Assembly: GCA_029265405.1 (NCBI GenBank)
Contig: JAJUJI010000002.1
Coordinates: forward strand, 124,001-188,000
From: Clostridiales bacterium
Lineage (GTDB): Bacteria > Bacillota > Clostridia > Oscillospirales > Oscillospiraceae
Direction of reading: 5' to 3'
Length of the DNA stretch: 64,000 bases
How positions within the stretch are numbered: the stretch's first letter is position 1; every line of letters starts with the position of its first letter. Below are positions 1 to 64,000 of this stretch, piece after piece. The translations under genes and the position numbers were made by a program. The notes under the pieces were generated by a model. That model was not told the DNA's origin and made no database searches. It saw only the letters and a program-made list of their open reading frames with translations.

Positions 1-151
1 CCAGCCCCTCGCGCCGCCTGTTGCCCTTGGCGAAGGGAACGGAAACCCTCATTCCGACCCTCGCTTCAGGCTCCAGACTTTCCGGAACCAGATAGTCATA
101 CAGCTTGTCAATGGCGAAGACCACGTCCGCCAAGGCGACACGGGCTACCAT
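1..151 (-). CDS. priA: Primosomal protein N' (PriA), N-terminal fragment
   Basis: Only the first 50 codons are inside the window; the gene runs off the left edge. Reading leftward from the ATG at 151 gives a start MVARVALADVVF followed by YDYLVP and GMRVSVPFAKGN, which is the conserved N-terminal DNA-binding (3'BD) opening of PriA, the replication-restart helicase. It begins 40 bp after rpoZ on the same strand. In Firmicutes priA commonly follows gmk-rpoZ, so context and sequence agree. The helicase motifs lie outside the window and cannot be checked. Confidence 0.85.
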   Translation of the reverse strand, partial: MVARVALADVVFAIDKLYDYLVPESLEPEARVGMRVSVPFAKGNRRREGL

Positions 152-191
152 AATACGGCTTCTTTCAAAATATGCAAGCGGGCTGTAAATA

Positions 192-398
192 TCAGCCGCC
201 GTACTTTTTGTTCATGACAGCCGTATACTTTCCTTCGGCAAGCTCGTTTATAGCTATCGAGACAGCCTTTTTGTCCAGAACCTCGTTGTTGTTAATGGCG
301 CGCTCGGCGATGTCCCTGGACCGTTTAGCTATCACATTGACAAGCAGGTAGCGGCTGTTTATCCTGCTGAGCAGGGATGACATGGGGGGATAAAGCAT
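192..398 (-). CDS. rpoZ: RNA polymerase omega subunit
   Basis: A 68-residue protein beginning MLYPPMSSLL, with SRYLLVNVIAKRSRDIAE and the ELAEGKY motif near the C terminus, all typical of omega, which helps assemble RNA polymerase around beta-prime. The start at 398 is chosen because GGAGG lies 8-9 bases before it; a longer open frame to 476 has no support. It sits between gmk and priA on the same strand, the usual Firmicutes order. Confidence 0.93.
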   Translation of the reverse strand: MLYPPMSSLLSRINSRYLLVNVIAKRSRDIAERAINNNEVLDKKAVSIAINELAEGKYTAVMNKKYGG

Positions 399-518
399 AT
401 TTGCACCTCCGGAATATTGTTTACAAATATTTATGGCAAACCGCTCCCGGGCGCCGGACAAGCGGAGAAAGCGCATCGGCGCGGCGTCGCGAAGCGGACG
501 TTTAAAGCAAAGACGGCA

Positions 519-1124
519 TCATTTCAATAAGTGGAGCCTTTCCGAAGTCTTGCATTTTTCGGCGGTAATAATGGCTATCGCTTCATCGACGGCGGTTTCT
601 ACTCTGTCGTTGATGATTATATATTTGTACATTTCGACTCTTGAGCATTCCACATGGGCCTGTTCCATTCGCTTCTCTATCGCCTCCGGACTGTCGGTGC
701 TTCTGAGCATGAGACGCTGGCGCAATATTTCATAGCTGCCGGGAAACAGAAATATGCCGATGGCATCCGGCCTTTTTTCCATAACCTGGGCGGCGCCCTT
801 CGTTTCTATATCCAAAACAACGTCGAAGCCCTCGTCAAGCTTCCTGTCCACCGGCTCCGACGGAGTGCCGTAATAGTGCCCTACATAGCTTGCGTATTCC
901 AAAAGCTTGCCCTCGCGAATAAGCTGCTCGAACTCGGAGTTGGTGATAAAGAAGTAGTCGTGACCCTCGCGTTCGCCTCTTCGCGGCTCCCTTGTGGTTG
1001 CCGATACGGAAAAGTATACGTTGTTGAGCTGCTTGACGAGGCGGCCTATGACCGTGCTTTTGCCCGCGCCCGAAGGCCCGGATATTACAAACAGCTTGCC
1101 TTTCGGCTTATATGATTCACTCAT
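519..1124 (-). CDS. gmk: Guanylate kinase
   Basis: 201 residues. Phosphorylates GMP to GDP with ATP. The P-loop [10 protein letters not shown] lies near residue 15, followed by [12 protein letters not shown] and GHDYFFI of the GMP-binding region. The start at 1124 ([10 protein letters not shown]) overlaps the remA stop by 8 bp, which implies translational coupling; the open frame upstream of it is just the out-of-frame end of remA. The 120 bp between gmk and rpoZ hold only the rpoZ ribosome-binding site. Confidence 0.95.
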
Positions 1125-1413
1125 TTTCCGCTTCCTCCGCGTCCTCTTCGCATGCCGCCTGCTGGCTTGCCGCATCGCCTGTTCCGGTTATCCGGTTGGC
1201 CACAGTTTCAGGCTGTATGGCCGAAAGGATTATATGGCCGCTGTCGGCGATAACGACGGCTCTTGTGCGCCTGCCGTAGGTTGCGTCAATCAGATTGCCG
1301 CTATCCTTAGCGTCCTGGATTATTCTTTTGATCGGAGCCGATTCGGGGCTTACTATCGCTATTATCCTTCCCGCCGACACCATGTTTCCGAAGCCTATGT
1401 TTATCAGTTTCAT
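1117..1413 (-). CDS. remA: RemA-family regulator (DUF370)
   Basis: 98 residues; the first about 75 ([40 protein letters not shown]) match the RemA/DUF370 family, a DNA-binding regulator of matrix and osmoprotection genes in Bacillus. The C-terminal 20 residues are an acidic, Ala-rich tail ([10 protein letters not shown]) not needed for the family fold. Located between yicC and gmk, the conserved Firmicutes position. The regulatory targets in this organism are unknown. Confidence 0.9.
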
Positions 1414-1482
1414 AATACCACCAAGCGCGCGGAACGCAAGGCCGCGCTTTTTATGATTATGCCATTAATTAAAATGTTTGGC

Positions 1483-2367
1483 CTATTCCAGGTTTTGCGC
1501 CTGCTCCCTTATTTTTTCTATTTCCGACTTCAAGTCGACGACAAGCCTCGTCATTTCAAGGTCGCCGCTTTTCGAGCCTATGGTGTTTGCTTCCCTGTTC
1601 AGCTCCTGCAATATGAAATCAAGCTTCCTGCCGACGCCGGCCCCGTTTCCCGATTTAAGCAGCTCCCTTATTTGGCTTATGTGGCTCTCAAGCCGTACAA
1701 GCTCTTCGTCCACGGCTGTCCTGTCGGCAAAGATGGCGGCCTCCGCAAGTATCCTTGCTTCGTCCACCGCAATACCGGAGAGCGCCTCGTGCATTCGGTT
1801 TAACAGCTTTTCCCTGTAGTCTGCCACGGCGAGGGGCGACCGGGCCGCTATCAAGCGGCGCAGCCTGTCTATTTCGCCCAGCTTCACTGCTATATCGAGA
1901 GCCAGCTTTTCCCCCTCCTTTTCCCGCATCGCGTTGAAGGAGGAGAGGGCGTCGGACACTACCGCCGCAAGATCCCGGGTAAAAAGCTCGTTGTCTATTT
2001 CCTTTTTTTCTATTATAAAAAGGTCGCTAAGGCGGCTGTAATCGGATATGCTCATCTCGCCGCTAATTCCGAATTCCTCTTTCATGCGCCCAAAGGCCTC
2101 GGCGTAAGCGGAAAGCAGAGGGGTATTGAGCCTTATGCTCACATCGTCGGCCTTGGAGCTGTCTACGGATATATATACGTCGATCTTCCCTCTTGCCGCC
2201 GCCGACTGCACGAGAGCCTTTATTTTCTCTTCGGCGAAGGAATACAGGCGCGGCAGCTTTACCGTGCAATCCAGATAGCGGTTGTTTACGCTCTTGATCT
2301 CAACGCTTATTTCCAGTTTTCCGGAAGAACCCTTGGCTGCGCCGTATCCGGTCATGCTTCTTATCAT
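1483..2367 (-). CDS. yicC: YicC/YloC-family endoribonuclease
   Basis: 294 residues starting MIRSMTGYGAAKG, the family signature, and ending with the conserved C-terminal region (GRKLDFILQELNREANTIGSK). Length and both ends fit the family. YicC-type proteins are RNA endonucleases in E. coli; substrates in Clostridia are not known. It precedes remA-gmk on the same strand, as in most Firmicutes. Confidence 0.93.
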   Translation of the reverse strand: MIRSMTGYGAAKGSSGKLEISVEIKSVNNRYLDCTVKLPRLYSFAEEKIKALVQSAAARGKIDVYISVDSSKADDVSIRLNTPLLSAYAEAFGRMKEEFGISGEMSISDYSRLSDLFIIEKKEIDNELFTRDLAAVVSDALSSFNAMREKEGEKLALDIAVKLGEIDRLRRLIAARSPLAVADYREKLLNRMHEALSGIAVDEARILAEAAIFADRTAVDEELVRLESHISQIRELLKSGNGAGVGRKLDFILQELNREANTIGSKSGDLEMTRLVVDLKSEIEKIREQAQNLE

Positions 2368-2418
2368 GCAATTATCATCCTAAAAAATAATATATGCGCA
2401 GGCAAGCCCGGCCGGGCC

Positions 2419-2928
2419 TTACCTCTTATTCATTTTGCGCTTGATATACGTCTCAATGAGCTTCGAAAGAAGAATATCATAAACCGCAAAGCCCGCCAGG
2501 CCGGCCGCGAATACGGCCCAAACGGCGGTGTAGGGCAGCTCAGCTCCGCCTAAAAAGCCCGTCTTATACACGAGCAAAACCGCCGCCATCGAGGCCAGAG
2601 CAAGCAGCAGCTTCAGCGGCCATTCGAGCCGCCGCCTGCCCATGCGCTCAAGCAGGCTTTTTACAATCGGATAATAGCCGAAAAACGCCGCATACAGAAC
2701 CGCCGGAGCCTTCATGGGAAGCAGCAGGACGCCTATGAGCGACACCGCCGCATATGCAAGCAGCGACCAGCGCCTTCCGCATTCAATCAAAGCTATGAAA
2801 TTTGCCGTTCCGGCCAAGGCCGCCAGAGCCAGCCTGCCGCTGGGTACAAAAGAAGCCAACAGCAAAACCGCAATCTCCGCAGCGGCGAGCATGGCGGCCA
2901 GCGCCAGGGCTTTTGTGCCTTTCCTCAT
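2419..2928 (-). CDS. Small multi-spanning membrane protein, unknown function
   Basis: 169 residues with about five hydrophobic helices (residues roughly 8-30, 36-55, 58-90, 105-125, 132-155) and a basic C-terminal end (IETYIKRKMNKR). The start is supported by GGAGC six bases before ATG. The compact helical layout with short loops resembles substrate-binding (S) components of ECF transporters, but I recognise no specific motif and give no function. It lies between the DnaJ-like gene and yicC in the same run and is probably co-transcribed with them. Confidence 0.7.
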   Translation of the reverse strand: MRKGTKALALAAMLAAAEIAVLLLASFVPSGRLALAALAGTANFIALIECGRRWSLLAYAAVSLIGVLLLPMKAPAVLYAAFFGYYPIVKSLLERMGRRRLEWPLKLLLALASMAAVLLVYKTGFLGGAELPYTAVWAVFAAGLAGFAVYDILLSKLIETYIKRKMNKR

Positions 2929-2980
2929 TTTTGCTCCTTAAGTGCGTTATAAGAAATGAGAGGCGCTGCAATCAGGGCGT

Positions 2981-3628
<648 letters not shown>

Positions 3629-3645
3629 TTAGTTTATCGCAGGAT

Positions 3646-3673
3646 ATTATAGCATTATATTAGGCCGTGTATA
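3646..3673 (-). promoter_or_regulatory. Probable sigma-A promoter for the DnaJ-to-priA run
   Basis: On the minus strand TATACA (3673-3668) and TATAAT (3651-3646) are separated by 16 bp, about 40 bp before the DnaJ-like gene. The -10 is perfect, the -35 matches four of six. Confidence 0.5.
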
Positions 3674-3703
3674 TTAATTTCGTGTAAACAAAGACCTGAA
3701 CGC

Positions 3704-4591
3704 TTAAAGGCCCGGCTCGCGCCGCTTCCTGAGCTTTTGCGTATACCTGCCCTCGAGGGTCATAGAGACGACGGAGGGAAGGCCCAGATACATTATGTTT
3801 TCCAAAACAGGCGAAAACGCGCCGCCATCCAGCAGCTCATATGCCGAGGTGATAAAGCCAAGAATATGGCTGAGCTGAGGCTCAAGCGCCGACCTGTCAG
3901 GCCTGGAGCCGTATTTCGTACGGAGCGGATTATAGCGCCCCGCCCTTAAGTCATCATCATAATCGCAGAGCGCGTCGAGCATATATATCAGCTTGCCGAG
4001 CTGATATAAAAGCTGCGAAAGGATCCGCCTTTCATTTTCGGTGCCCGCCGCCTCGGCCGCCCCGGCAAGAATCAAGGCAAATTTGTCCGAAACGTCGTCC
4101 AGCGCGCTGCAGCCTGCCCTCTCGAGAAGCTCCAGCTCCTCTATCCGCTTTCTGCAATTGTCCGCAAAGCCCGGGAGGGCCGCCGCCGCTTTCTTATAGC
4201 CTCGCCGCAGAAACGCCGCGCCTATCCTGCAAGCCGCAGCCTTGAAAAAGGCCTCGTCCCGCATGCCGTCCTTAAGCTTCCACCAGGCGAGTATCACGCT
4301 CATATCGGCGCAGGCTTCCAATATCGCGCTTCCGCCGTCCGGAGCGGTCGCGATGCAGGCTTTGCGCCCCTTCAGCGGCGAAACCACGCACTTTTTCACG
4401 CAAAGACTGCAGCCTGTTTCAGCGTGGGAAAGCAGCATGGCAAGAAAGGTAAAGTCATAGTTAATTATAAACCTTCCGGCTGCTCCGCAACGCTTTTTAA
4501 GGCTGTGGCACAGACCGCAGTAAACAGCCCTGTACAGCTCGTAATCTCTTACCTTAAGCTCAGCCTTATCGGGCCTTACAAATCCAAACAT
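3704..4591 (-). CDS. DUF5685 family protein
   Basis: 295 residues beginning MFGFVRPDKAELKVRDYELY, the conserved opening of DUF5685. Two cysteine clusters (C25, C28, C35 and C61, C64, C68; YCGLCHSLKKRCG and CSLCVKKC) look like a metal-binding site. The remainder is alpha-helical, with a region rich in Asp (LDALCDYDDDL), vaguely recalling helical prenyl-binding or maturation proteins, which is speculation. It starts 2 bp after the RseC-like gene ends, so it is co-transcribed with cdaA-cdaR. Function unknown. Confidence 0.85.
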   Translation of the reverse strand: MFGFVRPDKAELKVRDYELYRAVYCGLCHSLKKRCGAAGRFIINYDFTFLAMLLSHAETGCSLCVKKCVVSPLKGRKACIATAPDGGSAILEACADMSVILAWWKLKDGMRDEAFFKAAACRIGAAFLRRGYKKAAAALPGFADNCRKRIEELELLERAGCSALDDVSDKFALILAGAAEAAGTENERRILSQLLYQLGKLIYMLDALCDYDDDLRAGRYNPLRTKYGSRPDRSALEPQLSHILGFITSAYELLDGGAFSPVLENIMYLGLPSVVSMTLEGRYTQKLRKRREPGL

Positions 4592-4592
4592 A

Positions 4593-5003
4593 TCAGCTTA
4601 TCGAAATGATCGCATATTCCAGCGGAGCGTCCTTTCGCAGTCTTTTGTTTATTAAGGCGGTCAGGGCGCAGCCGAGAAAAAAGGCTCCGACGCCGGACAG
4701 CACCACTGCAGCCTCCGACAGCTTGAAAGCGGTCATCAGTACGACGGCCGCCAGCAGGGATCCCATCGGAAGCAAATACGCAAAGGCTGCGGCGGACAAA
4801 ACGGCTTTCGTGCCGGATTCTATCACCACTCTGTCCCCTATGGACGCGCCGGCCGTGTTCAAGGCTTTAACTTTAATTGTTTCATTTGCAAGCGTGCAGC
4901 CTCCGCAGCCGGAGCAGTCATGCCCGCAAGCAGAGGTGCGCCTTACGGCCACCTCGGCCCAACCGTCGTCATATACAGCGACAACAACAGCGTTCTGCAT
5001 CAT
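4593..5003 (-). CDS. RseC/SoxR-reducing-system family membrane protein
   Basis: 136 residues. The N-terminal soluble part has the RseC-type cysteine motif C26-x3-C30-x2-C33-x2-C36 (ACGHDCSGCGGC), followed by two membrane helices (about 68-90 and 95-115). RseC-like proteins accompany Rnf electron-transport complexes, but no rnf gene is in this window. Two adjacent ATGs (5003 and 5000) are both possible. It sits between cdaR and the DUF5685 gene, 21 bp after cdaR. Confidence 0.82.
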   Translation of the reverse strand: MMQNAVVVAVYDDGWAEVAVRRTSACGHDCSGCGGCTLANETIKVKALNTAGASIGDRVVIESGTKAVLSAAAFAYLLPMGSLLAAVVLMTAFKLSEAAVVLSGVGAFFLGCALTALINKRLRKDAPLEYAIISIS

Positions 5004-5024
5004 ATAACTTCAGGGGGCTCTCCG

Positions 5025-6305
5025 TCAAGGCTTTTTCTGAGCGCGTTCATCAGCTTCCACCATCTCCACGACTATATTGTAATCGTTTCCGACTACTCCG
5101 GCCTCGCTGTATCCGTCAATGTGGACCTTAGTCTCAACGGAATAACGGCCCAGGGATTTGCCAAGACCGGAAAGGTCGGCGACTATCCTTACATTTTGCG
5201 GCTCGATAAGGTCAACTATTTCTTCCGGACCCCGGATGATCACTTCCTTGCTTTGGGTTATCGGAATAGCCGCATACCCCTCCGCCGCGTTGATAAGCTC
5301 GATGTTATTGGTTATGAGACGCTTTGTAACCAGGCCCTTTATCGTGACGGTCACAGTCGCCTGAGTTTCTCCGGATATATTTGTCACATCATTGGGAAGC
5401 GGGATGGAAAAGGTCTGCGTTGTGGACGTGACGAAGGAGGCAAGGTCTATGGTTCCGAGATAGAGCTGGTTGATGCCGTCAAGAGTGGCTGCGTCACCGG
5501 ATAAGGTGATAACGCTGGGAGTAATTTCAACGACGGCATCCTTCTTTTTCGCTCCCCCGCCCTCAATCAGATCCACACTCAGCACTACGTCCTTTGTTTT
5601 AACTATGGGCACTGTGTAGCTTACCTGCTCCGGCTCCAGCTTCAGCTTATCCTGGCTGATTTCATGGCCCTCGGCGTCCAGCAGGTCGTAATTCGATGTT
5701 CCGGTAACATTTTTGTTGAGATTTTCGCGATTTATAACCACTATGGCGTAGGCGACCCGCGACACTATCTCGTCAGGCCCGCTGACGGTAACTGTATCGG
5801 GGTTGAATATTATGGGCTCCCTCATATAGCCTTCGGCTACGCTGCCCTTGAAGTCCTCCCTTACCTCCACGGACTTTGACGTCATTTTATCAATTGTAAC
5901 CTCCACCAGCTCCGGAGATCTTCTTATAATATAAACGCCTTCTGTATTTAAATTTTTAACAAAGTCTACGCTGCACGGCAGATTGATTGAGCCTGTGGAG
6001 GTTATGCCCGTAAGGTCTACGCTGGCGGTAAAGCTTTCCTTGGTCAGAGAGGATACTATGCTCCTTTTGCCGTAAACTGTTACGCTCACCGTTTCGGCAA
6101 TTCTGCCGCCGCTTTCGGAGATCAGCAGATGCCTGTCCTCGAGGATATCGGTTGCCCCGATATAGCTGATAGGTATCCCGCTTATCGTAGACGTCATGTC
6201 GTTGTTTTCATAGTTGACGACATAAAACCACAAAAGCACGGCTATGATCAGGGATATGACGATATTAAAGGACTTGCTGGAGGTTATCTTGTTGAGATTC
6301 TTCAT
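5025..6305 (-). CDS. cdaR: CdaR (YbbR-domain regulator of c-di-AMP cyclase)
   Basis: 426 residues from MKNLNKITSS. One N-terminal membrane helix (about 15-33) anchors an extracytoplasmic chain of YbbR repeats, seen as recurrent segments such as VTVSGPDEIV and VIIRGPEEIV. CdaR binds and modulates CdaA. The ATG shares one base with the cdaA stop (TGATG), a translational coupling, so I prefer it over an ATG five codons upstream. No glmM, the usual third partner, follows; an RseC-like gene takes that place. Confidence 0.92.
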   Translation of the reverse strand: MKNLNKITSSKSFNIVISLIIAVLLWFYVVNYENNDMTSTISGIPISYIGATDILEDRHLLISESGGRIAETVSVTVYGKRSIVSSLTKESFTASVDLTGITSTGSINLPCSVDFVKNLNTEGVYIIRRSPELVEVTIDKMTSKSVEVREDFKGSVAEGYMREPIIFNPDTVTVSGPDEIVSRVAYAIVVINRENLNKNVTGTSNYDLLDAEGHEISQDKLKLEPEQVSYTVPIVKTKDVVLSVDLIEGGGAKKKDAVVEITPSVITLSGDAATLDGINQLYLGTIDLASFVTSTTQTFSIPLPNDVTNISGETQATVTVTIKGLVTKRLITNNIELINAAEGYAAIPITQSKEVIIRGPEEIVDLIEPQNVRIVADLSGLGKSLGRYSVETKVHIDGYSEAGVVGNDYNIVVEMVEADERAQKKP

Positions 6306-7165
6306 CAGCGTTTGCCCCACCCCTTCGACAGCCTGGGAAACCTGGCGCTTCTTTCGGCTTCCTCGGGTATAAGCTGGTTGCGGAGAATTTTTTCAAAGGT
6401 ATCCTCTGACAGGTGGCGCTTGAGTATGCCCTCAACGGCGACGGATATCGAGCCCGTTTCTTCCGAAACGATTACGGAAAGCGCGTCGGACGCTTCGCTG
6501 ACGCCTATGCCGGCGCGATGCCGCATGCCCAGCTCACGGCTGAGATTGGGGTTTGCGGATAAGGGCAGCATGCAGCCGGCCGCTATTATCCTGCCCTCTC
6601 TAATTATCATAGCTCCGTCATGCAGAGGCGCTTTAGGGTAGAAAATATTCTTGATAAGCTCGGCGTGCGGCTCGGAGTCCAGTATGGTTCCTGTTTTAAC
6701 AAAATCGTCCAGCTTTATTTCCCGCTCAAAAACAATCAGCGCGCCTGTTTTCATCCTTGCCAGCTCCATGCAGGCAAGCAGAACCTGGTTGATGGCTGTG
6801 TCCATATTGCCGCTTATGTCCGGTTTTACCATGAGCTTGGTTATCTTGCTGCTGCCCACCCTCTCCAGAAGCTGCCTGACCTCAGGCTGGAATAGAATAA
6901 GGAGCGCTATAAAGCCTAACTGAAAGGTCTTTCCGAAAATAAAGCTTACCACATATAAATTCAATAGGTTTGAAAGCCACATGATTAGTACAAGCAGGAT
7001 GATTCCTCTGAATACCCTGGCTGAGCCTGTCCTTGAAAGAAAGGCAAGCACCTTGTATATTAGAAAAGCTATTATTATTATGTCAAGAATATCGCTCGGC
7101 CGTATGCTGGCGATATAGCTGAAAAACAGACTGACTGCGCGCAGTATGAGTTCCATCCGCAGCAT
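6305..7165 (-). CDS. cdaA: Diadenylate cyclase CdaA
   Basis: 286 residues. Three N-terminal membrane helices (about 6-20, 25-45, 52-90) precede a DAC domain with the catalytic DGA (183-185) and RHR (215-217) motifs. It condenses two ATP to cyclic di-AMP at the membrane. A better-spaced ATG (GGGG ten bases upstream) lies three codons inside, so the start may be 7156. The phosphodiesterase that degrades the product, gdpP, is also in this window at 40-42 kb. Confidence 0.95.
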   Translation of the reverse strand: MLRMELILRAVSLFFSYIASIRPSDILDIIIIAFLIYKVLAFLSRTGSARVFRGIILLVLIMWLSNLLNLYVVSFIFGKTFQLGFIALLILFQPEVRQLLERVGSSKITKLMVKPDISGNMDTAINQVLLACMELARMKTGALIVFEREIKLDDFVKTGTILDSEPHAELIKNIFYPKAPLHDGAMIIREGRIIAAGCMLPLSANPNLSRELGMRHRAGIGVSEASDALSVIVSEETGSISVAVEGILKRHLSEDTFEKILRNQLIPEEAERSARFPRLSKGWGKR

Positions 7166-7235
7166 TCCCCATTTCGCTCTCTGTTAGCTGCAATTAAAGC
7201 GGCAAAAATGCTCAAGCGGCACAATGTCAAATTAT

Positions 7236-7264
7236 ATTATATCTTATCTTGGATGAGTTTACAA
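7236..7264 (-). promoter_or_regulatory. Sigma-A promoter of cdaA-cdaR operon
   Basis: Minus strand: TTGTAA (7264-7259), 17-bp spacer, TATAAT (7241-7236), about 70 bp before cdaA. A second TATAAT overlaps at 7236-7231. The surrounding AT-rich block stands out from the GC-rich genes. Confidence 0.65.
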
Positions 7265-7344
7265 TAATTATTATACAATAATGTGGCTTAAAATCTCGGA
7301 CAGCAGGCCGCCAAAGATATGCGGCATGCCTGAAAAGAGGACGA

Positions 7345-7360
7345 GGCCGTTCCAGCGGCC
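7345..7360 (-). terminator. Weak terminator-like hairpin after the PLP enzyme
   Basis: GGCCG and CGGCC arms (five bp, six-base loop) right after the stop codon at 7365, followed on the minus strand by a pyrimidine-rich TCGTCCTCTTTTC. Short stem, so only a candidate. Confidence 0.35.
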
Positions 7361-7364
7361 CCCC

Positions 7365-8495
7365 TTATTTCTGCATTTCGCTCGTTATTGTTTCAAGGGC
7401 GGCGGCCAGCCGGGCCGCATCCCCTGTGGTGTTGAAAACGGAAAAGCTGACTCTGACCGTCCCTCTTTCAAAAGTGCCGGCCGACCTGTGCGCTTCGGGA
7501 GCGCAGTGGACTCCGGCCCTGACCGCTATACCTTTTTCCGAAAGCCTCGAGGCGACCTCCTCGCAGGGCAGGCCCGGCGCCTCGAAGGACAATACGCCGC
7601 TTTGGAGCTCCGGGCGGTCGGACGCGTACAATTTAAGCCTGCCGTTTCTCTTGAGCCTCATAAGCGCTTCCTTCAATAGCTTTCTCTCGTGCGCCAGGAT
7701 TTTGTTTGGTCCTATTCGGCTCACAAACTCGATTCCCGCCTTCAGTCCGGCGATTCCGGGCATGTTGTGGGTGCCGGCCTCCAGCCTGTCGGGGAGGAAA
7801 TAGGGCATTTCCGCGTCTTTTGAATTGCTGCCGGTGCCTCCCTCGATGAGCGTGGAAGCTTCGCCGCCGCATATAAGCAAACCGGTTCCCTGAGGACCGT
7901 AGAGCCCCTTGTGGCCCGGCATGGCGATAAAGGCCGCTCCCAGCCTGTCAGAGTCAATGTCTATCGCTCCCGCAGACTGGGAGGCGTCAATAATGAGCGG
8001 TATATTTCTCTTCCGGCATAGCTCGGCTATTTCCTCAACCGGCTGAATGAAGCCGAACACATTTGAAACGTGGTTGACTATGGCAAGCCTCGCGCCGTTC
8101 TTCAGGGCGGCTTCAAAAGCGGCGAGAACTCCCGCGCTGTCGAAAAGCGCAGCTCTCGCCGCAACTACCCGAGCGCCGATTGCGTGCAGGGGGCGCGTGA
8201 CGGCGTTATGCTCATAGCCGGAAACGACGACGGTATCGCCGGTCCTGGCCAGGCTCTTGATGGCAATGTTCAGAGCGTGGGTGGCGTTCATGCAAAAAAC
8301 TATATTTTCCGGCTTGCTTGCCCTGAACAGCGCCGCCGCGGCTTCCCTGCAGGCATAGGCCATTTCTGAAGCCCTGGCCGCCGCTTCATGACTTCCCCTT
8401 CCGGGGCTGGATAAAGTTTTTATTGCCCTGTAAGCCGCCTCAGCCACGGAGTCCGGCTTATGAAGCGTAGTCGCCGCATTGTCAAGATATGTCAT
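7365..8495 (-). CDS. Class V aminotransferase / cysteine desulfurase-like PLP enzyme
   Basis: 376 residues starting MTYLDNAATT. PLP-enzyme landmarks are visible: HALNIAI, the IDASQSAG cofactor-Asp segment and the PGHKGLYGPQG segment carrying the Schiff-base lysine. The protein is shorter than IscS/NifS and belongs to the group annotated 'cysteine desulfurase family protein' that often neighbours DUF3343 and selenium genes. Whether it releases S or Se, or acts on another substrate, cannot be told. The DUF3343 gene lies 25 bp upstream in the same direction. Confidence 0.87.
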   Translation of the reverse strand: MTYLDNAATTLHKPDSVAEAAYRAIKTLSSPGRGSHEAAARASEMAYACREAAAALFRASKPENIVFCMNATHALNIAIKSLARTGDTVVVSGYEHNAVTRPLHAIGARVVAARAALFDSAGVLAAFEAALKNGARLAIVNHVSNVFGFIQPVEEIAELCRKRNIPLIIDASQSAGAIDIDSDRLGAAFIAMPGHKGLYGPQGTGLLICGGEASTLIEGGTGSNSKDAEMPYFLPDRLEAGTHNMPGIAGLKAGIEFVSRIGPNKILAHERKLLKEALMRLKRNGRLKLYASDRPELQSGVLSFEAPGLPCEEVASRLSEKGIAVRAGVHCAPEAHRSAGTFERGTVRVSFSVFNTTGDAARLAAALETITSEMQK

Positions 8496-8520
8496 TATAT
8501 GCCCCCCGAAATTGCGTTAT

Positions 8521-8748
8521 TTACCAGTCGGATTGCAGAACCTTCTGAGGCGGCAGTCCCGCGCGGTTGAGGGCCGCTGCCGCGGCGGCGCATTTCGGCG
8601 CCCTTACCTTAACGCCATACGCGCAGCCGTCCTTTGCGTCTTGCGCCGGAGGCCTGACGACGGACGAGGGTATGCCCGACCGGTCCAGGGCCCTGACGCC
8701 CTTTTGTGCGAAGGTCAGCGAGCGGTATACGAATATGCAATAATTCAA
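8521..8748 (-). CDS. DUF3343 (putative Se/S carrier-like) protein, TTG start
   Basis: 75 residues beginning (TTG)NYCIFVYRSLTFAQKG, with SGIPSSVVR and DGCAYGVKV, matching DUF3343, a small protein linked to selenium or sulfur handling. The only ATG in frame is 39 codons further upstream in AT-rich non-coding sequence; a TTG at 8748 with AAGGGGG eight bases before it fits both the ribosome-binding site and the family's length. A conserved Cys (DGC) is present. Confidence 0.75.
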   Translation of the reverse strand: MNYCIFVYRSLTFAQKGVRALDRSGIPSSVVRPPAQDAKDGCAYGVKVRAPKCAAAAAALNRAGLPPQKVLQSDW

Positions 8749-8792
8749 ACGGGTTTCCCCCTTGCTGTCATATTTTAGAGCTTGCTGAAAAA

Positions 8793-8852
8793 TTCGAGAA
8801 CTCACGCAAGAATTAAAAAAGCTAAAATAAAAGTTTTCGCGAGTTTTCGAGC
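8793..8852. repeat. Imperfect inverted repeat with AT-rich spacer
   Basis: Arms TTCGAGAACTCACG (from 8793) and CGCGAGTTTTCGAG (to 8852) are near-complements separated by about 30 bp of AT-rich DNA, 45-105 bp upstream of the DUF3343 start. It could be an operator, an RNA hairpin in the leader, or a relic; nothing else in the region explains it. Confidence 0.5.
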
Positions 8853-8891
8853 AGTACAAAAACATGCGCTTTTTGAATCAGCCGCCAGTAA

Positions 8892-8924
8892 AACGCAAGG
8901 CTGCCTATAAGGCAGCCTTGCGTT
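8892..8924 (-). terminator. Intrinsic terminator after lon
   Basis: A perfect 14-bp stem (AACGCAAGGCTGCC / GGCAGCCTTGCGTT) with a five-base loop, followed by TTTTAC on the minus strand, 28 bp after the lon stop codon. It ends the clpP-clpX-lon run. Confidence 0.85.
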
Positions 8925-8951
8925 GCTAATACATATTATGCTATTGCGGCT

Positions 8952-11429
8952 TCAATGTGCCGCCGAGGGCCTGTCCGCCTGGCCGAAAGCGTCGGCCTCG
9001 TGCTTGGGCGGAGCAAGCTCGCTTTTTTCCGGAGCTCTTTCCTTTTCGGGAGCCTTAAAGGGCTTTGCCTTGCTCAAATCAAGAGCCAGACTCAAGATGC
9101 TGTCTATATGCTCGGCTGTGACGAACTGAAGGGCGTTCCTCACGTCAGGGTCTATTTCGTCAAGGTCGCTTTCGTTTTCAGCCGGGATTATTACGGTCTT
9201 TACCCCCGCCCTCAAGGCCGCCATAGTCTTTTCCTTCAGGCCGCCTATGGCAAGTATCCTGCCGCGAAGCGTTATTTCACCCGTCATGGCTATATCGCTT
9301 CTGACGGGCGCGCCAGTAAGCGCTGATATTACGGCAAGCGTCATGGTTATGCCGGCGGACGGTCCGTCCTTCGGTACGGCCCCCTCGGGGAAATGTATGT
9401 GTATGTCCTTGTTTTTGTAAAAATTGGGATCTATGCCAAGTATCTCGGCCCTGCTGCGTATATAGGACAGGCCGGCCCGCGCCGATTCCTGCATTACGCT
9501 GCCGAGGTTGCCGGTGAGCTCCAGCTTGCCGCCGCCCTCCACGACATTGACTTCCACGTCAAGCGTAACCCCGCCGGAGCTGGTCCAGGCCAGGCCTCTG
9601 GCAAGACCGACCTCGTCGCGCGTGCGCTTCTCGTCGGGCTTGTATTTGCGAACGCCGAGATACTCTTCAAGCATTGACGGCTTTACCGATATGCTTTTCT
9701 TATCCTCGGAAACCAGCTTCATTGCGGCCTTGCGGCAAATGGCCGCAAGCTCTCTTTCCAGCACGCGCACGCCCGACTCTTTCGTATAGCCGGCTATTAT
9801 TTCGCGGATAGCCGTATCGGATATTTTGAGCTGACGGCTTTTCAAGCCGTGCTTCTTCCTTTGCTTGGGAAACAGATGGTCCTTGGCTATATGGAGCTTT
9901 TCCTCGTCGGTATAGCTGGAAAGCTCTATGACCTCCATCCTGTCCAGCAGCGGCCGCGGTATGGTGGAGGTGCTGTTGGCTGTGGTTATAAAGAGAACGT
10001 CGGACAAATCAAAGGGAACCTCCAGATAATGATCCCTGAAGGAGTGGTTCTGCTCGGCGTCAAGAGCCTCAAGCAGAGCGGCTGACGGGTCGCCCCTGTA
10101 GTCGCTGCCAAGCTTGTCCACCTCGTCCAGCAGCAAAACGGGATTGTTTGTTCCGGCCTGCGCTATGGCGGACATTATGCGGCCCGGCATGGCGCCGACG
10201 TAGGTTTTCCTGTGCCCTCTTATCTCGGCTTCGTCGTGTACGCCGCCTAAAGATATGCGCGCTATTTTCCTGTTGAGGGCCTTGGCAATGCTCATGCCTA
10301 TTGAGGTCTTGCCTGTACCGGGCGGACCCACAAGGCATATTATTGTGCCCTTCAGCTCGGGGGCTATCTGCCTGACCGCGACAAATTCGAGTATGCGTTC
10401 CTTGACCTTTGCCAGGCCGTAATGGTCGGCGTCGAGTATTTTTTTAGTTTCGGCTACGTCGGCCCTTTCTTCCGTTTTCGTTTTCCACGGAAGAGACAGG
10501 CAGGTATCGAGATAGGTGCGTATCACCGCAGCCTCGGATGAGCCGTAGCCCTGCTTTGACAGGCGGCTTACCTCCTTGAGCAGCTTTTCCTCCGTTTCCT
10601 TGGCCAGTCCCAGAGCAAGTATCTTTTCCCGATATTCGTCGGTTTCGGAATAGGCGTCCGCATCCTCCTCGATGCCTAGCTCGTATTGGATGGTTTTGAG
10701 CTGCTCCCTGAGTATGTTTTCGCGCTGGCTGCGCATCATTCGCTCCTGGGTTTTTTGCCTTAGCTGAAGCTCCACCTCCATGATCTCGATTTCATTCAAT
10801 AAAATCGAATTCATGCGCTCAAGCCTTTTAAGAGGCCAGACCTCGTTGAGTATCTCCTGCTTCTTTTCATGCTTGATGTGAAGGTTTTGCGCGATATAAT
10901 CGGCTACATGGCCAGGATCGTCCAGATTGGCGACGGCTATCATCAGCTCGGGAGTCTGATTGGGCATAAGCTCAACCAGCTTTTGAACCAGTGCCCTTGT
11001 CTGGCGCATAAGGGCTTCGGCATGGTCGGAGCCTGTGCCGGGCGCCTGCTTGGCATCCTGCATGATAAAAACTTCGACTTCAAAGTACGGCTCCCGCTCC
11101 ACAATGTCCATAAGGCTCGCCCTGTACAAGCCTTCCACAAGGACTCTGACAGAGCCGCCCGGCATTCTGAGTATCTGGCGTATGTTTGCGACAGTGCCTA
11201 TGACGTATAAGTCGCTTTCGTCAGGCTCCTCTACGTTTATGTCACGCTGGGCTAAAAGGAAAATGCGCCTGTCTCCATTCATGGCCGCGTTCAGTGCCGC
11301 CACGGACATCGGGCGCTCTATATCGAAGTTCAATATCATGCTGGGGAAAGCCGAAACTCCCCGGAGGGCTATCATAGGCAGCCTTTTGATATTGATATTG
11401 TTGTCTTTATCGGAACCGTTCGTGCTCAT
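8952..11429 (-). CDS. lon: ATP-dependent protease Lon
   Basis: 825 residues: N-terminal LON substrate-binding domain (about 15-210), coiled region, AAA+ module with Walker [10 protein letters not shown] and Walker B LLLDEVDKL, and a C-terminal S16 protease domain with the Ser in KDGPSAG (about residue 690) and the Lys in GGLKEKT (about 732). Degrades misfolded and regulatory proteins. The ATG at 11429 is chosen because AGGAGG lies seven bases before it; an in-frame GTG three codons earlier is inside that site. A short Lys/Glu/Pro-rich tail follows the protease domain. Confidence 0.97.
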   Translation of the reverse strand: MSTNGSDKDNNINIKRLPMIALRGVSAFPSMILNFDIERPMSVAALNAAMNGDRRIFLLAQRDINVEEPDESDLYVIGTVANIRQILRMPGGSVRVLVEGLYRASLMDIVEREPYFEVEVFIMQDAKQAPGTGSDHAEALMRQTRALVQKLVELMPNQTPELMIAVANLDDPGHVADYIAQNLHIKHEKKQEILNEVWPLKRLERMNSILLNEIEIMEVELQLRQKTQERMMRSQRENILREQLKTIQYELGIEEDADAYSETDEYREKILALGLAKETEEKLLKEVSRLSKQGYGSSEAAVIRTYLDTCLSLPWKTKTEERADVAETKKILDADHYGLAKVKERILEFVAVRQIAPELKGTIICLVGPPGTGKTSIGMSIAKALNRKIARISLGGVHDEAEIRGHRKTYVGAMPGRIMSAIAQAGTNNPVLLLDEVDKLGSDYRGDPSAALLEALDAEQNHSFRDHYLEVPFDLSDVLFITTANSTSTIPRPLLDRMEVIELSSYTDEEKLHIAKDHLFPKQRKKHGLKSRQLKISDTAIREIIAGYTKESGVRVLERELAAICRKAAMKLVSEDKKSISVKPSMLEEYLGVRKYKPDEKRTRDEVGLARGLAWTSSGGVTLDVEVNVVEGGGKLELTGNLGSVMQESARAGLSYIRSRAEILGIDPNFYKNKDIHIHFPEGAVPKDGPSAGITMTLAVISALTGAPVRSDIAMTGEITLRGRILAIGGLKEKTMAALRAGVKTVIIPAENESDLDEIDPDVRNALQFVTAEHIDSILSLALDLSKAKPFKAPEKERAPEKSELAPPKHEADAFGQADRPSAAH

Positions 11430-11453
11430 TTGCCTCACCTCCTGCCGCCGTTA

Positions 11454-11489
11454 AAGGGGCGGTCTTGCTTACGTAAAAAACCGCCCCTT
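11454..11489 (-). terminator. Hairpin between clpX and lon
   Basis: Ten-bp stem AAGGGGCGGT / ACCGCCCCTT with a 16-base loop, 25 bp after the clpX stop and just before the lon ribosome-binding site. The T-run lies in the loop and only TTTAAC follows, so it may attenuate rather than stop transcription into lon. Confidence 0.45.
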
Positions 11490-11514
11490 GCCGCCGTCAA
11501 CGACGGAAAACTTA

Positions 11515-12819
11515 TCAACCCACGTGCTCCTTCGGCAGCTTTTTGCCTTCCTTCTGGCCGGAGGGACTCCTTGTTATTTCGGGTCTGGCGCCGTTTTTTA
11601 TGCAGTCCCCCGTTATAGTCACGGCTGTTATGGTCGGGTCTGACGGAACCTCGTACATAATATCCGTCATTACCGACTCCATTATGCTCCTAAGCCCCCT
11701 TGCTCCTATCTTCATTTCCAGCGCTTTGTCGGCTATTGCCTCGTAGGCGTCTTTTGTGAAGGAGAGCTTCACGTTATCGTAGCTCATGAGCGTCTTGTAC
11801 TGCTTGGTTATTGAGTTTTTTGGTTCAGTCAAAATTTTGATCAGGTCTTCACGCTCCAGCGAGCGAAGGGGCGTGATTATCGGCAGCCTGCCCACAAGCT
11901 CCGGTATGATGCCGTACTTGAGGATGTCGTGGGCCTGAACGTTGGCGTATATGTCGCCCAGGTTTTTCTCTCCGGCTTTTTTGATTTCCGCACCAAAGCC
12001 CATGGTTTTTTTATTCATGCGGTTTTCTATTATTTTTTCTATGCCGTCGAACGCGCCGCCGCATATGAAAAGGATGTTTGTGGTGTCCATGTGTATGAAT
12101 TCCTGATGGGGATGCTTGCGTCCGCCCTGCGGCGGAACGTTGGCTATGGTGCCCTCAAGTATCTTCAGCAAGGCCTGCTGGACGCCCTCCCCGCTGACGT
12201 CTCTCGTTATGGAGGTATTCTCGCTCTTTCGCGATATTTTATCAAGCTCGTCGATATATATTATGCCCCTCTGAGCGAGCTCCACATCGAAATCGGCGGC
12301 CTGAAGGAGCCTGAGCAGTATATTCTCCACGTCGTCTCCCACATAGCCGGCCTCGGTAAGGGTAGTCGCATCGGCAATGGCAAAGGGGACCTGGAGCATC
12401 TTGGCAAGCGTCTGGGCAAAATAAGTCTTGCCGCAGCCGGTCGGGCCTATCAGCAGTATGTTGCTCTTTTGAAGCTCGACGGAGCTGTCCCTCTCGCCGT
12501 AATAGATCCTTTTGTAATGGTTGTAGACGGCCACGGAAAGAACGGTCTTTGCCTTTTCCTGGCCTATTATATATTGGTCGAGGAATTCCTTTATCTCCTT
12601 GGGCCGCGGCAGGACGAAATCCTTGCCGGCAAGCGCGGCTCCCGGCTTCCCGCTCAACCAGGACAAATCCGGCTCCTCGCTTTTCATAAGATCAACGCAG
12701 AGCCTTACGCATTCGTCGCAAATGTAGCCGCTCTTGCCGCCGAACAGCTTTTTGACTTCCTCCTGCGGTTTTCCGCAGAGGGTGCACCTTATCTGGCGCT
12801 TATCGTCGGTTCTTGGCAT
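11515..12819 (-). CDS. clpX: ATP-dependent Clp protease ATPase subunit ClpX
   Basis: 434 residues. An N-terminal zinc finger (C12, C15, C34, C37), AAA+ domain with GPTGCGKT and [10 protein letters not shown], and the sensor-2 region ([12 protein letters not shown]) identify ClpX, the unfoldase that feeds ClpP. The start lies 10 bp after the clpP stop, so they form one transcription unit, as in most bacteria. Length and motifs are complete. Confidence 0.97.
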
Positions 12820-12829
12820 CTAAATCAAC

Positions 12830-13411
12830 TTACCTTTTATAAATTACCTTGTCTATCAAGCCATACTCTCTTGCTTCCTCAGCCGTCATGAAATAGTCCC
12901 GCTCGCAGTCCTTTTCAATGACCTCAAGAGGCTTGCCCGTGTTTTCGGCAAGAATCTGGTTTATCTTCCTCTTCATTTGCAGGATTCGCTTAGCCTGTAT
13001 TTCAATATCGGTGGCCTGCCCCTGCGTGCCGCCCGAGGGCTGGTGGATCATGATTTCGGCGTTGGGCAAGGCTATCCTTTTGCCCTTTGTACCGGCTGCA
13101 AGCAGGAAAGCGCCCATGCTGGCGGCAAGACCCACGCAGATTGTGGAAACATCCGCCTTGATATACTGCATGGTATCGTAGATAGCCATGCCCGCAGTGA
13201 TTGAGCCGCCGGGGCTGTTGATATAAAACTGTATGTCCTTGTCGGGATCCTGCCCTTCCAGATAGAGAAATTGAGCTACTATCAGGCTGGCGGTCGTATC
13301 GTTGATTTCCTCAGACAGCATGACTATCCTCTCGTTGAGCAGCCGTGAAAAAATATCGTAGGAACGCTCTCCTCGTGAGGTCTGTTCAACCACATATGGA
13401 ACCAAACTCAT
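12830..13411 (-). CDS. clpP: ATP-dependent Clp protease proteolytic subunit ClpP
   Basis: 193 residues with the complete serine-protease triad at S98 (GLAASMGAF), H123 (MIHQPSGG) and D172 (CERDYFM). Forms the barrel that works with ClpX next door, and with the ClpC-type ATPase at the right end of the window if that subunit is compatible. The 157 bp before it hold AT-rich sequence with a candidate promoter (TTAAGT, 17 bp, TATTAT); I saw no CtsR-type direct repeat. Confidence 0.97.
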
Positions 13412-13568
13412 TTGTCTTACCTTCCTTTCCTACCCGGGACGCAGTCGGCATGCGGCGGCGGCCCTGCGGTTTGATTAATAATAACCTTATCATAATAAAA
13501 ATATGCTTACTGTGACTTAATTACTTTCAGGGTCCGCGAACCGCGCTCAACCGGCAGCAGCGCCTGCC

Positions 13569-14912
13569 TTATTCCGCGCTGGAGGCGGCGGAGGCTTCCT
13601 CGGATTTTGGCTCTTCCTGCTTCGGCTCCGGCTCGGGCAAAGCTACGGCGTTGTCAATGATGAAGTCGGCCGCTTTTTTGAAAAGCAGGTTTTCATCGAG
13701 CATTTCATTCGTGAAATAGTTTTTGACGGCTTGAACATCCAGGCCATAGCTTTCGGCCATGTTCTTATACTCGGCCTCCCTGTCCTCCTCGCCGACGGTT
13801 ATGCCCTCAAGCTCGGCTACCTTTTTAAGCACAAGCTCCTGCCTAATCTGCTTTTCGGCTCCCGCCGCCTGGGCCTTGACAAAGCTCTCTTTGTCCATGC
13901 CCATCCATTCCAGGTACTGCTCAAGAGTTACGCCCTGGTTGCGCAGGCGCGAGGCGTAGTCCTCCACGTTGCGCTCGGCGCGCTCGGCTATCATCCTCTC
14001 GTTTATATCGGCCTTCATGTCCGCCGCTATCTTTTCAAGCAGCCTGTCCAGGAACTCCTCGCGGTTGCGGCTGTCTTTGTTCTTAAATATTTTTTCGCTT
14101 ATGCTGCGCCTGAATTCCTCGAGAGTATCGAACTCGGAAACGTCCTTTGCAAATTCGTCGTCAAGCTCGGGGAGCAGCTTTTCCTTAACCTCATGGACGC
14201 GGCATTTGAATACGGCAGGCTTGCCCCTCAGCTCTTCGGCGTTGTAATTCTCCGGGAAGGTAACGTTGACCTCAACATCCTGACCCGCCGACGCGCCTAT
14301 AAGCTGCGTCTCAAAGCCGGGTATAAAGGTGTTGGAGCCTATCTCCAGGCTGTAGTTTTCGCCCTTGCCGCCCTCAAAGGGCACGCCGTCTATGAAGCCC
14401 TCGTAGTCGATAACTACGGTGTCGCCGAATTTGGCGGGACGGTCTGCGGTGGAAATCGAGGCGTTTCTGTTGCGCAGCCTTTCTATCTCCATGTCTATTT
14501 CCGCAGGTTCGACCTTTGTTTCCTTACGCACCGCTTCGACGCCCTTATAATTGCCCAGCTCGACGTCGGGATACAGAACGGCGCTGATGGCAAGGGTCAG
14601 AGACTTGTCCTCCTCCACCTTGGCTTCCTCTATCATGGGCGCCGCGACAACCTTAAGCTCCTTTTCCTTGACGGCAAAGTAATACGCGTCCGGCGCTATG
14701 TCGTTTATCGCTTCCTCGTGAAAAATAGAAGCGCCGTACATGGCCTCTATAATTTTGCGGGGCGCTTTTCCCTTCCTGAAGCCGGGAACGAGTATGTCCT
14801 TCCTGTTCTTATTATAAGCCTTGTTAATCGCCGCATCAAATTCCGCGGCGCTGACCGCTACCGTCACAAGAGCAGTGCTCTTTTCCTTTTTTTCTACGCT
14901 TTTGACTTCCAT
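13569..14912 (-). CDS. tig: Trigger factor
   Basis: 447 residues from MEVKSVEKKE. The ribosome-binding motif GFRKGKAPRKIIE is near residue 40; a FKBP-type prolyl isomerase domain (FGDTVVIDYEGFIDG) spans about 150-245; the helical arms follow. It chaperones nascent chains at the ribosome exit. The ATG at 14912 has GGAGG ten bases upstream. The C-terminal 20 residues are acidic and Pro/Ala-rich. It precedes clpP-clpX-lon as in Bacillus. The 111 bp upstream are very AT-rich and probably hold the promoter (TGGCAA, about 17 bp, TATTAT). Confidence 0.95.
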   Translation of the reverse strand: MEVKSVEKKEKSTALVTVAVSAAEFDAAINKAYNKNRKDILVPGFRKGKAPRKIIEAMYGASIFHEEAINDIAPDAYYFAVKEKELKVVAAPMIEEAKVEEDKSLTLAISAVLYPDVELGNYKGVEAVRKETKVEPAEIDMEIERLRNRNASISTADRPAKFGDTVVIDYEGFIDGVPFEGGKGENYSLEIGSNTFIPGFETQLIGASAGQDVEVNVTFPENYNAEELRGKPAVFKCRVHEVKEKLLPELDDEFAKDVSEFDTLEEFRRSISEKIFKNKDSRNREEFLDRLLEKIAADMKADINERMIAERAERNVEDYASRLRNQGVTLEQYLEWMGMDKESFVKAQAAGAEKQIRQELVLKKVAELEGITVGEEDREAEYKNMAESYGLDVQAVKNYFTNEMLDENLLFKKAADFIIDNAVALPEPEPKQEEPKSEEASAASSAE

Positions 14913-15023
14913 ATCAGGTTGTCCTCCCAAAATCCCTTACTGATAAATGCGGCAAGACGCACTATATAATAATATCATATTAATTTTATTTTTGCCAGAC
15001 TTATTTTTACTAAATTACAATAT

Positions 15024-15722
15024 TTATATAATTTTTATCGGTTTAAAATCCACAAAATCCGCCGCCACGAGCCTGTATTCTATGCCCTCGTATCTGCCGT
15101 TGAAGGCCTGCTTCTGGACGGGGCCGTGCAGATGCCCGTAGCAGCAGAGCTCTACCCTATATTTATGAAGCAGGTCTATGACCTCTCGGCATTCGCAGCC
15201 TCCGTATTTGGGCGGGTAATGCATGAAGCAGAGCCTGCGAAGGCCGTCAGGCCCGTTTCCGGCCGCCTTCAGTGAGGCCTCCAGGCGCAGCAGCTCCCTG
15301 TCGTAAATCTTCCTGTCGTGGCCGTCGGCCGCGCCTGAGTCGCAAAGCCAGCCGCGTGAGCCGCAAAGCGCCGCGCCCTCGTAATGGAAGCAATTGTTGT
15401 GGAGTATGTCGATAGTCGTCAGGCCCTCTCTTTTAAAAAAGGCCTTGGCTTTGGAGGCGGTGCTCCACCAGTAGTCGTGGTTGCCCTTGAGTATGATCTT
15501 GCGTCCGTTCAGGCTGTCGATGAAGCGGAAGTCCTCCGCAGCCTCCTCAAGGCTCATGGCCCAGGTCAGGTCGCCGCAGATGACGCATACGTCGTCCGGA
15601 CCCAACGCGGAAAAGCCGTCCTTCAGGCGCTGGGCGTGGTTTTCCCATGCCGGGCCGAAAACGTCCATCGGCTTGCCGCTGCCGAAGGACAGGTGAAGGT
15701 CGCCTATCGCGTACAGGGACAT
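15024..15722 (-). CDS. Metallophosphoesterase (COG1768-like)
   Basis: 232 residues with the full calcineurin-like metal-binding set in order: GDLHL, CGDLTWAM, KGNHDYWW, HYPP and CYGHLHG. Such enzymes hydrolyse phosphomono- or diesters with two metals; the substrate here is unknown. Its first base overlaps the last base of thrC (15722), so it is translationally coupled to it as the last gene of the run. No signal peptide, so cytoplasmic. Confidence 0.9.
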   Translation of the reverse strand: MSLYAIGDLHLSFGSGKPMDVFGPAWENHAQRLKDGFSALGPDDVCVICGDLTWAMSLEEAAEDFRFIDSLNGRKIILKGNHDYWWSTASKAKAFFKREGLTTIDILHNNCFHYEGAALCGSRGWLCDSGAADGHDRKIYDRELLRLEASLKAAGNGPDGLRRLCFMHYPPKYGGCECREVIDLLHKYRVELCCYGHLHGPVQKQAFNGRYEGIEYRLVAADFVDFKPIKII

Positions 15723-17215
15723 CAGCTTATTCCGAGCATTTCGAGGACTGCCGAGGCCATGGCGCTTTTTTCAACGGTTTTATTAAAGCGCACTTCCCTC
15801 TTGTCCAGGTCCTCGAGCGGAGCGGGCACGCGCGTTCCTGTGGCTTCGGAGAGCCTTCTGATCAGCTCGGTTCCGGAGCCGTCGGCTTTTTCCCCTATAG
15901 CCTCCAGCACGCTGTCGCAGAATTTATACGGGCTGGCGGTGGACACCGCCACCGATACGGCTTTGTCTCCGGTACGCTCCCTGTAGCCCTTGAGCACATT
16001 ATAAGCTACGGCCGTGTGCGGGTCTATGAGATAGCGGAACTCCTTCCAGACGGAGCCTATAGCTCCGGCGGTTTCCTCCTCGGTGCTGAAGCCCGCAGAA
16101 AATGACTCCCTGAGCCTTTGCATGATGCCGGGCTCAGCCTCATAACGGCCTGAGGCGGCAAGACGGCCCATATAATCCCTGATGAGCGCGTCGTCCCCGC
16201 CGCTCAGCATGAAAAGAAGCCTTTCAAGGTTGCTTGATATGAGTATATCCATGGACGGGGACATGGTTGTGTAAAACTCCCTGTTCCTGTCGTAAACGGC
16301 CGTTTCTATGAAATCCGTAAGTATTTTGTTTTTGTTGGAGGCGCAGATGAGTCTGCCGACGGGCAGCCCCATGGCTTTCGCGTAGTAGCCCGCCAGTATG
16401 TTTCCGAAGTTGCCCGTGGGCACGCAGAAATTTACGCTTTCGCCGGGCCGTATGGCGCCGTTTTTTATAAGCTCGCAATAGGCGGAAACGTAGTAGACCA
16501 CCTGGGGCAGCAGCCTGCCCCAGTTTATGGAGTTTGCGGAGGAGAAGAAATAACCCTTTTCGGCCAGCAGCTCGCGCAGCCCGGCGTCCGAGAATATGGC
16601 CTTGACTCCGTTTTGCGCGTCGTCAAAGTTGCCTCGCACGGCGCAGACGCCGACGTTTTTGCCCTGCGTGGAGACCATTTGCAGCTTCTGAACGTCGCTT
16701 ACGCCGTCGGAGGGGTAGAAAACAAGAATTTTCGTGCCCTCCACGTCCCTAAAGCCTTCAAGCGCGGCCTTGCCGGTATCGCCCGAGGTGGCCACAAGAA
16801 TGCAGACCTTCTTTTTTTCTCCGGTCTTTTTCAAAGACGCCGTAAGCAAATATGGAAGCATCTGGAGAGCCATGTCCTTGAAGGCGCAGGTTGGGCCGTG
16901 CCAAAGCTCAAGGAAGGCGGTATCGTCCCCGGCCATCCTTATCGGAGCGGCATTGTCGGCATCGTAGGCCGGCCTGCCGTAGGCGGCTTTGGCATAGAGC
17001 CTTAATTCCTCCTCGGAAAAATCGTCGAGGAACAGCTTCATTACCTTGACCGCCCTATCGGCGTAGGATAGCCCGCAAAGGCCCGCAATAAAATCCATAT
17101 CGAAGGAAGGTAGGGTTTCCGGTACGAAAAGCCCCCCGTCCCTTGATAGACCCTGAGCTATAGCCTGCGCCGCGGAAAGCTTAAGCGTTTTGTCTCTTGT
17201 GCTTATATAGTGCAT
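15722..17215 (-). CDS. thrC: Threonine synthase
   Basis: 497 residues starting MHYISTRDKT with GPTCAFKDMALQ, which contains the PLP-binding lysine, and SSANSINWGRLLPQ, matching the long (type II) threonine synthases. Converts O-phosphohomoserine to threonine. The 5' end overlaps the dipeptidase gene by 13 bp. No homoserine kinase or dehydrogenase lies nearby. Confidence 0.94.
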   Translation of the reverse strand: MHYISTRDKTLKLSAAQAIAQGLSRDGGLFVPETLPSFDMDFIAGLCGLSYADRAVKVMKLFLDDFSEEELRLYAKAAYGRPAYDADNAAPIRMAGDDTAFLELWHGPTCAFKDMALQMLPYLLTASLKKTGEKKKVCILVATSGDTGKAALEGFRDVEGTKILVFYPSDGVSDVQKLQMVSTQGKNVGVCAVRGNFDDAQNGVKAIFSDAGLRELLAEKGYFFSSANSINWGRLLPQVVYYVSAYCELIKNGAIRPGESVNFCVPTGNFGNILAGYYAKAMGLPVGRLICASNKNKILTDFIETAVYDRNREFYTTMSPSMDILISSNLERLLFMLSGGDDALIRDYMGRLAASGRYEAEPGIMQRLRESFSAGFSTEEETAGAIGSVWKEFRYLIDPHTAVAYNVLKGYRERTGDKAVSVAVSTASPYKFCDSVLEAIGEKADGSGTELIRRLSEATGTRVPAPLEDLDKREVRFNKTVEKSAMASAVLEMLGIS

Positions 17216-18165
17216 ACCTGCTCCACCACTCTCATAAGGTTGTTGTAAAATATATCGTCCAAAAGCTGATGGGGGTAACCCCTGCCGAGAAAGGTCTCGT
17301 AAATCAGGCCCATGTCCTCTATTCCGCCTATGCCGTCCGGCAGCCTGTCGCAGCCGTCCAGGTCGCCGCCTAGCGCCACGGACTTCTCTCCGTCCATTTC
17401 AAGGAAGTGCTCGACATGCCGCACGATTTGCTCAAGGCCCGCCCTGCCGGGGCCGAGGAAGTCCGCGTAGAGGTTCAGCCCTGCCGTTCCGCCCGAGTCC
17501 CGAATGGCCTTGAACATGTCGTCCGTAAGGTTGCGGGGATGTGCAAAGACGGAGCGGGAATTGGAATGGCTGGCTATGAACGGAGCTTTCGAGACTTTTG
17601 CCGCATCCCAGAAGCCCCGGTCTGAAATATGGGAAACGTCGATTATAACCCCGAGCTCGCCGGCAAGACGGATGAAATCCCTGCCCTTTTGCGACAGGCC
17701 CCTGTCCGTGTCCTGAACGCAGGTGCCTGTCAGCTCCGTCGCACGGTTCCAGCTCAGGCACAGGCTTCTTACGCCCTTTGCGCGGGCTTCTTCAAGCCTT
17801 TTAAGCTCGCAGCCTAAAACCTCGGCCCCCTCGACGCTCAGAAAGACTGCGGCCTTTCCGTCGCCCGCGGCCTTGTCCGCTTCGCTTTTGCAGGTACAGA
17901 GCGCCGCGGGAAAGCCGCTGCCCCTCAGATAGTCCATTTCCGCGAAAAAGCGGTTGCAGAGCTTATCAAACATGTCCTCACCCGGAAACAGGTCCGGCTC
18001 GGCAAATATGGCAAAAAATTGGGCGTATTTCCCATAGGACAAGCCTCTTTTCAAATCTGCGTGAAGATTGTTTTCCGCAAGCGAGCCTGTGGGAAGCCTG
18101 TCAAGAGCAAGCCTCAGAAGCGTGTCGCAGTGACCGTCGAACAGTGGTATGTCATTTTTGCTCAT
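17203..18165 (-). CDS. Membrane-dipeptidase-like M19 peptidase
   Basis: 320 residues. The M19 metal ligands are in place: FDGHCDT near residue 10, the Glu in FLSVEGAE, IDVSHIS and IASHSNSR, and GGDLDG near the C terminus. It should cleave dipeptides, including those with D-residues, using two zinc ions. No signal peptide or lipobox, so it is probably cytoplasmic despite the family name. Sits between yraN and thrC and overlaps thrC by 13 bp. Confidence 0.92.
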   Translation of the reverse strand: MSKNDIPLFDGHCDTLLRLALDRLPTGSLAENNLHADLKRGLSYGKYAQFFAIFAEPDLFPGEDMFDKLCNRFFAEMDYLRGSGFPAALCTCKSEADKAAGDGKAAVFLSVEGAEVLGCELKRLEEARAKGVRSLCLSWNRATELTGTCVQDTDRGLSQKGRDFIRLAGELGVIIDVSHISDRGFWDAAKVSKAPFIASHSNSRSVFAHPRNLTDDMFKAIRDSGGTAGLNLYADFLGPGRAGLEQIVRHVEHFLEMDGEKSVALGGDLDGCDRLPDGIGGIEDMGLIYETFLGRGYPHQLLDDIFYNNLMRVVEQVCTI

Positions 18166-18212
18166 ATTATGGTAATGGCGCCTCCCATCCGCCAGACCGC
18201 ATCCCGCCGGGC

Positions 18213-18578
18213 CTAAAACGCATCGATCAGATGGTTTATTTCAGTAACCGAGGCGCCGTCCCGGCTGGTGTAGACCTCTATGACGTCAAAGCGGCAGTCC
18301 TCCTCATCCTCGGCCTTCCCGTTTTCCTGAAGCCAGCGCGCGGCGGCAAGCTTTATTCTTCTCTGCTTTCTCAAATCCACATAATCCGCCGCCGCGGCAT
18401 AGGCTTTTCCCGCCCTCAGCTTGACCTCGACAAAGACTGTCTGCCTGCCGTCCCGCGCTATTATGTCTATTTCGCCTTCCCTGCACCTGTAGTTCATGGC
18501 CAGGATGTCAAGCCGCTTTTTCCTCAGGTATTCGGCGGCGCGGGCCTCGCCGAAGGCGCCCAGCAGCTTCGCCCTCAT
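18213..18578 (-). CDS. yraN: YraN/UPF0102 family nuclease-like protein
   Basis: 121 residues from MRAKLLGAFGEARAAEYL, with GEIDIIARDGRQTVFVEVK, the restriction-endonuclease-like core (E-x-D ... E-x-K) of UPF0102. Possibly acts on DNA or RNA ends; no firm function is known. The start at 18578 lies one base beyond the rnhB stop; the longer open frame is antiparallel noise through rnhB's end. Adjacent to rnhB, its usual neighbour. Confidence 0.88.
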   Translation of the reverse strand: MRAKLLGAFGEARAAEYLRKKRLDILAMNYRCREGEIDIIARDGRQTVFVEVKLRAGKAYAAAADYVDLRKQRRIKLAAARWLQENGKAEDEEDCRFDVIEVYTSRDGASVTEINHLIDAF

Positions 18579-18579
18579 C

Positions 18580-19170
18580 TCAGCGCGCCTTTCTGAGAAA
18601 GCTGGGCCTATGGACCGGGCTCGGGCCGTAGAGCCGCAGCCGCTCATAATGGAGCTTTGTTCCGTAGCCCTTATGCTTTTCAAATCCGTATTCGGGGTAG
18701 GCAAGGGAGAGTCTGCGCATATGCCTGTCCCTTTCCACCTTGGCTATGACAGAGGCTGCGGCTATGCAGGCGTATATGCCGTCGCCTCCCACTACGCATT
18801 TTGCGGGAATGTCCAGCGACGGAGGCCTGTTGCCGTCAACCAGAGCCAGGCCTGGCCTGACGCTGAGGCCCTCCACAGACCTTTTCATGGCAAGCAGAGC
18901 CGCCTGCAGAATGTTCAACTCCTCTATCTCCGCCTCCGAGGCCGAGGCCACGGACCAGGCTAGCGCCAGGCGCGTGATTTCATCATACAGCCCTTCGCGG
19001 CTTTTTTCCGAAAGCTTTTTAGAATCCTTCAGGCCGCCTATGGTAAGGCCCTCCGGCAGTATTACCGCCGCAGCGTAAACCGGCCCGGCAAGCGGGCCTC
19101 TTCCGGCCTCGTCCACCCCGCATACCAGGGCGTATTCGGAGGCAAGCTCCTTATCTACGCCGAGAAGCAT
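18580..19170 (-). CDS. rnhB: Ribonuclease HII
   Basis: 196 residues from MLLGVDKELA. The signature GVDEAGRGPLAGPV holds the first catalytic Asp and Glu; ALVDGN carries the next Asp and ASVIAKVERDRHM follows. Removes RNA from RNA:DNA hybrids, including single misincorporated ribonucleotides. The ATG at 19170 is preferred because GAGAGG lies about 11 bases before it; a start at 19224 would overlap rbgA. The C terminus (SPVHRPSF) is complete. Confidence 0.94.
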   Translation of the reverse strand: MLLGVDKELASEYALVCGVDEAGRGPLAGPVYAAAVILPEGLTIGGLKDSKKLSEKSREGLYDEITRLALAWSVASASEAEIEELNILQAALLAMKRSVEGLSVRPGLALVDGNRPPSLDIPAKCVVGGDGIYACIAAASVIAKVERDRHMRRLSLAYPEYGFEKHKGYGTKLHYERLRLYGPSPVHRPSFLRKAR

Positions 19171-19196
19171 AAGCTGCACCCTCTCGCAAGCTGTAT

Positions 19197-20099
19197 TTAC
19201 GGTTCTTCGCGCGCCGCTCGGCATTGAGCCTGAGGCTTTTCAAGCGAAATCCTGCCTATCACTCCGCCGCGGAACTCGTCGAGCAGCACGGCGGACATGC
19301 GCTCGGTGTCCGCTTCGCCGCCGGAGGCAAGAAAGCCGCGCTTACGGGCTGCGGCCTGAAGCAGCTCCCAGCCCTTTTTTCCCTCGGTTTCCGCCAGCTT
19401 GTAGCGTGAGGCGAGGAGCGCAGGATAGTCGGCGCCGAGCCTTTCCATCAGCCTTGAGGCCAAAGCCTCCGTATCGACGACGGCGTCCCTGACCGCGCCG
19501 GTGAAGGCCAGGTTTTCGCCGATGAAGGGATCGTCAAACCTTGGCCATAGCACTCCGGGAGTGTCCAGCAGGTCCAGGCCGCTGTCCACGCTTATCCACA
19601 TTTTGCCTCTCGTTACGCCGGGCCTGTCGGCTACGGCGGCGGCCTTCTTTTTTGCCACCTTGTTGATAAAGGTGGATTTGCCTACGTTAGGTATCCCGAC
19701 CACCATGCACTTCAGGGTTTTCCTCACGCCCTTTTCGGCGCTTCGTTCAAGCTTTTCCCTCAAGGCCTCCCTGACGGCTGCGGAAAAGCCGCCGACGCCT
19801 TTTCCGCTCTTGCTGTCGGTTTCAAGCGCGAGAAGCCCGTTTTTGGAGAAGCTCTCCTTCCACAGCCTTGTGACGGCCGGATCGGCGAGATCGCAGCGGT
19901 TGAGTATGATGAGCCTGGGCTTAGAGCCTATTATCCCGTCCAGCGCCGGATTCCTGCTGGAAAGCGGTATCCTGGCGTCTATAAGCTCCGCGACGATATC
20001 TACCAGCTTTACGCTGTCCTCTATCATCCTCAGGGCTTTTTTCATATGCCCCGGGAACCACTGCACGCTGACGGAATCCCGCGTGTTATCCTTGTCCAT
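19197..20099 (-). CDS. rbgA: Ribosome biogenesis GTPase RbgA/YlqF
   Basis: 300 residues. A circularly permuted GTPase: the G4 motif (LNRCD) comes before G1 (GIPNVGKST) and G3 (LDTPG). The opening QWFPGHMKKAL is diagnostic of YlqF. Required for late 50S assembly in Bacillus. Overlaps the end of lepB by 14 bp, and precedes rnhB, as in many Firmicutes. Confidence 0.95.
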   Translation of the reverse strand: MDKDNTRDSVSVQWFPGHMKKALRMIEDSVKLVDIVAELIDARIPLSSRNPALDGIIGSKPRLIILNRCDLADPAVTRLWKESFSKNGLLALETDSKSGKGVGGFSAAVREALREKLERSAEKGVRKTLKCMVVGIPNVGKSTFINKVAKKKAAAVADRPGVTRGKMWISVDSGLDLLDTPGVLWPRFDDPFIGENLAFTGAVRDAVVDTEALASRLMERLGADYPALLASRYKLAETEGKKGWELLQAAARKRGFLASGGEADTERMSAVLLDEFRGGVIGRISLEKPQAQCRAAREEP

Positions 20100-20655
20100 G
20101 ATAGACCCTTCCGAAGGCCGACAGGGGCCAGAGCCTTAGATAGACCTTGCCGAGCACGCAGCGCTTGTCCACAAAGCCGACCTGGGAATCCCGGCTGTCC
20201 GTGCTGTGGTTGCGGTTGTCGCCCATGACGAATATATATCCCTCGGGCACCACTAGCGGGAACTGCATGTCAAAGGAACGGCGCGTAGGCTCGCTGATAT
20301 ACGGCTCGTCAAGCAGCTTGCCGTCGACCCAAACCTCTCCGGTGTTGAAATTAATGTCCACGGTCTGCCCCTCGGTGGCGATGACGCGCTTAACGAGAGG
20401 AATCTCGCTGAAGCTTTTTTTGGTAAGGACTATTATGTCTCCCTGCCTGGGCGTGTAAAAAAGCCCGGACATGAGCACCTTGTCCCTGTCGTTCAGCGTC
20501 GGTACCATGGAGGTGCCCTCTACGTCTATTATCCTGCCCAGAAAAACGAATATCAATATGCAGGCCACTATTGCGGTGACTATGCTTTCAAGCCAATCGT
20601 ATATTTCTATCCTGCCGCTGAGGCTCTTTTCGGGCGACTCGGTGTTTTCGTTCAT
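20086..20655 (-). CDS. lepB: Signal peptidase I
   Basis: 189 residues. One N-terminal membrane helix (about 24-43), catalytic Ser49 in GTSMVPTL, catalytic Lys89 in LVKRVIA, and the GDNRNHSTDSR box near the C terminus. Cleaves signal peptides outside the membrane. Placed between rplS and rbgA; a strong terminator lies between rplS and this gene, so it may have its own promoter or depend on readthrough. Confidence 0.95.
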   Translation of the reverse strand: MNENTESPEKSLSGRIEIYDWLESIVTAIVACILIFVFLGRIIDVEGTSMVPTLNDRDKVLMSGLFYTPRQGDIIVLTKKSFSEIPLVKRVIATEGQTVDINFNTGEVWVDGKLLDEPYISEPTRRSFDMQFPLVVPEGYIFVMGDNRNHSTDSRDSQVGFVDKRCVLGKVYLRLWPLSAFGRVYHGQG

Positions 20656-20677
20656 CCTTAACCATCCCTAAAACTAA

Positions 20678-20703
20678 AAGGGGGCGGATATCCTTGCCCC
20701 CTT
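20678..20703 (-). terminator. Intrinsic terminator after rplS
   Basis: Eight-bp stem AAGGGGGC / GCCCCCTT with a ten-base loop followed by TTAGTTTTAG on the minus strand, eight bp after the rplS stop. Confidence 0.8.
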
Positions 20704-20710
20704 CCGTTTG

Positions 20711-21052
20711 TCATAATTTTTCCCTGATCTTTGCCTGCTTGCCAACCCTGTCTCTGAGGTAGTAGAGCTTGGCGCGCCTAACCTTTCCTTTTCTGACAAT
20801 GTCGATGGAGACGATGTTGGGGGAGTTGATCGGGAAAACCTTTTCGCAGCCGACATTATATGAAATGCGGCGGACGGTGATGGTTTCGTTTATGCCGCCG
20901 TGCTTCCTTGCGATGATTATGCCTTCAAAGGCTTGAATCCTCTCGCGGTTGCCTTCCTTGACCTTGACCGAAACCCTGACCGTGTCGCCCACGTTTATCT
21001 CGGGCAGGTCCGGCTTGACATATTTTTCCGACAATGCTTTTACCAGATCCAT
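20711..21052 (-). CDS. rplS: 50S ribosomal protein L19
   Basis: 113 residues from [11 protein letters not shown], with [29 protein letters not shown] and [13 protein letters not shown], all characteristic of bL19, at the 30S-50S interface. GGAGG seven bases before the ATG fixes the start. Unusually it does not follow trmD, which is 40 kb away on the other strand; it has its own promoter and a folded leader. Confidence 0.96.
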
Positions 21053-21076
21053 GAGCTTTCCTCCTTTCAGAGCAGG

Positions 21077-21143
21077 CGTTCGTACCGCTTTTGCGGCATA
21101 GGACCGCCCTTCTTTGCCGCCCGCATGGCAAAGCCAGCGAACG
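21077..21143 (-). promoter_or_regulatory. Structured 5' leader of rplS
   Basis: The leader between promoter and gene folds, on the minus strand, as an outer pairing CGTTCG/CGAACG (21143-21138 with 21082-21077) enclosing a 7-bp stem CTTTGCC/GGCAAAG and a CCGC-AAAA-GCGG hairpin. This three-stem plan just before the ribosome-binding site suggests autoregulation by L19, as known for other r-protein leaders. I did not match it to a specific Rfam family. Confidence 0.5.
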
Positions 21144-21203
21144 AGGCTTTTGCAAAACATACAAAATCCCGCCTCCGGCTTGCCAGGAACCGAAAGCTAT
21201 GGC

Positions 21204-21232
21204 ATTATAGCACAGCCCGGCCTACCATGCAA
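21204..21232 (-). promoter_or_regulatory. Sigma-A promoter of rplS
   Basis: Minus strand TTGCAT (21232-21227), 17-bp spacer, TATAAT (21209-21204), starting nine bp after the stop of the TIGR03936 gene. Predicted leader about 145 nt. Confidence 0.72.
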
Positions 21233-21240
21233 GAGGTTTC

Positions 21241-21903
21241 CTACCTAAAAAGCTCCTTATTTTTGTTGTAAATCTCTAGCCGCGTGCATTTGGCGAAATC
21301 GGGCTTCAGCTCCTCGCGCTCCTTAAGGGCGCTTATAAGATCGGAGGGATTGACAGCAGGCTCGAGGGCCGAAAAGAGCGCCGTCAGCCTTATCCGGAAG
21401 GCTTCCGCTTCCAAGGCCGTATCTGTTATATGAGGCCTGATGTCAAGCTCTGCAAGTCCTCTTTTTGTCTTTTTGCTTATAATTATAGGCCCGGATTTCA
21501 GAAAGCCCTCCAGCCTTGCGGCCTTTTCCGCGGTGTCGGCCGCGCCGTCGTATTGGAGCTCCACGGCGTACCGGGCAAAGCCGGCTTCGCCCGGCTTCAT
21601 TACCTGACCGGCGGCTTCCGTTATCCTGAGGCCCTCGGGCAGCACGCGGTTCAGCCTTTCCGCCATATCCGGGCAGGCTCCCTCTATTTCCGCGTCGAGA
21701 CGCTCGCAAACGCTCTCCATCCCAAGCTGCAGGGGCAGGACTATGGAAATATGTGGGTGCGGATTGAAGCCCTCGGTATGCTTTACGGGAATACCGGCTC
21801 TGATAAAGGCTCTCTGGAAGGTTCGCATAAGATCCAGATGGGAGAGGTATTTTGCCCTGCCTGTCTTTTCGAATCTGAAGCGGAATTTAAGCGCGCCGTT
21901 CAT
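21241..21903 (-). CDS. TIGR03936 family radical-SAM-associated protein (DUF2344)
   Basis: 220 residues from MNGALKFRFRFEKTGRAKYLSHLDLMRTF. The conserved KTGRAKYLSHLD and GFNPHP segments place it in DUF2344/TIGR03936, always found next to the TIGR03960 radical SAM protein. Role unknown, suspected in RNA or ribosome modification. ATG lies one base after the TIGR03960 stop. In most Clostridia the following genes are rng-rplU; here rplS follows. Confidence 0.88.
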   Translation of the reverse strand: MNGALKFRFRFEKTGRAKYLSHLDLMRTFQRAFIRAGIPVKHTEGFNPHPHISIVLPLQLGMESVCERLDAEIEGACPDMAERLNRVLPEGLRITEAAGQVMKPGEAGFARYAVELQYDGAADTAEKAARLEGFLKSGPIIISKKTKRGLAELDIRPHITDTALEAEAFRIRLTALFSALEPAVNPSDLISALKEREELKPDFAKCTRLEIYNKNKELFR

Positions 21904-21904
21904 G

Positions 21905-23767
21905 TCAGCGTACGCCCCCTTCCGCCGCCGCCTCGCAGAAGCCTCCGGCAAGCGCGTCTGCTCCGCAGCCCAGGCAGGCGTGCGCGCAATCGGGGCTGAC
22001 TTTCCCGGCCAAGGCCAGCTCGTATTGCCGCCTCAGGAAGGCTTTTGAAACCCCAGCGCTCAGGGTGTCCCAGGCAAGCGTCTCGCTTTCGCCCTTTTCC
22101 CTCAGAGCGTAAAAGCCGGGGTCTATCCCGTGCTTTTCAAAGGCGGAAAGCCATGCCTTGAAATCAAAATATTCGTCCCAGGCCTTCAGCCCGCCGGAGC
22201 TTTTCTGCACCTCCTCCAGCGCGGGGCCCAGCCGCCTGTCTCCCAGGGCAAGGACAGCTTCTATAAAGCTGGTTTCCGGGCTGTGCCAATTAAAGACGAT
22301 GGACCTGTTCTTCAAGGCCTGCCTGAGCAGACCCTGCTTTCTCCGGAATTCATCCATCGCATTCTGAGCGCACCACTGAAAGGGCGTCATGGGCTTAGGA
22401 ACAAAGCAGGAGGCGCTGACGGTTATCCTTACTCCCCTTGCCCTGTTGGAAGACGCCTTCCTCCAGGCTTCATATACCTTGTTTGCCAGGGCCGCTATGG
22501 CCAGCACGTCCTCGTCTGTTTCTGTGGGAAGGCCCAGCATGAAGTAAAGCTTGACCGCATTCCAACCTCCCTCGAAGGCAGTGGCGCAGGAATTCAGGAT
22601 ATCCTCCTCGGTAACGTTCTTGTTTATAACGTCACGAAGGCGCTGAGAACCCGCCTCCGGCGCGAAGGTCAGCCCGCTTTTGCGAACCTTCTGCACCCTT
22701 TTCATCAGCTCCATCGAAAAGTTGTCGGCTCTCAACGAGGGCAGCGAAAGGCTTGCCTTTCTCGGCTCGCACCAGTTGAGGAGCCCGTCGCACAGCTCGG
22801 CCAGCTTCCCGTAATCGCTTGTGCTGAGGGATGAAAGGCTGATTTCCTCATAGCCGGAATGCCGAAGGGCTTCGATACCCTGCCTGACAAGCGTTTCCGG
22901 CTTTTTGGAGCGAACCGGCCTGTATACGTAGCCCGCCTGGCAGAAGCGGCAGCCTCTTATGCAGCCCCTGAACAGCTCCAGCACCGTCCTGTCGTGCACT
23001 ATCTCAGTTGACGGAACCAGCGTTTCGACCGGGAAAAAAGAGCTGTCAAGGTCTTTTACTATGCGCTTTGCAACTGTCTTTCTTGCGCCCGCGGCGGGTA
23101 TAATTTCCGAAAGAACGCCGCTTTGGCTATCATACTTATGCTTATACAGCGAAGGAACGTATACTCCTTCTATCCCGGCGGCTTCCGCAAGGAATCTTGC
23201 TTTACCCCACCCTTCCCTCTTGGCCATCCTGTAAAGCTCAACCACTTGTGCATCGGCTTCCTCGCCCTCGCCTATTACCGCAAGATCGATAAAATCCGCC
23301 AAAGGCTCCGGATTGAACATGCAGGTACCGCCGGCGAATACAAGAGGCGTCAGCTCCTTCCTATCGACGCTTTTAAGGGGAAGGCCGGCAAGCGCCAGCA
23401 TTTCCAGCATGCCGATATACGACAACTCATAACCCACCGAAAAGCCTATGATATCGAAGCTTTTTATTGGGTCGCCGCTCTCGAGGGCATATAGAGGAAT
23501 GCCCTCCTCCTTCATTTTTGCGGCCATATCGCGCCAAGGCTCGAAGGCTCTCTCGCACCAGACGCCATTCATCGAGTTCAGCACTCCGTAAAGTATGCGC
23601 AGACCCAGGTTAGACATGCCTATCTCATAAATGTCCGGAAAGCACAACGCAAATCTTACGTCAACATCAGCTTTATTTTTTATTATCTGCCCGTATTCGC
23701 CGCCCACATATCTGGCGGGCTTTTGAACCTCGGGCAGTATCCTCTCAAGTCTTTGCGAAAAATCCAT
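21905..23767 (-). CDS. TIGR03960 family B12-binding radical SAM protein
   Basis: 620 residues. N-terminal B12-binding-like domain (about 30-200; FALCFPDIYEIGMSNLG), then a radical SAM domain whose 4Fe-4S ligands are in GCIRGCRFCQAGY (about residue 265-275). The substrate is unknown. Three ATGs occur within five codons; the last (23767) has GGAG at proper distance, the first (23779) does not. Adjacent to a SpoIVFB-like protease and its TIGR03936 partner, the usual clostridial cluster. Confidence 0.9.
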   Translation of the reverse strand: MDFSQRLERILPEVQKPARYVGGEYGQIIKNKADVDVRFALCFPDIYEIGMSNLGLRILYGVLNSMNGVWCERAFEPWRDMAAKMKEEGIPLYALESGDPIKSFDIIGFSVGYELSYIGMLEMLALAGLPLKSVDRKELTPLVFAGGTCMFNPEPLADFIDLAVIGEGEEADAQVVELYRMAKREGWGKARFLAEAAGIEGVYVPSLYKHKYDSQSGVLSEIIPAAGARKTVAKRIVKDLDSSFFPVETLVPSTEIVHDRTVLELFRGCIRGCRFCQAGYVYRPVRSKKPETLVRQGIEALRHSGYEEISLSSLSTSDYGKLAELCDGLLNWCEPRKASLSLPSLRADNFSMELMKRVQKVRKSGLTFAPEAGSQRLRDVINKNVTEEDILNSCATAFEGGWNAVKLYFMLGLPTETDEDVLAIAALANKVYEAWRKASSNRARGVRITVSASCFVPKPMTPFQWCAQNAMDEFRRKQGLLRQALKNRSIVFNWHSPETSFIEAVLALGDRRLGPALEEVQKSSGGLKAWDEYFDFKAWLSAFEKHGIDPGFYALREKGESETLAWDTLSAGVSKAFLRRQYELALAGKVSPDCAHACLGCGADALAGGFCEAAAEGGVR

Positions 23768-23838
23768 CATTAGCTCCATTTAATTCGATGCGGCTGCCGT
23801 TTAAGCGTCGCATTTTTACTTTGTATTTTCGTTTAATA

Positions 23839-24390
23839 TTACAACAAATCTTTTGCCAAATCAATAAGCAGACATACTGAGATAAGGCAGAGCATGAGAT
23901 TGAAGCTTAGAAAGCTCAATATAAAGAGAGTAAGGCTGACGGCGCAGCTTGAAAGGCACAGCACCCTGTCGGCGGCGGACAGGCCGAAAAAAAACGCGCA
24001 CAGGCTGTGCGCCGCCGCGCCGCCGTCCAGGCCCGAAGCCGGGAGCAGGTTGAGCGCCGACAGCGCGAGGCTTGCCGACGCGCAGCTTTTGTCGAAGGGA
24101 AGGATAAGAAGATAAAACAGCAGGCCCGCCGCCGGACCGGCCAAGGCGGAGGCCGCCGTTTCCCAATAGGCGCCGCCGGACGACCGGCATATGCAGGCCC
24201 CTGTAGCCCCAAGCCTGACTTTATCGACTTTGACGCCCGTCAAGGCCAGCGCTGCCAGGTGGCCCAGCTCGTGAATGAGCGCGGCGGCTAAGACGGCGCC
24301 AAGCATCCTGGCGCCCAGCAGCAGGTACAAAAGCGAGAGCATTATCGCAAAGCCGCCGCCGAGCTCTATTTTTATGCGTTCCTCCGACAT
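23839..24390 (-). CDS. SpoIVFB-like M50 intramembrane zinc protease
   Basis: 183 residues, mostly hydrophobic with about five or six membrane helices. The zinc motif HELGH is at residues 40-44 and the third ligand in NLLPASGLDGG at about 114-124. SpoIVFB activates sigma-K during sporulation; site-2 protease family members cleave within membranes. Whether this is the sporulation enzyme or a housekeeping paralogue is not decided by sequence alone; its place before TIGR03960 matches spoIVFB in other Clostridia. It lacks a CBS domain. Confidence 0.85.
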   Translation of the reverse strand: MSEERIKIELGGGFAIMLSLLYLLLGARMLGAVLAAALIHELGHLAALALTGVKVDKVRLGATGACICRSSGGAYWETAASALAGPAAGLLFYLLILPFDKSCASASLALSALNLLPASGLDGGAAAHSLCAFFFGLSAADRVLCLSSCAVSLTLFILSFLSFNLMLCLISVCLLIDLAKDLL

Positions 24391-24395
24391 AGGGT

Positions 24396-24424
24396 TTGAC
24401 TTGCCTTCCTTTTGATATTATACT
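24396..24424 (+). promoter_or_regulatory. Strong sigma-A promoter of the xer-MBOAT operon
   Basis: TTGACT (24396-24401), exactly 17 bp, TATACT (24419-24424), 62 bp before the recombinase ATG. It starts only six bp from the start codon of the divergent M50 gene. Confidence 0.75.
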
Positions 24425-24486
24425 GTATGCTGATTTAAGTAAGCGCCGGTTTATCCGCTTTTCTTTAACAACAACGGGAGCGTGTT

Positions 24487-25512
24487 ATGGACTACAGATG
24501 CGAGGCTCCGGATATCGTCAAGGAATTTCTTTCTTATCACGAGGTGGTCAAGGGCCACTCAGCAAAAACGGTGGACGAGTATTATCTTGACATACGGGTG
24601 TTTCTCCGTTTCTTGAAGAAAAAGAGAGGGCTTGCGCCGTCCGGACTTCCTTTTGACGAGATACCCGTCGGCGACATAGGCCTTGATTTCCTCGCAAGCG
24701 TAACTAAAACAGACATATACGATTTCATGACCTTTCTCTCAAGGGACAGGGTAAAGCGCACGGGGAACGGCGGCTTCGGCCTGACGGCGGCTTCAAGGGC
24801 TCGAAAGCTCGCTGCCTTGAAATCCCTTTATAAATATCTTACGGTCAAAACGGGAAAGCTCAGCGTCAACCCCCTGGACAATTTTGACCCGCCGAGGCTG
24901 AAGAAGGCTCTGCCAAAATACCTGACGCTGGAGGAAAGCAAGGCCCTGCTGAGCAGAGTCGGCGGCAGGAACGTCGTACGCGACAGGTGCATACTGACGG
25001 TATTTTTAAATTGCGGGCTTCGCATTTCCGAGCTGGTAGGGCTGAACCTCAGCGATATAAAGGCCGATTCGCTGAGGATACTGGGCAAGGGCAATAAGGA
25101 GAGGGTCGTATATTTCAACGACGCGACGGCTGAGGCCATAAACGAGTATTTGAAAATAAGAAAAGAGGCCGGAGCCGGGGAGCCCGCGCTTTTTCTGTCC
25201 GAGCAGAAGCGGCGCATAGCCTCGGCGACAGTGCACAGGCTCGTTAAGCGGCACCTTGGTGAAGCGGGGCTTGACAGCGCCGCCTATTCCGCCCATAAGC
25301 TCCGCCACACGGCCGCCACGCTCCTGCTGAAAAACGGAGTCGATTTGAAGGTATTGCAGCAGCTTTTGGGCCACGAGCACCTGAATACCACCGAAATATA
25401 TACTCATGTCGAAAGCACCGATTTGAAAATAGCCGCCGCGGCCAATCCGCTGGCGCGCTTCAAGCCCGGCTCGGACGACAAAAACTCACCTGTAAAAAAG
25501 GAAAAGCGCTGA
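24487..25512 (+). CDS. Tyrosine recombinase, XerC/XerD family
   Basis: 341 residues: a SAM-like N-terminal domain (about 8-115) and a catalytic domain with Arg179 (CGLRISEL), a Lys in GKGNKERVV, H270-x-x-R273 (HKLRHT), H296 (GHEHLN) and the nucleophile Y305. All catalytic residues are present, so active. It most resembles chromosome-dimer-resolution recombinases rather than phage integrases, and no attachment-site repeat flanks it. GGGAG six bases before the ATG supports the start. It is the first gene of the operon and overlaps the MBOAT gene by one base. The C-terminal Lys-rich tail (KKEKR) is extra. Confidence 0.9.
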   Translation: MDYRCEAPDIVKEFLSYHEVVKGHSAKTVDEYYLDIRVFLRFLKKKRGLAPSGLPFDEIPVGDIGLDFLASVTKTDIYDFMTFLSRDRVKRTGNGGFGLTAASRARKLAALKSLYKYLTVKTGKLSVNPLDNFDPPRLKKALPKYLTLEESKALLSRVGGRNVVRDRCILTVFLNCGLRISELVGLNLSDIKADSLRILGKGNKERVVYFNDATAEAINEYLKIRKEAGAGEPALFLSEQKRRIASATVHRLVKRHLGEAGLDSAAYSAHKLRHTAATLLLKNGVDLKVLQQLLGHEHLNTTEIYTHVESTDLKIAAAANPLARFKPGSDDKNSPVKKEKR

Positions 25513-26909
25513 TGGTTTTCTCCAGTATCCTGTTCATATTCATTTACCTGCCGGCGACGCTGGCAGCGTATTATATTATACCCTCCAAATGGCGCAACGC
25601 TTGGCTCTTTTTTGTAAACCTCGTCTTTTACGGCTGGGGCGAGCCGGTATATATACTGCTGATGGTATTTTCGATAGCCTTCAACTATATATCCGGCCTT
25701 CTTGTTGAAAGGTACAGGCATGCCGAGAAAAAATGCCGGGCGGCGCTGGTTGTCTGCGTCGCCGTAAACCTATCCATGCTGTTTTTTTTCAAATATTATG
25801 ATTTTTTTGCCGCCAATCTTGGAAGGCTGCCCTTCCTTTCATTTATTAAGCCGCTGGGCCTTTCGCTGCCGATAGGCATCTCCTTTTATACCTTCCAGAC
25901 CATGTCCTATCCCATAGACGTATACAGAGGCGATGCGAAGGTCCAAAGAAATTTTATCAATTTCGGCACCTTTGTAGCTCTCTTTCCCCAGCTTATAGCG
26001 GGCCCCATAGTCAGATACAAGGATATAGCCCAGCAGCTTGAGGGGCGCAGGGAGAACGCAGACCAGTTTGCTTCCGGGATTTGCCGCTTTTCAGCGGGTC
26101 TTGCCAAAAAGGTGCTGCTGGCCAACGGCATAGGGGCGTTGTGGGATGTTTTCAAGGCAGCCGAGCCCTCGAGCCTTTCGGCGGCCTCAGCCTGGCTGGG
26201 AGCGATAGCCTTTTCCTTTCAGATTTATTTTGATTTTTCAGGCTACTCGGACATGGCCATAGGACTGGGGCGCATGATGGGTTTCGAGTTCCTGGAAAAC
26301 TTCAACTACCCGTATATATCCAGAAGCGTCACGGAGTTTTGGCGGCGCTGGCATATATCCCTTGGCACCTGGTTCAGGGACTATGTCTATATCCCGCTGG
26401 GAGGAAACCGCCGCGGCTTGAAAAGGCAGTTTCTTAATATTTTCATAGTCTGGGCGCTGACGGGCTTTTGGCACGGAGCAAGCTGGAATTTTTTGCTGTG
26501 GGGCGTTTACTACGCAGCGCTGCTGATTGTCGAAAAAGCCTTCCTGCTGAGAATGCTCGAAAAGGCTCCGGGAGCCGTCGGCCGCGCATATACGCTTTTT
26601 GCCGTAGTTATCGGCTGGGTGCTCTTTTCCGTTGAGGACCTGCCGTCGACCATTGCTTACCTTTCGGCGATGTTCGGCGGAGGCGGCGGACTGCTGTCAT
26701 CGGATTTTCTGTATTATCTCAGGAATTACGGGGCAATGCTGCTTATATTGGCGGCGGCCTCCACTCCCCTGCCGAAGCGGCTGCTTGAAAGGCTGCCCGT
26801 TAAACTGAAGTACTTCGCCGTACCCGCTCTGGCGGCGGTATCCCTCCTGCTCTGCACCGCCTATCTTGTAGACGGCACATACAATCCCTTCCTCTATTTC
26901 CGCTTCTGA
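25512..26909 (+). CDS. MBOAT-family O-acyltransferase (AlgI/DltB-like)
   Basis: 465 residues, about ten membrane helices. Family signatures: FYTFQTMSYPIDVYRG, IAGPIVRY, the FWRRWHISLGTWFRDYVYIPLGG block and the catalytic-His region TGFWHGASWNF. Such proteins pass acyl groups across the membrane onto extracellular polysaccharide or teichoic acid. Start codon shares one base with the recombinase stop (TGATGG), so translation is coupled. The next gene encodes a DHHW protein, the usual extracellular acyl-transfer partner. The acceptor polymer is unknown. Confidence 0.93.
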   Translation: MVFSSILFIFIYLPATLAAYYIIPSKWRNAWLFFVNLVFYGWGEPVYILLMVFSIAFNYISGLLVERYRHAEKKCRAALVVCVAVNLSMLFFFKYYDFFAANLGRLPFLSFIKPLGLSLPIGISFYTFQTMSYPIDVYRGDAKVQRNFINFGTFVALFPQLIAGPIVRYKDIAQQLEGRRENADQFASGICRFSAGLAKKVLLANGIGALWDVFKAAEPSSLSAASAWLGAIAFSFQIYFDFSGYSDMAIGLGRMMGFEFLENFNYPYISRSVTEFWRRWHISLGTWFRDYVYIPLGGNRRGLKRQFLNIFIVWALTGFWHGASWNFLLWGVYYAALLIVEKAFLLRMLEKAPGAVGRAYTLFAVVIGWVLFSVEDLPSTIAYLSAMFGGGGGLLSSDFLYYLRNYGAMLLILAAASTPLPKRLLERLPVKLKYFAVPALAAVSLLLCTAYLVDGTYNPFLYFRF

Positions 26910-26947
26910 GGACCATGGCATAATCAAATACGGAAGGTACAATTTTA

Positions 26948-28072
26948 ATGAACAAAACCGGAACAAAAGCGCTGCTGATTGTTTTTATTTGCTATATCTC
27001 GCTGTTTTCCCTATTGTTTTGGCTAGCCCCGGACAGGGCGTATTCCGAACAGGAAAACAGGTATCTGAAAAAGCTGCCCTCCTTTAATTTCAAGGCCCTC
27101 TTCGACGGAAGCTTTACAAAGGATTTTGAAAGCTATACCGCCGACCAGTTCCCCTTTCGCGACGCGTGGGTAGGTATGAAGGCCCGAACAGAAGCGGCGC
27201 TGGGCAAAACGGAAAACAACGGGGTGTTCCTCTGTTCGGAGGATACGCTCATATCCCGCTTTGCGGAGCCGGACATGGAGCTTGTGGACGAAAATATAAG
27301 CGCCGTGCTCGCCCTGGCCGGGAATACCGAGGCGCGGCTCTGCCTTGCGCTGATTCCTACGGCGGCCGCCGTATGGGATTACAGGCTGCCGAAAAACGCC
27401 GACACCTGCGACCAGAAGGCGCTGATAGACTATATTTACTCGCGCTGCTCCGGCATAGCCACGGCCGACATCTACTCGGCCCTGAGAGCGCATAAGGAGG
27501 AATACGTCTACTACCGGACCGACCACCACTGGACGACTTTGGGCGCCTATTACGGCTATGCTGCTCTTGCAGAGGCTCTGGGGCTTGAGCCGGAGGCTAT
27601 GTCGGCTTTCGAGCCTGAAACCGTCACCGAGAGCTTTTACGGCACAGCCTATTCCTCCTCAGGGGCGTACTGGGTCAGGCCTGACAGCATCCAAGTTTTC
27701 GTGCCCGCCGAGGGCGTGACGGTTACGAATTACCCGAAGGGCAAGGCAGTGCCCGGCGCCGTTTACGACTATGGCTTCCTTGAAAAAAAGGATAAGTACG
27801 CCATGTTTTTCGGCGGAAACACTCCCCGCCTCGTGATAAAAACCGCTTGCGGGCAGGGCGGCAAGGTCCTCCTGCTTCGGGATTCATATGCCGACAGCAT
27901 GGCGCCTTTCCTTTTCGGCAGCTTTTCAGAAATCCATATGCTCGACCTTCGCTACTATAAGTCCAGCGTGACAGATTATATCAGAGAAAACGATATAGAT
28001 ACCGTGATAATATCCTACGGGCTGAGCAATTTTGCCACCGACGCTTCCGTATTCCTGATGGGCATTTCATGA
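26948..28072 (+). CDS. DHHW-motif (AlgX/AlgJ-like) cell-surface protein
   Basis: 374 residues. A single N-terminal membrane anchor (about 8-28) then an extracellular SGNH-hydrolase-like domain: GVFLCSEDTLI near 95, the TDHHWTTLGA motif near 195 and the LLLRDSYADSM segment with the nucleophile Ser near 315. AlgX/AlgJ-type proteins take the acyl group from MBOAT partners and O-acetylate exopolysaccharide. 38 bp after the MBOAT gene. All expected catalytic residues appear present. Confidence 0.9.
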   Translation: MNKTGTKALLIVFICYISLFSLLFWLAPDRAYSEQENRYLKKLPSFNFKALFDGSFTKDFESYTADQFPFRDAWVGMKARTEAALGKTENNGVFLCSEDTLISRFAEPDMELVDENISAVLALAGNTEARLCLALIPTAAAVWDYRLPKNADTCDQKALIDYIYSRCSGIATADIYSALRAHKEEYVYYRTDHHWTTLGAYYGYAALAEALGLEPEAMSAFEPETVTESFYGTAYSSSGAYWVRPDSIQVFVPAEGVTVTNYPKGKAVPGAVYDYGFLEKKDKYAMFFGGNTPRLVIKTACGQGGKVLLLRDSYADSMAPFLFGSFSEIHMLDLRYYKSSVTDYIRENDIDTVIISYGLSNFATDASVFLMGIS

Positions 28073-28089
28073 ATTGAGGGTTAATCGAT

Positions 28090-29547
28090 ATGAATATAAC
28101 CAGAGAACAAAAAAGAACGCTGATTATGATGGCTGTTGCGGCGCTCCCGCTGCTGCCCGCGCTGCTTTTCAAAATGCACTGGCTCATAGAGCTTTTACTG
28201 TGCCTGCTTTCGTCGGCGGTATCCTGCCTGGAGCTGATAGCCCCGGCAAAAAAGGCGCTGGCCGAAAAGCGCTTTAAAGACCCGCTGCTTATCATTCTGC
28301 TTGCATGCGCCGCTTCCTTTATATCAGGAGCTTTTTCATCGGCCGCGCTTACGCTTATAGTTTACCGGCTTGCGCTCGCGCTGGTCAGCGGGCGCACGGA
28401 GAGCGTTAGAAAAATGGCGGAAACGCGAATTGAGCTGTCCTCGCTAAAAAAATACGCAGCTCCGCTTGAGGACAAGCCGAGGCTGGATTTTAAGCTCTGT
28501 TCCGCTTTTGACAAGTATCTGCCGCTCTTTTTTCCTTCGCTGGCCGTTTTATACGCCGTGTTGCTTCCCCTGCTGAGCCAGGTGGGCGCGCTTGAAGCAC
28601 TAAGGAGGGCGGCAGCAATTTTAGCAGTATCAGGCGTATTTTCCGTCTTTGCGCCCATTGCTTTTATAGACTACGCCGCGTGCGTCCGCGCCCTGGAATG
28701 CGGCGTTCTGTTCAAGCCGGGCGCGCTGGCAAAGATTGCTAAGGCAAGGCTGCTCCATATCAGCCAGGCCGAGCCGGAGGATATAGGCGGAATTAAGATT
28801 TATGTTTCGGATTCAAACGTCCTCAGCGCCAAATCCGTTCTTTTTCTGGCCGCAACGGCTTTTGCCTATTCCGGCGGCGAGACGGCCCTGAAGCTGGCGG
28901 AGGCTTACGGAAGGCCCATAGACAGGAGCGCTGTCACCGAAGCGCAGGAGCTTGAGGGTCTGGGCGTTGTTGCCAGGATCAGGGGAACCGCCGTTTGCGC
29001 CGGCAGCGCGGTTTTTATGAATCGCGCCGGGCTTCCCGTCCTGCCTTTTAACGAACGCGGAACGGTAATACACATTGGCGTCAACGGCCGCTATGCCGGA
29101 AAGCTTTCATTTGAGGGAGACGATATGCCTTATGGCGAATTCAGTCGCGAAGCGGAAAAGCTTGGGCTTTATGTTTCCACGGACGCTGTGGACATCTCGG
29201 ATAAAAGGTCTGATGATGAGCTTGCGGCCTTTGCCTCCGACGGCGCCTTTCCCGAAGCCTCGATTAAGGAGAACGATGTGAGAGTATCAAGCGGCGGATA
29301 CCGCGAGAATGCGGATATATGCATCGCCTCCGGCGCCCGTGGAGATCTTCTCTCCGCCTTCAGCCTTGCGGGAAGCGCCGAACGGCTGAAGAAGGGCTGC
29401 GCGGCTGTTTTCTGTTCTGTTAAGGCGCTTGCGCTTGCGCTGGCGCTTATCGGGCTGATGCCGCTCTGGGGCGCCGTTGCTGCCGACGCGGCCGCAGCGC
29501 TCCTTGCCTGGGGCTTCTCGCTGCGGGCGCTGGATATAGGAGCCTGA
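28090..29547 (+). CDS. P1B-type ATPase-like membrane protein lacking all catalytic motifs
   Basis: 485 residues, intact frame, GAGGG nine bases before ATG. The order of segments follows a heavy-metal P-type ATPase: helices at 10-50; a KDPLLIILLACAASF-type helix pair (63-100); a helix pair (145-162, 172-196); GVLFKPGALAKIAKA (205-219), which in pumps leads straight into the phosphorylated DKTGT; N-domain-like GLGVVARIRGTAVCAGS (290-306); a P-domain-like section; and a terminal helix pair (444-475). The CPC site is GVF (182-184), DKTGT is absent (HISQAE), TGD is STDA, GDGxND is SDGAFPE (about 384-390), and the actuator domain with TGES is missing. So it cannot be a phosphorylated pump. 17 bp after the DHHW gene, likely co-transcribed. 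Role unknown. Confidence 0.72.
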   Translation: MNITREQKRTLIMMAVAALPLLPALLFKMHWLIELLLCLLSSAVSCLELIAPAKKALAEKRFKDPLLIILLACAASFISGAFSSAALTLIVYRLALALVSGRTESVRKMAETRIELSSLKKYAAPLEDKPRLDFKLCSAFDKYLPLFFPSLAVLYAVLLPLLSQVGALEALRRAAAILAVSGVFSVFAPIAFIDYAACVRALECGVLFKPGALAKIAKARLLHISQAEPEDIGGIKIYVSDSNVLSAKSVLFLAATAFAYSGGETALKLAEAYGRPIDRSAVTEAQELEGLGVVARIRGTAVCAGSAVFMNRAGLPVLPFNERGTVIHIGVNGRYAGKLSFEGDDMPYGEFSREAEKLGLYVSTDAVDISDKRSDDELAAFASDGAFPEASIKENDVRVSSGGYRENADICIASGARGDLLSAFSLAGSAERLKKGCAAVFCSVKALALALALIGLMPLWGAVAADAAAALLAWGFSLRALDIGA

Positions 29548-29563
29548 GGCCGCGCCGCTTCTC

Positions 29564-30229
29564 TTATGAGCAAAATATATGCTTTCCTATAGTGACTATT
29601 TCCGGCCTGGACCAGATCCAGCCGCTGGTGGCTGTGGCGGGGTTGAAATAGTATATGGCGCCGCCCGAGGGATCCCAGCCGTTCAGGGCGTCCCGTGCGG
29701 CCCTGTACGCGCTGTCGGCCACCTCCTGGTAAAACTGACCGTCGGTCACGCAGGTGAAGGCTCCGGGCTGGTATATGACGCCCGCCAGGGAATCCGGGAA
29801 GGAAGGATGCTCTATCCTGTTGAGCACCACCGCGCCGACGGCTACCTGGCCGACATAAGGCTCGCCCCTGGCCTCGGCAGATATGAGCCGGGCAAGAAGG
29901 CTTATGTTGTTGCCGTATGAGGTGCCTTCGCCGGCGCTTATCCCGATGGCCTTGAGCGTAGCCGGGCCGCAGATGCCGTCGGCCGTCAGGCCGTTTTTGC
30001 TTTGAAAATATTTAACCGCGGCTGTTGTCTTGCTGCCGTATATGCCGTCCACAGGGCCGGTATAATAGCCCCAGTCGCTGAGCTTCTGCTGTATCTGCCT
30101 CACGACCGAGCCTGTCGAGCCCTGCCTGTAGACGGCGGCCTCGGCTTTTGAGAGGCAGATCAGCGTTATGTTGACCGCAAAAAGTACGGCGACTGAAATC
30201 AGCAGTCTTTTTCTTGCTTCCGAATCCAT
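29564..30229 (-). CDS. sleB: Spore cortex-lytic enzyme SleB
   Basis: 221 residues: N-terminal signal/anchor (about 8-30), peptidoglycan-binding repeat (about 33-95; GSTGSVVRQIQQKLSDWGYY), and a C-terminal Hydrolase_2 domain (about 110-221) with the Glu in ISAEARGEPYVGQVAV and YQPGAFTCV. SleB is a lytic transglycosylase that degrades spore cortex at germination. AAGGAG eight bases before ATG at 30229 sets the start. Its usual partner ypeB is not adjacent. Convergent with the pseudo-ATPase gene, with 16 bp between stops and no clear terminator. Confidence 0.9.
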   Translation of the reverse strand: MDSEARKRLLISVAVLFAVNITLICLSKAEAAVYRQGSTGSVVRQIQQKLSDWGYYTGPVDGIYGSKTTAAVKYFQSKNGLTADGICGPATLKAIGISAGEGTSYGNNISLLARLISAEARGEPYVGQVAVGAVVLNRIEHPSFPDSLAGVIYQPGAFTCVTDGQFYQEVADSAYRAARDALNGWDPSGGAIYYFNPATATSGWIWSRPEIVTIGKHIFCS

Positions 30230-30265
30230 TGCAAAGCTCCTTAATATGCCGGTTCCGCGGAATAA

Positions 30266-30314
30266 AAAGCTCCTTCGCAAATATCCCGCTAAGGATATTG
30301 TACGAAGGAGCTTT
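30266..30314 (-). terminator. Strong intrinsic terminator after thrS
   Basis: Minus strand: AAAGCTCCTTCG / CGAAGGAGCTTT (12 bp) with an inner AATATCC/GGATATT stem, followed by TTATT; begins about 20 bp after the thrS stop. It separates thrS from sleB. Confidence 0.85.
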
Positions 30315-30333
30315 GCTTTTATGACTTGATAAA

Positions 30334-32247
30334 TCAGTAAGATCTGGCAGCTCTTTCAGCCGTTATTTTTTCAATAAGCTCGTCAAGCGGCATGGAGCCC
30401 AAATCGCCGCCGCTGCGCGAACGTACGGAGACGGCGCCGCTTTCCGCTTCCTTGTCTCCGGCGATAATCATATAAGGTATTTTTTTCATCTGGGCTTCCC
30501 TGATCTTGTAACCTATCTTTTCGTTGCGCAGGTCGGTTTCCACCCTGAAGCCCTTTTCCTCAAGCTTTTTCGCTATGCCGACGCAATACTCGTTGGTCCT
30601 ATCTGTGATGGGCATAACCGCAAGCTGTACAGGGCTGAGCCAAAGCGGGAAGGCGCCTGCGAAATGCTCCGTTATGATGCCGATAAAGCGCTCTATTGAG
30701 CCGAGCACGACTCTGTGCAGCATAACGGGGCGGTGCCTCATTCCGTCCGCTCCCGTGTATTCCAGCTCAAAGCGCTCGGGCATCTGGAAATCGAGCTGTA
30801 TAGTGCCGCACTGCCAGGTGCGGCCGAGGCAGTCCTCCAGGTGAAAGTCCAGCTTGGGACCGTAGAAGGCGCCGTCCCCTTCGTTTACGACGAATTTCTT
30901 CCCCAGGGCTTCGGCGGCTTCGGCCAGCGTTTTGGTAGCCAGCTCCCAATCCTCCTCGGAGCCTATGTGATCCTCCGGCATTGTAGACAGCTCAATGTGG
31001 TATTTCAGACCGAAAAGGGAATATACCTCGTCGAAAAGCCTCATGACGCCCATTATTTCACTTTTGATCTGATCCCGCGTCATGAATATGTGCGCGTCGT
31101 CCTGCGTAAAGCAGCGAACCCGGAAAAGGCCGTGCAAGGCGCCGGATAGCTCGTGGCGGTGCACCAGGCCGAGCTCCGCGCAGCGGATGGGCAGGTCGCG
31201 GTAGGAATGAAGCTCCTGCTTGTACACCAGCATGCCTCCGGGACAGTTCATCGGCTTTATGCAATAGTCCTCCCCGTCGATGACGGTGGTATACATGTTG
31301 TTTTTATAATGCTCCCAGTGCCCGCTTCTCAGCCACAGGTCCTTGGACAAGATAATGGGAGTAGATATTTGAACATAGCCGTATTTTTTATGGACCTCGT
31401 GCCAGTACTCCAGCAGCGTGTTCCTCAGCACCATTCCTTTTGGGAGAAAAAAGGGAAAGCCGGGGCCTTCGTCCAGGAGCACGAAGAGGCCGAGCTCCTT
31501 GCCCAGCTTCCTGTGGTCGCGCTTTTTCGCCTCCTCGATGCGAGTCAGATACGCGTCCAGCTCTTCCTTCTTGGCAAAGCAGGTTCCGTAAATCCTTTGA
31601 AGCATTTTCCGCTTTGAGTCGCCGCGCCAGTATGCCCCGGTGCATGAGGTAAGCTTGAGGGCATTTCCCTTCAGCTTTCCGGTTGACATAAGATGCGGCC
31701 CCGCGCAGAGATCGGTAAAATCGCCCTGCCTGTAGAAGCTTATGGCGGCTTCCTCCGGCAGGTCTCTGATAAGCTCCACCTTATACGGCTCGTTGAGGCT
31801 TTCCATGTATCTAATCGCTTCCTCCCTGGGAAGCTCGAAGCGCTCCAGCGGTATGTTATCCTTTATTATCCTTCTCATTTCCTCCTCAAGCTTTTCGAGA
31901 AGGTCGGGGGTAAAAACCGTATCTGAGTCCACGTCGTAATAAAAGCCGTCCGCTATGGCGGGCCCGATGGCAAGCTTCGTGTTGGGATACAGGCGCTTTA
32001 TGGCCTGGGCGAGCACGTGGGAAGCCGTATGACGGTAAGCCAGCCTTCCGCCTTCGTCCTCAAAGGTGAGAAAGCTTATTTCAGAGTCCTTATAAAGGGC
32101 ATAGGTCAAGTCGCGGACCTGACCGTCCACCGAGGCGGAAAGTGCGTTTCTAGCCAGCCCTTCGGATATGCTCCGGGCAATGTCTATCAGCCTGCTTCCG
32201 GCCTCAGTCTGAATCGCGCTCCCGTCCTTTAGCTTAATATTTATCAT
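30334..32247 (-). CDS. thrS: Threonyl-tRNA synthetase
   Basis: 637 residues: N-terminal TGS domain, editing domain with the HTASHVLAQA zinc-ligand helix, class II core (FRVRCFTQDDAHIF, HRVVLGSIERF) and C-terminal anticodon-binding domain. Charges tRNA-Thr. The 101 bp upstream are too short for a T-box and lack one, although thrS is often T-box regulated in Firmicutes. Confidence 0.97.
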   Translation of the reverse strand: MINIKLKDGSAIQTEAGSRLIDIARSISEGLARNALSASVDGQVRDLTYALYKDSEISFLTFEDEGGRLAYRHTASHVLAQAIKRLYPNTKLAIGPAIADGFYYDVDSDTVFTPDLLEKLEEEMRRIIKDNIPLERFELPREEAIRYMESLNEPYKVELIRDLPEEAAISFYRQGDFTDLCAGPHLMSTGKLKGNALKLTSCTGAYWRGDSKRKMLQRIYGTCFAKKEELDAYLTRIEEAKKRDHRKLGKELGLFVLLDEGPGFPFFLPKGMVLRNTLLEYWHEVHKKYGYVQISTPIILSKDLWLRSGHWEHYKNNMYTTVIDGEDYCIKPMNCPGGMLVYKQELHSYRDLPIRCAELGLVHRHELSGALHGLFRVRCFTQDDAHIFMTRDQIKSEIMGVMRLFDEVYSLFGLKYHIELSTMPEDHIGSEEDWELATKTLAEAAEALGKKFVVNEGDGAFYGPKLDFHLEDCLGRTWQCGTIQLDFQMPERFELEYTGADGMRHRPVMLHRVVLGSIERFIGIITEHFAGAFPLWLSPVQLAVMPITDRTNEYCVGIAKKLEEKGFRVETDLRNEKIGYKIREAQMKKIPYMIIAGDKEAESGAVSVRSRSGGDLGSMPLDELIEKITAERAARSY

Positions 32248-32295
32248 CCATATACCTCCGTGCGGGCGTCCATACGACAGACCACCCTGTTATTT

Positions 32296-32316
32296 ACGGC
32301 AGGCGCTGCCAGCCGT
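32296..32316 (+). terminator. Plus-strand terminator-like hairpin in thrS upstream region
   Basis: ACGGCAGGCGCTGCCAGCCGT forms an 8-bp stem with one mismatch, followed on the plus strand by TTTTTGCG. No plus-strand gene ends here, so it may stop antisense transcription or be a leader hairpin of thrS on the other strand. Confidence 0.35.
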
Positions 32317-32348
32317 TTTTGCGTTGTTATTTTGTGATACCACCTATT

Positions 32349-33074
32349 TCAGCTTATGTCAAGGATTTTTCCCAGCAAAAGCGTTATTGCGTACAGGATA
32401 GGCTGGTGGACAAGATAGATAATGAAGGCTTTCCGCCCCACGGCGGGCAAAAACCTGGGGTTAAGCTCGTAAAAGCGCTTCGGCAGTACTCCGGCCTTGA
32501 TCTTCTCCCCGGCCCAGGTCCCAAGCAGGAACACAAAAAGCCAAGGGAATATGGGAAAATAGTCCGCCGATTCGAAGCCGGGGTAATATATGCCCAGCGG
32601 CCAGAGCCAGCGGGAATCGGAGCCCGCGGCGTTAGCAAGGTTAACCGCGACGTCAGACGCTATAAGCAAAACAATATAAAGCACGGGGGCCGCCCTGTCC
32701 GGCAGCTTATCGAGCGGCCTCCAGACAAGGCCGTAAAACACCATGCAAAAGCCCAAAAAATGCAGTATGCCAAACAGTATCGGCATATCCATTAGCCAGG
32801 TCACAAGAGTTATCGCCAGGGCCGCGCATAATACCTTAAGGCCCCGCCTTATATTGCTGTGTGAAAAGCGCGACGAAACGCCTGAAAGGAAGATGAACAT
32901 GCCCGCGAAAAAATAGTGGGCTACGTCCAGCACGGGATTGGTAAATATCCACCACGGCGCGCCTAAGAAGGCCGCCAAATCATACAAAAAATGATGCGCC
33001 ACCATCAGCAGGACGCACAGGCCTCTTGCGGCGTCTATGCTCTCTATCCTGCCTCCACCGTAATTGCCCGTCAT
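32349..33074 (-). CDS. DUF1624 (heparan-alpha-glucosaminide N-acetyltransferase-like) membrane protein
   Basis: 241 residues, about seven membrane helices. The opening RIESIDAARGLCVLLMVAHH, with its Asp and two His, is the DUF1624 signature; related proteins acetylate sugars across the membrane. A late SIDAARG-type motif and HQPILYAI near the C terminus agree. It overlaps the ychF stop by 4 bp (ATGA). The substrate is unknown, but it adds to several carbohydrate acylation genes in the window. Confidence 0.85.
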   Translation of the reverse strand: MTGNYGGGRIESIDAARGLCVLLMVAHHFLYDLAAFLGAPWWIFTNPVLDVAHYFFAGMFIFLSGVSSRFSHSNIRRGLKVLCAALAITLVTWLMDMPILFGILHFLGFCMVFYGLVWRPLDKLPDRAAPVLYIVLLIASDVAVNLANAAGSDSRWLWPLGIYYPGFESADYFPIFPWLFVFLLGTWAGEKIKAGVLPKRFYELNPRFLPAVGRKAFIIYLVHQPILYAITLLLGKILDIS

Positions 33075-34165
33075 TTCGTTACGTTGAACCTGAAATTGAC
33101 CACGTCTCCGTCCCTCATGACATAGTCCTTGCCCTCGCTGCGGACGTGGCCCTTCTCCTTGGCCGCCTGCATCGTGCCGCTGGCTTTCAAATCCTCGAAA
33201 GCGACCACCTCGGCCTTGATAAAGCCTCTTTCAATATCGCTGTGTATCTTGCCGGCGGCCTGAGGCGCTTTTGTCCCCTTTCTTATAGTCCAGGCCCTTA
33301 CCTCGTCCTTTCCGGCGGTCAGGAAGGACATCAGGCCCAGCAGGTCGTATGCGCAGTTTATAAACCTGCTCAAGCCCGTCTCCTTTATGCCGAGCTCGGA
33401 AAGGAAAACCGCCCTCTCCTCATCGTCCAGTTCGGCAAGGTCCTGCTCAAGGCGCGCGCAGATTGGAAGGACCCTTTCGCCCTCGGTCTCGGCCAGTTTT
33501 TTAAGATTGATATAATTTGTGTTTTCGTCAAGAGACGCATAGCCCTTTTCGTCCAGATTGGCGGCGTAAATAACAGGCTTGAGCGAAAGCAGCCCGCCGT
33601 CGGCAAAAAGCGCCCGGTCCTCGGGGCTTATTTCAAAAAACCTGGCCGCCCTCCCGTCGCTGAGATGCTTTAAAAGGCCTTCAAAAAGATCCGCCTCATG
33701 CAGATATTTCCTGTCGCCCTTGGCGTTCTTTTTCGCTTTTTCAAGCCGTCTTTCGACAACCTCAATGTCCGCGAGCACAAGCTCGAGGTTAAGTATTTCC
33801 GCATCCCTTAGGGAATCTGCCTTTTCGTCGCCGAATATGTCCGCGTTGTCAAAGCAGCGGACCACATGTACCAGCGCATCCGTCTGCCTTATGTGGGAGA
33901 GAAATTTATTGCCCAGGCCCTCGCCGCGCGAGGCGCCCTTGGCAAGGCCGGCGATATCCACAAATTCAATGGTGGCGGGCGTCACCTTGTCGGGCTGATG
34001 CAGCTCTGCCAGCCAGTCCAGCCTGGCGTCCGGCACCTGAACGACGCCGACGTTCGGCGTTATGGTCGAAAACTGGTAGCTGGCGGTTTCAACCCTGGAA
34101 CCCGTAAGGGCGTTGAACAGCGTGCTCTTGCCTGCGTTGGGCAGACCCACTATGCCTAATTTCAT
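33071..34165 (-). CDS. ychF: Ribosome-binding ATPase YchF
   Basis: 364 residues. G1 motif GLPNAGKST, DIAGLAKGAS, and the NLDE-type G4 region that gives ATP preference; C-terminal TGS domain (SEGKDYVMRDGDVVNFRFN). Binds ribosomes and is linked to stress responses. Start and length are normal. A hairpin GCTGC/GCAGC (34183-34196) precedes its ribosome-binding site. Coupled to the DUF1624 gene by a 4-bp overlap. Confidence 0.96.
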   Translation of the reverse strand: MKLGIVGLPNAGKSTLFNALTGSRVETASYQFSTITPNVGVVQVPDARLDWLAELHQPDKVTPATIEFVDIAGLAKGASRGEGLGNKFLSHIRQTDALVHVVRCFDNADIFGDEKADSLRDAEILNLELVLADIEVVERRLEKAKKNAKGDRKYLHEADLFEGLLKHLSDGRAARFFEISPEDRALFADGGLLSLKPVIYAANLDEKGYASLDENTNYINLKKLAETEGERVLPICARLEQDLAELDDEERAVFLSELGIKETGLSRFINCAYDLLGLMSFLTAGKDEVRAWTIRKGTKAPQAAGKIHSDIERGFIKAEVVAFEDLKASGTMQAAKEKGHVRSEGKDYVMRDGDVVNFRFNVTK

Positions 34166-34212
34166 TTAAAACCTCCATATCCGCTGCCCGGAGCAGCCGT
34201 TTACATCATAGC

Positions 34213-34244
34213 GGCGGGATGCTGTCTGAACCGACATTCCCGCC
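34213..34244 (-). terminator. Hairpin after ftsH
   Basis: GGCGGGA / TCCCGCC, extended by TGTC/GACA, 33 bp after the ftsH stop. No T-run follows, so partial termination or RNA stabilisation is possible. Confidence 0.4.
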
Positions 34245-34277
34245 ACCATGAACAATATATGTCTTTCCTTTTTTACT

Positions 34278-36266
34278 CTATTGCCTGCCTCCGCCCGCAT
34301 CGGCAAAGGGGTCATCCCATCCTTCGGCGTCTGCTATGGAACGCTTGGCTTCCGCATTGCCCGGGTCGGGCGCAGTCGCAGACTCGGCCTCGGCCGCTTT
34401 CGCCTTCGCGGCTTTTTTCAGAGGCTCCGAAGGCAACTCCCTGTGGGAGTATACATAAGCGAAGGTTTCGCTGTCCATGACCTCGTGCTTCAGGAGGTAT
34501 TCCGCCGTAAGATGCAGTATATCCATATTGGCAAGCAATATATCCTGGCAGCGCTTGTAGGCCTCGTCAATTATGTGCCTTATCTCGTCGTCTATTTCGG
34601 CGGAGGTCTTTTCCGAGTAGCTCTTGGTATGCCCGAAATCGCGCCCGATGAACACCTCGTTGCCGCTGGTGTCATATACTACGGGGCCGAGAGCTTCGCT
34701 CATGCCGTAGCGCGTCACCATCGCCTTTGCAAGCGCAGTGGCCTTTTCCAGGTCGTTTGAGGCGCCAGTCGATATGTCGTTCAGCACAAGCTTTTCCGCC
34801 AGCCTGCCGCCCAAAAAGGTCACTATATCGTCAAGCATCTCGCTTTTTGATGTGAAGCTCTTATCCTCCTGCGGAAGGGAGATTGTCATGCCGCCCGTCA
34901 TGCCGCGGGGTATTATGGAAATCTGATGGACGGGGTCGGCATGCTCGACCGAAGCCATTACGACGGCGTGGCCCGCCTCGTGATAAGCGGTAAGCTTTCT
35001 TTCCTTTTCCGATACTACCTTGCTCTTCTTTTCCGGGCCGGCTATCACCTTAATCGTGGCTTCCTCGATCTCAGACATGGTGATGAAGCGCTTGTGGCGC
35101 CTTGCCGTGAGCAGCGCGGCCTCATTCAGCAGGTTTTCCAAATCCGCGCCTGTAAAGCCTATGGTTGATTTGGCGACGGTGGCAAGGTTGACATCGTCGC
35201 CCAGCGGCTTGCCCCTGCTGTGCACTCTCAGTATCGCTTCCCTGCCTTTGATGTCAGGGTAGCCGACGTAGACCTGGCGGTCGAAGCGGCCCGGCCTGAG
35301 CAGAGCCTTGTCGAGTATGTCCTGCCTGTTTGTTGCCGCCATTACTATGACGCCCTCGTTGGTGCCGAAGCCGTCCATCTCGACAAGTAGCTGGTTCAGG
35401 GTTTGCTCCCTTTCGTCGTGCCCGCCGCCGAGCCCGGCTCCGCGCTGCCGGCCGACCGCGTCTATTTCGTCTATAAAAATTATGGAAGGGGCCACCTTTT
35501 TAGCCTGTTCGAACAGATCTCTAACGCGTGATGCGCCGACACCGACATAAAGCTCCACAAAGTCCGAGCCGGATATCGAGAGGAACTGTACGCCGGCCTC
35601 GCCGGCCACCGCCTTGGCCAAAAGCGTCTTGCCTGTGCCCGGAGGGCCCACGAGAAGAACGCCCTTTGGTATCCTCGCGCCGACCTCGATAAAGCCCTTG
35701 GGATTCTTTAGGAATTCGACTATTTCCTGAAGCTCCTCCTTTTCCTCCTCGGAGCCGGCGACGTCGGCAAAAGTAACCTTCTTGTCGCCCGTGCCTATGC
35801 GCGTGCGAGCCTTGCCGAAGCGCATGGCGCTCCTGTCGCCGCCCGCGCCCTTATTCATCATGATATACCAAAGAACGGCGGATACTCCTATAAGCAGCAG
35901 ATAGGGCACGAAGGACAGCCACCATGGCGCCTCGAAGCCGACGTCATAGTCGTAGTCGCTTATTACCTTGTTTTTCCACTGGCTGTCTATAAGCTCATGG
36001 AGGTCCTCGTAAAATACGGAAAAGCTGTACAGCTTATAGGTGGCCGAATAGCTGCCGTTGTACGGCTCCTTCAGCGAAAGTATAAGCGTGTCGCCCTGAA
36101 CCAGAAAGGATTTGACCTTTTGGTCCTCAAAAAGCGACCTTATGTCCGAATATTTCAGGCTCTGGGTGTCCTTTTGGGACATGAGCAGGAATACGGTGGC
36201 CAGAAGGACGACAAGTATCAAAATGTATATGCCTATATCTCTCGGCTTCTTTTTGTTTTCATTCAT
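34278..36266 (-). CDS. ftsH: ATP-dependent zinc metalloprotease FtsH
   Basis: 662 residues: two membrane helices (about 11-29 and 113-133) with an extracytoplasmic loop between them, AAA+ module (Walker A GPPGTGKT, Walker [13 protein letters not shown] region RPGRFDRQ) and M41 protease with HEAGH. Degrades membrane and regulatory proteins. The C-terminal 45 residues are Ala/Glu-rich and end in GWDDPFAD. Preceded by hpt and tilS in the same run, the usual Firmicutes order. Confidence 0.97.
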
Positions 36267-36290
36267 ATTTGCGTTATCTTCCCTCCCTTT

Positions 36291-36833
36291 CTATCGATTC
36301 AAGTAGGCTTCGGGCTTCAGTATGCCCACATAGGGCAGATTTCTGTACTTTTCGTTGTAATCCAGCCCGTAGCCCACCACGAAGGCGTCTGGTATCTCGT
36401 AGCCCCGGTAATCCGGAACGAGCTTTATTTTTCTTCTGGACGGCTTGTCAAGGAAGGAACAGACTTTTACTGTCGCCGCGTTTCTGTTGGCCACATATCT
36501 CATCAAATAGGCAAGCGTCATGCCGCTGTCTATGATGTCCTCTACAAAAACTATGTGGCGGCCTTCCACATCCATCTCCAGGTCCTTTCTGATGGTTATC
36601 CTGCCCGAGCTCTCGACGCCCGAGCCGTAGGAGGAGACGGACATGAACGCCACCTCGCAGTCGGTTTCTATTCTGCGCACCAGGTCTGCCATAAATACGA
36701 AGGAGCCCTTTAGTATACCCACAAAAACCGGGTTTTTATCCCTGTAGTCCTCGGTGAGCGCTGCGGCAAGCTCTCTCACCTTCATGTCTATTTCACGCTC
36801 GTTGAATAGGATCTCGCCAATCTCGTTAAGCAT
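36291..36833 (-). CDS. hpt: Hypoxanthine phosphoribosyltransferase
   Basis: 180 residues with FVGILKGSFVFMADL and the PRPP-binding motif IVFVEDIIDSGMTL, matching the short HPRT family. Salvages hypoxanthine/guanine to IMP/GMP. Its start overlaps the end of tilS by 8 bp, as in many Firmicutes where tilS-hpt-ftsH is a conserved trio. Confidence 0.95.
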   Translation of the reverse strand: MLNEIGEILFNEREIDMKVRELAAALTEDYRDKNPVFVGILKGSFVFMADLVRRIETDCEVAFMSVSSYGSGVESSGRITIRKDLEMDVEGRHIVFVEDIIDSGMTLAYLMRYVANRNAATVKVCSFLDKPSRRKIKLVPDYRGYEIPDAFVVGYGLDYNEKYRNLPYVGILKPEAYLNR

Positions 36834-38274
36834 CTCTTTTCCTTTCCGCTATTATCAAAACCGCCAAATTATCCGCTTTATCGCCAACCCCAGGGCTGTC
36901 CGCCGCCGCCCTTATGTCCTGCCCTATTCCGTATACGGCAATGATCCCCTCGGAATCGGCAAAAACGGGTATATTTTCTCTTTTATATCGTGGTATTTTC
37001 AGCTCTATGAAAAATTTTTTCAAAGTTTTTCGGCACGCTGCGGAGCCCGCCGCCCTCTTGAGCGCAATCGCGTCTCCCGTTTTTCGAGGTCTGGCTATTA
37101 TGTTACCATAAATTTTATCCTTTTGAAAGTAAAAAATATTGAACAGACCATCAATTCCGCCTGTTTTGATTTTATCAAGCTCGAGCTCGGCCATTGCCGC
37201 GTCGCCGTAATATATTTCAAAGGCGGAGCCGCAAGGGCTGTCCAGCCTTGTCCAGCGGTTGAATAAAAGCTCCCTCGGTTCAAAGGAAGCCGCTTCGGGC
37301 GGGCCCTTTTGCAGCTCCAAACTGCCGTATGAGCGTACCGCCCAGATCCCGCCCGGCAGCGAAACGGCTGCTGATGGGTTTTCAGAGCAAATAAGCTTTT
37401 CCAAATCTGCTACGTTCGAAGCGGTTAGCGACGCGCCCAGGTTTTTAGCCGCAAGCGTCAGAGCCCGGGAAGCTATTGGCGATGCGGCCTGCCTGAGACT
37501 GCTAACGCTCATCACACAGACGCCCGCTTCGTATGAAATGAGCTTATCGGCTTCAGAAACCATATACTCGTTGTCCCGCCTCAAAAGCTCGGCGGCTCTG
37601 GCGGCGGCGGCGGCAAAGGACGGGTTTATGCTTTTCAGGACAGGCATCACGTCGCGCCGTATCCTGTTTCGAGCGTATGATGTGTCGGAATTGCTGGAAT
37701 CCTCGATATGCTCCAGTCCGTTTACGGCCAGATAGTCCTCTATTTCAGCCCTGGAAACCGTAAGCAGCGGTCTGACGTATATGCCCCTTACGGGCGGTAT
37801 CCCGGACAGACCGCCGAGGCCGGCTCCCCTGACGAGGTTGAAAAGCACGGTTTCGGCGTTGTCATCGGCGTTGTGGGCGGTGGCGGCTCTGACGCCGCTA
37901 TAGCCGCGGGCTCTTAAAGCTTCCGCCGTTTCCTCAAAAAAACCATAGCGCAGCTTTCTCGCCGCCTCCTCGATGCCAAGCTTGTTTGACGCGGCATAAG
38001 CCGCGACGTCTCCGCGGCCGGAAAGCAGCTCGACCTTCAGGGAGCGGCACAGCCCGCCGACGAAGGCCTCGTCCCTGTCAGACTCCGCGCCCCTGAGCAT
38101 GTGATTGAAGTGCGCGGCAATAACGCTGAAGCCAAGCCTGCTGGAGAGGCTGTGAAGAAGATGCAAAAGGCATACGGAATCGGCCCCGCCTGAAACGCAG
38201 CAAAGCAAGACGCCGCAACCGTCAAACATGCCGTATCCGGCGGCGTATTCCGTTACCTTTTCAATGAGCGTCAT
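36826..38274 (-). CDS. tilS: tRNA(Ile)-lysidine synthetase
   Basis: 482 residues. N-terminal PP-loop ATPase (SGGADSVCLLHLL) and ARNRIRRDVMPVL, with the C-terminal TilS domain (about 385-460). Converts C34 of the tRNA-Ile(CAU) anticodon to lysidine so that it reads AUA. This matters here because AUA is a very common Ile codon in the window. Overlaps hpt by 8 bp. Confidence 0.95.
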   Translation of the reverse strand: MTLIEKVTEYAAGYGMFDGCGVLLCCVSGGADSVCLLHLLHSLSSRLGFSVIAAHFNHMLRGAESDRDEAFVGGLCRSLKVELLSGRGDVAAYAASNKLGIEEAARKLRYGFFEETAEALRARGYSGVRAATAHNADDNAETVLFNLVRGAGLGGLSGIPPVRGIYVRPLLTVSRAEIEDYLAVNGLEHIEDSSNSDTSYARNRIRRDVMPVLKSINPSFAAAAARAAELLRRDNEYMVSEADKLISYEAGVCVMSVSSLRQAASPIASRALTLAAKNLGASLTASNVADLEKLICSENPSAAVSLPGGIWAVRSYGSLELQKGPPEAASFEPRELLFNRWTRLDSPCGSAFEIYYGDAAMAELELDKIKTGGIDGLFNIFYFQKDKIYGNIIARPRKTGDAIALKRAAGSAACRKTLKKFFIELKIPRYKRENIPVFADSEGIIAVYGIGQDIRAAADSPGVGDKADNLAVLIIAERKRDA

Positions 38275-38299
38275 CTATTGCCTCCTAAAGGGTCAAGCG

Positions 38300-39631
38300 T
38301 TATTCCTCGTGGTATCTGTCTATCGAAGTATATGTAGTATACTGCGGCAGCCATTGCAGCTCCACCGAGCCCGTGGAGCCGTGGCGGTTTTTCATCACTA
38401 TGAGCTCCGCCGTATTGTGCTCCTCGGCTTCCCTGTTGAAATAATCCTCGCGGTACAAGCCGAGAACTATATCGGCGTCCTGCTCCAGAGAGCCGGATTC
38501 CCTCAGGTCCGAAAGCACCGGGCGCTTGTCCGTCCTCTGGGTGCTGGCGCGCGAAAGCTGGGACAGGCACAAGACCGGCACATTCAGCTCCTTGGCCATG
38601 ATCTTCATCATACGCGACATTTCACTGACGGCCTGAAGCCTGTTTTCGCTGGGCTTGTCGCCCGAATTGGTCATAAGCTGAAGATAGTCTATGACTACCA
38701 GGCCCAGATTCTGTACCCTGCGGCACTGGGCGTTCATATCCGAAACCGAAAGAGTGGGGTTATCGTCTATAAGTATGCGCGTCTTGCTCAGGGAATTTGT
38801 CGCCGCGCCGATGCGCTTCCACTCCTCCGGCGTGAGCCTGCCCGTCTGAAGGCTCTTGCTGTCCACATAGGCCTCGCTGGAAAGCAGCCTTGTCGCAAGC
38901 TGCTGCTTTGACATTTCAAGGTTGAATATTGCCACCGCCTTGTCCGTGCGCTTGCCGACGTTGAGGGCGATATTCAAAGCTATGCTGGTTTTGCCGACGC
39001 CGGGGCGCGAGGCGAGTATTATCAAATCGCTGTTGTTGAGGCCCATGATCACGTTGTCAAGCTCGGCAAGCCCGGTAGGCAGGCCCGGTATTGAGTCGCT
39101 CCTCTTGGAGAGCTCCACAAGACGCTTGTAAACGTCGCCCAGAATGGAGGATACCGGCTCCAGCCCGCCGGCGGCCCTCCCCTGTCGGAGGGCGTAGATG
39201 CGCTTTTCTGCGGCGTTCAACACATCCTCGGAGCTGCCCTTTCCCATGCTGACCATGGCGCTCATTTCGGAGGCGGCTTCGGCTATTCCCCTCAGCAGCG
39301 CCTTGTCCTTGACAATGGCCGCATACTGCATGACGTTTGCCGCCGTCGGCGTGACGGCCATTAGCTCGACAAGGTAGCTCTGCGAGCTGTCGCGGTACAA
39401 GCCCCGCAGCCTCATTTCGTCAAGGAGAGTTACCGCGTCTATGGGCTTGGAATAGTTGAACATTGAGCATATGACCTCGTATATGCTCCGGTTCAAGTCA
39501 ATATAGAAATCAGCGGGCTTAAGCGCTGATATGACCTCCGCAGCGCAGCGCGAATCTATAAGTATAGAGCCAAGTACGGCCTGCTCCGCCTCTGCGCTGT
39601 GGGGCATCTGCTTTGAAAACAGCCCGTCCAT
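38300..39631 (-). CDS. dnaB: Replicative DNA helicase DnaB
   Basis: 443 residues: N-terminal domain (about 8-110) and RecA-like helicase domain with Walker A ASRPGVGKTS and Walker B LVVIDYLQLM. The start MDGLFSKQMPHSAEAEQAVLG is typical. No intein interrupts the gene. Lies between rplI and tilS; rplI-dnaB is the standard order. Confidence 0.96.
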   Translation of the reverse strand: MDGLFSKQMPHSAEAEQAVLGSILIDSRCAAEVISALKPADFYIDLNRSIYEVICSMFNYSKPIDAVTLLDEMRLRGLYRDSSQSYLVELMAVTPTAANVMQYAAIVKDKALLRGIAEAASEMSAMVSMGKGSSEDVLNAAEKRIYALRQGRAAGGLEPVSSILGDVYKRLVELSKRSDSIPGLPTGLAELDNVIMGLNNSDLIILASRPGVGKTSIALNIALNVGKRTDKAVAIFNLEMSKQQLATRLLSSEAYVDSKSLQTGRLTPEEWKRIGAATNSLSKTRILIDDNPTLSVSDMNAQCRRVQNLGLVVIDYLQLMTNSGDKPSENRLQAVSEMSRMMKIMAKELNVPVLCLSQLSRASTQRTDKRPVLSDLRESGSLEQDADIVLGLYREDYFNREAEEHNTAELIVMKNRHGSTGSVELQWLPQYTTYTSIDRYHEE

Positions 39632-39636
39632 ACCGG

Positions 39637-40083
39637 TTACGCTTCAACCACGTTCAATCTGATGGTTCCGCTGACCTCGTGGCCGAGCTTGCATTTTATT
39701 TCGAAGGTCCCGTATGACTTGATATGCTCGGTCAGCACTATGCGGTTTTTTTCCAGCTCTATGCCGTACTGCTCCTTGAGAGCGTCGCTTATTTCCTTAG
39801 CCGTCACCGCGCCGAAAAGCTTGCCCTTGCCTCCGGACCTGGCTTTTATAGTCACCTCGCAGCTTTTCAGCTTCTCGGCATGCTGAAGGGCAAGCTGCTT
39901 TTCCTTTTCGGCTTGGGCGGCCCTGGCTTGCTCCTTGAGCCTCATTGCGTTGAGATTGTCGGCGGTGGCAGGCACGGCAAGCTTGCGCGGATACAGGTAG
40001 TTTCTTGCGTATCCGTCGGAAACGTCGATCAGCTCGCCCTTTCTTCCCTGCCCCTTTACGTCCTCCTGAAGTATTACCTTCAT
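39637..40083 (-). CDS. rplI: 50S ribosomal protein L9
   Basis: 148 residues from MKVILQEDVKGQGRKGE, the bL9 signature, with NYLYPRKLAVPAT and a long connecting helix. ATG at 40083 is chosen over one seven codons earlier by family alignment. In the 140 bp upstream a GCCTTG/CAAGGC hairpin (40132-40149) may affect rplI expression; otherwise nothing is seen there. Confidence 0.95.
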   Translation of the reverse strand: MKVILQEDVKGQGRKGELIDVSDGYARNYLYPRKLAVPATADNLNAMRLKEQARAAQAEKEKQLALQHAEKLKSCEVTIKARSGGKGKLFGAVTAKEISDALKEQYGIELEKNRIVLTEHIKSYGTFEIKCKLGHEVSGTIRLNVVEA

Positions 40084-40223
40084 ATCTATGACCATTCCTT
40101 TCAAAGCTTAAACTTTTAAGGAATATCAACCGCCTTGACGCGGCAAGGCCGATGATAAACCCGATATGTCAATTGAATATAAACCGCACTTTAGAACCGC
40201 CGTCTGAAACTCTGGGAGTCGCC

Positions 40224-42251
40224 CTAATACGGCTCCTTCTCCTTGTGGTGGGAGGCGGCGAGATACTCGTCTATCGCGGCTTTGAGCTCCGCGAGGACCT
40301 CCTCGGTCGTCTTGTTTTTTATCTGAACGCCGGCTGTAGCCTTGTTGCCGCCGCCGCCCAGCTTTTCAAGTATAAGCTGCACGTTGATGAGGCCGATGGA
40401 TCGGGCTGACAATATCACCGTATCGGAGGCGCCGTAGATGACGAAGGAGGCCGTTATGCCGGCAATGTTCAGCAGCTCGTCCGCCGCTTGCGCGGCGATT
40501 ATCCTGTCCTCATGGCCCTTGCCGACGGCTATAGCTATGCCCTCCCTGTAAAGCTTGGCGCTCTGTATTATGGCGTACTTTTTAACCGCCCCGGCAAGAT
40601 CGGTTTGGAAAAGCTTCTTTACCTCCGCCGTATCGGAGCCGGCCCTGCGCAGGAAGGCGGCCGCCTCGAAGGTCCTGCTGCCGGTCCTTATGGTGAAGCT
40701 TTTGGTGTCCAGCACTATGCCGGCAAGGACGGCCTCCGCCTCAGCCTTCAGAATGTCCGAAGATTCGACAAGGTATTGCAGCAGCTCCGCCGCAAGCTCG
40801 CTTGTGGACGAGGCGTAGGGTTCGTGAAAATTGAGCGCGGCGTTTGAAATATACTCGGCGGCCCTTCGATGATGGTCGATGACCGCAAGCTTGTTGCAGG
40901 ACATCAGAAGCTCCTCGGATTCCACCTGGTCGGGCCTGTTGGTATCCACCACTATCAGCAAAGTCTTTCCGTCGGCGATAAGCATAGCCTCGTCGGCCGA
41001 AATGAAGACGTTCTCATACTCGCGCAGCCTTTGCAGCTTGCTTATGACCTGCTTTGCCACGTTCGCTTCGGCGTCGATGATGACCCGGGCGGTCTTTCCT
41101 TTTTTTCTGGCTATGCAGCATAAAGCGGCTGCGGCTCCGACGCTGTCAAGATCCGCGTACTTGTGGCCCATAATAAGTACGTTTGAAGCGTCGTCCAGGA
41201 GCTCGCCAATAGCGGTGGCCATAACGCGGGACTTGACCTTGGTCCTTTTTTCCACCGCCACCGAAAAGCCCCCGTAGAACTCGAAATTCAGCCTGTTTTT
41301 AATAACCGCCTGGTCTCCGCCGCGCGACAGCGCCATATCAATGCCCAGCATGGCGTATTGGAAGCCCTCCTCCAAAGTGGCGGCGTCCCTCCCAATGCCT
41401 ATGCTTAGGGTGGCGGCGGTACCCGAGCTGTTTTGAAGGAGCCTTACCTTGTCAAGCAGCGAAAAGCGCTCCTCTATATAGGCCTGAAGGTAGCGCTCCT
41501 CAAAGACGAAAATATACCTGTCGCGCTCGAAGCGTGTAAGATAGCCCTTTGCCGGAAGGCACCACTGGCTTATCCTGTTGTCTATTTCAGCAAGCAGGGC
41601 GGACTTGGCGGCTTCGTTCAGGTTCTTTATCAGCTCGTCGTAGTTGTCCAGCATTATGACGGCCACAACGGGGCGCGAAGCGTAATATTCCTTAACTATC
41701 CTTTCATACTCAGTGACATCAACAAAATATACTACGCCCCAATAATTATAGCCGCGCGAGGACTGCTTGCCCTCCATTCTGAAGACGCTGCCGTAGACCC
41801 TGTAATTCCTGTCTTTAAGGCTTACAAGCTCAGGCGCGACGCTCCTGCCCTCGGCCAGCCACTTTCTGGTAAAGCCGGGTATTATATCTGTTATATCCAC
41901 TTCAAACATGTGCTTCCTGTCGCCGGTGATCTCCAGAAAGCTGTCGTTGCTCCAAAGCACCTTCCCGTCGTTCAATCCGAAAATGACCATAGGCAGAGGC
42001 ATGTTTAGAAAGGAGTTTGTCGAGGCGTCCTGCGTGCTGTATGCCGAGGAATGTATATACGACAAAACCTCGTTTTTTTGGAGCCTGTTCATTATGCGCG
42101 TATATAGAAGCATAACCGCAAGTATCAGCAGCTCCGCGACCGCCGGCCTGTAGTCGTACATCAGGGTTATCAGGAAAAAAATAATCAGTACGATGAAGTA
42201 CAGGCGCATGGAAGGCTTCAGCAGCCTGGCTATATCAGGTTTGCGTTTCAA
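40224..42251 (-). CDS. gdpP: c-di-AMP phosphodiesterase GdpP, TTG start
   Basis: 675 residues from a TTG with GGGAGG five to seven bases upstream (KRKPDIARLL). Two membrane helices (about 18-55), a PAS-like domain, a degenerate GGDEF domain (ending SRGGDQAVIKN) and DHH/DHHA1 phosphodiesterase domains: HKYADLDSVG, DTNRPDQVES, IDHHRRA. The DHHA1 signature reads GGGGNKATAG where most members have His after the glycines. Opposes CdaA. An ATG 13 codons upstream lacks a ribosome-binding site. Followed by rplI-dnaB, the typical arrangement. Confidence 0.92.
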   Translation of the reverse strand: MKRKPDIARLLKPSMRLYFIVLIIFFLITLMYDYRPAVAELLILAVMLLYTRIMNRLQKNEVLSYIHSSAYSTQDASTNSFLNMPLPMVIFGLNDGKVLWSNDSFLEITGDRKHMFEVDITDIIPGFTRKWLAEGRSVAPELVSLKDRNYRVYGSVFRMEGKQSSRGYNYWGVVYFVDVTEYERIVKEYYASRPVVAVIMLDNYDELIKNLNEAAKSALLAEIDNRISQWCLPAKGYLTRFERDRYIFVFEERYLQAYIEERFSLLDKVRLLQNSSGTAATLSIGIGRDAATLEEGFQYAMLGIDMALSRGGDQAVIKNRLNFEFYGGFSVAVEKRTKVKSRVMATAIGELLDDASNVLIMGHKYADLDSVGAAAALCCIARKKGKTARVIIDAEANVAKQVISKLQRLREYENVFISADEAMLIADGKTLLIVVDTNRPDQVESEELLMSCNKLAVIDHHRRAAEYISNAALNFHEPYASSTSELAAELLQYLVESSDILKAEAEAVLAGIVLDTKSFTIRTGSRTFEAAAFLRRAGSDTAEVKKLFQTDLAGAVKKYAIIQSAKLYREGIAIAVGKGHEDRIIAAQAADELLNIAGITASFVIYGASDTVILSARSIGLINVQLILEKLGGGGNKATAGVQIKNKTTEEVLAELKAAIDEYLAASHHKEKEPY

Positions 42252-42263
42252 CGTTGACCTCCC

Positions 42264-42277
42264 GCGGTAAAAACCGC
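42264..42277 (-). promoter_or_regulatory. Hairpin touching the gdpP ribosome-binding site
   Basis: GCGGT-TTTT-ACCGC on the minus strand ends right against GGGAGG of the gdpP TTG start. It could tune translation. A candidate promoter (TTGTGT, 17 bp, TATTAT) lies further upstream. Confidence 0.35.
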
Positions 42278-42354
42278 CTAATGGCGACACTTATCCAGTA
42301 TTTAAGAATAATATCAAATATTTATGATAAACACAATACGCAAATTTAAAATTG

Positions 42355-42386
42355 AATACCGTGACGAAGTCACCGCGTATTTTTTC
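42355..42386 (+). terminator. Terminator-like hairpin in the leader of the nucleotidyltransferase gene
   Basis: AATAC...GTGAC-GAA-GTCAC...GTATT followed by TTTTTTCC (counting the stem's T's), located 80 bp before the plus-strand gene. No plus-strand gene ends upstream, so it would act as an attenuator within the leader, if real. A second hairpin CCGCGC/GCGCGG sits at about 42418-42441. Confidence 0.4.
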
Positions 42387-42466
42387 CGGCTTAGGGGAAA
42401 TATTACTTTTATAAACAACCGCGCGGCATAGCTTAGCGCGGAGCAGACTGAAAGGATATGCCGCAT

Positions 42467-44677
42467 ATGAAGGCCATAATACTTGCCGGAGGGTCCGGCA
42501 CACGCCTGAGGCCGCTCAGCCTGACAAGACCTAAGCCCATGGTAAGGCTGCTGGACAAGCCGCTGCTGGAGCATATTATCCTGCTTCTTCGTGACAACGG
42601 CTTTGACGAAATATGCGTCACCCTGCAGTACCTGCCCGGAATGGTTAAGGATTATTTCGGAGACGGGCGCAGCCTTGGCGTTTTTCTCGAATACCGTACG
42701 GAGGATAAGCCGCTGGGCACCGCAGGCTGCGTTAAGGCCTGCTCCGATTTCATAGGCGGCGAGGACGTGCTTATCGTCAGCGGCGACGCCGCCTGCAGGC
42801 TGGATTTCAAGGGCTTCTATGATAAGCATATCGGGGCCGGAGCCGACGCCTCCCTGCTTTTGAAGCGCTGCCTGGAGCCTATGGAATACGGGCTTGTGAT
42901 TACCGACAAAAACGAGAGGATAACGAGCTTCATTGAGAAGCCTTCAGAGGACAGGGTGTATTCCGACCTTGTCAACACAGGCATCTATGCCGTCGGCAAA
43001 AGTGTTCTCGATATGATACCGGAAAACAAAGCAGTAGACTTTGGGGCCGAGCTTTTTCCAAGGATGCTTCGGGAAGGCAAACGGCTGTATGGATTTGAAA
43101 CGGAGGGCTATTGGAACGACGTCGGGAGCTGCGCGGCTTACCTGAAGACAAGCTTCGACTTTCTCGACCCGAAAACCAAAGTCTATATATCGGACGCGGC
43201 AGCCGTGCAGCCGGGAAGCAGGCTGGGGCCCAACGCGGTCATCTGCGCGGGCAGCCGCATAGGAAGCGGCTGCGACATAAGGGACAGCGTGATAGACGGC
43301 GCGCTTATAGGAACGGGCTGCGTCGTTACCGGAGCAATAGTCTGTCCCGGCGCGGTCGTCGGCGACAGGTGCGTAATATCTGAGGGCAGCGTCATAGCCG
43401 ACGGAGCCGCCGTCGGGCCGGACAGCTATATAAGCGAGGCCGTAAGGCTCTGGCCGAAGGTTTCCGTACGCGCCGGCAGCCGCGTAATGAGAAGCATTAC
43501 CGACGGGAAAAACGCCTATGCGCCTATCTTTTCCGCCAAAGGGACCCTGTCGGGCGAAGCGGTCTGCGACATAAACCCGGAGCTGGCCCTGCTTATGGGC
43601 ATGAGCAAGGCTAAGGCGACACGCTGCGGAGCCGCTTATTTGGCCGGCGCCGACGGCGGCTATGCTTCGGTTTTGGCGGGCAGCTTCCTGGCCGGCTGCC
43701 GGGCCGCCGGCAGGCGCGCCTTCTCTCTTGACAGTCCCATCGCCGCCACAGCCGCCTTTGCCGGCAGGGCTCTCGGCCTCGACATGACGCTCTTTGCCGC
43801 CATGCACGGAAAAAGCGTCGTGCTCAGCTTTTTTGACAAAAACGGACTTCCGATTCCTCGCAAAACGCAGCGCGACATAGAGGCCGCCTGCTTAAGCGAG
43901 TCAGTCAGGGCCGGAGCGGAGGACTGCGCCGATCTTGCCGATATAAGCGGGACATTCGATATGCATGCCGCGGCGGCCGCAGGGTTGAAAAACACCCTAT
44001 TGGAAGGCCTGAGCCTTTCCGCAAGGGGCGCTATGCTTGAAAAGGCGCTCAAAGCTTACGGGATCAATATCCTGCCTTACGCCGAGGGAAGGATGGAGCT
44101 GGCTCTGTCCGCCGACGGCTTTGAGCTCACGGCCCTGGACGAAACCGGGCGAAAATTAAGCTACGGGGAGCTGCTCTGCGCGCTGGTATATGTCGAGCTG
44201 TCCCGGGGCGGCGGAAGCATAGTCCTGCCCTACGAGGCGCCCAGTGCCGCCGACGCATTGGCTTCAAGCTTGGGAGGGACCCTTTACAGGCTGGGCCGCG
44301 ACGGCGACAAGGCGGCGGAAGAATGGTCCTTAAAGCCGCTGGCTTCTGACGGCCTTTTTCTCGCCTTCGCCCTCTGCGGGTGGCTGGCGGAAAACAAAGC
44401 CGGGCTCTGCGATCTGGCCGCACGGATTCCCGAATTCCATACCGCCGAAAGCGAATACAGGACAAACGCAAGCACTGCGAGGCTGCTCAAGTCCTTTGCG
44501 CGCTCCTATCAGGCCGAGCTTGTTTCGGGAGTGAGAATAGACGAGGAGCGGGGCAGCGTCAGGCTGTCCGGCCGCGGAAGCCGCTTGAAAATTACAGCCG
44601 AAAGCCGAAGCATGGAGGCGGCGCGCGAGCTATGCGACGAAATAAGGCGAAAAGCGGCCGAATACGACCGCTCCTGA
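42467..44677 (+). CDS. Sugar-1-phosphate nucleotidyltransferase fused to degenerate phosphomannomutase
   Basis: 736 residues from MKAIILAGGSGTRLRPLSL. Residues 1-235 are an NTP-transferase domain (GGSGTRLRP, RPKPMVRLLDKP, GTAGCVKA, GYWNDVGS) likely making an NDP-sugar; residues about 245-355 are left-handed beta-helix hexapeptide repeats; residues about 365-735 follow the PMM/PGM order (DINPELALLMGMS ... FFDKNGLPI ... DETGRKLSYGELL). The mutase lacks the phosphoserine motif and the metal-binding DGDGDR loop, so it is probably not a mutase. Similar ManC-PMM fusions exist in cyanobacteria and other Firmicutes. AAAGG ten bases before 42467 and the family start favour that ATG over one three codons upstream. 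The activating sugar and nucleotide are not fixed by sequence. Confidence 0.85.
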   Translation: MKAIILAGGSGTRLRPLSLTRPKPMVRLLDKPLLEHIILLLRDNGFDEICVTLQYLPGMVKDYFGDGRSLGVFLEYRTEDKPLGTAGCVKACSDFIGGEDVLIVSGDAACRLDFKGFYDKHIGAGADASLLLKRCLEPMEYGLVITDKNERITSFIEKPSEDRVYSDLVNTGIYAVGKSVLDMIPENKAVDFGAELFPRMLREGKRLYGFETEGYWNDVGSCAAYLKTSFDFLDPKTKVYISDAAAVQPGSRLGPNAVICAGSRIGSGCDIRDSVIDGALIGTGCVVTGAIVCPGAVVGDRCVISEGSVIADGAAVGPDSYISEAVRLWPKVSVRAGSRVMRSITDGKNAYAPIFSAKGTLSGEAVCDINPELALLMGMSKAKATRCGAAYLAGADGGYASVLAGSFLAGCRAAGRRAFSLDSPIAATAAFAGRALGLDMTLFAAMHGKSVVLSFFDKNGLPIPRKTQRDIEAACLSESVRAGAEDCADLADISGTFDMHAAAAAGLKNTLLEGLSLSARGAMLEKALKAYGINILPYAEGRMELALSADGFELTALDETGRKLSYGELLCALVYVELSRGGGSIVLPYEAPSAADALASSLGGTLYRLGRDGDKAAEEWSLKPLASDGLFLAFALCGWLAENKAGLCDLAARIPEFHTAESEYRTNASTARLLKSFARSYQAELVSGVRIDEERGSVRLSGRGSRLKITAESRSMEAARELCDEIRRKAAEYDRS

Positions 44678-44755
44678 AGCGTACCAGCAAGAGCCCGGAA
44701 CGAACGCGAAAAGCCGCGCCTTTTTCGGACAAAGAGTAATATCGAAGCCCTTGCT

Positions 44756-44761
44756 TATAAT
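44756..44761 (+). promoter_or_regulatory. Candidate -10 for the NSS transporter
   Basis: TATAAT at 44756-44761, preceded by TTGCT, but no clear -35. It lies 30 bp before the transporter start codon. Confidence 0.3.
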
Positions 44762-44791
44762 AGAATTAAACGCGGGGGTGGTTATGTCCAA

Positions 44792-46051
44792 ATGCTGGAT
44801 GCTGGCAGGCGCAAATGGAGCTCGTCTTTCGGCTTCGTCATGGCCTCGGTGGGCGCGGCGCTGGGGCTCGGTAACATATGGGGCTTTCCCTACAAGCTTG
44901 GGCAGGGCGGCGGCTGCGTATACCTGCTGTTTTACCTTTTTTTCGTGCTTTTCGCGGGCTTTCCGGTATTGATAGGCGAGCTCGCCATAGGCCGGGAGAC
45001 GGGACTGCCCGCTTACAAGGCATACAGGGCCTTCGGGAAAAAATACGCCGTTGCGGGCTTTTGCAGCCTTGCCGCCTGCTTTATTATCCTATCATACTAC
45101 AGCTTTTTCGGGGGCATGACCCTTCGCCACCTCTTTGCCTGCCTGGGACTGGATATACCCTCTGCTCTTTATTGGCACCTGCTTTTCATGTTCATTACGC
45201 TGGCGATAGTCATGCTCGGAGTGCAAAAGGGCGTGGAGCAGAGCTGCAAGCTCATGGTGCCGGCCCTTATTGTCATTCTCATATATATAGCCGCCTCCAC
45301 GCTGTCGCTCCCGACGGCGGGAAAGGCCTTAAGGTTTCTCTTTGCACCCGATTTTTCAAAGCTTAGCTTTAAAACGGTCGCCACCGCCCTCACGCAGGTC
45401 TTTTTTTCCCTGTCTCTCGGGCAGGGCTGTATGATAACCTACGGCTCCTACATGAGCAAAAAAAGCGGGCTTTTGAAGGAAGCCGCTATGATACCTTTGT
45501 TTGATACAGGAACCGCAGTGCTGGCCGCAGCCGCCGTTATGCCGGCGGTGTTTGCCTGCGGCATGCAGCCGACACTGGGCCCGGAGCTGATGTTCAAGGC
45601 CGTGCCGGCGGTCTTTGCAAGGCTGCGGGGAGGCCAAGCGCTGGCGGCCTTGTTTTTTGTCACGGTTTTTTTCGCAGCGTTGACCTCGGCCGTTTCAATG
45701 CTGGAAACGCTGGTTTCGGAGGCTGAGGCCGGGGGAAAAATAGGCCGAAAGAAGGCTTCGGCCTTGATAGGCGCGCTCTGCGCGGTCGCCGGAGTGCCCA
45801 TCTGCCTTTGCTGCTCCGGAAGCTCCGGCTACGGACTTTTCTACATATACGAATTCATATCGCAGCATATTTTCATGTGCGCAAGCTCCCTTATGACCTG
45901 CCTTCTCGTGGCAAGAGCCTGGAAGCCCAACAGGGCGATACCGGCCGCCTTCGGCCGCGACTGCAGGACGGGAAGGCTGTGGGCCTTCTGCCTGAAGTAC
46001 GTCACGCCTCCCCTGCTGCTATTTGTAATGCTTTCGGCATTCTTCCTTTAA
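44792..46051 (+). CDS. Sodium-dependent neurotransmitter-type (NSS/SNF) transporter
   Basis: 419 residues with about eleven membrane helices. The first helix [21 protein letters not shown] is the unwound TM1 signature of the NSS (LeuT) family that binds Na+ and substrate; [18 protein letters not shown] is the TM6-type region. Imports amino acids or related compounds; the substrate is unpredictable. GGTGG ten bases upstream supports this ATG. Another ATG (44784) is in a different frame. Its stop overlaps the asnS stop (46048-46051) on the other strand. Confidence 0.9.
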
Positions 46052-47442
46052 AACTCCGCGCTGCCCGTAGTCCTCGGGAAGGGTATTACGTCGCGTATGT
46101 TTCCGACGCCTGTCAGATACATTATCAGCCTCTCGAAGCCCAGCCCGAAGCCGGCGTGCTTAGCCCCGCCGTATTTCCGCAGCTCCAGATACCACCAATA
46201 ATTTTCCTTGTCCATTTTCAGCTCGTCCATGCGATTTTCAAGAACGTCGAGCCTTTCCTCGCGCTGGCTGCCGCCTATGATTTCACCTATGCCGGGCGCA
46301 AGCAGATCCATGGCGGCGACTGTTTTCCCGTCGTCGTTAAGGCGCATATAGAAGGCCTTTATTTCCTTGGGATAGTCTATGACAAATACAGGCTTGCCGA
46401 AATGCTTTTCCGTGAGGTATCTTTCGTGCTCGGTTTGCAGGTCGCAGCCCCAGTAGGGCGGATATTGGAATTCCACGCCGCTGTTTTTCAAAATTTCTAT
46501 TGCGCCGGTGTAGGTTACGGAAGCGAAGCTTGAGCTTGCCACAAGCTCGAGCCTGCTTTTGAGGCCGCTGTCCACAAATTCATTGAGGAAGGCTATTTCC
46601 TGCGGGCATTTTTCAAGCACATAGCTTATGGCGAATTTAAGCATTTCCTCGGCAAGGCGCATGTCGTCCGAAAGGTCGGCAAAGGCTATTTCCGGCTCGA
46701 TCATCCAAAATTCGGCGGCATGCCTGGGCGTAAAGGACCTTTCCGCCCTGAAGGTGGGTCCGAAGGTATATACGCTGCCGAAGGCCAGGGCATAGGCCTC
46801 CGCGTTGAGCTGGCCTGAAACCGTAAGGCCCGCTTCCTTGCCGAAGAAATCCAGCGAGTAGTCCACCTCTCCGGACTCGTTTATTGGGGGCTTAGCCGGA
46901 TCCAGCGTCGTTACCCTGAACATTTCGCCAGCGCCCTCGCAGTCGCTGCCCGTTATCAGCGGCGTATGGACATAGACGAAGCCGCGCTCCTGAAAAAAGG
47001 AGTGTATGGCGTAGGCCGCAGCGGAGCGTATGCGGAAAACAGCGGAAAAAAGGTTGGTCCTCGGCCTGAGATGGGCGACAGTCCTTAAAAATTCCACCGA
47101 ATGGCGCTTTTTTTGTAGTGGATATTCCGGAGCGGAGGCTCCCTCGACCCTTATCGAACTTGCCGAAAGCTCAAAGGGCTGCCTTGCGCCCGGCGTCAGT
47201 CTGAAAATTCCTTTCGCCTCAAGGGCGGCCCCTACGTTTTGCCGGGCTATTTCCCTGTAATTGCTTATGGCTCCGTCTTCAAAAACAACCTGTAGGCCCT
47301 TGAAGCAGCTTCCGTCGTTCAGGTCTATGAAGCCGAAGGTTTTCATATCGCGTATGGAGCGCGCCCAGCCGCACACCGTAAGCTCCTTGCCGTCATAATA
47401 AGCCGGGTCGGCATAAAGGCGGCTGATTTGTGTTCTGTTCAT
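46048..47442 (-). CDS. asnS: Asparaginyl-tRNA synthetase
   Basis: 464 residues: OB-fold anticodon domain (about 15-105) and class II core with [15 protein letters not shown] (motif 2) and [15 protein letters not shown] (motif 3). The AsnRS-type insertion and C-terminal PRTTGSAEF (typical PRxxGxxxF) set it apart from AspRS. Convergent and overlapping at the stop with the NSS gene, no terminator between. Confidence 0.96.
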
Positions 47443-47486
47443 GTCAATACTCTTCCGTCCATAAAAGCATTCGTTTACACAGCTCG

Positions 47487-47507
47487 GGCACGGCTTAGTG
47501 CCGTGCC
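47487..47507 (-). promoter_or_regulatory. Hairpin upstream of asnS
   Basis: Perfect 8-bp stem GGCACGGC / GCCGTGCC with loop TTAGT, lying between the coiled-coil gene and asnS. No U-tract on the minus strand, so a weak terminator or leader structure. Confidence 0.45.
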
Positions 47508-47544
47508 TCGCATGCCGCTTTGCAAATTAAGTCTGTCCAAGCCT

Positions 47545-48018
47545 CTATTTGTTTTCGTCCGCTTCCCCGCCGGAGGCTTCGTCTCCGCTTGCCGTTTCCT
47601 CCGTTACTTCTATTTCGACTGTTGTGACCGAGGCATCCGGGCCGGACTCGGAACCGCCGGCGTCGTCGGCGTCATCCGGCACAGGCTGTCCGCTGGCGGC
47701 CAGCTCTTCCTTGAGCCGCTTTATCTGCTCCTGCTTTGCGGCTATGGCTTCGTTTGCCGCGTCGATTTTGATGCAGTATTCGGCCAGCTCCTCCGCCGGC
47801 TGCTCCCTGAAAAGCTCGTAGTATGTCTTGCCTATCTGAAGCTGAGCTTTTTTTATGTTTTCCTTCTCGCTCATTATTTCCGCGTTCAGCCTTGCTATCG
47901 CGGAAAGCTGCTTGGTCTTTTCCGCGGTGCTCTTTGCCAGCTCAACCGACTTTTCCGCCAGCTTTTCAGCCGCCGCGGTTGCCTTTTTCTTCAGTTCGCC
48001 GAAATCAAACTTTGGCAT
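47545..48018 (-). CDS. Coiled-coil protein with acidic tail, unknown function
   Basis: 157 residues from MPKFDFGELKKKATAAAEKL; GGAGG eight bases before ATG. Residues 5-110 are charged heptad-like helix, the last 45 are acidic and Gly/Ser-rich. A shared KFDFGELKKKA-type opening with Clostridia 'zinc ribbon/coiled coil' proteins is likely, but I recognise no named family. Lies between lgt and asnS, 41 bp after lgt. Probably cytoplasmic; no signal peptide. Confidence 0.75.
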   Translation of the reverse strand: MPKFDFGELKKKATAAAEKLAEKSVELAKSTAEKTKQLSAIARLNAEIMSEKENIKKAQLQIGKTYYELFREQPAEELAEYCIKIDAANEAIAAKQEQIKRLKEELAASGQPVPDDADDAGGSESGPDASVTTVEIEVTEETASGDEASGGEADENK

Positions 48019-48041
48019 TTGCAATTCCTCCTTTTATAACT

Positions 48042-48059
48042 GGAAGAGCGGGCTCTTCC
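48042..48059 (-). promoter_or_regulatory. Perfect palindrome after lgt
   Basis: GGAAGAGC-CC-GCTCTTCC (minus strand) ends one base before the lgt stop and 23 bp before the next gene. Without a U-run it may be a processing or stability hairpin. Confidence 0.45.
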
Positions 48060-49148
48060 CTATTCTTTTTTATCGCGGCCCTCCCGGTCGGGCGGTATAT
48101 CGTCGCTGAGCTTGAAATCCACCGGCTCCACAACCGGGCCTTCAGGAACGGTTTCCTCGTCGCTGTCCCTTATGTTTGATCTGTAGGACAAAATCCTTAA
48201 AGCGTCGCTGAGCTCCTCGTCGAATTCCTCGGCCTCGCGCTGCGCCTCGGCTTCGGCCTTTGCCCTGGCCTCCTGCGCCAGCCTTTCTTTCTTCAGCTCG
48301 CGGTTGACCCAAAGGTCGTCGGTGTCCGGATGCCTGAAAACCTTCATGTACAGCAGCGTTCCGCCCGCGGCAAAGAAGGCCAGAAGCCCCAGAAGCTGGG
48401 AAACCCGGAGATTCGAGCCGCCGATGTAAAGGCTGTCGGTTCGAAGCCCTTCGATGAAGCTGCGGCCGAGCCCGTACCAGGCCAGATACATCAGGAATAT
48501 CTCTCCGTCATATTTCCTCTTTTTTGAGTAGAAATGCAGAAGCGCAAAGCCGAGAGCGTTCCAGAGGCTTTCATAAAGGAAGGTGGGGTGGTAATACCAG
48601 GTCCCGTACTGGTTGGTAAGCCCCATTCTCCAGGGAACCGTGGTTTCGACCCCGTAGGCCTCCCTGTTGGTGAAATTTCCCCAGCGGCCTATGGACTGCC
48701 CTATCAGCATGCCCAGAGCTCCCACATCCGCCATCGCCGCCATCTTAACCTTTTTCCAGCGGGAATAGATGTATACGCCAAGTATGCCGCCTATGATGCC
48801 GCCGTAAATGGCAAGCCCTCCGTCTCTAATGGACAAAATCTCCTTCAGGTCGTTTACCCCGTCGAAATAGGGGTTGACGCCCTGGCTGTCGCGGTAAAAA
48901 ACGACGTAGAACAGGCGTGTTAATATCACGGCCAGCGGGACGGTAATTATGAGCATGTCTATTATATTGTCTTCCGTGAGGCCGAAGCGTCTGGAGCGCT
49001 TAAGGCAGTATATGACCGCCAGCAGGAAGCCGAAGGCTATGATGGCCCCGTACCAGTAGAAGCGCCAGCCGAAAATTGTAAAATACGGAGAAAAATCCAG
49101 CTTGAAGCCCTCGCCGAGGATGGGAAAGGTAATAGTCGCGTCGCTCAT
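48060..49148 (-). CDS. lgt: Prolipoprotein diacylglyceryl transferase, extended
   Basis: 362 residues. Seven membrane helices and the Lgt signature GQSIGRWGNFTNREAYG with the essential Arg. Transfers diacylglycerol from phosphatidylglycerol to the lipobox Cys. The last 80 residues (from about 282) are a charged, Ala/Glu-rich, probably cytoplasmic tail absent from typical 270-290 residue Lgt. ATG at 49148 has GAGG eight bases upstream. The coiled-coil gene downstream has a similar acidic tail. Confidence 0.93.
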   Translation of the reverse strand: MSDATITFPILGEGFKLDFSPYFTIFGWRFYWYGAIIAFGFLLAVIYCLKRSRRFGLTEDNIIDMLIITVPLAVILTRLFYVVFYRDSQGVNPYFDGVNDLKEILSIRDGGLAIYGGIIGGILGVYIYSRWKKVKMAAMADVGALGMLIGQSIGRWGNFTNREAYGVETTVPWRMGLTNQYGTWYYHPTFLYESLWNALGFALLHFYSKKRKYDGEIFLMYLAWYGLGRSFIEGLRTDSLYIGGSNLRVSQLLGLLAFFAAGGTLLYMKVFRHPDTDDLWVNRELKKERLAQEARAKAEAEAQREAEEFDEELSDALRILSYRSNIRDSDEETVPEGPVVEPVDFKLSDDIPPDREGRDKKE

Positions 49149-49196
49149 TGGCAAAACCTCTTTTGTATTGGGATCCTTAATATCTCTTATTCCGAA

Positions 49197-50483
49197 TCAA
49201 ACGGCCGGCCGCCCTGAAAGCGGGTTGACTATCGAAACCGAAAGCTTCGGCAGAGCGAAGGCGCTCCGTATGAAGGCGGCGGCGTCCTCTGCCTTTATCT
49301 CATTTATTATATCGAGATATTCAAAGGGCAGGCAGCCGTTGAAATAGCCCTCCGCATGAGTATGGCACAGATTTTCCACGGAATCAAGACCGGCCAGGAA
49401 ATTGCCTATTGCGGTCTTTTTGAGCCTTATGAAAAGCGCTTCTTCCTCGGGCCCTATTTCGAAGCGTTCGGCTGCCTCGGAAAGGCGCTCCACGACCCTC
49501 ATGGGCTCGGCGCACCTGCCGTTGGCTATAGCCACCGCCGATCTGGGGAGCGACATTGTTCCTATGCCGAAGGTCTTGTTTATAAGCCCGGAGGAATACA
49601 TATCCGCGTACAGAGACGAGGCTTCGCCCGCCAGCAGCTCGCAGCCGAGGCCGGCGGCAAAGAGAAGCTTGGTCCATTCTCTTGGGTCCTCCAAAAAAGA
49701 CACCTTGCTGCCGCAGGCAAAAAGCGGCTGGGCCACCTCCATGCTCGCCTCTATCCTGACCCTGTCCGGCAGCGGGCCTTCCTCCTGCCCGTAGTCCCTT
49801 TCCGGCGCCTCGCCCGCGGGGGCCGCAACCTCCTGCTGCGCTATGGCGGCAACCCTATCCGGGTCAATGTCCCCGGAACAGCAGAGCACCATGTTGGACG
49901 GGCTGTAAAAAATTCTATGGCAGTCGTAAAGCGTTTGGGCCGTTATGCGCGAGATGCTTTCCATGGTTCCTATAATCGACTCCCGGGCGGGGTGCGATTT
50001 AAACAGGGCTTTGAAAAGGTTCTGGATGACAACCCTGTTTGGGTTGTTTTCGTTCATCCTTATCTCCTGGCCAATGATGCCCTGCTCCTTTTGAACGCTT
50101 TCCTCCGTAAAGTATGGAGTCGAAACGTAGTCCAGCATGGTCCTGAGGCACTCGTCAAATGCGTCCGTACAGCTGAAGAGATAGCCGGTCATGCCGTAGG
50201 CGGTAAAGGCGTTGGGCCAGGCGCCGCGGGCGGTCATTACGGAGAAGGCATTGTAATCTGGCATGTCGAACATTTTATGCTCAAGGAAATGGGCTATTCC
50301 AGCCGGAGTATCCACCCAGCGCCCGCCAAGCTTGAAGCGCCTGTCGCAGCCGCCGTAGCGGGCGGCGAAGAAGGCGTATTTCATGCTGAAGCCTTTTTTG
50401 GGTATTACAAAAATTTTCAGCCCGTTGTCAAGCTCGCCCTCGAAGAGGGTTTCGTCCAGCTTTTGATAAAAACGCGGCTTCAT
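49197..50483 (-). CDS. M16 zinc peptidase, active subunit (YmfH-like)
   Basis: 428 residues with the inverted zinc motif H65-F-L-E68-H69 and downstream Glu-containing helix (QGIIGQEIRM). M16 peptidases cleave small peptides, often as a pair with an inactive partner. Here the partner gene overlaps it by 4 bp. Together they match YmfF/YmfH of Bacillus; cytoplasmic, no signal peptide. Confidence 0.92.
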   Translation of the reverse strand: MKPRFYQKLDETLFEGELDNGLKIFVIPKKGFSMKYAFFAARYGGCDRRFKLGGRWVDTPAGIAHFLEHKMFDMPDYNAFSVMTARGAWPNAFTAYGMTGYLFSCTDAFDECLRTMLDYVSTPYFTEESVQKEQGIIGQEIRMNENNPNRVVIQNLFKALFKSHPARESIIGTMESISRITAQTLYDCHRIFYSPSNMVLCCSGDIDPDRVAAIAQQEVAAPAGEAPERDYGQEEGPLPDRVRIEASMEVAQPLFACGSKVSFLEDPREWTKLLFAAGLGCELLAGEASSLYADMYSSGLINKTFGIGTMSLPRSAVAIANGRCAEPMRVVERLSEAAERFEIGPEEEALFIRLKKTAIGNFLAGLDSVENLCHTHAEGYFNGCLPFEYLDIINEIKAEDAAAFIRSAFALPKLSVSIVNPLSGRPAV

Positions 50484-51790
50484 ACGCCCGCCTCCTCACC
50501 CTTAAGGAAATAAACCGTATCCAGCCTGACGCTGCGGGCCACCCTGACGACCTTTTCTTTTGTTACCTCCTCGACCAGAGCGGCAAAAACCTCTGGGCCG
50601 TAATCGAGGCCCGAAACCGTCTGCCGCAGCCAGAAGGCGTCAAGATAGACTGCGCTGTCGGAGGCGGACTTCAAATCGGTGAGTATGACCTTTTTGGCCG
50701 TATTCAGCTCCTCGTCCGAAATATCTCCCTTGCGGCAGAGCTCAAGCATATCCAATATAGTTTCAAGCGCTTGCCCGTATTTTGAAAAATCTATGCCCGC
50801 CGAAACCGTCATGACGCCCTTTTGCCTGTCTATTCCCGAATGGACGTCGTAGCAGAGCGACAGGCGCTCCCGTACGTTGAGGAACAGCTTGGAATTGATG
50901 GAGCCGCCGTATATGGCGTTGAAAACCGCCAGGGCGGCGTAGTCCGGGAGCTTATCCCTCATGACCTCGCCCAGCCTGAAGCCCAGCGCAAGATTTCCCT
51001 GCGTTACGCTCATCGTTTCGGACACATATTTCGGCTCGCCGCATTCCGTTATCAGCTCCGTCGCAACATCCGGCCTTTCCGTACCATGCGGCAGCGTCCT
51101 GAAGGCCTTCCTTACGGCGGCGGAAATCCGCTCCTCCTCGGCGCTCCCGCAATAAAACAGCTCAAGCCTGGATTCGGCCAGAACCCTTTTATAATGCCTC
51201 GTAAGCCCTTGGGCGGTGATCCTTTCGGCGCTTTCGGCGCTTCCCAGCAGATAGACGGAGTATTTTTCATTTTTGAACATGTGGCGCTTCATGCGCTCCT
51301 GAGCGTAAGCACCCTTGTTGTTTACAAGGGAATTTATCCTGTCGCAGAGGTTTGCCTTTTCAGAAGCCACATAATCGGAATTGAGCAGGCCGCCCCTGGT
51401 CGCCGGATCCAGGAGCAGCTCGCCGGCGAAAGCTATGACCTCTTCAAGCAGCCTCTCCCCGCCGGGCAGGAACCTGTCGTCGGCAAAGGAAACCGTCAGC
51501 CCGAAGGCCTGAACCTCTCCGAGCTGCCTTATAACGGGGTTTATTTTTGCCCCGTAAAGCTCACCCTCCCGCGCGGCGATTGCCTTCATGTCAGGCAGCG
51601 TTCGGCTGCCCCTGAGAAGCACGCTGGTAATCAGCGCGTTCTGAGCGGCCTCGGCTTCATTTAGCTCCCTCAGAAAAAAAGCGCTGAAATAGCCCGTCTT
51701 GAACTTGCCGGTCCGTATTAGCGAAAGGTTGACGCCGGGCGCAAGCCGGCACCGTTTAATCGCTTCGTTCGTCGCAGCCATATCAGCCAA
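50480..51790 (-). CDS. M16 peptidase-like, inactive subunit (YmfF-like)
   Basis: 436 residues; M16 fold (about 30-220 and 230-420) but no HxxEH zinc motif, so a regulatory or structural partner of the next gene. Start: a TTG at 51790 with GGAGG nine bases upstream is favoured; an ATG at 51781 is three codons inside but 18 bases from that site. The 4-bp ATGA overlap with the active subunit is typical. Confidence 0.85.
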   Translation of the reverse strand: MADMAATNEAIKRCRLAPGVNLSLIRTGKFKTGYFSAFFLRELNEAEAAQNALITSVLLRGSRTLPDMKAIAAREGELYGAKINPVIRQLGEVQAFGLTVSFADDRFLPGGERLLEEVIAFAGELLLDPATRGGLLNSDYVASEKANLCDRINSLVNNKGAYAQERMKRHMFKNEKYSVYLLGSAESAERITAQGLTRHYKRVLAESRLELFYCGSAEEERISAAVRKAFRTLPHGTERPDVATELITECGEPKYVSETMSVTQGNLALGFRLGEVMRDKLPDYAALAVFNAIYGGSINSKLFLNVRERLSLCYDVHSGIDRQKGVMTVSAGIDFSKYGQALETILDMLELCRKGDISDEELNTAKKVILTDLKSASDSAVYLDAFWLRQTVSGLDYGPEVFAALVEEVTKEKVVRVARSVRLDTVYFLKGEEAGV

Positions 51791-51920
51791 ATGACATAAC
51801 CTCCTCTGCTTCCCTTTCCCTGTTTCCGCCGGCCAGTACGTTTTACCGGAACCGACGCGAGCTGATAATACCACAATGCGGACATCTTAACAATACTTTC
51901 CACCGTTAATTAACGCTTTA

Positions 51921-54900
51921 TTAATCGTTTTCTAATTTGACCCTCGCCCCGCCTCCGCTTACGCTTATTTTATGCTTCTTTCCCAAAACGGCATATTCCG
52001 CTTCGAAGCCGTCCCAGGAGGAAGGCAGCTTAGGTTCGACCGTTAATTTGCCGTTTTTGAGCTTGAGCCCGAGCAGCTCTTCCACAACCGCCCTAAGGTA
52101 CCAGCCCGCCGCGCCGGTATACCAGCTCCAGCCTCCGCGTCCGTACAGATACGGGTTTGCATATACGTCAGCGGCGAGCACGAAGGGTTCGGCCTTATAG
52201 CGCTCCGTGTTTTTGTTTTGCGGGAGCAAATCCCTGAGTATTCTCCAGCCGGCCTCAATCTCGCCTGAGCGAAGGCAGGCCATGGCCAGCCATACGGCCG
52301 CGTGGGTATACTGCCCTCCGTTTTCCCTGACCCCCTCCAGATAGGAGCATATATAGCCCGGCCTCGCTCCGCTTCCGAAGGGCGGGTCGAACAGTCTTGC
52401 TATTCCGCCGGAGCAGAGCCTTTCGGCGGCCTTTCTGACGGCAGCCCGGCCCCTGCTCCCGTCGCCCAGTCCCGACAGAACGGAAAAGCTTTGGGCTATC
52501 GAATCGATAGCGCAGGCCTGGTTTCCGTCGGCGCCGACGGGATCGCCGCTTCCATAATAGCCCCGCAGATAATGGCCCCCGTCATAGGCTGCTTCGGCTT
52601 TTGCGGCAAGATGCAGCGCGGCCTCTTTCAGTTCTCGTGCTTTTTCCTGGTCTGCAGGTGCTCTGTCCGAACCAAGGGATAGCGCCTCCGCGAATTCCCT
52701 CATTGCCAGCGCCGCAAACCATGTAAGCCAAACGCTTTCCGCACCCTCGCCCATATTGTCGAAGCCGTCGTTCCAATCGCCGCCGCCAATCAAAAGCTGA
52801 CCATGCTGTCCGAAGCCCCGCTTCAATACAAGCCCTATGGCCCTTAGGCAATGCTCCCTTATATCCGCCATGCCTGTGATTTGCGGGATTTCATACCTGT
52901 CCCGCTCGTCATCGGCGAGGACCGGGGAGGAAAGGAACGCCGCCTTTTCGTCAAGAAGGGTTGTATCGCCGGTCTTGACAACATACTGAGCCGCAGCGTA
53001 GGGAAGCCACAAAAGATCGTCGGAGCAGCGCGTCCTTACGCCCCTGAAGGGCTCGTGCCACCAGTGCTGTACGTCCCCTTCGGCGTATTGGTGCTCCGCC
53101 GCCCTTATTATATGCTTTCTGGCAAGCTCCGGCTGAGAATCGATGAGGGCGCAAACGTCCTGAAGCTGGTCGCGGAAGCCGAAGGCGCCGCCGCTCTGGT
53201 ACATGGAATTGCGCCCCATGAGCCGGCAGGCTATTATTTGGTATGCCGCCCAGCCGTTTATATACGCATCCAGCTCCGGACAGGGGGTGCGGATCTTTAT
53301 AAAGCCGGTCTTTTCCTCCCAATGCCGCCTCGCTTCCTCAAGCTCTCTTTCCGCTTCCTCAAGTGTGGCAGCCGCCGGAGCGTCTTCGGCCGAAAGGACC
53401 AGCACCAGCTCTCGCCCCGCCTCATACTCGGCAGCAATGGCGGGTTTTCCGCCTCTCGCTGCCCCTCCAGTCATAAATTCGAGCTCGTCGGCGTACAGCC
53501 TTGCGGCCCTCGCGCTTGACCACAGGCTCACCTTAAAGCCGTTTTCGGCGCAAACCTCCGGCCTTCCGCCAGGCTCTGTTTTAATCAGCGTGGTTTTTTG
53601 GCCCTCCTCCTCGGAGCCGAGCACGGCCTGCATGAAAAACGATATCTTATCCCCGGGTTTGAAGCCCTGGAGTCTCAAAATAAAATATCTGGCGTCGGCC
53701 TTTGCGGATATGAAGGCCAGCAGGTCGGATTCCGAATCGCCGATTTTGTTGCGCCACCTTGCCCAACCGAAGCCGAACTCCACGCTTCCTCCGAATAGCG
53801 ACACCCTGCGGCCGCCGGTAAGATATTCCAGCCTTTCGGAGCCCACCAGCGCCAGCGGGTCGTTTGTCCATCTGTCGAGCCTGTTTTCGCGCGAATTGCC
53901 AAGCCAGAGGCTGCCCGTACCGGAATCCGCCGCTATAAAGCCCATGCTGCCGTTTGTCAGCATATTGCTCCATACCCAGCGCCCGTATTTGCCCGCGCCT
54001 TCAAATGAAAAAACCCCGCCGGCCTTGAAGCTGAAAAGCCTGTCGCCGGCTTCCCCTTTCCCGACGAAAAAGCCGACTGTCGCCCTTGCGCCCGGCTTGC
54101 CTGAGCCTGAAGGGGCCGCGCAGGCGTCTGAGCCCGCGCCGCCGAGGCCGCCCGCCAAATACAAATCCGCCATGGCTCTAACGGCGTTCAGCTCCGCTTC
54201 AAAGCCGCTTATTATGTGTATCCCCGCTTTTCTGTTAAGACGCCCCTCCAGGTTGAGCTTTTGGACCTGCTCCAAGGCCGCGCTGTACTCTGGCCTGCCG
54301 TACTGCCCGCTCTCGTCTATTATCAGCGCAAGATCCAGCTCAAAACCCAGCCTTGTCAAAAAAGCGTAGCATTTCAGGAGCGCGGCCGTTTTCGCGGGCT
54401 TTTCGTCCTTTCCGATATCAGCGGCCTCCGCAGCAACCAGCGGACAATCCCCCGATATTCCGAAGCGCCAAAGGCTGCTCTTTCCCGCGCCGCCTTCCCT
54501 GTATTTTTCATACCGCTCCTTTCTTTCCGAGGTTTCGTATACAAGGCCAGTCAGCAGCCTGACGGCGCTTTCTATTTCAGAAGCCGTCATCGAATACAGC
54601 GCAGCGGAGTTGAAGAAGTGCTTGTTGTCGTTCTCGCTTTGCTTGAGTATCCTTCCCGCCGCCGCCGCCGCTTCCTCCTCGCCTTCGCCTGCGGCGAGGG
54701 CAAGCTCCAGCTCCTTTTTTTCGCCCGGCCTGAGGTTCAAAGGAATCCTGATAAGCACGCACGGCTCGGCGACAGGCCCGGCGGTGGAGCCGGCGGGCCT
54801 GTCAAGAGCCTCGGGCAGCGTCCTCAAGCCGCCCCGGCCCAGGGCGGCCGCCTTGTCGGTATCATACTGGAAGGCCGTGCCGCAGGCCAGCGCCAGGCTG

Positions 54901-57900
54901 TATGGCTTGTTCATGCCGCCGGCCCTCCTTGATACTATCACGCAACCGTTTTTACGCTTTGTTTCCATTGACAGCCTTATAAACGCAGGATGTGCCGCGT
55001 AGGCCGCCTCGGGCGCCAGTGCGGGCTCGAAATAGCAAGCAACTGCAAGCTCCGCCTCCTCCCCGCCGTTGTTTTTGACATATAAAATCCTTTTTTCGCC
55101 GCACTCGCCGAGCGCGGCAAAGGTGGTAATGCAAAAATCAAGCGTACCCGCCTTGCAATACTGCTTGTGGCAGTTGCCTAAAAATTCAAAGCCGTATTCC
55201 GCCCCGCCCGCAAATTCCGGCGCGGGCTGCAGCGGGATAAGCTCGCCTCCGGATAGCGCGAAAAACAGCAGGCCGTGCTTTTCCGTAAAGCGCCTCGGCT
55301 CGAAAGCGGCAATAAGCCTTCCGCCGCATTTTGAACGGGACGAGCCCAGCTCCGTAAGCAGCACCGAGTAGGTTCCGTTTGACAGCGGGAAGCATAGCGG
55401 CCGTTCCAGGCTGTAGTCCCTGCCGGCCATATTCCAGCCCTCGTTCCTTATCCGTTCCGGCCTCTCCTCGGCCTTGTAGGCAGAGTCAGTTCTTATAAGC
55501 TGTCCCACCGGGCCTTTTTCCTGAAGCAGCTCGGCATAGGCCCTCATTTCCGGGTGCGACATGAAGCGCCTGACCATGATATCGCCGTTTAGCGCGTTGT
55601 TTATCGCCGCAATGCTCATTGCCATATGATGCGTCATGAAGCAGCGCACCCTTTGATAATCAAGGCTTCCGGTTCGGGAAGGAGTAAAATCGACAGCCTC
55701 GTAAAAGCCGTATTTCCCCTCCATGCCCAGCCTTCTTAAACGCTTCAGGTTCCTTACGCAGGCGGGAACGCCCATGCCCAGAGCCAGAAAGGTCGAGTAA
55801 GGCGATATGACTTTGTCCCTGTCCATGCCCCGCTTCAGCGCGGCGCTCTGGACTCCGTGGGCCTTGTAGCTGTAATTCATGCAGGCGTCGTAAGAGTAGA
55901 AGGCGCTTTCCGATATGCCCCAAACGCCGCTTTTTTTATCTCCACCCTTTCTCTGGGCATAGAAGCAGAAAATAAGGCTCTCATGCAGCAGCGAATGCCT
56001 GAACACGGGAAGAAGAAGGCAGGGCATGAAGTATTCGAACATCGTTCCGGTCCAGGAGGCAAGCCCGCAGACACCGCCAGTTTGGGCAAGAATCCTGCCC
56101 AGCCGTCTCCAATGCCTTCGGTCGGCCTCGCCTCTGGCCACGGCGATATAGCTGGCTATCCTGGCCTCGCTTTCCAGCAGGTCATACCAGCAGTCCGGAG
56201 AGCTGCCGCTTTGCGCGTCATAGCCGATGTGCATCAGGCGGCGCTCGCCGTCATAGAGAAAGCCCATATCCATCGCATCGGCAAGCCTTTTTGCCCTTTC
56301 CGCAAGCCTTGCCTCCCCCAGCTCGTTCAAGCCCGCGCTCGCGGCCAGCAGGCAGGCTATCAGGTTGCCGCTGTCCACGGTGGAAATATACTCGGGCTTG
56401 AGTGGCGCCATGGTTTTTATGTCATACCAATTGTAAAGGTGCCCCTTGTATTTTGGGAGCTCCTCGACAGCCTGGAGCATGCTGTCCATAAGCCTCAGGG
56501 CTCTTTTTTTTTCGCAAAGGCCCAGATCAGCGGCGGTAAGCGCCGCCAGCAGGGCAAGGCCTATATTTGTCGGCGAGGTACGTTCGGCGACTATCTCCAC
56601 AGGCTCCTCCTGCATATTGTCCGGCGGCAGCCAGTTCCGCTCCGCGGTAAGATAATTTTCAAAATACCTCCATATGTCCTTCGCGCATCGGAGAAGAAAG
56701 GCCCTGTTTTCAGTACTTATCTTTGTTTGCGTCCCGCGCTCGCGGCTCAGCGCCCAGCCCAGCGCCGGAGCGGCCAGCCATAGGATAAAAAGCGCGGCGG
56801 CGGGAGCTGAGGGCGCGAGAAGCAAGCCGGCCGCCGCCGCGGCGGGACAGGCCAGCATTTTTTTGTAATAATGGGCGACGGTGCGCCTGCGTTTCCCCTC
56901 GCTCTCGGCGGCTGTAACCCATTTAAGCAGATTGCGCTTTGAAATAAGCTGCCTGTACAGCGAGGTCATAATGGCGCTGGCGCTTATATATGCGGCATAC
57001 GGGAGGATGATGGAAAGTATTATAAACTGCATGAAGTCCGAAGCCGCCGCGGTAAACACTGAGGTGCGATAAGTTTTGTTCACGATGTCGGGCTTTTTCA
57101 TCGAGTTTACGATCACCTTGACCGCAAGAGAGAGGGCAGCCGCTGCGGCGGAGGCCGCAAGCTCCCTTCCGCCTAAAACGCAGTATAAAAAAATGGCCAG
57201 AAAGGTCATTACGGGCACAAGGCTTCTCCGCAGGTTGTCGATGATTTTCCATTTTCCCAGCGGAGTCAGCGGATTTTTATCGGCCTTGCCCGCCTCGTCT
57301 TTTATCCTTGGAAACAGCCAGCGGAGGGTTTGCCAGTCCCCTCTTATCCAGCGGTGCTGTCTTTCGTAATAGGAAAGCAGCGACGAGGGAAAGCCGTCGG
57401 TAAGCTCTATGCTGCCCGCGTAGGCGCAGCGCAGGTACTCGCCCTCTATCAGGTCGTGCGAGAGCAGCGTATCGAGCGGAAACCTCCTGTCAAGGCAGGC
57501 GTAGGCCGCCTCCACGGACATGATGCCCTTGCCGGCGAAGCTGCCTTCTCCGAACATGTCCTGATAGACGTCGCTGCCGGCGCTGCCGTATGGATCAAGC
57601 CCGCCCTGTCCGGCAAATATCCTCGTAAAGTCGGAACGGTTTGCCGCGTAAAGATCGACGCCTATTTTTGGCGCGATTATGCCGTTGCCATGCAAAACGC
57701 TCCTTGCTTCCGCATCAATAACCGGCTTGCTCAGGGGATGAGCAATGGTGCCTATAAGCTCGGCTGCGCAGCCGGCGTTCAGGCGGGTATCGCTGTCGAG
57801 GATTATGATATATTTAATATCCCTTACCGCATCATGGTCGCCGCAGAGCGGCTCGACGCCGCTTTTTCCCTGCTTCAGCAGCCTTATTAGCTCCATAACG

Positions 57901-59282
57901 GCGCCACGCTTGCGCTCCCAGCCTCTGTATACCCTGTCCCTTTCGCTGTAGGTGCGTTTTCTTAGCAGGAATACGAAGCCGCCGCCGTATTTTGCGTTCA
58001 GCCGCTCAGCTTCAGCCTTGGCGGCCATCAGCGCTTCCGCGTCGCCCGGAGCGGTTTCGCTTTTCGTTTCCGGCAGGTCGGCAAGCAGCCCGTAATAGAC
58101 GCCCTCGGCCTTTCGGTTTGCCAGCCTGTACTCCTCAAGGCAGCCGAAGGCCTTTACGGCAGACTGCGGAGAGGTTATTAGGGCAGCCGTCACGCATAGG
58201 GTCCTGTATTCCGAGGAAGCCAGATCCTCGGCGCCAAGCTCCAGCATCGGAAGCCGCGCTGGAGGCCGCAGCCGCATGATTAGCCTGTCAAGCAGATACT
58301 TTACGGCCTCGCTTATTGGGAATAAAGCAAGCGCAAATGCAGCCGTCCCCCCATAAAGCATGGCGAGCAAAAACGACGCCGAAAGCGTCAGCGCGGCGTT
58401 AAGGCCGATGTACAGGGCGTAGGGCTTTCTTTTGCGTTTGGCTCCGAGCGGCTCGACGAAAATATAATATCCCACATGCCTCTTGTAGCCCTCGCCGGCT
58501 GAGGCGAGCTCCAAAGCGGTTTTGGCCGCGTCCGATTCCTCGATTCCGCGCCCGGACGCCAGCTTCGCCAGCTCGCGCCTGTATATGGCCCTGCTTTGCA
58601 CGTCCATTTTGCAATAGTGCCCGGAAGGATCGAGCCTGAGTATTTTTTCCGTCGGGTTTACGCTTTCCAGCACCTTGTATAAATCCGTCGCCGCAAGCCG
58701 GAACAGGGTCTTGAAAACGTTTTCCGCGATTTGCTCGGCTTCTGAAGACTGTGCGCTGCCCGAGGCGTCATCAGCATTATTATCGCCGCTTGACGATATG
58801 TTCTCATAAAGATATCTGAGCAGCTCAAGGCGCAGCGAGGCCGCAAAGAGCGTCAGCTCCCTTTCCGGCAGCCTGCGGCATTCCATGAAGCCGCTCAGAT
58901 ACAGCGCCGTCCTTTCGCCGTCCACAAAACCCGAGCCCGCGCGCACAAGCCCGCGCGCTGCTATCAGGACAGCGGCGCAGCCTTCCGAGTCCGCGCCAAG
59001 CCTGCCGGCGCGCTTGAAATCCTCGGCGACAGAAGCCGACTCGCGCCTTACCATGTACATGTTGTCGCACAGCCACTCGGCCGTCTTTGAGCGTACGCCG
59101 CCGGCCTTGAAGCCGCCGTAAAGCTTTTCAAGCCTTTGCAGCAGGCGCTTCACCTCGCGTGAAACCGCTTTTCCGCTAGTGTGAGTATGGCGTCCGGCGC
59201 GCTTTTGACCTCCGGAAAAAGCCGCCCTGCAGTCTTGTTCCCCATATTGCGCAAGCTTTTCGTTGCCGATAAAGAATGTCAT
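51921..59282 (-). CDS. Cyclic beta-1,2-glucan synthase (GT84-GH94)
   Basis: 2453 residues, the largest gene in the window. Order: N-terminal cytoplasmic region, membrane helices (about 285-330), GT84 glucosyltransferase (about 400-650: DSDTRL near 495, EGSFAGKGIMS, SHDLIEGEYLR, QHRWIRGDWQ near 640), further helices (about 680-850), a glucoamylase-like domain, GH94 chain-length-control domains and a final GH94 catalytic core with GGGDWNDGFD near 2167. In Brucella/Agrobacterium such proteins make cyclic osmoprotective glucans from UDP-glucose; in Clostridia the product may be linear or cyclic. GAGG ten bases before the ATG. It has no ndvA-like exporter adjacent. Some in-frame repeats of Ala/Glu-rich linker occur. 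Confidence 0.9.
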   Translation of the reverse strand: MTFFIGNEKLAQYGEQDCRAAFSGGQKRAGRHTHTSGKAVSREVKRLLQRLEKLYGGFKAGGVRSKTAEWLCDNMYMVRRESASVAEDFKRAGRLGADSEGCAAVLIAARGLVRAGSGFVDGERTALYLSGFMECRRLPERELTLFAASLRLELLRYLYENISSSGDNNADDASGSAQSSEAEQIAENVFKTLFRLAATDLYKVLESVNPTEKILRLDPSGHYCKMDVQSRAIYRRELAKLASGRGIEESDAAKTALELASAGEGYKRHVGYYIFVEPLGAKRKRKPYALYIGLNAALTLSASFLLAMLYGGTAAFALALFPISEAVKYLLDRLIMRLRPPARLPMLELGAEDLASSEYRTLCVTAALITSPQSAVKAFGCLEEYRLANRKAEGVYYGLLADLPETKSETAPGDAEALMAAKAEAERLNAKYGGGFVFLLRKRTYSERDRVYRGWERKRGAVMELIRLLKQGKSGVEPLCGDHDAVRDIKYIIILDSDTRLNAGCAAELIGTIAHPLSKPVIDAEARSVLHGNGIIAPKIGVDLYAANRSDFTRIFAGQGGLDPYGSAGSDVYQDMFGEGSFAGKGIMSVEAAYACLDRRFPLDTLLSHDLIEGEYLRCAYAGSIELTDGFPSSLLSYYERQHRWIRGDWQTLRWLFPRIKDEAGKADKNPLTPLGKWKIIDNLRRSLVPVMTFLAIFLYCVLGGRELAASAAAAALSLAVKVIVNSMKKPDIVNKTYRTSVFTAAASDFMQFIILSIILPYAAYISASAIMTSLYRQLISKRNLLKWVTAAESEGKRRRTVAHYYKKMLACPAAAAAGLLLAPSAPAAALFILWLAAPALGWALSRERGTQTKISTENRAFLLRCAKDIWRYFENYLTAERNWLPPDNMQEEPVEIVAERTSPTNIGLALLAALTAADLGLCEKKRALRLMDSMLQAVEELPKYKGHLYNWYDIKTMAPLKPEYISTVDSGNLIACLLAASAGLNELGEARLAERAKRLADAMDMGFLYDGERRLMHIGYDAQSGSSPDCWYDLLESEARIASYIAVARGEADRRHWRRLGRILAQTGGVCGLASWTGTMFEYFMPCLLLPVFRHSLLHESLIFCFYAQRKGGDKKSGVWGISESAFYSYDACMNYSYKAHGVQSAALKRGMDRDKVISPYSTFLALGMGVPACVRNLKRLRRLGMEGKYGFYEAVDFTPSRTGSLDYQRVRCFMTHHMAMSIAAINNALNGDIMVRRFMSHPEMRAYAELLQEKGPVGQLIRTDSAYKAEERPERIRNEGWNMAGRDYSLERPLCFPLSNGTYSVLLTELGSSRSKCGGRLIAAFEPRRFTEKHGLLFFALSGGELIPLQPAPEFAGGAEYGFEFLGNCHKQYCKAGTLDFCITTFAALGECGEKRILYVKNNGGEEAELAVACYFEPALAPEAAYAAHPAFIRLSMETKRKNGCVIVSRRAGGMNKPYSLALACGTAFQYDTDKAAALGRGGLRTLPEALDRPAGSTAGPVAEPCVLIRIPLNLRPGEKKELELALAAGEGEEEAAAAAGRILKQSENDNKHFFNSAALYSMTASEIESAVRLLTGLVYETSERKERYEKYREGGAGKSSLWRFGISGDCPLVAAEAADIGKDEKPAKTAALLKCYAFLTRLGFELDLALIIDESGQYGRPEYSAALEQVQKLNLEGRLNRKAGIHIISGFEAELNAVRAMADLYLAGGLGGAGSDACAAPSGSGKPGARATVGFFVGKGEAGDRLFSFKAGGVFSFEGAGKYGRWVWSNMLTNGSMGFIAADSGTGSLWLGNSRENRLDRWTNDPLALVGSERLEYLTGGRRVSLFGGSVEFGFGWARWRNKIGDSESDLLAFISAKADARYFILRLQGFKPGDKISFFMQAVLGSEEEGQKTTLIKTEPGGRPEVCAENGFKVSLWSSARAARLYADELEFMTGGAARGGKPAIAAEYEAGRELVLVLSAEDAPAAATLEEAERELEEARRHWEEKTGFIKIRTPCPELDAYINGWAAYQIIACRLMGRNSMYQSGGAFGFRDQLQDVCALIDSQPELARKHIIRAAEHQYAEGDVQHWWHEPFRGVRTRCSDDLLWLPYAAAQYVVKTGDTTLLDEKAAFLSSPVLADDERDRYEIPQITGMADIREHCLRAIGLVLKRGFGQHGQLLIGGGDWNDGFDNMGEGAESVWLTWFAALAMREFAEALSLGSDRAPADQEKARELKEAALHLAAKAEAAYDGGHYLRGYYGSGDPVGADGNQACAIDSIAQSFSVLSGLGDGSRGRAAVRKAAERLCSGGIARLFDPPFGSGARPGYICSYLEGVRENGGQYTHAAVWLAMACLRSGEIEAGWRILRDLLPQNKNTERYKAEPFVLAADVYANPYLYGRGGWSWYTGAAGWYLRAVVEELLGLKLKNGKLTVEPKLPSSWDGFEAEYAVLGKKHKISVSGGGARVKLEND

Positions 59283-59369
59283 CGCAGCATGTCCTCTTTG
59301 TAGCTCTATGTTATGATAACTCTAATATTGTGCCTGCAAAACTCCGATTTATGTCAGCGCCGTTTCCTA

Positions 59370-59398
59370 TTGACAAAAGGTTTCTTTTGCTGTATCAT
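59370..59398 (+). promoter_or_regulatory. Consensus promoter of ylxM-ffh-trmD operon
   Basis: TTGACA (59370-59375), 17 bp, TATCAT (59393-59398), about 50 bp before ylxM. The -35 is perfect. Confidence 0.82.
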
Positions 59399-59449
59399 GC
59401 GTGAATGTAAGGCAATTGCACTTTACAGCCAATTTCCGGGGGTGCGGAA

Positions 59450-59812
59450 ATGGATAAGACGGTCTACATGTCGATGCTGATGGACTTTTACGGCGAGCTG
59501 CTGACGGCGAAGCAGAAGGAATATTTCAACCTCTATTACAACGAGAATCTTTCTCTGGCCGAAATCGCGGAAGCCGAAGGCATCAGCCGCCAGGGCGTAA
59601 GGGATATTATAGTGCGCGCCGAAGCGATATTGAACGAAACCGAGGAAAAAACAGGCCTGATGAAGCGCCATGCCGAGCTGCTCGGGCAGATAGACGAGGC
59701 TCAGGGCTATCTAAGGCAGATGGCGGCGCTCAACCAGACCCGCTTTAAAAATCCATTGCTGCTGGAGCTGTGCAACAAGACCTACGATCTGCTGGAGGCG
59801 ATGAGGGTCTAG
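59450..59812 (+). CDS. ylxM: YlxM family DNA-binding protein
   Basis: 120 residues; sigma-70 region 4-like helix-turn-helix (LTAKQKEYFNLYYNENLSLAEIAEAEGISRQGVR). Always beside ffh in Firmicutes and thought to modulate SRP. Starts the operon and is 36 bp from ffh. Confidence 0.93.
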   Translation: MDKTVYMSMLMDFYGELLTAKQKEYFNLYYNENLSLAEIAEAEGISRQGVRDIIVRAEAILNETEEKTGLMKRHAELLGQIDEAQGYLRQMAALNQTRFKNPLLLELCNKTYDLLEAMRV

Positions 59813-59848
59813 CGCCAGGGCCGCACAACGTCTGAACGGATGTGAATT

Positions 59849-61198
59849 ATGGCTTTTGAAAGTTTATCGGAGAAGCTCTCGGCGACGTTTAAAAAGCTCA
59901 GGGGCAAGGGCAGGCTGTCGGAGAGCGATATAAAAGAGGCTATGCGCGACGTGAGGCTGGCGCTGCTTGAGGCGGATGTCAGCTATAAGGTCGTTAAGGA
60001 TTTTATCGCCCGTGTAAGCGAAAGGGCCGTCGGAAGGGACGTGCTGGAGAGCCTGACTCCCGCCCAGATGGTGATAAAGATCGTCAGCGACGAGCTGACG
60101 GAAACAATGGGCAAAGAGAACGCCAAAATAGCTATGGCCTCCAAGCCTCCGACGGTGATAATGCTTGTGGGTCTTCAGGGCGCGGGAAAAACCACCAACG
60201 CAGCAAAGCTTGCCGCCCTCCTGAAAAAAGGCGGCAAAAGGCCCCTGCTTGCGGCCTGCGACGTATACCGGCCGGCCGCGATAAAGCAGCTTGAGACGGT
60301 GGGCGCCCAGGCGGGCATCCCCGTGTTCCAGATGGGCAACGCCGATCCGGTCAAAATAGCGGCCGAGTCGATAATTCACGCCAATAAAAACGGCAACGAC
60401 GTTGTGCTGCTGGATACCGCAGGGCGCCTGCATATAGACGAGGCTTTGATGAGCGAGCTGAAAAACATCAAGGCCGCCGTCAACCCCCATGAGATAATGC
60501 TGGTGGTGGACGCGATGACCGGGCAGGACGCCGTAAACGCGGCCAAAGCCTTTGACGACGCTCTGGGAATAGACAGCGTCTTTCTCACAAAGCTGGACGG
60601 CGACGCCAGAGGCGGAGCGGCTCTGTCGGTAAGGGCCGTCACCGGAAAGCCCATCAAGTACGCCGGCATAGGCGAGAAGCTGGACGGCATAGAGCCCTTC
60701 CACCCGGACAGGATGGCCTCGCGCATACTCGGCATGGGCGACATACTCACGCTTATTGAAAAGGCCGAGCAGAGCATAGACGAAAAGAAGGCTATGGAGC
60801 TTACAGGCAAGCTCATGTCAAACCGCTTCACGCTTTCCGACTTCTACGAGCAGCTCGTCTCAATAAAGGGCATGGGCTCTCTCAGCGACATAGCGGGCAT
60901 GCTGCCCGGGGTAGACCAAAAGGCGCTTGCCGGCGCTTCCGTAGACGAGAAGGCTTTGTCCAGAACGGCGGCGATAATCCAGTCCATGACGCCGGCCGAG
61001 CGGGACAACCCGTCCATTCTCAACAGCAGCAGAAAAAAACGCATAGCGGCCGGAAGCGGCACACAGGTAGTGGACGTTAACAGGCTGCTCAAGCAGTTTG
61101 AAATGATGCAGGCTATGGCCAGGCAAATGGGCGGCAAAAAGATGAAATTGCCCTTCAGAGGCGGGAATAAGGGCAAAAAAGGCCTGTTCGGCTTTTGA
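59849..61198 (+). CDS. ffh: Signal recognition particle protein Ffh (SRP54)
   Basis: 449 residues: N domain (1-90), G domain with GLQGAGKTT, DTAGRLHID and TKLDGDARGG, and methionine-rich M domain (about 300-440; FEMMQAMARQMGGKKMK) that binds signal peptides and SRP RNA. Targets nascent membrane proteins. SRP RNA is not in the window. Complete. Confidence 0.97.
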   Translation: MAFESLSEKLSATFKKLRGKGRLSESDIKEAMRDVRLALLEADVSYKVVKDFIARVSERAVGRDVLESLTPAQMVIKIVSDELTETMGKENAKIAMASKPPTVIMLVGLQGAGKTTNAAKLAALLKKGGKRPLLAACDVYRPAAIKQLETVGAQAGIPVFQMGNADPVKIAAESIIHANKNGNDVVLLDTAGRLHIDEALMSELKNIKAAVNPHEIMLVVDAMTGQDAVNAAKAFDDALGIDSVFLTKLDGDARGGAALSVRAVTGKPIKYAGIGEKLDGIEPFHPDRMASRILGMGDILTLIEKAEQSIDEKKAMELTGKLMSNRFTLSDFYEQLVSIKGMGSLSDIAGMLPGVDQKALAGASVDEKALSRTAAIIQSMTPAERDNPSILNSSRKKRIAAGSGTQVVDVNRLLKQFEMMQAMARQMGGKKMKLPFRGGNKGKKGLFGF

Positions 61199-61260
61199 CA
61201 CCGCGGGTTAAAGTTTTATGCTTTTTCCATAGATACAGACGAATTTGGAGGTGAATCTTT

Positions 61261-61500
61261 ATGGTTAAAATCAGGCTCAGGAGAATGGGCGCAAAGAAAA
61301 GCCCTTTTTACAGGATAGTAGTCGCCGATTCCAGAGATCCGCGCGACGGCAGGTTCATTGAGGAAATCGGAACCTATAATCCGCTTACCGAGCCCTCGGA
61401 GCTGAAGGTTGACGCCGAGCGCGTCCGCGCCTGGATGAAAAACGGCGCTCAGCCCACCGATACGGTGAAAACCCTGCTTAAGAAAGCCGGCGTCCTCTAA
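61261..61500 (+). CDS. rpsP: 30S ribosomal protein S16
   Basis: 79 residues starting [20 protein letters not shown], the bS16 signature, with [19 protein letters not shown] nine bases before ATG. In its standard place between ffh and khpA. Confidence 0.97.
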
Positions 61501-61530
61501 GGTTTATGGGCGAAAGGAAATACGCGTAAG

Positions 61531-61764
61531 ATGAAAGAGCTGCTTCTTTATATAGCCAGGAGCCTTGTCGACAATCCCGACAGGGTCACGGTGGAAGAAC
61601 GCGAGTCGGAAGACGGCGAAATCGTGCTTGAACTGCGCGTCGCGGAAGGCGATATGGGAAAGATAATAGGCAGGCAGGGACGCATAGCCAAGGAGATCCG
61701 CGTTCTGGTAAAGTCTCTTGCACAGCGCATGGGAAAGAAAGTATCCGTAGACATAGTGGACTGA
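61531..61764 (+). CDS. khpA: KH-domain RNA-binding protein KhpA
   Basis: 77 residues with the KH GXXG loop (GKIIGRQGRIAKEIR). Small RNA-binding protein linked to cell-length control and sRNA binding. 30 bp after rpsP. The 130 bp that follow carry strong hairpins (see below). Confidence 0.95.
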   Translation: MKELLLYIARSLVDNPDRVTVEERESEDGEIVLELRVAEGDMGKIIGRQGRIAKEIRVLVKSLAQRMGKKVSVDIVD

Positions 61765-61770
61765 ACCGTC

Positions 61771-61838
61771 CGCCGCGGAGCACGCATAGGTTGCGGAATG
61801 GCTTAGGCCATTCCTTGGGCTTTGCGTTTTCCGCGGCG
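61771..61838 (+). other. Long folded RNA/DNA element between khpA and rimM
   Basis: Nested perfect stems: outer CGCCGCGGA (61771-61779) with TCCGCGGCG (61830-61838); inner ACGCA (61782-61786) with TGCGT (61823-61827); apical GGAATGGC (61795-61802)-TTAG-GCCATTCC (61807-61814). Twenty-two complementary pairs in 68 nt. No U-tract follows the outer stem, so not a standard terminator. It starts seven bp after the khpA stop. Confidence 0.65.
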
Positions 61839-61859
61839 CTTCGGCGTAATAGAGGCCAA

Positions 61860-61876
61860 GGGCGGTTACTCCGCCC
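61860..61876 (+). promoter_or_regulatory. Hairpin before rimM
   Basis: GGGCGG-TTACT-CCGCCC, ending nine bp before the GGGAG ribosome-binding site of rimM. It may set rimM expression relative to rpsP/khpA. Confidence 0.45.
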
Positions 61877-61894
61877 GGGGCGAGGGAGCTTTAG

Positions 61895-62383
61895 ATGGAG
61901 AAAAAGCGCTTTCTTGAAACAGGCAAAATAGTAAACACCCACGGTCTGCGCGGAGAGGTGAAAATTCTGCCTTGGGCCGACGCGCCGGAATTCCTGCTGA
62001 GGCTCGGCGGCTTATATATAGACGGGCGGCGCTACAGGACGGAGCAGGCGCGCGTCCACAAGGAAGCCGTGATAGTCAAGCTCGAGGGCGTGGACAGCGT
62101 CGGAGAGGCTATGGCATTGAAGAACAAGGTGGTTTACCTGGACAGAAACGAGGTTAAGCTTGACGAGGGCGCCTGGTTTGTTCAGGACGCCCTTGGACTT
62201 CCCGTTTACGACATTAACGGCGCGGAGCTTGGTAAGCTTGCCGAGGTGCTGGAGCTGCCCGGAGGCGACGTTTTCGTCGTCAAGGGCGAAACGGAACGCC
62301 TGATACCGTCAAAGGGCGGCTTTGTTAAGGAAGTCGATTTGGACGGCGGAAGAATAGTCGTAGAGCTTATAGATGGGATGTAG
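61895..62383 (+). CDS. rimM: 16S rRNA processing protein RimM
   Basis: 162 residues: N-terminal RimM domain (GKIVNTHGLRGEVKI) and C-terminal PRC-barrel (about 90-160; WFVQDALGLPVYD). Assists 30S maturation. GGGAG six bases before ATG. Followed by trmD after 41 bp. Confidence 0.95.
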   Translation: MEKKRFLETGKIVNTHGLRGEVKILPWADAPEFLLRLGGLYIDGRRYRTEQARVHKEAVIVKLEGVDSVGEAMALKNKVVYLDRNEVKLDEGAWFVQDALGLPVYDINGAELGKLAEVLELPGGDVFVVKGETERLIPSKGGFVKEVDLDGGRIVVELIDGM

Positions 62384-62424
62384 GGCCAGGCGGCGCCGAT
62401 TTTAAGCCTGAGGTCGATGTCGAT

Positions 62425-63174
62425 ATGGTAACGATGACGATAGACATCCTGACCCTTTTTCCGGACGCGGTAAGCGCCATGATGTCCCAGAGCATCATAG
62501 GAAGGGCGCAGGAGAACGAAATAGTGAAAATAAACTGCCGCCAGATAAGGGATTACACCGAAAACCGGCAAAAGCAGGTGGACGACTATCCTTACGGGGG
62601 CGGTATGGGCATGGTCATGCAGGTCCAGCCCCTTTACGACTGCTGGAAAAGCGTCTGCGATGAGGCCGGGGAGCGCGTTCATACGATCTATATGTCGCCT
62701 CAGGGCAAGACCTTTACCCAGTCGGACGCGATACGGCTAAAAAACGATTACGAAAGGCTTATTCTCGTCTGCGGGCATTACGAGGGCATAGACGAGCGCT
62801 TTATTGAGCTTTGCGTAGACGAGGAAATATCTATTGGAGATTTTGTGCTTACCGGAGGCGAAATTGCGGCGATGGCGGTGGCCGACGCCGTTTGCAGGCT
62901 CGTACCCGGCGTGCTGGCGGACCAGAGCTGCTTTCGTGAGGAAAGCCACTATTCAGGCCTGCTGGAGTATCCGCAGTATTCAAGGCCGGAGCTGTTCATG
63001 GGCAAAAGGGTGCCCCCCGTCCTGCTCTCCGGCCATCACGCGAACATAAAAAAATGGCGGCGAAAGGAATCCCTCAGGAGGACCCTGACGCGCCGCCCGG
63101 ATATGCTTGAAAAAGCAGTGCTTGAAAGCAGCGATCTGAAGCTGCTTGAGGAGATTAAAAGCGAAATGAAATAA
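62425..63174 (+). CDS. trmD: tRNA (guanine-N1)-methyltransferase TrmD
   Basis: 249 residues with the trefoil-knot SPOUT motifs: DDYPYGGGMGMVM, LVCGHYEGIDERF, IGDFVLTGGE and the C-terminal domain. Makes m1G37. It is last in the operon; the usual next gene, rplS, is missing and a terminator hairpin overlaps its stop. The ATG is the second codon of an in-frame pair with little ribosome-binding site, so it may be coupled to rimM. Confidence 0.95.
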   Translation: MVTMTIDILTLFPDAVSAMMSQSIIGRAQENEIVKINCRQIRDYTENRQKQVDDYPYGGGMGMVMQVQPLYDCWKSVCDEAGERVHTIYMSPQGKTFTQSDAIRLKNDYERLILVCGHYEGIDERFIELCVDEEISIGDFVLTGGEIAAMAVADAVCRLVPGVLADQSCFREESHYSGLLEYPQYSRPELFMGKRVPPVLLSGHHANIKKWRRKESLRRTLTRRPDMLEKAVLESSDLKLLEEIKSEMK

Positions 63175-63200
63175 GGGCTGCGGAGCGTACCGCAGCCCTT
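63173..63200. terminator. Bidirectional terminator between trmD and clp gene
   Basis: An 11-bp stem AAGGGCTGCGG / CCGCAGCCCTT with a six-base loop overlaps the trmD stop codon. On the minus strand TTATTTCATTT follows, on the plus strand AATCATTT. It serves both converging genes. Confidence 0.8.
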
Positions 63201-63207
63201 AATCATT

Positions 63208-64000
63208 TCACTTGCAGGTTACTATCTGCACCTGGTCGCCCTCGGCCGTAACGGATATATATTTTACCGGCGAGGCGTAGCTGCTTATCACCACATTGGT
63301 AATAGCGTCCTCAACTTCCTTCTGTATCAGCCTGCGGAGGTTGCGCGCGCCGTAGGTCACGGAATATGACTTGCGGGTCAGGTATTTCAAAAGCTCCTCG
63401 TCGAAGGTTAGGACGTAGCCTTTTTCCGCCATGCTGTCCTTCAGCTCGTTCATCATGATGCGGGCTATATCGACAAAGTTTTCCTCGGAGAGCTTGTTGA
63501 AGTAGACTATCTCGTCAATCCTGTTTATGAACTCGGGCCTCAGGAAATCGTTAAGAGCCTTTAATGCCTTCTCCTTGCCTTGCTCGTTGAGCGTCTTGTT
63601 GAAGCCAAGGCTGCCGTCCTTCCTGTCGCTGCCGGCGTTGGTGGTCATTATTATGATCGTGTTCTCAAAGTTGACCGTCCTGCCGTGCGCGTCGGTTATA
63701 TGCCCGTCGTCAAGTATCTGGAGCAGTATGTTCATCACGTCGGGGTGCGCCTTTTCTATCTCATCGAAAAGAACAACGGAATAGGGCCGCCTGCGTATCT
63801 TTTCCGTGAGCTGGCCAGCCTCGTCGTAGCCCACATAGCCTGGCGGCGAGCCGATGATGCGCGACACCGCGTGCTTTTCCATAAATTCCGACATATCCAG
63901 CCTTATCAGGGATTCGGGGGCGCTGAACAGGTCGGCCGCAAGCCGCTTTACAAGCTCGGTCTTGCCCACGCCGGTGGAGCCTACAAAGATGAAGGACACG
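63208..64000 (-). CDS. ClpA/B/C-family ATPase, C-terminal part
   Basis: 264 codons of the second AAA+ module, cut at the right edge: Walker A GSTGVGKTE, RLDMSEFMEKHAVSRIIG, PPGYVGYDEAGQLTE, Walker B VVLFDEIEKAHPDV, and the D2-small domain to the stop at 63208. Closest in style to ClpC-type or 'Clp ATP-binding subunit' proteins. The N-terminal half, which would tell ClpC from ClpB or ClpA, lies outside the window, so no symbol is given. Confidence 0.9.
   Translation of the reverse strand, partial: VSFIFVGSTGVGKTELVKRLAADLFSAPESLIRLDMSEFMEKHAVSRIIGSPPGYVGYDEAGQLTEKIRRRPYSVVLFDEIEKAHPDVMNILLQILDDGHITDAHGRTVNFENTIIIMTTNAGSDRKDGSLGFNKTLNEQGKEKALKALNDFLRPEFINRIDEIVYFNKLSEENFVDIARIMMNELKDSMAEKGYVLTFDEELLKYLTRKSYSVTYGARNLRRLIQKEVEDAITNVVISSYASPVKYISVTAEGDQVQIVTCK

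Follow-up and report, generated by a model that had tools for sequence, protein, structure and literature searches.

The protein of 485 aa encoded near the middle of the window (the whole 64,000-nucleotide stretch of DNA analysed here) probably belongs to a vertically inherited bacterial family of pseudo-P-type ATPases, whose metal-pump ancestor has turned into a non-pumping membrane scaffold or regulator. Along the way the actuator domain appears to have been excised on several independent occasions, and one branch appears to have lost its P and N domains too, with a single locus spanning the whole path. The gene is the last in an operon with the following features.

24396-24424 (+): putative sigma-70-like promoter, TTGACT-17-TATACT, upstream of the four-gene operon (consensus scan, 10/12 matches)
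24487-25512 (+): XerC-like tyrosine recombinase, operon gene 1 (Pfam Phage_integrase, E 1.5e-40; synteny)
25512-26909 (+): MBOAT O-acyltransferase, DltB-like (Pfam, E 1.2e-32)
26948-28072 (+): DHHW/AlgX-like SGNH protein (Pfam DHHW, E 8e-41)
28090-29547 (+): pseudo-P1B-type ATPase, 485 aa, last of the four operon genes (BLASTP, 66-sequence alignment, AlphaFold, Foldseek, VIA)

The last frame begins with ATG and runs for 485 codons plus a stop with no internal stop, and a previous reading of the sequence alone had likewise described 485 uninterrupted codons; the opposite strand is stop-rich in frame 1. A Shine-Dalgarno-like GAGGG lies 9 nt 5' of the ATG, and 17 nt separate that ATG from the DHHW stop. 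The XerC-like gene serves as a landmark, since it is common to the loci of the relatives (synteny). On the 3' side of the pseudo-pump gene is a convergent sleB-like gene (29564-30280), named from its own sequence. Rfam gave no match in the surroundings. Farther along, 32349-33074 (-) encodes a small membrane protein with several helices, its family unstated, which is conserved beside ychF and thrS in relatives (55-58% identity).

Descent from a P1B pump and loss of its catalytic parts

The window protein descends from a P1B (Zn/Cd-type) ATPase. BLASTP against canonical pumps of related genomes gave E values of 1.9e-20 (L006) and 3.7e-20 (L007), and 78 of 99 relatives' genomes contained a sequence match to it. 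The relationship to P-type ATPases, first proposed from an alignment by eye, is thus borne out by matches at E ~1e-20 and by a canonical pump at the orthologous locus of a relative. Searches with the protein alone were far less informative: the NCBIfam cadmium ATPase model TIGR01512 matched weakly over the C-terminal helix pair (E 0.0024), neither Pfam nor a PDB sequence search gave a match, and a scan of named genomes using the single protein found no relative. The empty Pfam and PDB searches are what would favor an unrelated membrane protein with a chance likeness to P-type ATPases, a reading with practically no chance of being right, since it is ruled out by the BLASTP matches to canonical pumps and their orthologous locus and is also opposed by sequence intermediates and model matches.

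An AlphaFold model built on the 66-row alignment had a mean pLDDT of 92 and a pTM of 0.85, although canonical pumps are included in that alignment, which favors their fold and means that model and sequence evidence are not independent of each other. Foldseek placed the zinc pump ZntA first (4umw, E 2.2e-15). VIA-align superposed 460/485 residues on CopA (7r0g) with Z 29.1 and an rmsd of 10.1, the domains being hinged. The model matches ZntA and CopA over almost all of its length. Residues 233-342 resembled the N domains 2voy_J and 5lbk_B (CopA, HMA8) with Z 14.0-14.1. The predicted structure therefore contains an eight-helix membrane bundle and an N-domain fold, and its parts lie in the gene as follows.

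28102-28437 (+): helices MA, MB, M1 and M2, residues 5-116 (AlphaFold, pLDDT mostly >90)
28438-28491 (+): 18-residue M2-M3 linker in place of the canonical actuator domain of ~100 aa with TGES (alignments)
28492-28698 (+): helices M3 and M4, residues 135-203, with GVF at the CPC position, 28633-28641 (alignment, model)
28756-28776 (+): HISQAEP at the DKTGT position (66-sequence alignment)
28786-29115 (+): N-domain-like head, residues 233-342, with GLG at 28957-28965 (VIA, alignment, dN/dS)
29116-29325 (+): shortened P-domain remnant, with STDA at 29176-29187 and SDGAFPE at 29236-29256 (alignment, model)
29326-29532 (+): helices M5 and M6, with Lys445 at 29422-29424 and Asp466 at 29485-29487 (alignment, model)

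P-type ATPases are defined by a phosphorylated Asp. In the 66-sequence alignment, the DKTGT column of the window protein reads SQAEP, inside HISQAEP, and the phosphorylated Asp is absent. The same alignment has GVF for CPC (residues 182-184), (S)TD for TGD, SDGAFP for GDGxND and, in M2, ALA for GEL. Where canonical pumps have 99 actuator residues the window protein has 7, and TGES is absent. These replacements agree with those listed in the sequence-only reading (GVF, HISQAE, STDA, SDGAFPE), which was also right that the whole actuator domain is gone. The alignments establish that all catalytic motifs and the actuator domain have been lost from the window protein, which on these residues amounts to a loss of catalysis. 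By the known P-type mechanism, a protein so altered cannot run the E1/E2 pump cycle, because none of its steps works in a protein that has neither actuator nor CPC and is also without the phosphorylated Asp and the motifs of the P domain.

Some features overlooked in that reading have been kept, namely K445, D466 and the GxG of the N domain. The M5 Lys is found in 65 of the 66 aligned sequences, with Arg as the sole exception. The metal-site acid of M6 is Asp in the window protein and Glu in all eight other window-type copies. We take Lys693 and Asp714 of ZntA to be the positional equivalents of K445 and D466. In the ATP site, GLG is kept, Glu has become Phe and His-Pro has become GE; since the Glu and the His-Pro are lost, ATP binding by the window protein is doubtful.

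Graded forms at one locus

Nine genomes of genera g1, g11 and g57 contained window-type copies, 476-490 aa long and devoid of every motif, always 3' of xerC-MBOAT-DHHW wherever the contig shows that stretch. Genus g104 has a 513-aa form, also after DHHW, in which CPC or SPC is still there. Most other relatives (534-578 aa) sit directly behind fba, often beside xerC-DUF6873-radA-cwlD-spoIVA. Forms from genus g127 have no actuator domain and carry CPC and DKTGA or DKSGA. At the other end of the range, genome G053 (L192) encodes a canonical 660-aa pump at the shared locus, between fba and a convergent DHHW-MBOAT-xerC, with TGES, CPC, DKTGT, TGD and GDGIND. The actuator domain is present and the catalytic motifs are altered (e.g., SKPGT, DKEGT, EKDDM, GNGIGN) in forms from g51, g116 and G002. 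Full-length relatives that keep the actuator with altered motifs are encoded at L224 6036-8009 (-), L226 3097-5082 (+), L225 3614-5503 (+) and L193 164-2107 (-). A 629-aa relative behind fba, at L042 9037-10923 (-), lacks the actuator, reads NKTGT for DKTGT and begins with an N-terminal tail that is long and acidic.

Other relatives have lost the P and N domains along with the actuator, and keep CPC, the M5 Lys and the M6 Asp. Two of these (L038 and L039, in G041 and G039, 378-383 aa) are reduced to their CPC-bearing membrane helices, short fragments and an N-terminal tail rich in His and Cys, and the model of the L038 protein has ZntA as its first match. The third (L241, in G110, 383 aa) lies ~3.4 kb from DHHW-MBOAT-xerC.

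L038 9565-10698 (-): membrane-only P1B-derived protein
L039 9735-10883 (-): membrane-only P1B-derived protein
L241 9642-10790 (-): membrane-only P1B-derived protein

Finally, in two g24 genomes (L235 2684-2743, L236 3841-4298) DHHW adjoins fba and the pump gene between them is missing. One syntenic locus thus holds a series that starts with a canonical pump, passes through motif-lost forms with an actuator, then forms without one and forms reduced to the membrane part, and ends in absence. Pairwise alignments place the excision of the actuator domain between M2 and M3; it is clean in G053 versus G294 (47% identity over 568 aligned residues). Within genus g3, G002 (648 aa) has the actuator domain and G145 (584 aa) lacks it at the same operon place. 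DHHW is normally paired with MBOAT, yet in G145 (L229 6223-8513) it stands immediately after xerC and MBOAT is absent from that gap.

Judged by match span, an actuator-less form occurs in at least ~46 of 400 sampled genomes of the bacterial family. Orthologous genes are intact across ~18 of its genera, as counted from the genus codes of the loci found. An order-level search, with three candidates scored per genome, yielded outside the family only matches starting near M3, like those of canonical pumps.

The 40 locus proteins formed one clade against 12 canonical outgroup pumps (SH-aLRT 100). On that tree, the actuator-less rows required five changes, and well-supported branches force three of these. 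An AU test rejected the actuator-less rows as a single clade (p 1e-12). A single deletion of the actuator domain as the origin of these proteins is ruled out by the tree and the AU test. It is fairly safe to conclude from the sequences that the domain was lost several times; this applies to the plurality, while the number is uncertain, given that the locus tree is a quick tree with long branches. Holding all pseudo forms as one clade gave an AU p of 0.036, and on these alignments it is neither shown nor clearly rejected that the pseudo state arose just once.

Selection, proposed function and alternatives

Pairwise dN/dS (Nei-Gojobori with Jukes-Cantor) was 0.05-0.30 over pairs of relatives with dS from 0.1 up to 2.4, comprising 0.16-0.30 in window-type relatives and 0.05-0.13 in others. 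The aligned lengths of the compared pairs were equal or nearly so, and no frames were broken. When three window-type pairs were divided by part, the N-domain remnant had the lowest ratio (0.14), and MA-M2 (0.29) and the linker the highest (0.29-0.31). In the same pairs, MBOAT, DHHW and xerC gave 0.07-0.17, and the dN/dS of the window-type clade is above that of the neighboring MBOAT and DHHW genes. The nearest relatives of the window's gene are at 30-33% identity, with no close one in the collection, and we infer selection on the window's own gene from these relatives. Their purifying selection argues against decay, and so against the window gene being a decaying pseudogene. The earlier suggestion that selection keeps the frame holds in the relatives, where frames are intact and ratios stay within 0.05-0.30.

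A non-pumping role, also anticipated by the sequence-only reading, is very likely given the lost motifs, the lost actuator and the intact, selected frame. We lean toward a bacterial pseudo-P-type ATPase that acts as a putative non-catalytic membrane scaffold or regulator via its N-domain-like head. By scaffold or regulator we mean a presumed binding role, suggested because the head is both retained and most constrained. Synteny and the tree place a Zn/Cd/Co-type (P1B-2) pump in ancestors of the bacterial family, at a conserved locus fba - pump - [DHHW-MBOAT] - xerC - radA. In the lineage of the window the entire actuator domain disappeared, as did the CPC site, the phosphorylated Asp and the motifs for Mg and the hinge. 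What remains is an eight-helix bundle with its M5 Lys and M6 acid, plus the N-domain-like head; in relatives these parts are under purifying selection. This predicted membrane-anchored pseudoenzyme may bind a putative partner through the head and the helix bundle.

Elsewhere, the genome of the window encodes a canonical P1B pump (G000 contig C3, 866 aa, all motifs), which is a candidate for that partner. Most relatives checked also have such a pump elsewhere, and the presence of one in the window's genome would make the loss of pumping affordable. At L187 (G486:C9), a canonical P1B pump is seemingly split into frames of 151 and 522 aa, perhaps by a frameshift or a sequencing error. Several observations count against our reading. 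Different lineages keep different pieces (CPC without the P and N domains, or the head without CPC), and such lineage-specific retention is odd for one shared scaffold function. The pseudoenzyme reading is also weakened by the missing gene at seemingly the same site in two g24 species (L235, L236), by a window-type dN/dS above that of MBOAT and DHHW, by the distance of the window gene's nearest relatives and by the canonical ATPases in the alignment behind the model.

That same absence between DHHW and fba is expected if the gene is instead a slowly decaying pump, its function long lost and its frame held by residual constraint (e.g., the avoidance of a toxic misfolded membrane protein) on its way out. 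The stepwise loss of motifs and domains and the excess of dN/dS in window-type pairs over MBOAT/DHHW would fit as well. The sequence-only reading had reasoned that relatives keeping DKTGT would make this copy just such a pump; relatives do keep DKTGT, but purifying selection argues against the decay that was to follow. Slow decay is unlikely, if still worth keeping in mind: genes are intact in ~18 genera down to ~30% identity, dN/dS stays within 0.05-0.30 even where dS reaches 2.4, all nine window-type copies are free of frameshifts, and the head is more tightly constrained than the helices.

It is also conceivable, at rather long odds, that the protein forms an ATP-free passive ion or proton pathway, or a membrane metal buffer, using the M5 Lys and M6 acid. 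The Lys is invariant and the acid is D or E in every window-type copy, and the membrane-only L038 and L039 proteins keep CPC and His/Cys-rich tails. Their equivalents in ZntA, Lys693 and Asp714, link the binding of metal to ATPase activity, going by the title of Okkeri and Haltia 2006 (cited in PMC6305203). However, a Lys-acid pair can be purely structural, and the window copy has no known metal site left because CPC, the M2 Glu (GEL to ALA) and the His-rich tail are lost from it.

A role in cell-surface acylation, as partner of the MBOAT-DHHW system in the form of a scaffold or an acyl-donor passage, had been proposed from the gene's position. It is the last operon gene, 17 nt past DHHW, and the co-directional order is repeated in genera g1, g11, g57, g104 and g3. 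A scan of named genomes with an MBOAT alignment returned 80 named Firmicutes loci, nearly all of which have the MBOAT-DHHW pair without a pseudo-pump gene after it; the gene follows DHHW in only one, L071 (RUG14053). Within the bacterial family, L230-L236, L238 and L242 likewise have MBOAT-DHHW alone, and most fba-xerC loci have a pseudo-pump relative without MBOAT-DHHW beside it. The DHHW-MBOAT-xerC neighborhood was already present beside the fully canonical pump of G053 (L192), so the adjacency is inherited synteny. L229 has DHHW and the pseudo-pump gene with no MBOAT between xerC and DHHW. De novo clustering of neighbors gave housekeeping genes only (fba, xerC, DUF6873, radA, cwlD, spoIVA) and no recurring partner. 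Because MBOAT-DHHW and the pseudo-pump are so often found apart, the link is weak and the acylation role very improbable.

Comparison with known systems

The closest known systems are the P1B-2 ATPases (ZntA/CadA; ZntA solved as 4umv and 4umw). The window protein has the same descent, the MA-MB-M1-M6 topology and the N-domain fold, it has the M5 Lys and M6 acid in common with them, and its orthologous chromosomal position holds such a pump in G053. Unlike them, it is without CPC, DKTGT, TGD, GDGxND, TGES and the actuator, and its P domain is shortened. In a survey of UniProt, DKTGT was present in 99.77% of P-type ATPases, and the 22 of 9,634 sequences without it carried single point changes (PMC3896382). 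Those sequences have lost the phosphorylation motif, as has the window protein, but they represent point changes and not a family losing all motifs and a domain. The apicomplexan guanylyl cyclase alpha has an appended P4-ATPase domain that keeps the catalytic Asp, a residue that seems to be essential there (PMC7858053). It places a P-type ATPase fold within a signaling protein and differs in the cyclase fusion, the P4 type and the retained Asp.

Human TMEM94 is a P-type-ATPase-like membrane protein without TGES that showed no ATPase activity in a structural study (PMC12134183). Another paper calls it an ER Mg ATPase (PMC13322241), so its status is disputed. Like the window protein, it is P-type-ATPase-like, membrane-bound and reported inactive; unlike it, TMEM94 is a eukaryotic ER protein with ten helices and an actuator-like domain still in place, and the two are not close kin. 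Among open-licence papers, we found no description of pseudo-P-type ATPases or of any bacterial family that lacks the actuator domain, and a term search of a review from 2023, devoted to open questions about P-type ATPases, returned no pseudo family (PMC10654040).

In the family of this gut bacterium, a transport enzyme seems to have been repeatedly turned into a non-pumping membrane protein. If this is true, the syntenic series would show a transport enzyme losing its engine yet staying useful, and would provide a bacterial counterpart to the disputed human TMEM94. The natural intermediates would make the order of loss and the remaining function directly testable.
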